This document shows, one piece after another, positions 1-39,071 of a stretch of DNA of 39,071 bases (position 1 is the first letter of the stretch; every line of letters starts with the position of its first letter). The notes beneath the pieces are model-generated. The model was not told where the DNA came from. It did not search any database and saw only the letters and a list, made by a program, of their open reading frames with translations. Both the position numbers and the translations under genes were made by a program. Source of the DNA: an uncultured Candidatus Altimarinota bacterium (GTDB taxonomy: Bacteria; Patescibacteriota; Gracilibacteria; BD1-5; UBA6164); contig CAJXJP010000006.1 in NCBI GenBank assembly GCA_913055215.1, forward strand, positions 1-39,071. Direction: 5' to 3'.

Positions 1-1203
1 GTTATCCAAGAACAATTAACTCTTATCTTAGAAAATCCGGATTCTACTATGATTGTTCTGAGAGAATTATCAAAGTTTTTTGAAAATGAACCAGGTAAAA
101 TGGAAATTTTTATTAAAGAATTAAGTAATATTCAATTAAAAGAATTACACAAAAAACAAACAAATATATTAGATGAAATTACTCAAAACCAGAACATATC
201 ATATGCTCAAACAGCTGATTTTCTTCTTAATGAAAAATGAGATATTGATTATAAAAAATTAGAAGATAATTTTAATACCTACATCTTAACTCTTCCAGAA
301 CAAAGAGTTTGAGATAAATTATGGGAAGATATTACTATAAATCAATATTTACAATTAAATGGCATTCCTGAAGATTTTAAAGTATTTCTAAATGGTTCAT
401 TCCATGCTCAATATATCAATGCTATAAAACAAAATTCAGATGTAATTGCAACCAATTTTACTGATCCTAATTTGTCAGATACTGAAGTTGAAGAAAAAAC
501 AAAAAAAATAATTCAAAATCACATCAAAAATCATAAATTTGTATCACTATCTGATATAGTAGAACAAATTGAAGAAGAAGAAAAAACAGCAATTATAGAA
601 AATGAAGTAAACGAAAATAAAACAATAACAGAAAAAAATCATTGAGAAAATCAGTCTGATACTTTAGTAAAAAATAATATTCCTGAATCAGTAAATATTT
701 TACAACAAGGTTCAAAATTCATACTTCAAGATACAGTTGTCGGAACTATCGAATTAGAAGAAAAAGAATATAATGCTATATCTGAAAATAAAGAAGGTTT
801 TGAAAATCTTATTTCTTTTAGAGAAACTCTACAAGAATGTAATCTTGATTGATTATGGAACTTTAGATCAGATATATTCAAGTGTTTACAAGATATTGGA
901 TTTAATGCTTATGATGGAAACTATTTAAGTCCACATGAACTAAAAATATTTATTGCGACAGCTCTGAATAGTTTAAAAGACGAAATTCACACAACGATAC
1001 CAAGCCTTGATGCTCCTCTTGGAAACTTTGTTGAACAAGTAAAAGTTATCAATAAAGTTGGTACTGAATTAGGATGAACTCAAGATTATGATTTATATTG
1101 AAATAGTTATATAACATCATTATTTAGGGAAAAATTTGCACCTATAAATGCTGGGAATATCCCATTTAAACATAATGCATTTAGAGAAGCAATTCATTCT
1201 TAA
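1..1203 (+). CDS. Unknown protein, C-terminal 400 residues (5' truncated by window)
   Basis: The frame is open from the first base to a TAA stop and contains six in-frame TGA codons, read as Gly. The first visible ATG at 49 lies inside the frame, so the true start is probably upstream of the window. The product is rich in Glu, Lys, Asn and Ile, with a strongly acidic, Lys-rich stretch in the middle (about residues 150-230) that looks unstructured or coiled-coil. A more globular C-terminal part contains true Trp codons (TGG). I see no signal peptide, membrane segment or catalytic motif in the visible part, and I do not recognise the family. It converges on gyrA and the two share a symmetric terminator. 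Confidence 0.8.
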
Positions 1204-1206
1204 AAC

Positions 1207-1238
1207 AAAAAAAAGAAACCTTACGGTTTCTTTTTTTT
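1207..1238. terminator. Shared bidirectional terminator
   Basis: A 14-bp perfect stem (arms 1207-1220 and 1225-1238, loop TTAC) has an A-run on one flank and a T-run on the other. It therefore reads as an intrinsic terminator in both directions, for the upstream plus-strand gene and for gyrA. The gyrA stop codon (1237-1239) overlaps its edge. Confidence 0.85.
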
Positions 1239-3792
1239 ATGCGATATTTTCATCGTCTTCATCTGATTCTCTCACCATTGAAGCTCTCACTACTTTATCA
1301 CCTGCTGATTTCATTTTTGTAAGAATAACTCATTGCGTTACTCTAGATGTTTTTCTAATTCATTTTAATGACATTCTAATTGTTTGTCATGCTTTTGAAA
1401 TTAAAATGACATCTGAAATTTTTCTATCTTCATCTGAAAGCATTTTAGCAGAGATTAATTTCCCTGTTTTACTAGTAACAGCCATAGCTTTTACTCATGC
1501 TCATCATCTTTTTTGGTTTCTATATTCGTCAATTCCAGTTAATTTTCACATCCCGTTTTCTGTAACAATAAAGACAAATTCTTTATCATCTCATACGATT
1601 GCTACTTCTATAACTTCATCTTCTGATTTTAAATTGATACCTTTTACTCATGCTGCAGCTCTTCACATTGGACGAACATCAGTTTCATCAAATTGAATAG
1701 CTTTTCATTCTTTTGTAGCAATGAAAATGTTATCTTCCCCTCAAGTAGTTTTTACCCAAGAAAGCTCATCTCATTCTTTTACTCATGCTACTTTAAGACC
1801 ATTTGCACGAATGTTTTTCACTTGAGACATTTCAAGTTTTTTTACAATACCATTCTTTGTTACAAAGAATAAGAATTCTTTTTCTTCTTTAGAAATATCA
1901 AGAATTGCTGCAATTTCTTCATCTTTTTGTAGAGAAAGTAAATTGATTATAGGTTGTCCTTTAGCTGTTCTAGATGTTTCTGGAATTTCATACGTAGGTA
2001 GTGTAAATACACGTCATTTTGTCGTAAAATATAACAGATCATTATGGTTTGAAGTTGGAACAATTAATTTGATTTCATCATTTTCTTTTGTCCCAGTTGA
2101 TACACCTTTACCTCCTCTTCTTTGAGTTCTAAATGTATTTGCTTTTAATCTTTTTATGTAAGAATTTTTTGTAAGAACGACCATTACTTCTTCATTTGGA
2201 ATAGTATCTTTTGGATTAAACTCTCCAACTTTCCCTGCATTTACTAATGTTCTTCTTTCATCACCAAATGTATTTTTAACGTAATCTAACTCTTCGTTAA
2301 TAATAGCAATAACTCTTTCTGGTTTTTCAAGAATATCCTTTAAATCAGCAATAAGTAAGTGTTTTTCATTTAATTCATCTTCGATTTTTTTTCTTTCAAG
2401 CCCCGCTAATTTATTCAATCTCATTTCTAAAATTGCATCTGCTTGAATTTGTGAAAATGAAAAATCATTCATTAAATTAATTCTTGCTTCATCTTTTGTA
2501 CTTGATGCTTTGATTAATTTTATAATTTCATCAATATGATCAAGTGCTTTTTTTAGTCCTTCTAGGATATGAGCTCTTGCTTCTGCAATTTTAAGTTCAT
2601 ATGAAGTTCTTCTTGTAACTACTTCTTTTCTATGAGTTATAAATTCTTGTAAAAATTCTTTTAGGTTGAATAATCTTGGTTGTCTCCCTCTTTCTCATAA
2701 ACCAATCATATTATAACCAAAACTTGTTTGTAGAGGAGTTAACTTATAAAGAAGATTTAATATTTTTTTAGGAAATGCATCTTTTTTGATTTCGATGATC
2801 ACTCTTACAGAATCTTTATTTGATTCATCTCTAATATCAGAAATACCAACTATTTTTTTATCTCTTACAAGATCAGCTATTTTTTCTACAAGAGATGCTT
2901 TATTTAATCCATAAGGAATTTCTGAAATATTAATAATATTTCTTCATTTTTTCCCTTCTTCAATATTAGCAACACCTCTTACAACTACTGAACCTCTTCA
3001 TGTTGAATAAGCTTTTAATAATGCTTCTTTATCATAAACCATCCCTCCAGTTGGAAAATCTGGTCATTTGATATAATCCATTAGATTTTCAACTGTAACT
3101 TCATCAGTATTGTCTTGTTCTAATAAATATTGAACCGCATCAATTAATTCTGTAAGGTTGTGTGGTGGAATGTTTGTTGCCATACCTACTGCAATCCCCA
3201 TAACACCATTCATTAATAGATTTGGTACACGTGTAGGTAAAACAGTTGGTTCTTGTTTTGTCGTATCAAAGTTATCTCTGAAATCAACAGTTTCTTTTTC
3301 TATATCGGCTAATAAAAATTCAGATAGTTTAGTCATTTTAGCTTCCGTATATCTATACGCAGCCGCACTATCACCATCCATTGACCCGAAATTCCCTTGT
3401 CAGTGAACAAGTGGATACCTCAGACTAAAATCTTGTGCCATACGTACCATTGCTTCATATACTGAACTATCACCATGAGGATGGTAGTTTCAAAGTACAG
3501 CCCCAACAACTGTAGCTGATTTTCTAAATTTAGCAGTTGATCTCAGACCTTGTTCATGCATTGAATAAAGTATTCTTCTGTGAACTGGTTTTAAACCATC
3601 ACGTACATCAGGAAGTGCTCTTGAAACAATAACACTCATCGCATATTCTAAATAACAAGACTCCATTTCTTGTTTGATACTTCTATGTTCATCACCGGCA
3701 TATACAATACCTGTATCTATTCCCATATCAGTTTGACCTGGTTCATTTTGTTCATCTAGTGAATCTTCAAGATTTGTTTGATTTTCAGACAT
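1237..3792 (-). CDS. gyrA: DNA gyrase subunit A
   Basis: The 851-residue product is the breakage-reunion subunit of DNA gyrase (GyrA2GyrB2), which introduces negative supercoils. Visible landmarks are an acidic N-terminal tail, then [20 protein letters not shown], the helix-turn-helix region [20 protein letters not shown], and the catalytic tyrosine in AYRYTEAKM. The C-terminal pinwheel domain carries the GyrA box QRRGGKG, which distinguishes gyrase from ParC. The quinolone-determining positions are Ser (E. coli 83) and Glu (87), a wild-type-like pattern. Gly in VLGNYHP and in VHGQGNFGS is encoded by TGA, direct support for UGA=Gly. Length is normal for the family. gyrB is not in the window. 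A good promoter lies upstream; no clear Shine-Dalgarno precedes the ATG. Confidence 0.97.
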
Positions 3793-3828
3793 AAAATTCT
3801 TATATAAGGCGATATAAAATACTATTTA

Positions 3829-3856
3829 AATATACGAATTTTCTCTTATTAATCAA
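3829..3856 (-). promoter_or_regulatory. gyrA promoter
   Basis: On the minus strand TTGATT (3851-3856) and TATATT (3829-3834) are separated by 16 bp, 37 bases before the gyrA ATG. The spacer contains ATTCGTA, a word that also occurs twice at the glycosyltransferase promoter near 38090. Confidence 0.65.
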
Positions 3857-3884
3857 GAAAAAATAGGTTTTTTAAGGGGATAAT

Positions 3885-3912
3885 TTGCAAATATCTCAAA
3901 TAATTTTAATAT
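3885..3912 (+). promoter_or_regulatory. Promoter of the GlmU-like gene
   Basis: TTGCAA (3885-3890) and TAATAT (3907-3912) have a 16-bp spacer. They leave a leader of about 20 bases before the ATG at 3940. Alternative -10 choices exist because the region is AT-rich. Confidence 0.4.
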
Positions 3913-3939
3913 ACATTCATTACATACTAGTAAAAATAT

Positions 3940-5118
3940 ATGAAAGCAGTCATTTTAGCAGCTGGAGAAGGATCAAGATTAAGACCTTTTACCAATACAA
4001 TACCAAAACCTTTAATAAAAATTTATAATAAACCTATAATCGAACACAATTTAGAAAATATTTATAAATATGTTAGAGAAATTGAAATTATAGTAAAATA
4101 TAAAGCTGAATTAATAGAAGAATATTTTTGAGATAATTATAAAAATATTCCAATTTCTTATAAAATTCAATGAGATGATAAATGAACAGGTGCTGCAATT
4201 AAGTGAGTTGAATCTGATATGGACGTAATTATTCTCAATGGTGATTCTATCTTTGATAAAGACGACTTAAAATCAATATTAGAGTATCCTGGATATGCTG
4301 CTTTAGTAAAAAAAGTAGATACTCCAGAAAAATATGGAATATTTGAAGTAAATCAAGATAATGTAATACAAAAGATTACAGAAAAACCACCTCTATTTAT
4401 ATGAGATTTAGCAAATTTATGAGTCTATAAACTTTCAAATAGAATATTTGATATGGTAGAGAAAATTGAACTTTCTGATAGATGAGAATATGAAATAACA
4501 GATGCATTAAATGAATTTGCAGATGTATTTCCATTTAAAGCAATAGTAGTACAATGAAAATTTATAGATGTTTGATACCCTTGGGACATATTAACCTCAA
4601 ACGTCTACTATTTAGATAAGCTCTCAGAAAGCAGAATTGACTGAGTAATAGAAGACTGAGTAACAATTAAATGAAATGTTATTCTAGAAGAATGAGCGAT
4701 TTTAAAACAGTGAACATATATTGAAGGAAATGTCTATATTTGAAAAGATTCACAAATTGGTCCAAATACCTATATCAGATGAAATACAGTTATTTGAAAA
4801 GAGTGTAAAATTTGAAATGCAGTTGAAGTTAAGAATTCAAGTATTTGAGATAATACAAATATTGCCCATTTAAGTTATATAGGTGATTCTATCTTATGAA
4901 ACCATGTAAATATAGGTTGATGATTCATAACAGCCAATTTAAGACATGATAAAGCAAATATAAAATCTCTTATCAAATGAGAATTAGTCGAAACATGATT
5001 AAGAAAACTATGAGCGATAATTTGAGATAATGCAAAAACATGAGTGCATTCATCTATTATGCCATGAAGAGTAATTAAAAATGATGCTATGATTTTACCA
5101 TCATCAATAGTGAAATAA
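3940..5118 (+). CDS. GlmU-like sugar-1-phosphate nucleotidylyltransferase / left-handed beta-helix acyltransferase
   Basis: A 392-residue two-domain enzyme. The N-terminal nucleotidyltransferase fold starts with the nucleotide-binding loop MKAVILAAGEGSRLRPFT, followed by IPKPLI, NGDSIFD and FIDVGYPWDIL. From about residue 235 a left-handed beta-helix of hexapeptide repeats follows, with a segment GGGFITANLRHDK like the acetyl-CoA site of GlmU and of the archaeal ST0452-type bifunctional enzymes. It probably activates a sugar phosphate (N-acetylglucosamine or glucose type) to a nucleotide sugar for envelope polymers; the substrate is inference. About 28 glycines are TGA, most of them in the hexapeptide repeats, so a standard-code reading breaks the gene into fragments. 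It is transcribed away from gyrA and ends in its own terminator. Confidence 0.88.
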
Positions 5119-5148
5119 AAAAGAATGAGATAAAATCATTCTTTTTTT
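5117..5148 (+). terminator. Terminator of the GlmU-like gene
   Basis: A 12-bp stem (5117-5128 with 5136-5147, loop GATAAAA) is followed by a T-run. It directly abuts the stop codon and is also A-flanked, so it may act in both directions. Confidence 0.85.
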
Positions 5149-5152
5149 ATGC

Positions 5153-5190
5153 AAAAAAAATAAGAGAAATCTAAAATAGATTTCTCTTAT
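5153..5190 (-). terminator. Terminator of the rpsL-rpsG-rpmA operon
   Basis: A 14-bp perfect stem (5160-5173 with 5177-5190, loop AAA) is followed on the minus strand by eight T residues. It starts 3 bases after the rpmA stop codon. Confidence 0.88.
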
Positions 5191-5192
5191 AA

Positions 5193-5465
5193 TTATACGA
5201 TAGAAACGTAAGTATCTCTATACACTCTTCCATCAAATCTTCTTCTTTTCTTTTCGAAGAATTTAACAGTACCTTCTTGAGTTGCAAAGATTGTAAAATC
5301 TCTACCCATTTGAGTTCCTTCAGCTGGCCAATATTTGTTACCTTTTTGTCTAACAACGATTGAACCTGAAATAGCTTTTTGACCTCCAAATAGTTTTACA
5401 CCCAATCTTTTGGCATTACTATCTCTACCATTATTAGTAGATCATTGAGCTTTCTTATGAGCCAT
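5193..5465 (-). CDS. rpmA: 50S ribosomal protein L27
   Basis: The 90-residue product is L27 of the large subunit, whose N-terminal tail reaches the peptidyl-transferase centre. It begins [19 protein letters not shown], where the Gly in QGST is TGA, so the proper ATG at 5465 is hidden under the standard code. [10 protein letters not shown] and the rest of the L27 core follow. No extra N-terminal leader of the Firmicute cleaved type is present. rpmA usually sits beside rplU (L21). Here it is the last gene of an rpsL-rpsG unit, 38 bases after rpsG, ahead of a strong terminator. Confidence 0.95.
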
Positions 5466-5503
5466 TATTGATTAATTAGCAAGTAAAAGTTATTAAATGT
5501 TTA

Positions 5504-5917
5504 TTATTTTCTTCTAGCAAATCTAGCAAATGCTCTATTCGCTTCAGCCATTTTGTAAACATCAAGTTTTTTCTTATAAGCATTCCCTGTTTCGTTAGCA
5601 GCTTCGATTAATTCGTTTGCTAGGAATTTAGAGAAAGCAGCACCTTTTTTAGATCTAGCTGAATCTATGATCCATTTAGAAGCTAAGAAAAGTTGTCTTT
5701 TAGGATTAACTTCTTGAGGAACTTGATAAATAGATCCTCCAACTCTTTTTGGTCTAACTTCAATTCTTGGCATAATGTTTTCTAATGCTTTATCAAAGAT
5801 AGCTCTTGGATTTTTTTGACCTTTTGCTTTAATTTCAGCAAAAGTTTCGTCTAATAATTTGATTGCTAATGATTTTTTACCATCAAGCATAATGTAGTTA
5901 ACGAATTTGTTTAACAT
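5504..5917 (-). CDS. rpsG: 30S ribosomal protein S7, N-terminally short
   Basis: The 137-residue product is S7, the primary assembly protein of the 30S head. It begins MLNKFVNYIMLDGKKS, which aligns with about residue 22 of E. coli S7. The first ~20 residues of typical S7 (the basic RRR...LPDP segment) are missing. An in-frame TAA lies just upstream of the ATG, so no longer start exists in this frame. The core motifs RVGGSIYQVPQEV, WIIDSAR and MAEANRAFARFARRK are intact. It lies between rpsL and rpmA. The usual fusA and tuf genes of the str operon are absent here. Confidence 0.95.
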   Translation of the reverse strand: MLNKFVNYIMLDGKKSLAIKLLDETFAEIKAKGQKNPRAIFDKALENIMPRIEVRPKRVGGSIYQVPQEVNPKRQLFLASKWIIDSARSKKGAAFSKFLANELIEAANETGNAYKKKLDVYKMAEANRAFARFARRK

Positions 5918-6007
5918 CTTTTCTTAATTATACAATTATAAATAATAATAAATTTATGTTTAGATTTCAGTAATTGTAAACTTACTCCATAAAAATATTA
6001 ATAAAGA

Positions 6008-6424
6008 CTATTTTGGTTTTTTAGCACCGTAAAGTGATCTACCTTGTTTTCTGTTTTGAACACCTTCACAGTCTAGAACACCTCTTACAACGTGGTATCT
6101 AACCCCTGGTAAATCTTTTACTCTCCCACCTCTGATTGCAACAACCGAGTGTTCTTGTAAATTATGACCTTCCCCACCGATATAAGCGTTAACTTCGTAT
6201 CCGTTAGTAAGTCTAACTCTAGCAACTTTTCTTAATGCAGAGTTTGGTTTTTTAGGTGTCATTGTAGTAACTTTAACACATACACCTCTTTTTTGTGGAC
6301 ATCCACCTGGCATTTCTACCATTTTTTTTCTAATAGAATTCTTAATCACTTGTAATGCTGGAGATTTACTCTTAACATTAGGTGTTTTTCTATTTCTTTT
6401 TACTAATTGATTAATAGTAGGCAT
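6008..6424 (-). CDS. rpsL: 30S ribosomal protein S12
   Basis: The 138-residue product is S12, which sits at the decoding centre and affects accuracy. It shows [73 protein letters not shown] and the C-terminal [11 protein letters not shown]. The lysines of [11 protein letters not shown] and of GGRVKDLPG, where streptomycin resistance arises in other bacteria, are the wild-type residues. There is no TGA codon in the gene. It is the first gene of a unit with its own consensus promoter and a leader of about 60 bases. Confidence 0.97.
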
Positions 6425-6490
6425 TAATTCAAATTTAAAAGATTAAATTATTGTACACTATTATGTGTAATACTTTTTTAAATCGATAGG

Positions 6491-6518
6491 ATTATAAGAA
6501 GAAATATCCTTAAGTCAA
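6491..6518 (-). promoter_or_regulatory. rpsL promoter
   Basis: Minus-strand TTGACT (6513-6518) and TATAAT (6491-6496) with a 16-bp spacer, about 65 bases upstream of the rpsL ATG. This near-consensus site makes rpsL-rpsG-rpmA a separate transcription unit from the alpha-operon genes upstream. Confidence 0.75.
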
Positions 6519-6525
6519 AATACTG

Positions 6526-6569
6526 TTTTTTAGCTATATCAAAGAGTTAACCTTGATACAACTAAAAAA
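6526..6569 (-). other. Long hairpin between rpsI and rpsL
   Basis: Arms 6526-6542 and 6553-6569 pair over 17 bp with a 10-base loop. In the minus-strand RNA all 17 positions pair, two as G-U wobbles. In plus-strand RNA these two become C-A mismatches, so the structure belongs to the minus-strand transcript. The U-run is on the 5' arm and the A-run on the 3' arm, so it is not a classical terminator. It could protect or process the 3' end of the rpsI transcript. Confidence 0.55.
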
Positions 6570-6603
6570 TAAATAATTGAGGAATTTCTTCAAATAAATT
6601 GAA

Positions 6604-6996
6604 CTATCTTTTTGACCATTGAATAGCTTTTCTGGCCTTGTGTAACCCTGGTTTTTTTCTTTCAACTTTTCTTGCATCTCTAGTTAATAACCCAGCAGCT
6701 TTTAAAACTGTTCTAAGTGATTCGTCTTTTGATACTAAAGCTCTAGATAAACCATGTCTCATTGCTTCAGCTTGAGCTGAAACTCCAGAACCAGCGATAG
6801 TGATTTCGAAATGAACTTTATCTTTAAGTTTAGATAATTTGATAGGAGCATAGATCGTATCAAATAAGTCGTCTCTTGTTACATATTCTGTAATAGATTG
6901 ACCATTCACTTTGTCTTCACCTTTTCCGTCAAATAATTTTACTTGAGCAGAAGCTGTTTTTCTTTTTCCGAGTGAGTAAATATATTTATTAGCCAT
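6604..6996 (-). CDS. rpsI: 30S ribosomal protein S9
   Basis: The 130-residue product is S9, whose C-terminal tail contacts P-site tRNA. It begins MANKYIYSLGKRKTASAQVK and carries AGSGVSAQAEAMRHGLSRAL and the C-terminal PGLHKARKAIQWSKR, with the terminal SKR that touches tRNA. Trp is TGG and no TGA occurs. It follows rplM by 9 bases, the conserved L13-S9 pair, and is the last gene of the upstream ribosomal block. Confidence 0.97.
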   Translation of the reverse strand: MANKYIYSLGKRKTASAQVKLFDGKGEDKVNGQSITEYVTRDDLFDTIYAPIKLSKLKDKVHFEITIAGSGVSAQAEAMRHGLSRALVSKDESLRTVLKAAGLLTRDARKVERKKPGLHKARKAIQWSKR

Positions 6997-7005
6997 AAAT
7001 AATTA

Positions 7006-7434
7006 TTATTTTATAAGTTCAGGTTTTTGAGCAGTATATGTATGCTCTTCTCCAGTAAATAATTTCAATCTAGAAATCATTCCTTTTCTTAATTTATTTT
7101 TAGGTAGCATTCCACTTACAGCAAATTCTAGTGCTTTATGTGGTTTTTTAGCTAAAAGTGTTTCAAGTGAAACTGATTTAAGACCTCCAAGGTACCCAGT
7201 ATGTCTGTGGTACATTTTATCAGTCATTTTTTTACCAGTAACTTTGAATTTATCACAGTTGATAACGATAACGTTATCACCATTATCTAAATGAGGAACG
7301 TATGATACTTTATTTTTCCCTTTAAGAATAACAGCAATTTGAGTTGCCATTCTCCCCAAAGTTTGACCTTGAGCATCAATTACATACCATTTTCTATCTC
7401 CACCGTCGATTTGTTTAGGTGTAAAAGTTTTCAT
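7006..7434 (-). CDS. rplM: 50S ribosomal protein L13
   Basis: The 142-residue product is L13, an early-assembly protein of the large subunit. Motifs are WYVIDAQGQTLGRMATQIA, GDNVIVINCDKFKVTGKK, YHRHTGYLGGLKS and AVSGMLPKNKLRK. Length is normal. The upstream AAGG about 12 bases before the ATG is one of the few Shine-Dalgarno-like sites in the block. It lies between rplQ and rpsI in one tightly packed transcription unit. Confidence 0.97.
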   Translation of the reverse strand: MKTFTPKQIDGGDRKWYVIDAQGQTLGRMATQIAVILKGKNKVSYVPHLDNGDNVIVINCDKFKVTGKKMTDKMYHRHTGYLGGLKSVSLETLLAKKPHKALEFAVSGMLPKNKLRKGMISRLKLFTGEEHTYTAQKPELIK

Positions 7435-7455
7435 GTGTAATTTTTACCTTAATAT

Positions 7456-7818
7456 TTAAACTAATTCTAGTAATACTAATTTTGCGTTATCACCATCTCT
7501 GTGTTTAATAGCAGTCATTCTAGTAAACCCAGAAGTTTTTTCTCCTTTATATTTTGGAGCTACATTGTTGAATAATTCAAGAGATGCTTCTTTTGTGAAT
7601 AAAACAGACATAACTTGTCTAATTGCATTCATTTCATCTTTTGTATTAACAACGTTGATAAGTTTATCAATCATAGGAACAATCAGTTTTGCTTTTTTTT
7701 CAGTTGTTTTGATTGATTTATGGATAAAAAATGAAGTAACTAAATTTCTTTCCATAGCTTTTCTATGTTGAAAACTTTTGTTATTAAATTTTAAATGTTT
7801 TCTAACTCTATGTCTCAT
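7456..7818 (-). CDS. rplQ: 50S ribosomal protein L17
   Basis: The 120-residue product is L17, located near the exit tunnel. It starts MRHRVRKHLKFNNKSFQHRK and contains AMERNLVTSFFIHKSIKTTE and KAKLIVPMIDKLI, the family core. The C-terminal part SGFTRMTAIKHRDGDNAKL matches the conserved end. It is placed directly after rpoA, as in most bacteria. No TGA codon is used. Confidence 0.96.
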   Translation of the reverse strand: MRHRVRKHLKFNNKSFQHRKAMERNLVTSFFIHKSIKTTEKKAKLIVPMIDKLINVVNTKDEMNAIRQVMSVLFTKEASLELFNNVAPKYKGEKTSGFTRMTAIKHRDGDNAKLVLLELV

Positions 7819-7851
7819 TGTTATGAATTTAACGAATAATTATTTTATCTA

Positions 7852-8832
7852 TTAGTCATCTCCTAGCAATTTTAATCCTCTTTCAGCTAGAGAAGCTCTG
7901 ATTTCAGTCATTGCTTTTTTCCCAAAACCTTTAATAGAAGATAGTTTAGTTTCTGTACATTTCGTTAATTGCTCAATAGAAAGAATATTTCCGTTGATTA
8001 ATGCGTTAAGTGTACGTGGAGACAGTCCCATAATTTCAATTGGAGTATAGGTTTCTTTTTCTAATTCTTCTTGAACTTCTTCTTTTTCTTTACTAATTAG
8101 ATCTTTTACATTTGAAATGAATTGTCATTCAACTTGTAAAGATTCTTCATTAAAGATTGAGAAGTAAGAAGTTAACATGTTAGATGAAAATTTTAATGCT
8201 TCAACAGGAGAAATTGCTCCATTAGTGATAACTTCCATTTCTAGAGAATCTAGATTTGTAATATCACCGAATCTTGCGTTTTCAATGTTGTATTTAACAT
8301 TAACAACTGGAGAGAAGTTTGTATCAACTAGTAATACTTCTACGTCTTCTTCTCTTTGTTTAAGTTCATCTACCGTTAGATATCCTACACCTTTTTCTAC
8401 TCTAATATCAATATTTAATTCCAGCCCATCTTTGTCAATTTCAGTTATGTAAAGATCTTTATTTAAGATTTCTACTCCAGCAGGAGTTTGGATATCTGCT
8501 GCTGTAACTTTACCAGCAGTTGATTTTGAAAGTTTTAACCATTCAATACCAACATCTGGTTTATCTAAAACTAAGTCTTTCAGGTTTAAGATAATATCAA
8601 CGACACTATCTTTAATTCCTGGAAGAGTTGAGTATTCATGACTCACTCCAGCTACTTTAACACCAGTAATTTTAGTTCCTGGTATTGTAGAAAGAAGGAT
8701 TCTTCTTAAAGAATTTCAAAGCGTAACTCCGTATCCTTTTGGAAGTGGTCATACTACAAATGAAGATACATTTTCACTTGTATCATTTTGAGTTATTTTA
8801 GGTACTCAAATCGTATTATGAATGATGTGCAT
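7852..8832 (-). CDS. rpoA: DNA-directed RNA polymerase subunit alpha
   Basis: The 326-residue product is the alpha subunit, which nucleates polymerase assembly. The start at 8832 gives MHIIHNTIGVPKITQND. The N-terminal domain has PLPKGYGVTLGNSLRRILLS, with both the Gly before PLPKG and the Gly of TLGNSL encoded by TGA. The C-terminal domain is complete: IEIMGLSPRTLNALINGNIL and LSSIKGFGKKAMTEIRASL, the helix-hairpin-helix fold that binds UP elements and activators, after an acidic linker at about residues 240-260. It sits between rpsD and rplQ as in the classical alpha operon. Confidence 0.96.
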
Positions 8833-8861
8833 GCGTAATTGATTAAAAAAATAACAATTTA

Positions 8862-9485
8862 TTATTTTGAATAGAACTCTACAATTTTTTGAATATCAAT
8901 AATTTGTTCAAAATCTTCTTTAGTAGGAAGAGCTTTAACAGTAATTGTAAGTTTTTTAGCATCAACATCAAGCCATTTACAAGCTGAAACTTTACCTTTA
9001 TTAGCTTTAGAAAGTTCTTCAAATTCTTCAATAAGTGATTTATATAAAGGACTTTCTTTCATTTTATCTCTTAAAGCGATAACATCACCGACTTTAACTG
9101 AGATAGATGGAACATCAACTTTTACTCCGTTCACTGTAAAGTGAGCATGTGAAGCAAATTGTCTTGATTGAATTCTAGTTCTAGCAAAGTTACCTCTATA
9201 GATAACGTTATCTAGTCTTAATTCTAGAAGTTTTAACATTTTTTCTCATGTTGTTCCTTCAGCTCATGATTTTTGAGCTTTAGCGAAGTACCCAGCAAAT
9301 TGTTTTTCAGAAAGACCAAACATTCTTTTAGCCATTTGTTTCTTTCTAAGTTGAGTACCGTATTCACTTGTTTTTCTACTTCTTAGAGGTGCTCTGTTTG
9401 ATTTATTTAAATCATATTTTTCAGTTCCAAACAGGTTCACTCCCTCTCTTCTACAAAGTTTTTTCTTTGGTCAAGTATACCTCAT
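8862..9485 (-). CDS. rpsD: 30S ribosomal protein S4
   Basis: The 207-residue product is S4, a primary 16S rRNA binder. From the ATG at 9485 it reads MRYTGPKKKLCRREGVNLFG, with the Gly of YTGPK encoded by TGA; two more TGA glycines occur in QKSGAEGTTGEKM. The S4 RNA-binding domain is clear: LELRLDNVIYRGNFARTR, QFASHAHFTVNGVKVDVPS. Only one Cys of the N-terminal zinc site remains (LCRREG), so the four-Cys zinc finger is lost. Position in the alpha operon is canonical. Confidence 0.96.
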
Positions 9486-9547
9486 AGTTAAATTTAAAAT
9501 TTAATATTTAAAGTTTATATTTGGAAGAAATATATAATAACTAATTA

Positions 9548-9937
9548 TTATAATTTTCTTACTTTCTTTTTTCTACACCCGTTGTGTGGAATTGGAGTAA
9601 TATCGTAGATAGCTTTTAGTTCAACTCCTCCTGAAAGTAGTCCTCTAATTGCTTGTTCTCTACCGATACCAATACCTTTAACGTAAACATCTACTGATTC
9701 AATAGAATGAAGTGTTTTAGCTTTTCCAATAGCTTGTTCCGCAGTTACTTGAGCTGCGTAAGGTGTAGATTCTCTTGCACCTTTGAAACCAGCACTACCA
9801 CCTGTTGCCCATGTAAGTACATTACCTTTTTCATCAGTAATACTAACAATAGTATTATTGAATGATGCTTTAATGTGAGCTTGTCCATGAGGAACAATAG
9901 TTCTAGTTTTTTTACTCTTTTTTACAGTTTTAGCCAT
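9548..9937 (-). CDS. rpsK: 30S ribosomal protein S11
   Basis: The 129-residue product is S11 of the 30S platform. It has a basic N-terminus, [34 protein letters not shown] and the C-terminal [18 protein letters not shown]. The usual GRESAIRAL segment reads [14 protein letters not shown] small TCTCC/GGAGA hairpin (9970-9984) and an AT-rich stretch lie in the 52-base gap after rpsM. Follows rpsM and precedes rpsD. Confidence 0.96.
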
Positions 9938-9989
9938 AATCTAAATTATAGTATAATTAAAAGTATAATTCTCCACTAAGGAGACCCTA

Positions 9990-10355
9990 TTATTTCTTTT
10001 TTCCTGCGATTGCAGTAGATTTACCTTTTCTAGTTCTTGCGTTTGTTTTAGTGCTTTGCCCTCTTACAGGAAGTCTTTTTCTATGTCTTTGACCTCTGTA
10101 ACAGTTAATTTCTTGTAATCTTTTAATATTACCTGCAACTAACCTTCTCAGGTCACCTTCAACAACCATTTCTTTAACTACGTCTCTGATAATATCTAGT
10201 TCTTCTTCAGATAAAGTTTCAATTCTTCTTGTTTTTTCAATTGATACTTTTTCTAAAATTTGATTTGCAGTAGTTCTACCAACTCCGTAAATATATGTCA
10301 AAGCAATTTCAACATGTTTACCTTTAGGTAGATTTACTCAAGCAATTCTTGCCAT
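9990..10355 (-). CDS. rpsM: 30S ribosomal protein S13
   Basis: The 121-residue product is S13 of the 30S head, which forms bridges to the large subunit. The ATG at 10355 gives [20 protein letters not shown], in which the invariant Gly of ARIAGV is [17 protein letters not shown] (helix-hairpin-helix), [21 protein letters not shown] and the basic tail follow. A start at the later internal ATG would lose 18 conserved residues. Confidence 0.96.
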
Positions 10356-10393
10356 AGTAATTGTGTTAAATATATAAATAAAAGTTTGGGTTA

Positions 10394-10507
10394 TTACCCT
10401 TGTCTTTGTTTATGTTTAGGTTCACTACAGATCACTCTAAGAACCCCCTTTCTCTTAACAACTTTACAGTTGTTACAGATTTTTTTAACCGATGCTCTTA
10501 CTTTCAT
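10394..10507 (-). CDS. rpmJ: 50S ribosomal protein L36
   Basis: The 37-residue product [20 protein letters not shown]...[13 protein letters not shown] is L36. The zinc-ribbon ligands are all present (C11, C14, C27 and a late His), so this is the zinc-binding C+ form. It lies between infA and rpsM as in many bacteria. A small CCGAA/TTCGG hairpin separates it from infA. Confidence 0.95.
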
Positions 10508-10552
10508 AGTAAAACGATTATTACACCGAAAAAAAAATTCGGCAAAAATAAA

Positions 10553-10783
10553 TTATTTTTTCCTAAAGACAATTCTTCCTTTTGTTAAGTCATAAGGACT
10601 TAATTCTACTAGAACATTGTCTCATTCAATGAGTTTAATATAGTTATTTTTCATTTTCCCACTCAAGTATCCTTGAATAATTCCTCATCAAAACTCTTCT
10701 GGTAATTGAACATCAAAAACCAGACCAGGTAAGGATTTTACTATAGTACCCTCTACCTCTATTTTATCTTGCTTGTTTGACAT
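10553..10783 (-). CDS. infA: Translation initiation factor IF-1
   Basis: The 76-residue product is IF-1, an S1-like OB-fold protein that binds the 30S A site. It begins MSNKQDKIEVEGTIVKSLPG and has YLSGKMKNNYIKLIEGDNVL and VELSPYDLTKGRIVFRKK. Four glycines are TGA (FGGGII, LSGKM, IEGDN). It is the first gene of the block reaching to rpsI. The adenylate kinase, methionine aminopeptidase or secY often found upstream are absent here. Confidence 0.95.
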
Positions 10784-10870
10784 AAAAGGTCAATTAAGAT
10801 TAGAAAGTGACAGTAGTCTATATATAATTCAGAAAAATGCAAACTTTTTTTCTAATTAAAAAGACTACTA
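10784..10870 (-). promoter_or_regulatory. Leader/promoter region of the infA-rpsI block
   Basis: This gap holds TATATA (minus strand, near 10817-10822) in a suitable -10 position, without a convincing -35. An 8-base inverted repeat AGTAGTCT / AGACTACT (near 10814 and 10863) brackets the site. The promoter of the large ribosomal operon should lie here, but its exact position is uncertain. Confidence 0.3.
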
Positions 10871-10895
10871 TATCAACTCTTCTTTAACAAAGGGA

Positions 10896-11318
10896 TTACA
10901 TTGAAACATTTGTTATTTTATTGTCAACAACTCTCTCTTCAATTATATTTTTAATCTTTTCCAAGAGAATTGGGTGGTCTTTTATTAATTCTTTTAAAGA
11001 AAATGACATAATAGCTAGTAACTCACAAGAATCCTTAGCCTCAGCTGTAGCCATTCTTATATTATCCCCTCCGAACAAAGCCATTTCACCGAGTATTTCT
11101 TCAGCGACCACTTTTCATAAACGTACCTTATCTCATTCTGATCAAGTATAAATATTCATAGTACCACTTACTAAAATATACATAACACTTGCATCTTCTC
11201 ATTCTTTAAAAAGAATTTCTCATGATTCTAAGTGTCTTTTTTGGCAAAAAAGAGATAATTCATTTTTTTCTTTTTCAGATAAAGTTTCCAATAATTTAAT
11301 TCAAGATAAAACTGACAT
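10896..11318 (-). CDS. Stand-alone cyclic nucleotide-binding-domain protein
   Basis: The 140-residue product is a single CNB (cNMP-binding) fold. It has GEILFKEGEDASVMYILVSG, then the phosphate-binding cassette GEMALFGGDNIRMATAEA with the acidic residue and the Arg that contact cAMP/cGMP in CRP and kinase regulatory subunits. It continues into the C-terminal helix and stops. There is no helix-turn-helix, kinase or channel domain, so it cannot act like CRP alone; a partner is needed. Several glycines of the beta-roll turns are TGA. The gene stands between infB and infA on the same strand. Ligand binding is inference from the motif. Confidence 0.85.
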
Positions 11319-11345
11319 ATGTAATTATTTATAATAATAAAATCT

Positions 11346-11389
11346 AAAAAAAAGAGACAACCGGATTTAACCAATTGTCTGTTTTTTTT
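11346..11389 (-). terminator. infB terminator
   Basis: A 10-bp stem (11355-11364 with 11371-11380, loop of 6, two G-U pairs in the minus-strand RNA) is followed on the minus strand by C and eight T residues. It lies just after the infB stop. Confidence 0.8.
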
Positions 11390-13871
11390 ATTTTTGAATT
11401 TCAACTTTGTATAATTCTAATTCATCTCCTTGTTCAACGACAGTATTTCATTCATAACGAATACCACATTCAATAGGTCATTCTAAATCTTTTACTTCAA
11501 GTGTACCTTGTTTTAATGATGCAATCACTCAAGTACCAATCATTTTATTTTTACGAATAACTCTGATTTTAGCTTTATTTTCAATAGTTTCATCTGCTTT
11601 AATTTTCAGCCCAAGAATCATAAATTCTTTAGAAGTATAAAATATACCTCATACTTTAGCTCTCCCTAATGAAATTTCCACTTCTTTAGGATCTAGCATT
11701 CATGTAACTATTTTTTCAACTCTTTCAGTAATATGGTAAATAATATCACTATGAATATATTCAACTCCTGCAGAATCAATTAAACTTTTAGCGTTTGACA
11801 GAACATCAACACTAAACCCAATTAATAAAGCTTCTGAACCTTGGCTCATTAGAATATCTCATTCTGTAATACTCCCAACCCCTTGATGAATAACTGAAAC
11901 AGTTGTTTCTTCAGTTGATAATTTAAGAAGTGATCATTTGATTGCTTCTAAAGCACCATTTGTATCAGCTTTTAAAACTATTTTTAATTGTTTTAAATTA
12001 CCTGCTTTAATTTTAGACATTAGAAGATCTAAACCTGAAGCACTTTTTAATTTATTTCTAGCAATTATTTCTTTAAATTGAATTGCTTTTTGTTTTGCTA
12101 ATTCAGGTGTTTTTACAACTTGTAAAATATCACCTCATTCAACAACCTTATCTAACCCAGCAATTAATACTGGTTGTGAAGGTCCTGCATTTTTAATATT
12201 TCTAGAAAAATGATCTTTTAAGATTTTAACCTTACCGAAAGTATCTTGACAGACAATATTATCTCATTTAGCTAATTGTCCTGCATTCATTAGAATTGTA
12301 GCAACAGGTCCTAGTTTTTGATCAAGATGTGATTCTAAAACAGTAGCAACCCCAGCTCTATCAGGATTAGCTTTTAATTCTTGCATTTCAGCAACAAGAA
12401 GAATGATTTCAAGTATATCATCGATACCAAACCCAGTATGAGCTGAAACTGGAACCATAGGAGTATCTCCACCCCAATCTTCAGGAACTAAACCATGTTC
12501 AGATAATTGTCCTTTTACATGATCTGGATTTGCACCTTCTTTATCCATTTTATTAATAGCAACAACTACAGGAATTCCTGCTTCTTTCGCATGATTGATT
12601 GATTCAATAGTTTGTGGTTTTACTCATTCATCAGCAGCTACTACTAAAATAGCAATATCTGTTGATTTAGCACCTCTGGCTCTCATTATAGTAAAGGCTT
12701 CATGTCCTGGAGTATCTAAGAATGTGATTTTTTGATCTCATTGTTCTACTTGATACGCACCAATACTTTGAGTAATCCCCCCAGCTTCACCGGCAGTTAC
12801 TTTAGCATTTCTGATATAGTCTAATAATGAAGTTTTCCCATGGTCAACATGACCCATGATACTAATAACAGGCGAACGCGAAACTAAGTTTTCAGCATTA
12901 TCCTCAGCTAGTAAAGCCGCTAAATTCCCCTCCATTACATCTTCTACACTTGCTCCTGCAGATTTATCTCTTTCTACCTTAATATCAAATGCTTCTGCAA
13001 CAATACAAGCAGTTTCAAAATCAATTTTTGAATTGATGTTAACCATCATTCCATTTTTCATAAATTCCGCAATAAGTCTTGGGAATACTACACCAAATTT
13101 TTCTGATAGTTCTTTTAAAGATACGAAATCTTGTAAAACAATAGTTTCACCTTTACGTTCTACTAAGTTTTGTTTAATATCTTCTACTTTCTTTTCTTCC
13201 TTTTTTCTCTTGTTTAGATTATTTCCTCTTGCGAATGAAGAATCTGTATCAGCTCCGTAACTTACTCTCCCTCTTGTTTTTTTATGAGCAAATTGATTTG
13301 GTCTTGGTTTTTTCGCTTTATTCTGATTATCTGATGCTTTTGTAGGTTTTTTATCTGGAGTAGAATAAACTTTTGCTGGTTTATTTGTTTTATTATCACC
13401 CTCAGTTTTATTAAATCTAGGATTTGTTCCTGATCATTGCCCTGGTTTTCTTTCTCCGTTTTGAGTAGAACCTGGTTTGTTATATCTATTATTTGATGGT
13501 CTACTTGTAGATGGTCTATTTGAAGTAGATCTATTATTAGATCATGAAGTTTTATCTTGGTTGTTATTTCATTCAGTATTGAATTTTCTAATTGGTTTAG
13601 AAGAAGGTTTTACTACAGAAATATTTTGAATAATTCCTTTTTGTTTAACTTCCTTTTTTTCAGATGCTAAAATAGGCTTTTTATAAGCCTTAGGTTTATT
13701 CGTTTGTGGTTTTTCAGTACTAGTTTTTGCAGTTTGTACTGGTTTTGGTTTTTTAATTACCACTTTTCTTTTTGCTTTTACAGCTGGTTTTTTATCCCCT
13801 TTATTATCATCTGATTCCGGTTTCCCTGAAATATTTGAATAATAATCATCTACTATGTTTTTTTCTGCCAT
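11388..13871 (-). CDS. infB: Translation initiation factor IF-2
   Basis: The 827-residue product is the GTPase that places initiator tRNA on the 30S subunit. A long low-complexity N-terminus (residues 1-~230) is rich in Lys, Pro, Asn, Ser and Gly. The IF2_N-like segment ([19 protein letters not shown]) follows. The G domain is complete: [16 protein letters not shown] (G1), [12 protein letters not shown] (G2), DTPGHEAF (G3), NKMDKEG (G4), VSAHTG (G5). Domains II-IV end in [16 protein letters not shown]. More than ten TGA codons are used as Gly, for example in [13 protein letters not shown]. It is monocistronic, with its own promoter and terminator. Confidence 0.97.
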
Positions 13872-13913
13872 TAATAATTAGTTTACTGAATAAATAACGA
13901 AAATATTTGCATA

Positions 13914-13941
13914 AATATATAATTTTTTTGAAAAATGTCAA
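13914..13941 (-). promoter_or_regulatory. infB promoter
   Basis: Minus-strand TTGACA (13936-13941) and TATATT (13914-13919) with a 16-bp spacer, about 42 bases upstream of the ATG. A second TTGACA (13958-13963) lies exactly 16 bp further upstream. Confidence 0.7.
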
Positions 13942-13956
13942 AAAGAATTAAAAAAC

Positions 13957-13984
13957 TTGTCAAAGCTACTTTTTTTATTAAATT
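13957..13984 (+). promoter_or_regulatory. Candidate jag promoter
   Basis: TTGTCA (13957-13962) and TAAATT (13979-13984) with a 16-bp spacer. It overlaps the second TTGACA of the divergent infB promoter. Placement is tentative. Confidence 0.35.
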
Positions 13985-14016
13985 GATTATAAATTTTAGA
14001 TTCTAATCACTGGAAA

Positions 14017-14508
14017 ATGCTTGATACAGTAAAAAATATTACACAAGAGTTTTTTGAAAAAATGAGTGTTGATTTTTCTAATCTAGAAGTAATAGAAGAA
14101 CAAGAAAATATTTTTCTTATAAAAATAAAAACTGAAGAATCTGGTCTACTTATATGACCACATTGAAAAAATCTTGATGCTATTCAAAGTATTCTAAAAA
14201 ACATTCTCTCAAGACAAATTGATGCCAATATCCGTGTGCATATGGAAATTAATGATTACCAAGCATCTAAAGATCAACGTTTATTTGGTTTTGTACAATC
14301 TAAAATAAATTACGTTAAAAAAACTGGGCAAGATTTTAAACTTCCTTATTATGGAGGATATGAAAGAAAGAAAATTCACTCATATGTAGCCGAACTAAAT
14401 GATTCTACTATTTTCACAAAAAGTATTGGTGAATGAAATCAAAGAAGATTATATCTTTGTAAGAAAGAAGCAAAACTTACAATTGACATTGATGGTGATG
14501 ATATATAA
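14017..14508 (+). CDS. Jag/KhpB-type RNA-binding protein (KH-R3H)
   Basis: The 163-residue product has a KH domain with the motif GLLIGPHGKNLDAIQSI (about residues 43-59; two glycines are TGA). An R3H domain follows with LPYYGGYERKKIHSYVAEL and FTKSIGEGNQRRLYL. This is the order of the Jag/KhpB/EloR family, RNA-binding proteins that affect cell elongation and division in Gram-positive bacteria. The N-terminal Jag_N domain appears reduced to a short helix. jag usually follows yidC; here yidC is 15 kb away with rpmH-rnpA, so the classic cluster is split. Confidence 0.88.
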
Positions 14509-14520
14509 TATCTTCAAGAA

Positions 14521-14554
14521 AATAATATAGATTTTTGCTATATTATTTTTTTAT
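14521..14554 (+). terminator. jag terminator
   Basis: A 10-bp stem (14521-14530 with 14538-14547) is followed by a run of T residues, 12 bases after the jag stop. Confidence 0.75.
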
Positions 14555-14572
14555 ATAAAAATTCTCAAAATT

Positions 14573-15739
14573 ATGAAAAACACAAAAATGCATAAAATAA
14601 TTTCAACTCTTATTATACTTTTTGTTCTTATGTGAACCTTAAGTGCCTTTTACTATATCAACGGTAAAAATTACAACAAAAGAATTGAAGCAAAAATGAC
14701 ATACGTTAATCACCCTGAACTTCTTCCTGAAACGGATTACGTAAAGTATACAACTTTTGGTTTTAAAAATCTGAAAGCAGATTTATATTGGCTCGAAGCA
14801 ATTCAATATATTTGATGAAATGCTATATCTTCAGATTATAAAAAGTATTTATTTAAAATGTTAGATAATATTACTGAATTAAATCCTGAATTTGAAAAAC
14901 CATATTATATAGGACTTCTTCTCCTTCCAAGTTACAACGAACGTTATGAAAAACTTTCAAAAGAAGAAATTAGAGAAAATATAATTCAATGAGAAATTCT
15001 ATGACTAAAATGAGTTGAAGCGTATTGTGATAAAGACAAAATGGATTTAATCCTAAATCAAGACGATCTCTCAAAAATTGCCAGTGATGCAAAATATAGA
15101 AATCCATGTAAAAGTTATACTATTCCTTTCTACTTAGCATACTTGTACTATTATTATAAATTTGAACCTGAAACTGCAGCAAAATATTACAAAATTGCCA
15201 GTGCAAATGACGATGCTCCAGGCTGAGCAACAACGATGGCAGCAATTATGCAAGGAAAAGGATGAAATAGAGAAAAATCATTTTTTATGTTTTTAAATAT
15301 AGCGAAATATACAGAGCCTGATAATCAAGTATGTACAGCGTATGCAAATCAATTAGAATTACTTGGTGCTGATATATATTTAAAAAAATCAATTCCTCTT
15401 GATCAAAACGTTATTAAACAAGTTGAATTGACAAGAAATGCAAATCTATGAATGTTTGATGAAAAAATGGAAGAAGAAATTCTATCAGATACAAAATGTA
15501 TGAATTATGTAAATAAATCTATTAGAGAATTAAATCTGAGTTATATAGAATCAGCAGAAGAAAAATATTTTAAAGATACACAATCTCATTCAAGTAATGC
15601 GAGTGAACTTTACAAAAAATGATATCTAAAGTTTCTTCCAACTGATTTTCAACAATATGAAGATCACTGAATTATTTATGAATTCAACAAAGATACACAA
15701 AATTATGACTACATAATGTGAAATTATGATGAATATTAA
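14573..15739 (+). CDS. Membrane-anchored TPR-like protein
   Basis: The 388-residue product begins with one hydrophobic segment (about residues 8-29, IISTLIILFVLMGTLSAFYY) without a lipobox, so it is probably an anchored, outward-facing protein. The motif GFKNLKADLYWLEAIQYIG recalls the N-terminal part of secreted tetratricopeptide proteins in other phyla. Helical pairs with repeat-like spacing follow, such as FYLAYLYYYYKFEPETAAKYYKIAS. Six Cys-poor helices of this kind are visible, but no catalytic motif. It follows jag by 64 bases, with the jag terminator between. Function unknown; a scaffold for envelope assembly is a guess. Confidence 0.75.
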
Positions 15740-15766
15740 AAACCGAGATAATTCTCGGTTTTTTTT
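15738..15766 (+). terminator. Terminator after the TPR-like gene
   Basis: An 11-bp stem (15738-15748 with 15753-15763, loop TAAT) is followed by more T residues, directly after the stop codon. Confidence 0.85.
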
Positions 15767-15782
15767 GCAGAAAAATAAACTA

Positions 15783-15810
15783 TTGATATTTTTAAAAAAC
15801 TATATATAAT
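15783..15810 (+). promoter_or_regulatory. tig promoter
   Basis: TTGATA (15783-15788) and TATAAT (15805-15810) with a 16-bp spacer. They are followed at once by a GC-rich CGGGCGCG discriminator, unusual in this AT-rich DNA, about 35 bases before the ATG. Confidence 0.75.
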
Positions 15811-15844
15811 CGGGCGCGTTTTATTTAACTTATTAATTTTTTCT

Positions 15845-17146
15845 ATGAAAATTGAAAAGAATTTATTACCAAAATCAATTGTTGAATTGGTGATCGAAGA
15901 AGATGCAAAAAATATTGCAAAAAGCAGAAAAGAAGCAATGGCTTATTTAGAAAAAAATGCTGATATCAAAGGGTTCAGAAAAGGTGCGAAAATTCCTGAA
16001 TCAGTATTAGTGAGACAATATGGTGAAGAATATATCAACAAACTTACTGTTGAATTCGGTATCGATTCTCTTTACAGAAGAGCACTTTCTCAAGAAAAAG
16101 TCCTTCCAGTTGCACAAGCTGAAATTAAAGAAGTTATGAATGAATCTCCTCTAAAAATTAGAGTTCACATCGAAGTATACCCAAATGTAGAAATCGATGC
16201 GAAATATAAAGATATCAAATTAACAAAAGAAAAAATTAGCGCTTCTGCTGCTGAGGTAAAAGAAGCTCTAGATAGTATTCAAACTAAATTCACGAAATTT
16301 GAAGAAATTACTGACAAAAGATCTAAAGTAAAAATGGGTGACAAAGTTACTATTGATACTGAAGGTTATGAAGAAGGTAAACTTCTTGAAAACACTACTA
16401 TGCAAAACTACCCTATCGTACTTGGTTCAAACATTCTTGTTCCTGGTTTCGAAGAACAAATGGTTGGTGCAAAATTAGAAGATGAATTAGAATTAGATGT
16501 TGCTTTCCCAGATGATTATCATAATGATGAATTCAAAGGAAAACAAACTAAATTTAAAGTAAAAATCAATAAATTTGAAAGAGCTGTTAAACCAGAATTT
16601 ACTGAAGAATTTATCGAACAACTAAGAGGTCAAAAATTAGATCTTGAAGGTTTCAAAAAATTAATTAAATCTGAAATTACTGAAACTAAAGAAGCAAATG
16701 CTAGAATGGAAGAAGAATCTCAATTAATTGATGAATTACTAAAAGTTACTACTCTTGAATTAGGAGAAAAACTATTAGAAAGAAAAATTGAACAAGTATT
16801 TGAAGAAATTAAACAAAATCTTGGGCAACAAAACGTTAAAATGGCTGACTACCTAGAAAGCTTAAAATTATCAGAAGAAGATTACAAAGAAAAACACGTA
16901 AAAGAATCTGCAGAAAAAAGATTAAACGGTGAAGTAATTCTTCATAAATTAGCAGAAATGGAAAAAACTGAAGTTTCAGAAAAAGAAATGAATTCTGAAA
17001 TTGAAACTATTCTTGCAAAATTTGGTTCTGAAGATGTATTATCTAGACTAAAAGAACTTTATGTTCCTGGTACAAAATACTACAACGAACTTCAAGAAAG
17101 AATGAAATATAGAAAACTTATTGATTCTTTCTTCACAACTAAATAA
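15845..17146 (+). CDS. tig: Trigger factor
   Basis: The 433-residue product is trigger factor, the ribosome-bound chaperone. The signature GFRKG of the ribosome-binding loop is at residues 43-47 (IKGFRKGAKIPESVL). The FKBP-type prolyl isomerase domain covers about residues 155-245 (GDKVTIDTEGYEEG, LGSNILVPGFEEQMVG, FPDDYHNDEFKGK). The helical C-terminal arms fill the rest. Length matches the family. No TGA codon occurs in 433 codons, in contrast to its neighbours, which fits selection against UGA in highly expressed genes. It has its own promoter and terminator and no Shine-Dalgarno. clpP and clpX, common neighbours, are absent. Confidence 0.96.
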   Translation: MKIEKNLLPKSIVELVIEEDAKNIAKSRKEAMAYLEKNADIKGFRKGAKIPESVLVRQYGEEYINKLTVEFGIDSLYRRALSQEKVLPVAQAEIKEVMNESPLKIRVHIEVYPNVEIDAKYKDIKLTKEKISASAAEVKEALDSIQTKFTKFEEITDKRSKVKMGDKVTIDTEGYEEGKLLENTTMQNYPIVLGSNILVPGFEEQMVGAKLEDELELDVAFPDDYHNDEFKGKQTKFKVKINKFERAVKPEFTEEFIEQLRGQKLDLEGFKKLIKSEITETKEANARMEEESQLIDELLKVTTLELGEKLLERKIEQVFEEIKQNLGQQNVKMADYLESLKLSEEDYKEKHVKESAEKRLNGEVILHKLAEMEKTEVSEKEMNSEIETILAKFGSEDVLSRLKELYVPGTKYYNELQERMKYRKLIDSFFTTK

Positions 17147-17152
17147 TAAATA

Positions 17153-17188
17153 AAAAAATATTGAGATAATTTATCTCAATATTTTTTT
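17153..17188 (+). terminator. tig terminator
   Basis: A long symmetric stem (17153-17169 with 17171-17187) ends in a T-run, just after the tig stop. The core TTGAGATAA/TTATCTCAA is perfect. Confidence 0.85.
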
Positions 17189-17190
17189 AT

Positions 17191-17218
17191 TTGCCAATAA
17201 TTATATTTTATGTACAAT
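17191..17218 (+). promoter_or_regulatory. Promoter of the small lipoprotein gene
   Basis: TTGCCA (17191-17196) and TACAAT (17213-17218) with a 16-bp spacer, 34 bases before the GTG start. The spacing matches the other promoters of the window. Confidence 0.6.
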
Positions 17219-17252
17219 TCACAACGCACTTGAAAAACAAAGGGGAAAATAA

Positions 17253-17567
17253 GTGAACAAAATAATATTTACTGCTTGCTGTATAATTTTACTAAGTGGA
17301 TGTGTTGCCCAACCAAGGTCAATTATTCCACCAGTGGATTGCAAAATCCCTGTAGCTACAACTGCAGTAAAAAAATATCGACAGTTCCTAGAACTAAATA
17401 ATCCACGAGAAGCTCGTAGATTATACGAGAATCAATGCGAACTCGATGAAAAACAAAGCTGCGCTCCAGTATACGTGGATGCAGTTGAGCGATATGCTCA
17501 TTCTAAAATGAGCTTGCAGTCGTTACTAGAGTTAAAAAGAATTCAAGTACGCGACTGCAGCAAGTAA
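17253..17567 (+). CDS. Small Cys-containing lipoprotein, atypical composition
   Basis: The 104-residue product starts at a GTG that follows AAAGGGGAA, the strongest Shine-Dalgarno in the window. A signal peptide runs into the lipobox LLSGC (Cys 17), so it should be a lipidated surface protein. The mature part has four more Cys residues and ends RVRDCSK-like with a basic C-terminus. Arg is often encoded by CGA, CGC or CGT, GC content is visibly higher, and no TGA occurs. Neighbours use almost only AGA for Arg. Codon use, Shine-Dalgarno and GTG start together suggest recent transfer. I do not recognise the family. It is flanked by terminators on both sides. Confidence 0.72.
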   Translation: MNKIIFTACCIILLSGCVAQPRSIIPPVDCKIPVATTAVKKYRQFLELNNPREARRLYENQCELDEKQSCAPVYVDAVERYAHSKMSLQSLLELKRIQVRDCSK

Positions 17568-17574
17568 TAAAAAT

Positions 17575-17600
17575 AAAAACGGCTACTTAGCCGTTTTTTT
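17575..17600. terminator. Terminator shared by the lipoprotein and zinc-ribbon genes
   Basis: An 11-bp stem (17575-17585 with 17588-17598) contains ACGGCTA/TAGCCGT and is flanked by A- and T-runs. It terminates the plus-strand lipoprotein gene. The minus-strand zinc-ribbon gene has its TAG stop (17583-17585) inside the stem. Confidence 0.8.
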
Positions 17601-18146
17601 GTTTTTTTCTGATTTATTTGATTCTTTTTCTATATCCTTTTTTTCTTCTTGTTTTGTTCAACAATATGGACAATTTACCCAATTTGTTGATAAAATTTTA
17701 TCACATTTTATACAATTTTCTACAAGTTTTGTTGTACAATGAGGACAAAATTGGAAATCATGACTTACTGGTAATTCACAACTTGGACATTGTTTTTTTG
17801 TTCATAATTTTGAAGTTTTTTCTTCTACAATTCAAGAAAATGTATCTAAGTTATCTTCAATTTCATCATAATATTTTTCAAATAATGTTTTTCCTGGACG
17901 AACAAAAAGATATAAAAATATTCCTAATGGTGTTCCAAGTAAAATTATCAAAATACAAAATATTTGCAATAATACACTGGTTGTTCTATTTCAAATATCA
18001 CGAATCACCCATATAAATGTTGCGATCCAAATAATGAAAAAGTATATAATGAAAAACTTTACCATCATTTCGATCGTAATATTTTCATAAAAATTAATGA
18101 GAAACGGACTAATATCCGTATTTAATATTTTTTGTAAAAAATCCAT
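17583..18146 (-). CDS. Membrane protein with C-terminal double zinc ribbon
   Basis: The 187-residue product has two hydrophobic segments (about residues 29-48 and 57-81), then a charged stretch. A double zinc ribbon follows: CPSC, CPHC, CIKC and CPYC knuckles spaced as in DZR-type domains (about residues 118-170). The tail is Lys/Glu-rich and probably disordered. The ATG at 18146 lies 2 bases after the trmD stop, so the two are co-transcribed. Three TGA glycines are seen. The zinc ribbon suggests binding of protein or nucleic acid at the cytoplasmic membrane; the function is unknown. Confidence 0.82.
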
Positions 18147-18148
18147 TT

Positions 18149-18802
18149 TTATTGTAGGTTATCAAATTTCCATTTTTCAATTTTCCCATGATCTCAACTT
18201 CTCAGTATTTCAGGTACCTCTAATCATCTAAATGTAGCTGGACGAGTATAAACAGGATATTCTTTTTTTCTATCAAGCTTTTCTGAAAAGCTTTCCTCTT
18301 CTAAAGATATTTTGTTTCAAAGCACTCACGGAAGATGACGAACCAGTGAATCTATAAATACCATAGCTGATAATTCTCCACTCGATAATACATATTCTCA
18401 AATAGATATTTCATGCGTCACATACAAATCTCTAATTCTCTGATCTACTCATTCATAGTGCCCACAGAGAATAATAATGTCTTCTTCAAATTCCTCAACA
18501 TATTTTTCAACTTTTTCTTGTTGAAGTAATTCTCAAGCTGGAGTTAAATAAATAATTGGTACTTTTTTTCAAATTTTTTCTAAAACAAAATCAATTGCTT
18601 TTGCCGTTGGTTCGGGAGAAATTACTTGTCCATGCATTCCATAGGCCTTATCATCAATATGTTTAAATTTTTTATCAGAAAAATCATTCAACTTATAAAA
18701 ATGAACCTGAAATAGATTATTTTTTTGAGCATTTCATAAGATACTCGACGAAAAATACGAGTCGAATGCCTCTGGAAAAATGCTAATAATGTGAATATTC
18801 AT
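18149..18802 (-). CDS. trmD: tRNA (guanine-37-N1)-methyltransferase
   Basis: The 217-residue product is TrmD, the SPOUT-family enzyme that makes m1G37 next to the anticodon with S-adenosylmethionine and prevents +1 frameshifting. It begins MNIHIISIFPEAFDSYF. The trefoil-knot motifs are CGHYEGVDQRIRDLY, EISIGEYVLSSGELSAM and HLPGVLGNKIS, with TGA at EGVDQ, SIGEY and both Gly of PGVLGN. YPVYTRPATFRGLEVPEIL and the SGDHGKIEKWK C-terminus match the family. It lies in an operon gmk-trmD-zinc ribbon with gaps of 1-2 bases. The usual rpsP and rplS partners are missing. Confidence 0.95.
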
Positions 18803-18803
18803 A

Positions 18804-19373
18804 TTATTTAATTATCGATAAAACTTCATGTAATACATCTTCTGGACTTTGTGTTGCATCAATAATATGATGACATAATTCTTGTGCTTTTTTTGATTCA
18901 ACAATACTTGACGCAATTCTATTTTTTAAATATTCTCAAGTGATTCTATCTCCTCTCGTTTCCAATCTATCTTGTAAGATACTACTTGGAATATCTAAAA
19001 ATATAGTGGTATAGTTTCCTGTAAATTCTGGTTTTTCTAATAAGAGTTTTTCGAATCCGTTCATATCTAGTTCTTTCATTACAACTTTTCATTGTTCGAT
19101 ACCATTTTCAATAACATCTTCAAACTTAGTTCCATAGTAATCTGAGTTATGAACAACTGCATATTCCAAAAATTCACCTGCTTCAATCGCATCAATAAAT
19201 GAATCTTTTGAAATGAAATATGAATCTACTCAATGAGTTTCATTATCTCTTGCTGGGCGTGATTTGTACGATAATGGAATATGGAGATTTAAATTTTGAT
19301 TTTTTATATTATCAATAAGCGTTCATTTTCCCGCTCAACTCACTCACATAATAAAATAAATATGTCCTTTCAT
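18804..19373 (-). CDS. gmk: Guanylate kinase
   Basis: The 189-residue product phosphorylates GMP to GDP with ATP. The P-loop IMGVSGAGKGTLIDNI has three TGA glycines. SYKSRPARDNETHGVDSYF contains the GMP-binding Ser/Arg region, FLEYAVVHNSDYYGT the conserved Glu and Tyr, and VVMKELDMNGFEKL the (D/E)xxG segment. The lid residues are in RLETRGDRIT. It is not thymidylate kinase, which lacks the ETxGxxY and YGT signatures. It is the first gene of the gmk-trmD-zinc-ribbon operon. Confidence 0.93.
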
Positions 19374-19400
19374 AATATCTCTTAAAAATTATTTTCCCTA

Positions 19401-19428
19401 AGATTACACAAAAAAGTGAAATTTGCAA
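19401..19428 (-). promoter_or_regulatory. Candidate gmk operon promoter
   Basis: Minus-strand TTGCAA (19423-19428) and TAATCT (19401-19406) with a 16-bp spacer, 27 bases before the gmk ATG. The -10 is weak. Confidence 0.35.
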
Positions 19429-19480
19429 TTTGTTCTTTTGTTCTTAAAATTTTTTTATAACTAGTTTTTTACATATTTTT

Positions 19481-20524
19481 ATGAAACAATTTTTCAAAAA
19501 TTATCTCTCAACAATGAGTTTTGTTGGAATATGATATTTTTATTATTCTCAAGTAGAGTATTTTAATAATTTCTTTCTCAAAACTCTGACTTTTCAGTTT
19601 AATCATTTTCAAATAGAAACAATTCATGTTTTTGATTTCATCGTATTTTTATATGCTATTTTATTAATTCCATTTTATTATTTTCATAATAATGATTCTA
19701 AAGCGTTCATTATTTATAAATTTTTTAAAAATAAATATACAAATACTCAATATAAGATTTCTAAAATTGAAAAAAATGCATTGCTCGCCTGGTGTGTGAA
19801 ATTATTTTTTGCCCCACTAATGATATTATTTTTAACTGACTCGATTGTTACTATTACAAATAATTTGTTTTTTGCCTACAATGATAGACTTTTATTTGGA
19901 TACAATTTTTTAGAATATTTTAACAAGCATATTTTCTGGTGATGTTTTGCTATTATCTTATGAATTGATGTATTGTTTTTCACTCTTGGATACTTACTTG
20001 AATCTCCTCGTTTAAAAAATACTATTAAATCAGTTGAGCCAACAGCATTAGGTTGGTGAGTAGTTTTAATTTGTTACCCTCCATTCAATTCTTGATTAAC
20101 AAATTTTATTGGTTGGTATTCTACCAATTTTCCTCAATTTCAATCTATATATGCTCATTTGTTTTTTAACAGTTCCATATTATTACTCATGTGATTTTAT
20201 AGTTACGCTTCGTTTAGTTTATGATTAAAAGCAAGTAATTTAACCAATCGTGGTATTGTAACTACATGAGCATACAAATACATGAGACATCCAGCATATT
20301 TTTGTAAAAATATGACGTGGTGGATCTGAGCTTTTCCTTTATTAATCTGAAACATACAACGCGCTGACATGATTAATACTATTATTGTATTAATCAGCAT
20401 GATTGCCTGGAGTAGTATCTATTATATGAGAGCAATTACTGAGGAAAAGCATTTATCTCAAGATTCTGATTATATACAATATAAAAAAGATGTTCCATAT
20501 AGATTTATTCCTAAAGTTTGGTAA
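19481..20524 (+). CDS. Membrane methyltransferase of the ICMT / phospholipid methyltransferase type
   Basis: The 347-residue product is a polytopic membrane protein with at least six hydrophobic segments. The C-terminal part carries the family's cofactor region: GIVTTGAYKYMRHPAYFCKN, then two helices, then AITEEKHLSQDSDYIQYK and VPYRFIP. This is the RHPxY...EExxL...Y..Y pattern of isoprenylcysteine carboxyl methyltransferases and related bacterial lipid or quinone methyltransferases, which use S-adenosylmethionine. The substrate is unknown; a membrane lipid is likelier than a prenylated protein in a bacterium. Eleven or so TGA glycines are used. It stands alone between a divergent gmk operon and a convergent surface protein. 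Confidence 0.82.
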
Positions 20525-20532
20525 TAAAAAAT

Positions 20533-20564
20533 AAAAAAAGAGATGTGAACATCTCTTTTTTTTT
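20533..20564. terminator. Bidirectional terminator
   Basis: A 14-bp stem (20533-20546 with 20549-20562) with A- and T-runs lies between the convergent methyltransferase and surface-protein genes. The surface gene's stop (20563-20565) abuts it. Confidence 0.85.
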
Positions 20565-22872
20565 ATTTTGCAATTTTTTGAGCAGCTAAGTAATCTCAAA
20601 TAAATTTACCGATTAACGGAGCTGGTTTATACAGAACATTTGAAGTATAATCAACGACTGTTCAAACATCTAGTAGTCCATCCGAATTTGCTTTTACATA
20701 TACTCTCTTTGATGCTAATGGTACTATATTACCATAAGCAGATCATTCTATACGTAATTGTTTCAAGGTATTTCCTCAGAATGCTTGAAATTTTCATCAA
20801 GATAATCATTTTTTCAAAGTAACGAATGTTCCTTCTAATTTAGAAACAGCATCATCGATATTAATATTTCCTCCTTTTACAACAAATGCAATATTAGCAT
20901 TTCAAATATTGATATTTGAGTAAATATTTAAATTTCAGTTTTCTATAATATAGGTTCTTGATTCTGGAATACTTGAAAATAAATCTGAATTTACTTCTAA
21001 ATTTTTATTTTTCAGAATAAAAACATTTGGTAAACCATTATATTTTTGAAAATGGTCTAATGTTGTAACAGTTGCTATTGCACTTCAAACTGTATCAATT
21101 TTTCAATTTAAATCATTTGAATATTCACCCCCTTCGTCTTGTAGTTTCGTAATAGTTGAAGTTTCAGAAACTTTTCTAGAATGACTTGAATAATCTCAGC
21201 TAGAAATTCATGCTCAAATAAAATTTTGATTTTTATTTGCATCAAGCCCATAAGTTGATGATGCAATTTTACTTAAGTTAGATAAGTTAGAACTTGCTTG
21301 AAGCATATTTGTACCACCACCAATAGTGGCAATTGTAGGCTTTGCTACTCTTACTTCTAAGTCAGTTGCAAAGTGAGCAGTTGGATATAATGTTCCTTTA
21401 TGACGTAGAGTTGTAATAAGTTTAGTATCTCCAAATGAATCACTTCATGGTACTCCAGTAACTTTTCAAACATAATCAGGATAACTATCAAATCTAAGTG
21501 TGTCTCCTGGTTTTAAAACCGTATCAAAAGATTTACATACTTCTGGATTTCAAACTAATGAACTATTTGAAGATTGTTTTACAACGCAAATTTCATCAAA
21601 TACTAATTCTGATTTCCCTGTATTTTTAACAAAAGGTTTTTCGAGTGTATGGGCTATATATGGATTCATACTATCTCAAATAACTACCGTATCCTTTGGT
21701 CAAAATTTCAAACTTCCATCCGCTGGAATAGAGTGTGTATCATATTTACATGTAGTTGAAGAACAATACGATGGGAAAACTCCATCTGATCACATTTCAC
21801 ATTCTTCATTTCTATCTCTTTGAACTATTTTATCTCCACAATAAGCTGTTGCTCATCCAGATGATGAACTTGATCATCCACCACTACTCGATGAAGATCA
21901 TCCTCATGATGAACTTGATCATCCACCACTACTTGATGAAGATCATCCTCATGATGAACTTGAACTTGATCCCCCACCACTACTTGATGAAGATCATCCT
22001 CATGATGAACTTGAACTTGATCATCCACTACTACTTGACGAAGATCATCCTCATGATGAACTTGATGATGTAGTTCAGTTATCTTCCGTACATGTATTTG
22101 TACAACCATTTGTTCCCCAACCAATTTTTAATGGATCTGCAAAATCACATTGTTCCGTTCCATTTTTAATTGCATCTCAACATACTGGATTCCCTCATCC
22201 ATTATTATCAGCTTTACACGAATTTGTACAACCGTTTGTTCCCCAACCTGCTTTTGAAGGATCTGCAGAATCACATTGTTCTGCTCAGTTTTTTACTCCA
22301 TCTCCACAATATTGCAGTTCAATGTTTAAACATTCATTTCCATGTTTTCTAAAATCTCCTAGATAAACATTATTGAAACTTTTTCTTGTTGATGTTCAAT
22401 TTGTCCATTGAGCTTTATTTCTACGTATAAAGTCATAATTTTGACTTCATCCTTCATAAATTTTATAATTTCAGATATTAAAAACAAATTGTAGAGTTCT
22501 TTTGTTTTTATCAACTGGTTTATTGAAAGTACAAGATGCTGCAATAGCAATTTGTTTTTCTTTAGATGCTGGAGTAAAATCACTCCATTTTAACCATGAT
22601 GCAGCATTATTACATCCTGATATTAATCCAGAATTAGATTGCCATAGTTTTACATCAGTATGCAAATTAGATATAGCTCTTTCTTCTCCTGCCCAATATT
22701 GATCATATACGTTTTCAATACGTTTATCTCCTTCTATATAGAGTGTCGCATTTTTTACAAATCATGGACAATAAGATTCCTTTGAGGAAACATCGCTATA
22801 GTTTACTGCTCATACTGTTTGAGTAACAGAAAGTAGTAGCGTAACTAAGAATACGTAATATGTTTTTTTCAT
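20563..22872 (-). CDS. Secreted Cys-rich repeat protein with Ser/Gly stalk (paralogue 1)
   Basis: The 769-residue product has a signal peptide (KKTYYVFLVTLLLSVTQTVG). An N-terminal domain reaches about residue 185 (LQTDV/LHTDV, WLKWSDFTPASKEKQIA, CTFNKP). Two Cys-rich repeats follow at about 187-262, each CGD(G/A)-KNG-EQCD-AD-GWGTNGCTN-C, of the DUF4215/myxococcus Cys-rich type. Residues 269-340 are purely Ser and Gly. A half repeat (YCGDKI...EECE) then leads into a beta-rich C-terminal domain with NIAFVVKGGNINI and the ending FIGDYLAAQKIAK. There is no membrane anchor, so it may be secreted or bound to the surface noncovalently. It has a paralogue directly upstream. An adhesin-like role is inference. 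Confidence 0.85.
21853..22068 (-). repeat. 72-codon pure Ser/Gly tandem region
   Basis: Every one of the 72 codons is Ser or Gly, in blocks of 4-6 Ser and 2-3 Gly. Twelve of the 25 Gly codons are TGA. At the DNA level it is an imperfect tandem repeat of about 45-54 bases. It looks like a flexible stalk expanded by repeat slippage. Confidence 0.9.
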
Positions 22873-22910
22873 AATAAAATATATTATTGAATATTTAATT
22901 TATTCCTTTA

Positions 22911-22938
22911 ATTATAATGACTTGCCTATGTTTGTCAA
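22911..22938 (-). promoter_or_regulatory. Consensus promoter of surface-protein gene 1
   Basis: Minus-strand TTGACA (22933-22938) and TATAAT (22911-22916) with a 16-bp spacer: both boxes match the sigma-70 consensus exactly. It is the strongest promoter in the window, about 39 bases before the ATG, which suggests high expression. Confidence 0.8.
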
Positions 22939-22990
22939 TATAGTACTTATCCATTCTAATTATACACTATATTTTCTGAAAATAAAAATA

Positions 22991-23020
22991 ATAAAAAGAG
23001 AGAAGTTGATTTTCTCTCTT
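22991..23020 (-). terminator. Terminator of surface-protein gene 2
   Basis: A 9-bp stem AAGAGAGAA/TTCTCTCTT (22996-23004 with 23012-23020) is followed on the minus strand by a T-rich run. It overlaps the stop codon at 23019-23021. Confidence 0.65.
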
Positions 23021-25175
23021 ATTTAGCAATTTTTAATGAATCAATATAGTCTCAAATAAATTGTCACACTAGAGGTGAAGGCTTAAATAAGCTATTTGAA
23101 TTATAATTAATTACAATTCAAACATCTAATTGTTTATTGTTGTTTACTTTTAAATAAACCCTATTTGAAGCTAATTTTTCTAAATTTCCATATACTGCTC
23201 ATTGAATATGTAGTTTATTCTTAGTTGAACTTATTTCAGCTAAGTATTTTCATCACATATTATTTTTAGGGATTGCAATAAATGTTCCATTCAAATGTTG
23301 TACATTATTTTTGATCATTATATTTCATCATTTTACTACAAATGCGATATTTCATTTATCGTAAAGAATATCTGATTTTATAATAAGATTTCCACTTTCT
23401 ACTATAAAAGTTTTTGAGCCATTCAATCATACAAAGGCATCTGAATCTAGGATAACTGACTTATTTTTAATTATATGTATATTTTCTAATCAATTATATT
23501 TTTTAAAATCACTAAATCAATAACTACTCATAATTACTCATTCAGATTCATTTATTTTTGTATTTAAAGAATCATTATAACTTCATCCTTCATTTTTTAA
23601 ATCGCTAATAATATTATTATCTTTTGATTCTTTAGAATATGTGGAATAATTTCATTCTGAAACAAGAGGACCTATAAAGTTGTTATTTGAGTTTTTATTT
23701 GCTCAAAATTTTAAATCTACAATATCATTCATATTAGATAAACGACTGCTCGATTGCAATAGGCTTGTTCCTCATCATATAGTTGAAACTGCTGGCTTTG
23801 CAACTCTAACTATCATGCTTTGTGCAAATCAAGCATTATTATAAAACACTCCTTTATGTTTAATACTTGTTATAATTTCGGTATCTTGATAGGATACATT
23901 ATTTGAAATCCAGGAAGTATTTCATATTAAGGCTGGTACTTTTGAAAAATAAATTTTACCACTATATTTTGGAATAACTTTATTTAAAATCTCACATTGT
24001 TGTCTCGCTCATTGTAACGATGGGTTATTATGTTTCTTATAAATACATAATTTTTCGATATATAAGTCAGAACCTCCTGTATTTTGAATATATGGATGAT
24101 TATATCCGTACAAAATAAAAGGGTTTGAATCTTTTCCAATTATGAAATTTTTATTTGGTCAAAATTTTAAATCTCATTCTCACGGTATAGAAAATTCTTT
24201 ATATTTACATGTACTTTCCGAACAGTATTTAGGGAATTTTCCATCTGAAGAAATTTCACACTCTTCTTGAACTTCTCTTTGAATGATTCAATCTCAACAA
24301 ATTGCTACGTTAGGAGATTCAGCACCTCCTGCTCAGTCTACATCATCTGTATTTCATCATGTATTAATTGTTTTACATTGATTACTACATCAGTTTTTTC
24401 ACCATCATGCTTTGTTGTCATCTTTGTAATCGCATTGTTCAGTTCAATTTTTTATTCCATCTCAACAAGAATCATTGCTTACTCATCCTCAACTTCAATT
24501 ATCTGCTATACATGATTCTGTACATCAGTTTTTTCACCATCATGTTTTATTATCATCTTTGAAATCACATTGTTCAGTTCAATTTTTTATTCCATCTCAA
24601 CAGTATTGTAATTCAATATTCAAGCATTCGTTTCAGTGTTTACGAAAATCTGATAAATAAACATTTTTAAATGATTTTTCCTTATATGTTCAATTGCTCC
24701 AATCTTCCATATTTCTTCTTTTGAAATCAAAATTTTCTCCTCATCCAGGTAATATTTTGTAATTTCAAATATTAAAAACAAATTGTAAGTTTCTTTTATT
24801 TTTATTTTTAGGTTTGTTAAAAGTACACTGTGCAGTAATAGCAATTTGTTTTTCTTTTGAAGCAGGAGTAAAATCACTTAATTTTATCCATGCCGATGAA
24901 TTATTACAATTTGAAACAAGATTGTTATCAGATTGCCACAATCTTACATCCGTTTGTAAATAGGAAATAGCTCTTTCTTCTCATGCCCAATAGGCATCCC
25001 ATACATTTTCGACACGAATATCTCAATCAATATACAGACTTGCGCTTTTTTGAAATCATGAACAACTAGTTTCTTTTGTATTTAAATTCGAAAAATTTAT
25101 AGCACTAACTGTACTAATATTTCAAATAAAAAATAGAAAACTTAATAAATAAATTATACTTTTAGTAAAATTCAT
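23019..25175 (-). CDS. Secreted Cys-rich repeat protein (paralogue 2)
   Basis: The 718-residue product has the same plan as paralogue 1. After a signal peptide (MNFTKSIIYLLSFLFFIG) comes the N-terminal domain with LQTDVRLGQSDNN, SDFTPASKEKQIAITAQ and CTFNKPKNKNKRNLQFVFN. Two nearly identical Cys-rich repeats follow (CGDGIKNGTEQCDYKDDNK, then GWGKNGC), and then the half repeat ICGDGIIQREVQEECE. A C-terminal domain with NIAFVVKGGNIMI ends in FIGDYIDSLKIAK. The long Ser/Gly stalk is absent, replaced by a short Gly/Asp linker. In GWGKNGC the codons are TGA-TGG-TGA, aligned with GGT-TGG-GGA in paralogue 1. That shows within one gene pair that TGA replaces Gly, not Trp. Composition is more AT-rich and codon use has more TGA than in its paralogue. 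Confidence 0.85.
24390..24604 (-). repeat. Duplicated Cys-rich module within paralogue 2
   Basis: Two stretches (about 24390-24476 and 24512-24604) are almost identical in DNA over roughly 85 bases, each encoding one CGDGIKNGTEQCDYKDDNK module. The near identity points to recent duplication or gene conversion. Confidence 0.75.
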
Positions 25176-25225
25176 ATATTTATTATTAATAATTATTATG
25201 TATATATTATATGAATATTGAACAT

Positions 25226-25259
25226 AAAAAAAAGAAGAAATAAATTTCTTCTTTTTTTA
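25226..25259 (-). terminator. Terminator after the small membrane peptide gene
   Basis: A 14-bp stem (25227-25240 with 25245-25258, loop TAAA) has A- and T-runs on both flanks. It is directly downstream of the gene ending at 25260. Confidence 0.8.
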
Positions 25260-25415
25260 TTAAAATTCTGAGTTAGTTTCAGGATTTGTAGTTTCAATAG
25301 TAGGTCATCCAATTCACATATCTTCTGGTTGGCTTGCGTAGAAATAGATTCATGCAAAAATAATTCCCAATAGAAGTAATGATGAAATTGTAATAATAAT
25401 AATATTTTTTTTCAT
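25260..25415 (-). CDS. Small single-span membrane peptide
   Basis: The 51-residue product MKKNIIIITISSLLLLGIIF... has one hydrophobic segment near the N-terminus (residues 4-27). A short acidic tail with EDMGIGGPTIETTNPE follows. It has three TGA glycines, no lipobox and no recognised domain. The start lies 17 bases after the stop of the 1045-residue protein, so the two are probably co-transcribed. It may be a membrane partner or a simple anchor-type peptide; unknown. Confidence 0.6.
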
Positions 25416-25431
25416 ATTCTATAATTTTTTA

Positions 25432-28400
25432 CTAAATAGTATCTGTTGTCCCTGTATCATCTGGTGTTTCACCTCCACCAACACCTGGTTCAGATCCATC
25501 ATCTGGTCCTCCACCAACACCTGGTTCAGATCCATCTTCAGCTTCATTATTTTTATTTGATTCTTTTTCACCAGCATATGTTACACCAAACTTAACAGCT
25601 TGATATGATGGTTGATATACTGGAATTAATTTTGAACTATCATATGCGTTAGTTGCAACATTTTCTAATCCCATTGGTACAATTCTATCATCAAACCCAT
25701 CAGGATCTTTATAGAAATGTAATGATACCGTTCCATCTTTTAATCCTTGTAATAGAAGTGTTTTTGCTTCTTCTAAAATAGGTAAATCTTTAACTGTATT
25801 TGTAAATGCTTCAATTTTAGCTTGATCACTTATTTCTACTAATAAAGGTTTTCCATCTACAGCAAGCATTTGTAGATTTCCATATAATGCTTCTACTCCT
25901 TTTACAGATTTGTTACTTCCTTCTACAGCTAAAGTAGCCGATGCATCAAAAGCCATCCCAGAAATAGTTACTTCTCAAATATTTCCTTTTTCAGATGATA
26001 ATGCTTCGTAATAAGATTTTGCTTCTTGCGTAGCATCAAAACCAAATAACTCATTAAATCATTTTCTTCTTTTTTGATCGATAGAGATTAATTTATCTGT
26101 TTCAGAATTCCATTTATCCATATCCCCATTATTATAATCTCCTGATTTTTTAATTTGTTGAATAACTGAAGATAAAATAAGCCATTGCATTTTTGTATCT
26201 CCATTTTGTTCTGCATATGAAATCAATTCTGGAAGATCTGATTCTCTTAATGCTTTCGTATTTTGTGAAATTCTTCTTAATCATTCCCATTTTTCAGAAC
26301 CAGTTGAAGTCGGTGATAGTAATTGTAACGCTCCTTTATTATAACGAGTTTTAAATGAGATAGCTTCATCAACATTTGATAACATAGTAGAAACTTTATC
26401 ATCTTCTACATTAAGTACGTCAATTTCTTTATTTTGCATTTCATACATTGATTTTTGCCCAGATGTATTTACTTCATTATACCAATCCGTTGAAATATGT
26501 TCTCCATGAACTCAAACAGCAGGTAAAGGAAGGAAACCATGTGCAAATATTACCCCAATACTAAGACCAATAGCTTTTGTCCCTTCAGCATTAGCATATA
26601 ACATAGCTTCATAATTTCTTAAAGCTCATTCTTTCATTTTCGCTATTGCAAATTCTGTATTACCAGAAGATGTTAATAATGATTCTAAAGAATTAAACAT
26701 TAGTCTGTTATATGCTGTATCATCAATTTCTAATGATTCGAATGTTTGACCATTTTGAATTCCTTCAAACAGCCCATCTAGCATAGAAGACATTGAATTT
26801 TTCATTCTTTCTATACCTGTAGAAGTTTCTTCAGACACTGATGAAAAATCAATTCAGATAGCTGACATAGTAGAAAACGCCCCTCAAATAGTTACATCAA
26901 CACCTGTTGACATTTCTTCAGAAAAAATTTCTTTTAGGTTATCGGCTCCATGTTCATGAACTCTACCAGATGCAGAAACATAAGGAATAAAGTTAATTGC
27001 TCATAAATCAGCTCTTACTCTTCCATTTTCATTTTGGTAAACATTTTTTGAAATACCAATACCTGGAACTCCACCAATTACACCAAATTGTAATGAATCA
27101 ACAATATTATTTGTAACTTCTTGAACATCAAAAGCAACACCAGCACCTGGATTAGCTCATAAAGCAAGACCAACAGCTTGTAATTTTACTTTATCGAAAA
27201 GCCCTTCATCTAAATCTTTTAGTTCAGACATTTTTGGATGTTTTACAATTTCGTGTGTTACTGCTTCCAAAAATTGTAAGTGATCTGAATATGCTTCAGG
27301 ATTTTGTACTAAATATCCTGGATTAATTGGGAAATCTTGTGCTAAAATTGTACCAATATTTTCTTTAAATTGTCTTCTTGCTCCAAAATAATTTTCAGAG
27401 AATTGTTTATTAAAATCTTGAATACCGTTAGCGTATCCTAGATTTTTTAATAGATTATCAAATTCAGTATCATTTGTTACAATTGAAAGCATATCTCTTT
27501 CTTTTGTATAAAAATGGATATCTTCATCAATTACACCATTTGTATCATAATCTAGTACAATTTTAATTTTATCTTGTGATGATAATTCAGGAATAATTTT
27601 TTGTGTTTCATACACACCGTTAATAGTTCCAATTACTCCAAGTGCTTCGATATAACCTAGACGTCCATCAGTAATATACCCAGCTTTTTCTAGTAAAGGG
27701 ATTGCGTCAGAATAGTTTCTATAAATTAACCAATCTTCATATTCAAATGTTCTTAAATCATTAGTTCATAATGCTGATTTAATATCTGAAGTTAATGAAG
27801 CTAAATTAGATTCTAATAATACATTTGTTAGCGAATTTTTGTTTACTGAAGACATAATATCAGCTTTTGATAGTTTATCTACTCCTATGTTTAAAAATTC
27901 TTCTTTTCATCATTTTACCGTTTGTTCTTTTGTTGAGTAATCTTCAGCTATAACTTTTTCTTCAACTACAACTGATTTAATTTTTGTAGTTTCATTTCTT
28001 ACTTCTGCTGTAATTTTTGGTTCATTATTTTTTCTTGATTCAGATTTAGTTCTGATTTCTGAAGATACAAGTTTAGAAAGTTCTGCTCTTGTGTTTGCAT
28101 CAAATACTCCATTTTCTCTAATATTGAGTGATTTTTGAATTTTTGACACAGCCTCAGCCATTTTTCTTCCATAACTTCCATCAATACCATCAGGGTATTT
28201 TTCACTTCCAAAGCTAATATCATGGATTCCAAGTCATACAATAATTTTTTGTAAAGCTACTACGTGTTTACCTTTAGCACCTCTTTGAAGAGTTGAAAAA
28301 TCAATACGTAAAGTATCCAATTCTTTTTCAACAGTTAATAATTTATCATATGAAGATGTTTCAAGTTCTTGTTTTAAACTTGATAGTTGTTCTTGTGTTT

Positions 28401-28569
28401 CAGCCTTAACTTCTTGAGCTTCAGTTGAATCTTTAACTTCATTAGATATTTCTTGTGAGTTGAGGGTAGGTTCCTGTACATTGTTTGATCATGCTTCAGG
28501 TCAACCAGTTAATGAAAAAGTAAAACAAGTTTCGTAAAACTTTTTATATATGTCAAAAATATTTTTCAT
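25432..28569 (-). CDS. Giant surface protein with peptidoglycan-binding domain
   Basis: The 1045-residue product has a short basic start and a weakly hydrophobic stretch (FYETCFTFSLTGG). A charged coiled-coil-like region follows at ~35-92. A PG_binding_1-like domain lies at about residues 93-165 (LQRGAKGKHVVALQKIIVGL, DGIDGSYGRKM, IQKSLNIRENGVFDANTRAE). The remaining ~850 residues are a long helical and beta mixture that I do not recognise, with Gly-rich stretches such as FGVIGGVPGIGISKNVY that resemble outer barrels or pore segments. The C-terminus has an exact repeat of DGSEPGVGGG. TGA is rare here. It probably sits on the cell wall. Its export signal is poor by eye, so the start or the secretion route is uncertain. 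Confidence 0.75.
25472..25536 (-). repeat. 29-bp exact direct repeat, C-terminal tail of the giant protein
   Basis: The same 29 bases occur at 25472-25500 and 25508-25536, spaced 36 bp, in frame. They encode the DGSEPGVGGG repeats of the acidic, Gly-rich tail. Confidence 0.9.
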
Positions 28570-28612
28570 AAAATAGTAATTAATAAGTAGTTTTTAATTT
28601 ATACTTTTTAAT

Positions 28613-28640
28613 AATATCATACTTTCGATATAAATATCAA
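28613..28640 (-). promoter_or_regulatory. Candidate promoter of the giant surface protein gene
   Basis: Minus-strand TTGATA (28635-28640) and GATATT (28613-28618) with a 16-bp spacer, 43 bases before the ATG. The AT-rich context allows other choices. Confidence 0.4.
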
Positions 28641-28677
28641 AAAAATGTCCTTGACAAATTTTATTTTTATAAAAATA

Positions 28678-28705
28678 AAAAAAGAATCTCAGATGAGATT
28701 CTTTT
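28678..28705. terminator. Terminator of the LPQTG protein gene
   Basis: A 12-bp stem AAAAGAATCTCA/TGAGATTCTTTT (28680-28691 with 28694-28705) with a short GA loop lies just after the stop at 28710. Confidence 0.75.
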
Positions 28706-28709
28706 CTAA

Positions 28710-29414
28710 TTATGATTGTTTTCTTAATCTTTGGAAACCAAAAGCTAACATAATAGCTAATAATGCTAATAACATAAACTCAGCTGGCCCCGTTTGTGGA
28801 AGTCTTGTAACTTCAGTTTTTTTCATAGGTGCAATATTTTCACTTGATTCTTCTGACGCTTCACCTGATGTGAAGATTACACATTCTCTATGTTCTTCCG
28901 TATCATGTGTAATTTCTCAATTTGAAAGAATATTATGACTTGATATAGGGTATACAAGTAAACCAATATTTTCTCAGTTAGCAGCTTGATTTTTTTCAAG
29001 TTTATATGCATAACCTAGTTTTGATTTAAGCCAAGTAACTCTATCACCTGCATTAATTACATACCCTTCTTGATCTTCTACATATAATGAATTAAATTCA
29101 TCTGTATATTCCCAAAATGCTTCTCCTGATGGTTCTTGTGACCAAGTAACTTGTGATGGATTTAAGTTGATCATTTGAGGCATTTGTTGTTCTTCTTTAT
29201 AAAGAATTTTTTGAACATCAGTTTTGTTTAGGATATCATCACTTAAAAAACCTAAGTGATCACCTTCTCATTTTTCACTTCCAGTAAAACATTGATTACA
29301 TGAATTTTCTGAAAAAACTGCTTGAGTTGTACACTCAACTTCTTGATAATCTGCAAATGCTGGTAGCACCATCATACTCAATATGATGACTGCAAATACT
29401 TTTTTAATAGACAT
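28710..29414 (-). CDS. LPQTG-anchored surface protein
   Basis: The 234-residue product has a classical signal peptide MSIKKVFAVIILSMMVLPAF with cleavage expected at AFA-DY. A mature domain contains five Cys residues, two of them as CNQC. The C-terminal sorting signal is complete: LPQTG (about residues 207-211), a hydrophobic helix (FMLLALLAIMLAFGF) and the positive tail QRLRKQS. This is the LPXTG pattern cut by sortase A-type transpeptidases and joined to the cell wall. No sortase gene is in the window. The LPQTG Gly is GGG, while three other glycines are TGA. The mature domain is not recognised. It stands alone between two terminators. Confidence 0.85.
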
Positions 29415-29457
29415 AATGATAGAATTATTAGTAATATGAAACGCTTTAATCTTATTT

Positions 29458-29495
29458 AAAAAGCTATGGACTGTCAAAGTCCATAGCTTTTTTTA
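29458..29495. terminator. yidC terminator
   Basis: A 15-bp perfect stem (29458-29472 with 29478-29492, loop GTCAA), the most stable one in the window by eye. It is 4 bases from the yidC stop, with T residues on both outer flanks in the respective directions. Confidence 0.85.
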
Positions 29496-29498
29496 TCT

Positions 29499-30665
29499 TT
29501 ACTTTTTTAATATTTTATTTACAACTAATTGTTGAATAATCATAAAGAATGTAGACATTCCCCAATACAGTCCTACTCAAGCAATAAGTGTGTATGTAAA
29601 TACAGCAACCATAACTGGCATACCATATAACATAAATTTATTCATCATTTCAGGATCTGGCATAAGTTGAGAGTAATCTGACTCATCTTTTTTCTTTTCC
29701 AATACCACGTCACCCGTAGAAGCTTTTTTATCAGCAAGTGAAAGTTTTACTTGAACAAATTGTATCAACCCAACAGTAATACCTAAACAAACCCCAACAA
29801 TACCACCTGAAGAAAGAAGATCCATCCCAAAGAAATTTGCTTGGATATCATGTAAGTTATAATTTACAAGTGCTTGATATAAATGGAAATAATTTGTTGG
29901 ATCCATAACGTTTAGAATAACGTTATATAGAACAATTAATATTGGCATTTGAATTAATAAGAATCCACATGATCCCATTGGATTTACTTGTTCTTTTTTA
30001 TAAAGTTCCATCATTTTCATTCCCAACATTTGTTGGTTTCCTTTAAATTCTTTTTGAATTTGTTTAATTTTTGGTTGGATTGTTTGTAATTTTTTTTGAC
30101 TCACCATCATTTTATGTTGAGGCCAAATGAGTAACATACGTATAAATACAGTAAGAGCTAATATCCCCCAACCTAATGTATGACCTAATATTTCTGTTAA
30201 GAAAATTAATAGATTATAAATTGGAGCATAGAACATAGCTGTAAATAGTTTTGAAAATGTTCATTTATGTTTTATATCAAATGTTTCAATATGTTTTTCT
30301 CAATTTTGATTAATTGAAAAATGGTAATTTCCTTTATCTGAGAATTTATCATATTGAGATGAGTAATCTAGTGTAAACTTTTCCCCTGATGCAATATTAA
30401 GGTCTTTACAGAATGATTCATCCATCGATATATTTTCTTTTCCTGGATAATTCACTGAGATATCTGAACAAGAGTTCATAACAAGTGCTCCAGTTGAATT
30501 ATTAGAAATATTTAATTTTACAGAAGCTGGGATTGTATATGAATTATCACTTATTTTGAAAGCGATTCATCCATCTAAATTTTGTGTAGCTTTATTATTT
30601 GTAAAAAATGAAAATATTAATGTAATTAATAATGCGATAAGCAATATATCAAGAAATTTCTTCAT
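29499..30665 (-). CDS. yidC: Membrane protein insertase YidC
   Basis: The 388-residue product inserts membrane proteins alone or with SecYEG. It has an N-terminal membrane helix (FLDILLIALLITLIFSFF), a small exported domain of about 115 residues, then the conserved five-helix core. The core shows GWGILALTVFIRMLLIWPQ with the hydrophilic-groove Arg, the cytoplasmic coiled hairpin KIKQIQKEFKGNQQMLGMKM, VNPMGSCGFLLIQMPILIVL, and the last helix with TLIAGVGLYWGMST (Gly = TGA). The exported domain is larger than in Firmicute YidC and much smaller than in proteobacteria. It is the third gene of rpmH-rnpA-yidC. Confidence 0.94.
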
Positions 30666-30683
30666 AATGGTGTGTGTAATTAA

Positions 30684-31037
30684 TTATTTTTGTGTTTTTT
30701 TAACTAAAAAACCTAAATCTTTTTGAAAAGATAAAAGGGCTTCTTGGTTTTTTCTATTCAGTTTAGTTTGTTTTTTTACAACGAAAACGTAGTCAGTTGA
30801 AGCATTTAACTCTTCAGTTTTTAATTTTTCTTGTATAAAATCATAAAATCTTCTACGAAAAAATGTACGACTAACGTTACAATCAACTGATTTTCATCAG
30901 ATTACAATTGCAAACCTCGCAAATCATACTTTGTTTTTAATAGAATTCAATACAATTCCATAAGAAAAAAAAGGTTTTCATTTCTGTAAAACCTTTTTGA
31001 CTTCTCGCTCGTGTAATCTTAATTCTTTAGAGATCAC
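30684..31037 (-). CDS. rnpA: Ribonuclease P protein component
   Basis: The 117-residue product is the basic protein that helps RNase P RNA cleave the 5' leader of pre-tRNAs. A GTG start at 31037 gives MISKELRLHEREVKKVLQKG, which aligns with the usual N-terminus; a TTG nine codons upstream is possible. RFAIVIGGKSVDCNVSRTFF matches the conserved core, with two consecutive TGA glycines. The RNR signature, normally RNxxKRxxRE, is degenerate: SRTFFRRRFYDF. C-terminal DYVFVVKKQTKLNRK is typical. Its place between rpmH and yidC supports the call. Confidence 0.85.
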
Positions 31038-31056
31038 GATTTTTTTATTAACAAGC

Positions 31057-31093
31057 AAAAAATAGTATCTAAGTTTCCTTAGGATACTATTTT
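31057..31093 (-). terminator. Hairpin with T-run between rpmH and rnpA
   Basis: A near-perfect stem (31057-31073 with 31078-31093) is followed on the minus strand by TTTTTT. It would make part of the rpmH transcripts end before rnpA, giving more L34 than RNase P protein, as known for this operon in other bacteria. Confidence 0.7.
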
Positions 31094-31097
31094 AAAA

Positions 31098-31340
31098 TTA
31101 TTTTCTTTTTACATAATTTCCTTTCCCATCGAAAGGTGATTTTTTTGCAGTACCTCCTGCAACAATATGCATTTTTGCTTTCCCGTTGATTTCTTGATAT
31201 CTTTTAGGGTAGCTAACTGTTAGTTGGTGTCTTCCTTTTCTTCTTCTGTTTTTTAAAACATTTTTTCCACTTGCAGTAGAACTTCTTTTAAGAAAACCGT
31301 GTACTCTCAGTCTTTTTCTTTTCTTTAACTTTCCTAACAT
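31098..31340 (-). CDS. rpmH: 50S ribosomal protein L34 with C-terminal extension
   Basis: The 80-residue product is L34, which is normally 44-47 residues. The core [38 protein letters not shown] is clear. The usual N-terminal MKRTxQP segment is replaced by MLGK. After TVS a 36-residue extension follows ([20 protein letters not shown]...GNYVKRK). An in-frame TAG sits just upstream of the ATG, so the start is fixed. No TGA. It is the first gene of rpmH-rnpA-yidC, with dnaA not nearby in this window. Confidence 0.92.
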
Positions 31341-31405
31341 TTTCTATGATATTATATACTAATTTTAAGTTTTTTCTTGAAACTTGTTTTAAATTTTGCT
31401 GACAT

Positions 31406-31433
31406 ATGTTATTGCAAAAACTTAAATTGTCAA
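31406..31433 (-). promoter_or_regulatory. Candidate rpmH operon promoter
   Basis: Minus-strand TTGACA (31428-31433) and TAACAT (31406-31411) with a 16-bp spacer, about 65 bases before rpmH. A TATAAT closer to the gene lacks a clear -35. Confidence 0.5.
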
Positions 31434-31459
31434 AAGAAAAATCCATTTATTTTATTTTT

Positions 31460-31479
31460 CTATAATTTACAAATTATAG
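31460..31479. other. 20-bp palindrome at the pyrH stop
   Basis: CTATAATTT and AAATTATAG flank a central AC. It starts at the pyrH TAG (31460-31462). There is no T-run on the minus strand, so it is a weak terminator candidate. Termination may instead rely on structures nearer rpmH. Confidence 0.4.
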
Positions 31480-32158
31480 ACCCTACTTTTTCTCAATTTA
31501 TAGCTGATAATAAAGTTTCTCTGTCTTCCAATTTTAACACTTGTAATACTTGGTTGTTTTCTTTCGCTAATGATACAGCCGTTTGATCCAATATTTTTAA
31601 GTTTTGCTCAATAACTGATTCATAAGAAATAGAATCATATTTTTTTGCATCTGCATGCTTCATAGGATCTTTATCATAAATCCCGTCAACTTTAGTTGCT
31701 TTAATCATTTTTTCACACTCAAGTTCTAATGAACGAAGGACTCAACCTGTATCTGTAGTAAAATATGGGTTTGATGTTCCTCATACACAAATAACTACTT
31801 TTCATTCTTCTAAGTATCTTTTTGCTGAATCTTTATTGTATTGTTCTAAGAAATCAATTCCTAGTGGATCTAAAACCACTGATTCTACTCAAACTTTTTC
31901 TAAAAAGTTATGTAAAACTACTCCATTAAATACAGTAGATAACATACTTAAGTTATGAGAATCTGCTGATTTTACTCAAGCTGAGATAAGATTTGATCAT
32001 CTATAAATATTCCCGCCTCCTACAACAATAGCAATTTCATGTCATTGTTTTTTTATTTCAGTAATTGTTTTTACTACCTCTTCTACATATTCTGGAGCGA
32101 TTCCAAATATCTGTTCTCCCTTAAGTGCTTCACCCGAAATTTTCAATAAAAGTCTCAC
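31460..32158 (-). CDS. pyrH: Uridylate kinase
   Basis: The 232-residue product phosphorylates UMP to UDP; bacterial PyrH is hexameric and of the amino-acid-kinase fold. The GTG start at 32158 gives MRLLLKISGEALKGEQIFG. VVGGGNIYRGSNL, VVICVGGTSNPYFTTDTGG and ATKVDGIYDKDPM are the UMP and ATP site motifs. The C-terminus continues through a TGA glycine as AINGEKVGSIICKL, the family's usual GEKxGTxI ending, before a TAG. A standard-code reading would cut 11 residues. The stop codon forms one end of a 20-bp palindrome. It follows a lipoprotein gene by 6 bases. Confidence 0.95.
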
Positions 32159-32164
32159 TGTATT

Positions 32165-33241
32165 TTAGTTACTTAATGAAATAAATAATTTATCTGCTAC
32201 TTCTGCGATTGTATAATCCGCATTTTTTTCTTTTAGTTCTTTATTTTTTTCAGAAATATTATCTTTATCAACTCCAGTTCCAGTTTCTAATTCAAGTATT
32301 CCATGGTAGTTTTGAGTAAATGAAAGGTAATGTTTTTCATAAACATATGAATCTCCATCTAAACGAATCATATAATAAGATACTCCATCATCATCAGCTA
32401 TTGGACGACAAGTGTTCCAATAATACCAAGAATTAACAGTTTCTTTTATATAATCATCTATAGCTTCACAAGTTTGAGGATTAATTTCTTTTTTAGTAAT
32501 TTCTAATCCTTTTACATCACTGTAAACAAAAGTATTTTCTCCTGTTTTTCTAGGAGTTCCAAATTCAGTTCCAGTTTCTAGTGTTGAAACTTCTTCTTTT
32601 CATAAAGAAAGTGTTTTTACATCTTCTTTTATTTCTGAAACTTTAGATTTTTGTTTTTCATCTTCTGTTTGCAGAGTTATTTTCACTTCAGTTTTAGAAA
32701 CTTTGTCTCCAGAGAATGCATAAATAACATATGTATTTACCCCATAATCTAAAACTTCGTATGATTTTAGAGCATTATATTTGAATGTAGTATCTGTTGA
32801 TTTATATTTTCCTAATACATATGCATCATTTGGGAAATTTGAATCTGGATTAGAAAAATCAACACGGATTTTATCTACAGTAGTTCCATCTTTTATTGAA
32901 CCCGAAATAACAATATGTTTATTATTAACATCAGTTTCTTTAATTTCATTAACCGTGATAAATTGTTCATCCGTTAATGCTGTAATGGTAACAAGTTTAA
33001 CTTTTTCCTCAACAACACCTACATTTGTATCTGTTTGAGTATTTTCTTTGTCTTTTTCTGAAATATTTTCATCAGTTGTTTTATCTTTTTCTTTCAATAA
33101 TTCTTCTTTTGATTTATCGATAGTTTCTTGTGTAATTCCTAATTCTTTTTTAGCATCTTCTACATCTTGATTTGGGCCAAAACATGAAGATAAAAGTACT
33201 AGAGAAAAAAGAATCACTAAGCTTGCGTTTATTTTTTTCAT
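32165..33241 (-). CDS. Lipoprotein of unknown function
   Basis: The 358-residue product has a lipoprotein signal MKKINASLVILFSLVLLSSC with the lipobox LSSC (Cys 20). A charged linker follows (residues 25-75, Glu/Lys/Asp/Thr-rich), then a beta-rich domain at ~80-185 (HIVISGSIKDGTTVDKIRVD, like an Ig-type or carbohydrate-binding fold). The C-terminal domain has Trp and Cys pairs (NSWYYWNTCRPIADDDG). One in-frame TGA (LSLGKEE) joins the two halves. It precedes pyrH by 6 bases and is probably co-transcribed with it, although no functional link is evident. Not recognised as a known family. Confidence 0.75.
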
Positions 33242-33256
33242 AATATGTTTTTTATA

Positions 33257-33298
33257 AATAAAAAGACAAAAACATTGTAAATAGTTTTTGTCTTTTGT
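33257..33298 (-). terminator. RNase J gene terminator
   Basis: A 13-bp perfect stem (33261-33273 with 33284-33296, loop of 10) is followed on the minus strand by TTTTTATTTAT. A TTGTCT within it, 16 bp from CATATT (33242-33247), could be part of the lipoprotein promoter. Confidence 0.75.
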
Positions 33299-33318
33299 AA
33301 AAAGAATAATTCAAAAAA

Positions 33319-35253
33319 TTATACTTCAACGATCATTGGAATAATCATTGGTTCTCTATCAATTCTTTGTAATAGGAATTTTTCTAGATCTGTTCTAATA
33401 ATTTTAATAAGATCTTTTTCTTCCATATCAGGTACGTCTTTGATAGTATTTTCATAAATATCTTTCGATTTTTTTATAATCATTCTATGAATATGTCTTA
33501 CTTCATCAAGATATACTAAACCTCTTGTTTCCAGTTTAATATGTCCCATAACTGCTTTTGTTTTTTTATCAATTTTGTATACAAGAACAAGGACCCCTGC
33601 ATTTTTCATTTTATCTCTTGCTTTAATAACATGAGATGTAGCAGTTCCCATACCATTCCCATCAATAATAATTTCTTGAATTGGTACCTTAATTCTTGAT
33701 CTGAATAGATTTCCGTTTGGAGCAAAATCGATAATGTTCCCGTTATCAATAAGTAAACATTTATCTTCTGGGAAACCAATACTTACTGCTGTATTTTTGT
33801 GAACTGTTCTAAAGTACAAGTCACCAAATACTGGCATAAAATATTTTGGTTTTACCAGATTTAACATAATTTTTTGTTCTTCTTGGAAAGCATGTCCACC
33901 AGTATGAACTTCACCATCATCTTTTGTGATAATATTTGCTCCGAGTTTAATTAGTTTGTTGATAACTCCAACAACTGATTTTTCATTCCCTGGAACAACT
34001 GAAGAAGAGAATACAATTGTATCTCCTTTTACAATTTCTAAAGAAGGGTGTCTTCATTCTGCCATTCTCGTTAAAGCTGAGAATTCTTCACCTTGAGAAC
34101 CAGTAGTAATAATTACTTGTTTATGAGGTGGTATTCCTTGAGTAGCTTTTGGTGTCATTTTTTTCACAATCCCTGGTTTCATTTTTAAGTAACCAAGTTC
34201 TTTTGCAATATTAACATTTTCTAACATTGATCTCCCTGAAAGGAAAATTGTTTTCCCATGTCTATCACAGATATCAATTAATTGTTGTACTCTTGAAATC
34301 CAAGATGAAAATGTTGCAATAATTAATCTTCCTTTTGTATGATTTTTTACAATTTTTTCTAATGTTTCACCAACATCTTTTTCACTCATTGAGAAACCTT
34401 TTCTTAATGAACCTGTTGAATCAGACATAAATAGATTGATTCCTCTTGCTCAGATTTCACCAATTCTAGATAAATCTGCTGGTTCATCAATAGCTGGAGT
34501 AAAGTCGATTTTGAAATCCCCCGTATGTACAAATTTAGCACCTGCTGGTGATTCTAAATATACTCATGCACAATCAGGAATTGAATGATTTACACGGAAA
34601 AATTCTACGTCAAATTGACCAACTTTAATTTTTTCTGTACTTCCTGCATCAACTTCAACAAAAGTTGAATGTGGAATAAGTCCAGCTTCATCTAATGATT
34701 TTTTAATAAGACCAATAGTAAATTTTGTCCCATAAATTGTTGGCATACCAAGAGCTGGTAATACATGTTTTAAAGAACCAATATGATCTAAATGGGCATG
34801 AGTAATAATCATCCCTTTAATTTTATCTTTATACTTTGTAAGAAAAGATACATCTGGAATTGAATAATTAACACCATGTAAATCTGCATCTGCAAATTGT
34901 ACACCACAGTCAATTAATACGATATCGTCTCAGTATTGAGCCATACCCATATTTTTTGCCCCAGTTTCATTATTCCCTCCAATTGGGATAAAACGAGTAT
35001 ATCCTTCTCTTAATGCTGGAAGGTAAAATTTAGTTTCAGGAAAAGTTGAAACAAATCTTCCTCTTACTTCTGTATCTTTAGCAGAAGGTTTTTTCTTTTG
35101 TTGTGGTTTTTTTGAATTGATATGTCTTTTTGGTTTTCTATCAGCTGGTTTTTCAACACTTTCTGCTTTATTTTCAACAGGAGCAACATTTGCTTCTTTT
35201 GAAACTTCCGAACCTGAAATTTCTTTATCTAATTCATCTAAAAAGTCTTTCAT
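33319..35253 (-). CDS. rnj: Ribonuclease J
   Basis: The 644-residue product is the metallo-beta-lactamase/beta-CASP nuclease that carries out 5'-3' exo- and endonucleolytic mRNA decay in bacteria without RNase E. An N-terminal basic, Lys/Pro-rich extension of about 70 residues precedes FIPIGGNNETGAKNMGM. The zinc motif is THAHLDHIGSLKHVLP (HxHxDH). HTGDFKIDFTPAID, SDSTGSLRKGFSMSE and the beta-CASP segments IIATFSSWISRVQQL and TTGSQGEEFSALTRMA follow, then GGHAFQEEQKIMLNLVKPKY with a further metal His. The RNase J C-terminal domain is present. The N-terminal extension resembles those of actinobacterial and CPR enzymes and may bind RNA. Confidence 0.94.
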
Positions 35254-35525
35254 TCTTTTTGAATTATTAATACATAAAATAAAAAAATATTACAGTTTTT
35301 GTAATATTTTATAAAATTTGAAAGCTATTAAGTATGTATAATTATTTACACAATAATTAATACAACAAAATATAGAGCTAATGCCATTAGCTTAATAACT
35401 TTGTGTATTTTATAAAATATGTTTGATTGATTTTTTTATTTAAAAAGGACTTTTTATAGAGGAGATTATGTGAAAATATACCCCTTTTCCTATAAAGTTT
35501 CTTTTTTATACGAGAAGAAGTATAT
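35254..35525. other. 272-base intergenic region with hairpins
   Basis: No gene is supported here. It holds a terminator-like hairpin (35286-35308) close to rnj and an 8-bp palindrome AGCTAATG-C-CATTAGCT (about 35376-35392). A larger imperfect inverted repeat (about 35448-35505, ACTTT..ATAG / CTATAAAGT) lies just after the protease gene and may be its terminator. A weak promoter for rnj can be drawn (TTGTTG 35363-35368, 16 bp, AATAAT 35341-35346). Confidence 0.5.
35281..35310 (-). terminator. Terminator-like hairpin in the rnj leader
   Basis: Stem AATATTAC/GTAATATT (35286-35293 with 35301-35308) followed on the minus strand by TTTTTTT. It ends only about 28 bases before the rnj ATG, so it would lie in the mRNA leader of rnj if transcription starts upstream. 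Confidence 0.55.
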
Positions 35526-36395
35526 TTATTTTTTCAAAAACTGCAAAAACTTTTCAACGTTTATTTCAATTTTTGTAATGTCCCGGTAATAATCTAAGAT
35601 AATATTTCATTCAGAAAAATCTGTTCCTGCAAATGTATTTTCTTGAAATAAGATTTTATCAAAGAAATTATATTTTAATTTTAAGACTTTGGATTTTTTT
35701 GTTTTTTCTTGAAAATCTTTGTTATGTAAAACATAATAAGTAAAAGTTTCCGCAAAATCTTCGTATTTATTAGTCATTGCATATCATGAAACAAAATCTT
35801 CTTGTTTCAGTCCTGGTTTTAATATTTTTGATGATTCCCAGCTTATATCATAAAAGAAATAACTACTATCCTTTAATACTTTTTTTTGTAAAAAGTGAAT
35901 ATCAACCACATGTGCAAATTCATGTATTCAAACAGATGACAATTCTCAATGTGGCATTTTCAAAACTCAAAATAACTTAATTGATTCATTTTTCATCCTC
36001 CCACGTACATCGATTTTTTCTTTATAAAATTCAATTTTCATATTTGAATAGTAATTTGAAAAATATTTTGATTCAAATATATTTCTTAGTAAATCTGTAT
36101 GACCTTGTGATTCCTCTGAAAATCCTGCTGGCATATAGTAAAATTGTATTTTTTTCGCAGATTCAAGTGGTATGTTTTCAGAATCACTTAACATTTCTTT
36201 TACTTTGTTATTTTTGATTTCTTCTTCTGTTAATTCATGGACATGACCGTGAGATTCGTCAATCATTTCTTGCTCATGAGTTTGTTCGATTTTAGTGACT
36301 ATAGAATGAAGCGCAATAAAAATTAGGAACGAAAAAACTATCGTCCCCAATAAAAATAATTGAATTTGTTTATATAAGTATTTTGGAATTTTCAT
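35526..36395 (-). CDS. Membrane-anchored zincin metalloprotease
   Basis: The 289-residue product has one N-terminal membrane helix (LFLLGTIVFSFLIFIALHSI, residues ~13-32). A His/Glu-rich stretch follows (ESHGHVHELTEEE), then an extracytoplasmic domain. The catalytic motif is IHEFAHVVD (HExxH plus Asp). About 50 residues later EDFAETFTYY supplies the likely third zinc ligand, a Glu, as in anthrax lethal factor-like (ATLF/M34-type) gluzincins. VSGYAMTNKYEDFAE resembles the Tyr-containing substrate region. Several Gly are TGA, including the one before IHEFAH. The start is 4 bases after the adjacent pilin-like gene stop, so it belongs to that operon. The substrate is unknown. Confidence 0.82.
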
Positions 36396-36399
36396 ATTA

Positions 36400-36810
36400 T
36401 TAAATTCAATACATAATTTTAATTACTGCTTTGATTATCACTCAAGCGAATACAACCGCTAAAAACCCTAAGATTCACCATTTAATTATATCTTTTGATT
36501 TTTTAATTTTTTCATCTTCTCCTGCACTCAATGTCATTTGTAATCAACCGTAAACAATTGCGCCTACAGCAAATAAACCTAAGTAAAAAGCAATATTTGT
36601 AACCCATTTTGAAATTTTCAACTGAATTGCCGATAAACCTGCTCATTCCATTTGTACAACTGATGTTCATTTAATACATTTATCTAAACTTTTTAGTGGA
36701 TCTTGACTACTTTCATCATAACTACAGTCTGCAGCATATGTTGAATGAAACGACATTCCTGAAAATAGAAGAGATAATACAATCATAAATCCTATAAATA
36801 TTTTTTTCAT
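36400..36810 (-). CDS. TrbC/VirB2-like exported two-helix protein A
   Basis: The 136-residue product has a signal peptide (MKKIFIGFMIVLSLLFSG, cleavage near TYA-AD) and a short Cys-containing region. Two hydrophobic helices are joined by the charged loop LSAGEDEKIKKSKDIIK: AFYLGLFAVGAIVYGGLQM and WGILGFLAVVFAGVIIKAV. This two-helix, basic-loop plan is that of VirB2/TrbC pilins of type IV secretion and of many short CPR proteins. Gly in YGG, GILG and FAG use TGA. It is last of four similar genes and 4 bases before the protease gene. Confidence 0.75.
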
Positions 36811-36820
36811 TGTTGTTTAA

Positions 36821-37216
36821 TTATATATTTAAGCCTTGAACGAGAGTAACTACTCAGTAAGAAAGTGAAACAATCGCAATACCAATAATAGCATATAAAA
36901 ATTGCATCCATGCTTTTTTAAATTCTTCTGGGTTCCCACGAGCTACAGCTAAACGGAAACCAACAAAAAGAAATACTCAAATAGAAATTACGAACATAAA
37001 AGATAAAATAGTATCTTGTAATCCTATAAAAAATGATGATACAATCTCAGTTCCTTCACCTGATACATCAACATTTGATGGTCATGTAACTCATCAAATA
37101 TTTAAAATATCATTTTCTAAACTTGCGCTTTCTGGAACATCACGAGTTGCTGCTTCAACGATTCAACTATAAAATGAACTCATAAAAGCTATACATGTAT
37201 ATAATAATTTTTTCAT
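36821..37216 (-). CDS. TrbC/VirB2-like exported two-helix protein B
   Basis: The 131-residue product has a signal peptide (MKKLLYTCIAFMSSFYSG, cleavage near VEA-AT). A short acidic region follows (PSNVDVSGEGTEIVSS). The two membrane helices are around FMFVISIGVFLFVGFRLAV and FLYAIIGIAIVSLSYGVV, with a loop RGNPEEFKKAWMQ. The loop has the same position as in the neighbours but differs in sequence. It is 10 bases from gene A and 4 bases from gene C, in one operon. Confidence 0.72.
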
Positions 37217-37220
37217 GTTT

Positions 37221-37604
37221 TTATAATGTGTTAAGAATATTCACAATCGACCATGCTGAGAGTGAAAATATAACTCAAACTAATGACCAAGTTATCCAAT
37301 TTTTTGCTTTTTTTACTTTTTCATCCTCCCCTCCAGATAACATATACATAATCCCACTTAAAGTCAGAGCGACAACAGCAACAACTGGAACGTATTGAAT
37401 AAGCATTTGGATTAAGTTTCAGATTAAATCTCAAAATACATCTTTATCAATATTTGCTGGACTAGGAGCATGTGATTTTTTATCTTCACATCCTGGTAAT
37501 CCATAACAATTAATTACTGGAGCATCAGCTAAAACTGTATGAAGAGATCCGACACAATAAGCTGAAACAAAAATGAATAATTTAAATAATTTTGTGTTTT
37601 TCAT
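37221..37604 (-). CDS. TrbC/VirB2-like exported two-helix protein C
   Basis: The 127-residue product has a signal peptide (KLFKLFIFVSAYCVGSLHTV, cleavage near VLA-DA) and a small Cys pair (INCYGLPGCED) that may form a disulfide. Two membrane helices follow, IQYVPVVAVVALTLSGIMYM and WSLVGVIFSLSAWSIVNIL, with the loop LSGGEDEKVKKAKNWI. This loop is nearly the same as in protein A and as in pilin-like proteins widely seen in CPR genomes. It is 4 bases from gene B and 7 bases from gene D. Confidence 0.75.
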
Positions 37605-37611
37605 AAATTTT

Positions 37612-38028
37612 TTATTGAAAGAGTAAGAAACGCATAGCCGAAACTAAGTAGTAAGAAGAGCCTGCAACAACCAATGCAATAATACCAGCTGTAAATATTG
37701 ATTTCCCCTTTGATAAAAGTTCATCCTGCCCATGATACATAATCATATATCCTGCTCAGACCGTCATAATTAATAATGAAGCAGAACCAAGTAAAATCAT
37801 CAGCATTTGGATAATTTTAGACAAATAAAAATTTGTATTTGCTGTAACACTTCATTTATCAGCAGGTTTTGCTCAAGGAAAAAGGTCACCTGTTCTGATT
37901 TCGAAACCAGAGGAAGATATATCTTCTGTAGTAGGTCATGTATCTTTACTTGCACTTAATTGATCAACTCATGTAAAGCCGAAAAAAGTGAATGAAATCA
38001 CTAGTACAATCATAATTTTTTTCAACAC
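37612..38028 (-). CDS. TrbC/VirB2-like exported two-helix protein D
   Basis: The 138-residue product probably starts at the GTG at 38028 (V/M-LKKIMIVLVISFTFFG), giving a normal signal peptide. An in-frame ATG at 38076 would add 16 residues and is less likely. The mature part has SSSGFEIRTGDLFPGAKPAD, then two helices: IIQMLMILLGSASLLIMTV and AGIIALVVAGSSYYLVSAM, with the loop HGQDELLSKGKSIF. It is the first gene of a five-gene operon D-C-B-A-protease and diverges from a glycosyltransferase gene. Confidence 0.7.
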
Positions 38029-38089
38029 GATATGAAAATTAATAAATAATCTACAAAAGAATAACATAAAGTTCATTTTTTCACAAATA

Positions 38090-38117
38090 TTCGTATAGTA
38101 AAAAAAATAATTATAAA
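38090..38117 (+). promoter_or_regulatory. Candidate glycosyltransferase promoter with direct repeat
   Basis: TTCGTA (38090-38095) and TATAAA (38112-38117) with a 16-bp spacer; the -35 is weak. The word AAATATTCGTA occurs at 38085-38095 and again at 38116-38126, a 31-bp-spaced direct repeat across the promoter that could be an operator. Confidence 0.35.
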
Positions 38118-38128
38118 ATATTCGTACT

Positions 38129-39071
38129 ATGAAAATAGCAATTGTCCATGAAATGTTAGTGAAACTTGGTGGAGCGGAAAAAGTTGTAGAAAAAATGTTA
38201 GACATGTTTCCTGAAGCAGACTTATTTACTCTCATATATGATGAAGAAAAAACATGAAAAATATTTCCAAAAAAATCAATTCATAAACAAGTTTTTAAAC
38301 TTCCTAGCCAGAAAATATATAACTTCACAAAAAAACAAAGATTTTGTCTTCCTCTTATGCCCAGAAGTATAGAACAGTTAGATTTTTCAGAATACGATGT
38401 GGTTTTATGTAGTTCTAGTTGATTTGCACATGGAGCTATAACAAAACCTGAAACAAAATTTATTGTATATTATCATTCTCCAGCTCGTTATATTTGGGAC
38501 TGGACAAATGAATACAAAAAAGATATCGGATTTGATTCTGGAATCAAAGCATATTTTTTAAATAAATTATTTCTACAATTGAGAATTTGGGATGTAATTG
38601 CATCAAATAGAGTTGATATTGTGTTAGCAAATGCAGAGAATACAGCTGGAAGGATTAAAAAATATTATCGTAGAGAGAGTGAAATTCTCTATCCACCAGT
38701 TGAAGTTTCACGTTTTCAAAAAGAATGAATATCTGAAAAAAATTCTTTTTTTGAAGCTAATGATTATTATATAATAATCTCGGCATTAACTGAATTTAAG
38801 AAAATTGATATCGCTATTTCTGCATTTAATCAAATGCCTAATAAAAATTTACTTATAATTTGAGCATGAGACGCAGATGAAACTCTAAAAAAACAAGTAA
38901 ATTGAAAAAATATTGTTTTTAGTGGCCCTCAATACTGAGACCAATTAGTATCTCTCGTTCAAAATTCTCTTGGTTTAGTATTTCCAGGTGAAGAAGATTT
39001 CTGAATTGTACCAATCGAGGTAATGGCCGCATGAAAACCAGTTTTTGCTTATCATGGCGGTTGATTGTTAG
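38129..39071 (+). CDS. GT4-family glycosyltransferase (3' truncated by window)
   Basis: The first 314 residues are visible. The N-terminal GT-B half begins MKIAIVHEMLVKLGGAEKVV, the acceptor-side motif of WbaZ/WcaI-like mannosyl- or rhamnosyltransferases. CSSSGFAHGAI and VYYHSPARYIWDWT follow. The donor half has LYPPVEVSRF, NLLIIGAGDADETL, IVFSGPQYGDQL and FPGEEDFGIVPIEVMAAGKP, the E-x7-E nucleotide-sugar site of retaining GT4 enzymes. Eight or more Gly are TGA, including those in GEEDFGIVP and AAGKP. It should add a sugar to a surface polysaccharide or glycolipid. Donor and acceptor cannot be told from the sequence. Confidence 0.88.

What the first reader, a model, noticed from the sequence alone, without database searches (positions are those of the whole stretch)
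36400..38028. Four tandem pilin-like proteins in one operon with a surface protease
Four exported proteins of 127-138 residues share the plan signal peptide, short soluble part, two helices and a charged loop (G/S-GEDEK-KK-K in two of them), but are otherwise divergent. They are packed with 4-10 base gaps and followed by a membrane-anchored HExxH gluzincin. No VirB4/VirB6/VirD4 gene is seen in the window. This could be a multi-subunit surface fibre or pore with a dedicated processing or toxin-like protease, perhaps used on a host cell.
Basis: partly seen in the sequence, partly recalled or inferred. Interest (0 to 1): 0.65.

Follow-up and report, generated by a model that had tools for sequence, protein, structure and literature searches.

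The report
Four-pilin secretion operon with surface protease
In tiny parasitic-type bacteria of the Gracilibacteria, four distinct pilus-like proteins and one membrane-anchored protease form an ancient operon; it belongs to a known kind of secretion machine, but the four pilins have kept separate identities across a whole order, which suggests a tube or channel built from four different parts.

Summary
Read with genetic code 25 (TGA=Gly), window 35526-38028 (- strand) holds four VirB2-like pilins (A-D) with 4-10 bp gaps, followed 4 bp later by a membrane-anchored HExxH...E zinc protease. This is no one-off. In 35 of 38 relatives' neighbourhoods from two families of the order, four pilins precede the same protease. 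The four positions are four old paralogue lineages: same-position identity between genomes is 36-39%, against 17-26% between positions within one genome. Order A-B-C-D held in 22 of 22 arrays outside the training set. The missing VirB4, coupling protein and PrgI/VirB3 lie elsewhere in the same genome, so this is part of the dispersed Patescibacteria type IV secretion system, in which pilin arrays are already published. What appears new is the fixed four-part identity and the coupled protease. The protease resembles the anthrax lethal factor catalytic domain in fold, but it is a conserved single-copy surface enzyme found class-wide, mostly away from pilins. An intact array also survives without it in one genome. 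It is therefore coupled to the array but not strictly dedicated to it, and a toxin role is unsupported.

The parts
37612..38028 (-). Pilin A: signal peptide, soluble stretch, two-TM hairpin with loop GQDELLSKGK; start probably TTG at 38025
   Evidence: Pfam sub-threshold in the window protein, 20 of 33 orthologues match PF18895; position lineage A in the tree
37221..37604 (-). Pilin B: T4SS_pilin, loop GEDEKVKKAK, CYGLPGC motif before the hairpin
   Evidence: (PF18895 2.6e-11, TrbC 2.2e-5)
36821..37216 (-). Pilin C: T4SS_pilin, loop ARGNPEEFKKA
   Evidence: (PF18895 3.4e-7)
36400..36810 (-). Pilin D: T4SS_pilin, loop GEDEKIKKSK, two conserved Cys in the extracytoplasmic stretch
   Evidence: PF18895 1.4e-9; predicted helical hairpin; >=2 Cys in 33 of 34
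35526..36395 (-). Membrane-anchored zinc metalloprotease (zincin): N-terminal TM helix, HEFAH 158-162, third-ligand motif YEDFAE 211-216
   Evidence: pLDDT 86.9; best folds: lethal factor catalytic domain
33319..35253 (-). RNase J, the conserved downstream neighbour; separated from the protease by 272 bp (median 241 bp in relatives), so probably its own unit
38129..39071 (+). Glycosyltransferase, divergent; its 5' end marks the upstream edge of the pilin operon

Best explanation
Genes 38028-35526 (-) are one operon of the Patescibacteria-type (monoderm, MPF-FATA-like) type IV secretion system. A-D are four VirB2-like pilin paralogues, each exported by Sec and sitting as a two-helix hairpin with a short charged loop on the cytoplasmic side. 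They are four distinct subunits that have not replaced one another, so the surface tube or membrane channel they build is probably heteromeric, or has segments made of different pilins (for example base, shaft and tip), powered by the VirB4 ATPase encoded elsewhere. The co-transcribed protease is anchored by one N-terminal helix with its catalytic domain outside the cell. It most likely trims or releases cell-surface proteins, the pilins being the leading candidates, so it acts as a maturation or shedding enzyme rather than a toxin. Shown: the genes, family membership of B-D, conserved order, separate lineages, the complete zinc motif, and T4SS genes elsewhere in the genome. Inferred: co-transcription, assembly into one structure, its use on a host cell, and the substrate of the protease.
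For: Pfam/NCBIfam pilin matches. Protease in 57 of 60 relatives; 35 of 38 neighbourhoods have exactly four pilins just upstream on the same strand. Tree of 149 pilins: B and D each one side of a branch (SH-aLRT 89, 92), A and C two changes each, against a shuffled mean near 32. Best match in another genome is the same position in 3957 of 4422 cases; mean same-position identity 36-39% versus 17-26% for paralogues in one genome. Order A-B-C-D in 18 of 18 complete arrays not used for training and in 4 of 4 arrays standing apart from the protease or lacking it. Median gaps A-B 7, B-C 9, C-D 10, D-protease 6 bp, against 241 bp to RNase J. VirB4 (PF19044 1.8e-26), coupling protein (PF02534 7.8e-13) and PrgI (1.8e-11) elsewhere in the genome. 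In G031 the A-B-C genes lie next to a coupling-protein-sized gene (946 aa, 2 TM) and multi-TM pilins. HExxH and E216 conserved. T4SS with pilins is essential for epibiotic growth in a Saccharibacterium (PMC10633639).
Against: No structure of a mixed complex was predicted or seen. The pilin hairpin model found no significant match to a solved VirB2 pilin (small helical hairpins rarely do). VirB6 was not detected in the genome, as published for the class. The protease persists class-wide beside unrelated genes, and an intact array lacks it in G044, so it cannot be strictly required for the pilins. Conserved neighbourhood alone is weak proof: RNase J stays with the protease just as often (35 of 37).
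Confidence: 0.5

Rival explanations
1. The array is a T4SS pilin set, but the protease is an unrelated resident surface protease that only shares the transcript.
For: Outside the order the protease is mostly not next to pilins. In G019 it stands apart with RNase J while A-B-C-D stay between GT and PyrH-RpmH-RnpA-YidC. G044 keeps the array and has lost the protease.
Against: Median 6 bp spacing kept across two families while flanking genes change. D stays beside the protease when A-C have moved in G031. Named outgroup loci L176-L178 and G105 have pilin genes divergently placed near it.
Confidence: 0.35
2. The pilin array is a reservoir for variation: duplicated pilins diverge to fit different hosts, as proposed for Patescibacteria VirB2 arrays and for Bartonella.
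For: Proposed in PMC12102498 for arrays of 2-11 genes with about 25% mean identity. The soluble N-terminal stretches vary in length and sequence.
Against: Four lineages in fixed order for the age of the order, with fixed copy number. Amplification with variation would give lineage-specific duplicates, which the tree does not show.
Confidence: 0.1
3. The proteins are not pilus subunits but four small membrane hairpins forming an inner-membrane channel or scaffold of the T4SS.
For: Multi-domain pilin-family proteins (328 and 305 aa) sit beside the coupling protein in this genome, so the hairpin is used in other contexts. Foldseek shows only generic helical hairpins. Other monoderm T4SSs lack pilins (PMC12102498).
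Against: Pfam T4SS_pilin and TrbC/VirB2 matches, and VirB2-like topology with an extracytoplasmic stretch. Pilin arrays in Saccharibacteria lie inside the T4SS cluster (PMC10633639).
Confidence: 0.15
4. The protease is a toxin-like effector acting on the host bacterium.
For: Top fold matches are anthrax lethal factor chains, with weak ATLF profile matches.
Against: N-terminal membrane anchor in the orthologues; single strong copy and near-universal retention in the order. The ATLF score is below Pfam's cut-off. From my own knowledge, the same clan holds resident surface-acting enzymes such as Pro-Pro endopeptidase PPEP-1, which releases the producer's own adhesins (PMC11477304).
Confidence: 0.06

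Closest known systems
VirB2-like pilin arrays of the Patescibacteria T4SS (Quinonero-Coronel 2025, PMC12102498; Southlakia epibionticum SEML1_0006-0019, PMC10633639)
   Same: Tandem, divergent T4SS_pilin/VirB2-family genes in a Patescibacterium; T4SS genes scattered in Gracilibacteria; VirB4 and PrgI present.
   Different: Here copy number and order are fixed at four, each position is its own lineage across an order, and a zinc protease ends the operon. Published arrays are described as 2-11 highly variable genes, most abundant in Microgenomatia and Saccharimonadia, with no such protease mentioned in the text read.
Pfam PF18895 T4SS_pilin / PF04956 TrbC-VirB2
   Same: Signal peptide, two hydrophobic helices, short charged loop; B, C and D over the PF18895 cut-off.
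   Different: Longer extracytoplasmic N-terminal stretch; A is below the cut-off in the window protein; four co-encoded paralogues instead of one major pilin.
Lethal-factor-like zinc proteases (ATLF PF07737, including PPEP-1 from own knowledge) and Peptidase_Mx1 PF15890 / TIGR04549 lipoprotein HExxH
   Same: HExxH plus a downstream (T/S)NxYEDFAE motif; predicted fold closest to the lethal factor catalytic domain.
   Different: Profile scores of the window protein below the curated cut-offs (Mx1 only just); N-terminal TM anchor instead of free secretion, toxin domains or a lipobox; linked to pilins.
Tandem virB2 paralogues of Bartonella and Anaplasma (cited in PMC12102498)
   Same: Several VirB2 paralogues in a row in a T4SS.
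   Different: Those are read as lineage-specific amplification for variation; the four positions here are ancient and colinear.

Membership tests
T4SS pilin (PF18895 / VirB2-like) | Profile match over the curated cut-off | tested here: met
   B, C, D met (43.9, 30.7, 38.3 against 26.6 bits). A itself is not over the cut-off; 20 of 33 A orthologues match at E<=0.01.
T4SS pilin (PF18895 / VirB2-like) | Signal peptide plus two-TM hairpin with a short charged loop | tested here: met
   Hydropathy calls and sequences, charged loops, AlphaFold model of D with helices 59-94 and 99-135. Signal cleavage itself was not tested with a dedicated predictor.
T4SS pilin (PF18895 / VirB2-like) | Assembly into a pilus | not testable with these tools
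   Needs microscopy or proteomics.
Patescibacteria T4SS | VirB4 ATPase in the genome | tested here: met
   558-aa protein on contig C2, PF19044 1.8e-26, AAA_10 4.8e-12.
Patescibacteria T4SS | PrgI/VirB3 and coupling protein in the genome | tested here: met
   PrgI on C4 (1.8e-11), with a pilin two genes on; coupling protein PF02534 7.8e-13 on C5.
Patescibacteria T4SS | VirB6 homologue | tested here: inconclusive
   No TrbL or TrbL_3 match. The TrbL_3 search rang in no control genome; the published work also finds VirB6 absent or scarce in this class and suspects divergence (PMC12102498).
Lethal-factor-like (ATLF) protease | HExxH and downstream Glu zinc ligand | tested here: met
   H158, E159, H162 and E216 invariant in 35 orthologues.
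Lethal-factor-like (ATLF) protease | Pfam ATLF score over the cut-off | tested here: not met
   19.9 against 27.4 bits; 13 of 35 orthologues match at E<=0.001. Not filed as a member.
Lethal-factor-like (ATLF) protease | Catalytic-domain fold | tested here: inconclusive
   Top four Foldseek matches are lethal factor chains, probability 0.92-0.99, but best E 2.1e-3 and TM (query) 0.29-0.36.
Peptidase_Mx1 (PF15890) | Pfam score over the cut-off | tested here: inconclusive
   Window protein 25.2 against 25.6 bits, just below; 30 of 35 orthologues match at E<=0.001, best 6.6e-11.
VirB2 variation array | Lineage-specific duplication, variable copy number | tested here: not met
   Fixed four, position-specific lineages.

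The most novel reading that the evidence does not exclude
A hetero-four-subunit type IV secretion pilus or channel in a bacterial order, made of obligately different VirB2-like pilins, each with its own place in the assembly, and matured or shed by a membrane-anchored lethal-factor-like protease encoded with it; used to contact or feed on host bacteria.
Probability: 0.3. Interest if true: 0.68.

Novelty: new variant of a known kind. Interest (0 to 1): 0.47.

Why it matters
The role of the T4SS in Patescibacteria is unknown although it is essential where tested (PMC11665869, PMC10633639). Pilin arrays have been read as host-adaptation variants. The fixed four-lineage array argues instead for a mixed filament or channel, which would be unlike the single major pilin of the well-studied VirB2/TrbC-type pili, and it names a candidate processing enzyme. 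Both are concrete, testable targets: four named subunits and one named protease.

Tried and rejected
(1) Table 11 reading: broken genes; rejected for code 25. (2) 'No T4SS in this organism': rejected, core genes found on other contigs. (3) Protease as strictly dedicated to pilins: rejected by class-wide distribution (present in 25 of 36 other-order genomes of the class; none of the 20 such neighbourhoods read has the four-pilin array beside it) and by G044. (4) Search for the A-B-C-D array in other families of the class: 16 loci with pilin clusters showed singles, pairs and triples and no fourfold array with clear position matches. A family lacking the protease (f7) has a five-pilin array beside a PilT-like ATPase with ambiguous position matches; colinearity with A-D not claimed. 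(5) Foldseek of pilin D: nothing significant. (6) PDB sequence search with the pilin profile: only chance matches. (8) Rfam, tRNA and promoter scans: nothing informative. (9) VirB6 by two Pfam families: none. (10) Own genome's other weak protease matches (C3, C12) were not followed.

Full report
WHAT IS THERE. The window is contig C6 of a 1.39-Mb, 94%-complete genome. Its genes are open only when TGA is read as glycine (table 25), and named relatives are nearly all 'Candidatus Gracilibacteria'. On the - strand, four small exported proteins (A 37612-38028, B 37221-37604, C 36821-37216, D 36400-36810) are followed by a 289-aa protease (35526-36395). Gaps are 7, 4, 10 and 4 bp. RNase J follows 272 bp later; a glycosyltransferase diverges upstream.

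WHAT THE SMALL PROTEINS ARE. Pfam T4SS_pilin is over its curated cut-off for B, C and D; TrbC/VirB2 also matches B (2.2e-5) and C (0.0023). NCBIfam's closest model for B and D is a pilin-like conjugal transfer protein of the Mbov_0395 family, below its cut-off. A is below the cut-off, but 20 of 33 orthologues match. The plan is signal peptide, short extracytoplasmic stretch, and a two-helix hairpin with a charged loop (GQDELLSKGK, GEDEKVKKAK, GNPEEFKKAW, GEDEKIKKSK). The model of D is a helical hairpin with pLDDT above 90 in the core. D keeps two cysteines before the hairpin in nearly all genomes, suggesting a disulphide-held outer loop (inference).

CONSERVATION. The protease is found in 57 of 60 genomes. 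I read 38 neighbourhoods including the window's own, chosen for the protease and not for pilins: 35 have exactly four pilins directly upstream on the same strand. The flanking genes differ between the two main families (glycosyltransferase and flippase-like protein versus a solute-binding protein and membrane proteins), so the block is not merely carried along in one long syntenic stretch, although RNase J stays too (35 of 37). Spacing separates the two cases: median 6 bp from D to the protease and 241 bp from the protease to RNase J, so the protease looks co-transcribed with the pilins and RNase J does not.

FOUR LINEAGES, NOT FOUR COPIES. In a tree of 149 pilins, B and D are each one side of a branch (SH-aLRT 89 and 92) and A and C need two changes each, against about 32 in shuffles; the alignment is short (115 columns) and many forks are open. 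Independent of the tree, mean identity between genomes is 36-39% at the same position, but 17-26% between positions of one genome; the best match in another genome is the same position in 3957 of 4422 comparisons. Position models built on those arrays give the order A-B-C-D in 18 of 18 complete arrays that share no sampled 50-mer with the training set, and in 4 of 4 arrays that stand apart from the protease or lack it. The four paralogues therefore predate the order's radiation and have been kept as four different things. This argues against recent amplification for variation and for different roles in one assembly (inference).

THE T4SS IS ELSEWHERE IN THE GENOME. VirB4 (558 aa, C2), a VirD4-type coupling protein (932 aa, C5) followed by two multi-domain T4SS_pilin proteins, and PrgI plus a further pilin (C4) are present. 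VirB6 was not found. This matches the published dispersed T4SS of Gracilibacteria, with VirB2 arrays of 2-11 genes known in Patescibacteria (PMC12102498) and essential pilins in a Saccharibacterial T4SS (PMC10633639). In relative G031, A-B-C lie next to a 946-aa protein with the size and position of the coupling protein and its multi-TM pilins, while D stays with the protease.

THE PROTEASE. One N-terminal helix, then a domain with HExxH and (T/S)NxYEDFAE, invariant at the catalytic positions in 35 orthologues. Profile matches of the window protein to Peptidase_Mx1, Peptidase_Mx and ATLF are below the curated cut-offs, Mx1 only just. The model (pLDDT 86.9) has lethal factor chains as its four best fold matches, but weakly (best E 2.1e-3). 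The lysine-rich start before the helix suggests that the domain faces outward (inference). The same clan, from my own knowledge, holds PPEP-1, a secreted protease that releases the producer's own adhesins (PMC11477304); that is a model for action, not evidence. Outside the order it is present in 25 of 36 class genomes sampled and in only 5 of the remaining genomes of the phylum draw, weakly. There it stands mostly next to ordinary genes, with pilin genes on the opposite strand nearby in G105 and in named loci L176-L178. Inside the order it is apart from the array in G019, G028 and G012, and missing from an intact array in G044. It is thus a resident surface protease captured in, or anciently next to, the pilin operon, and not absolutely required for it.

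MECHANISM. Most likely: A-D are exported, inserted as hairpins and assembled by the VirB4-powered T4SS into a mixed tube or channel on the cell surface; the protease trims their outer N-terminal stretches or sheds them or other surface proteins. Assembly, substrate and host contact are inferred, not shown.

LIMITS. Start codons were chosen by rule. No complex could be modelled here. Absence from the text read of PMC12102498 is not proof that its supplements lack this operon.

Noticed in passing
window 20563-22872 and 23019-25175 (-): Two large related exported proteins (769 and 718 aa) with repeated CGDGIKNGTEQCD-type motifs; one has a long Gly/Ser repeat. Probably surface proteins and possible substrates of a surface protease.
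   Followed up: no
window 28710-29414 (-): 234-aa exported protein ending in an LPxTG-like sorting signal (LPQTGPAEFMLLALLAIMLAFGFQRLRKQS), conserved beside YidC in relatives.
   Followed up: partly
L001:4298-9511 (own genome C5:24297-29511): VirD4-type coupling protein followed by T4SS_pilin proteins with two or three hairpin domains (328 and 305 aa): pilin hairpins fused into multi-domain proteins.
   Followed up: partly
L003:5860-7395 (own genome C4): PrgI, an unidentified 208-aa protein in the place expected for TrsD, then a pilin; next to the TM4/solute-binding/TM6 genes that flank the four-pilin array in the sister family.
   Followed up: partly
L189-L192: Class relatives of family f7, which lack the protease, carry a five-pilin array directly after a PilT-like ATPase and convergent to MetG and type IV pseudopilin genes.
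   Followed up: partly
L186:5378-10537 (G044): Natural absence of the protease from its place between pilin D and a split RNase J, with A-D intact.
   Followed up: yes
L003:2648-4646 (own genome C4:38647-40645): Three tandem, very similar type IV pilin genes (GFTLIELMIVIAIISVLAVTLVPQLTGAQAR...), a separate type IV pilus system.
   Followed up: no
L188:5683-10878 (G042), L096:3313-6603 (G105): Very large proteins (1732 and 1097 aa) with a T4SS_pilin-like hairpin region; function unknown.
   Followed up: no
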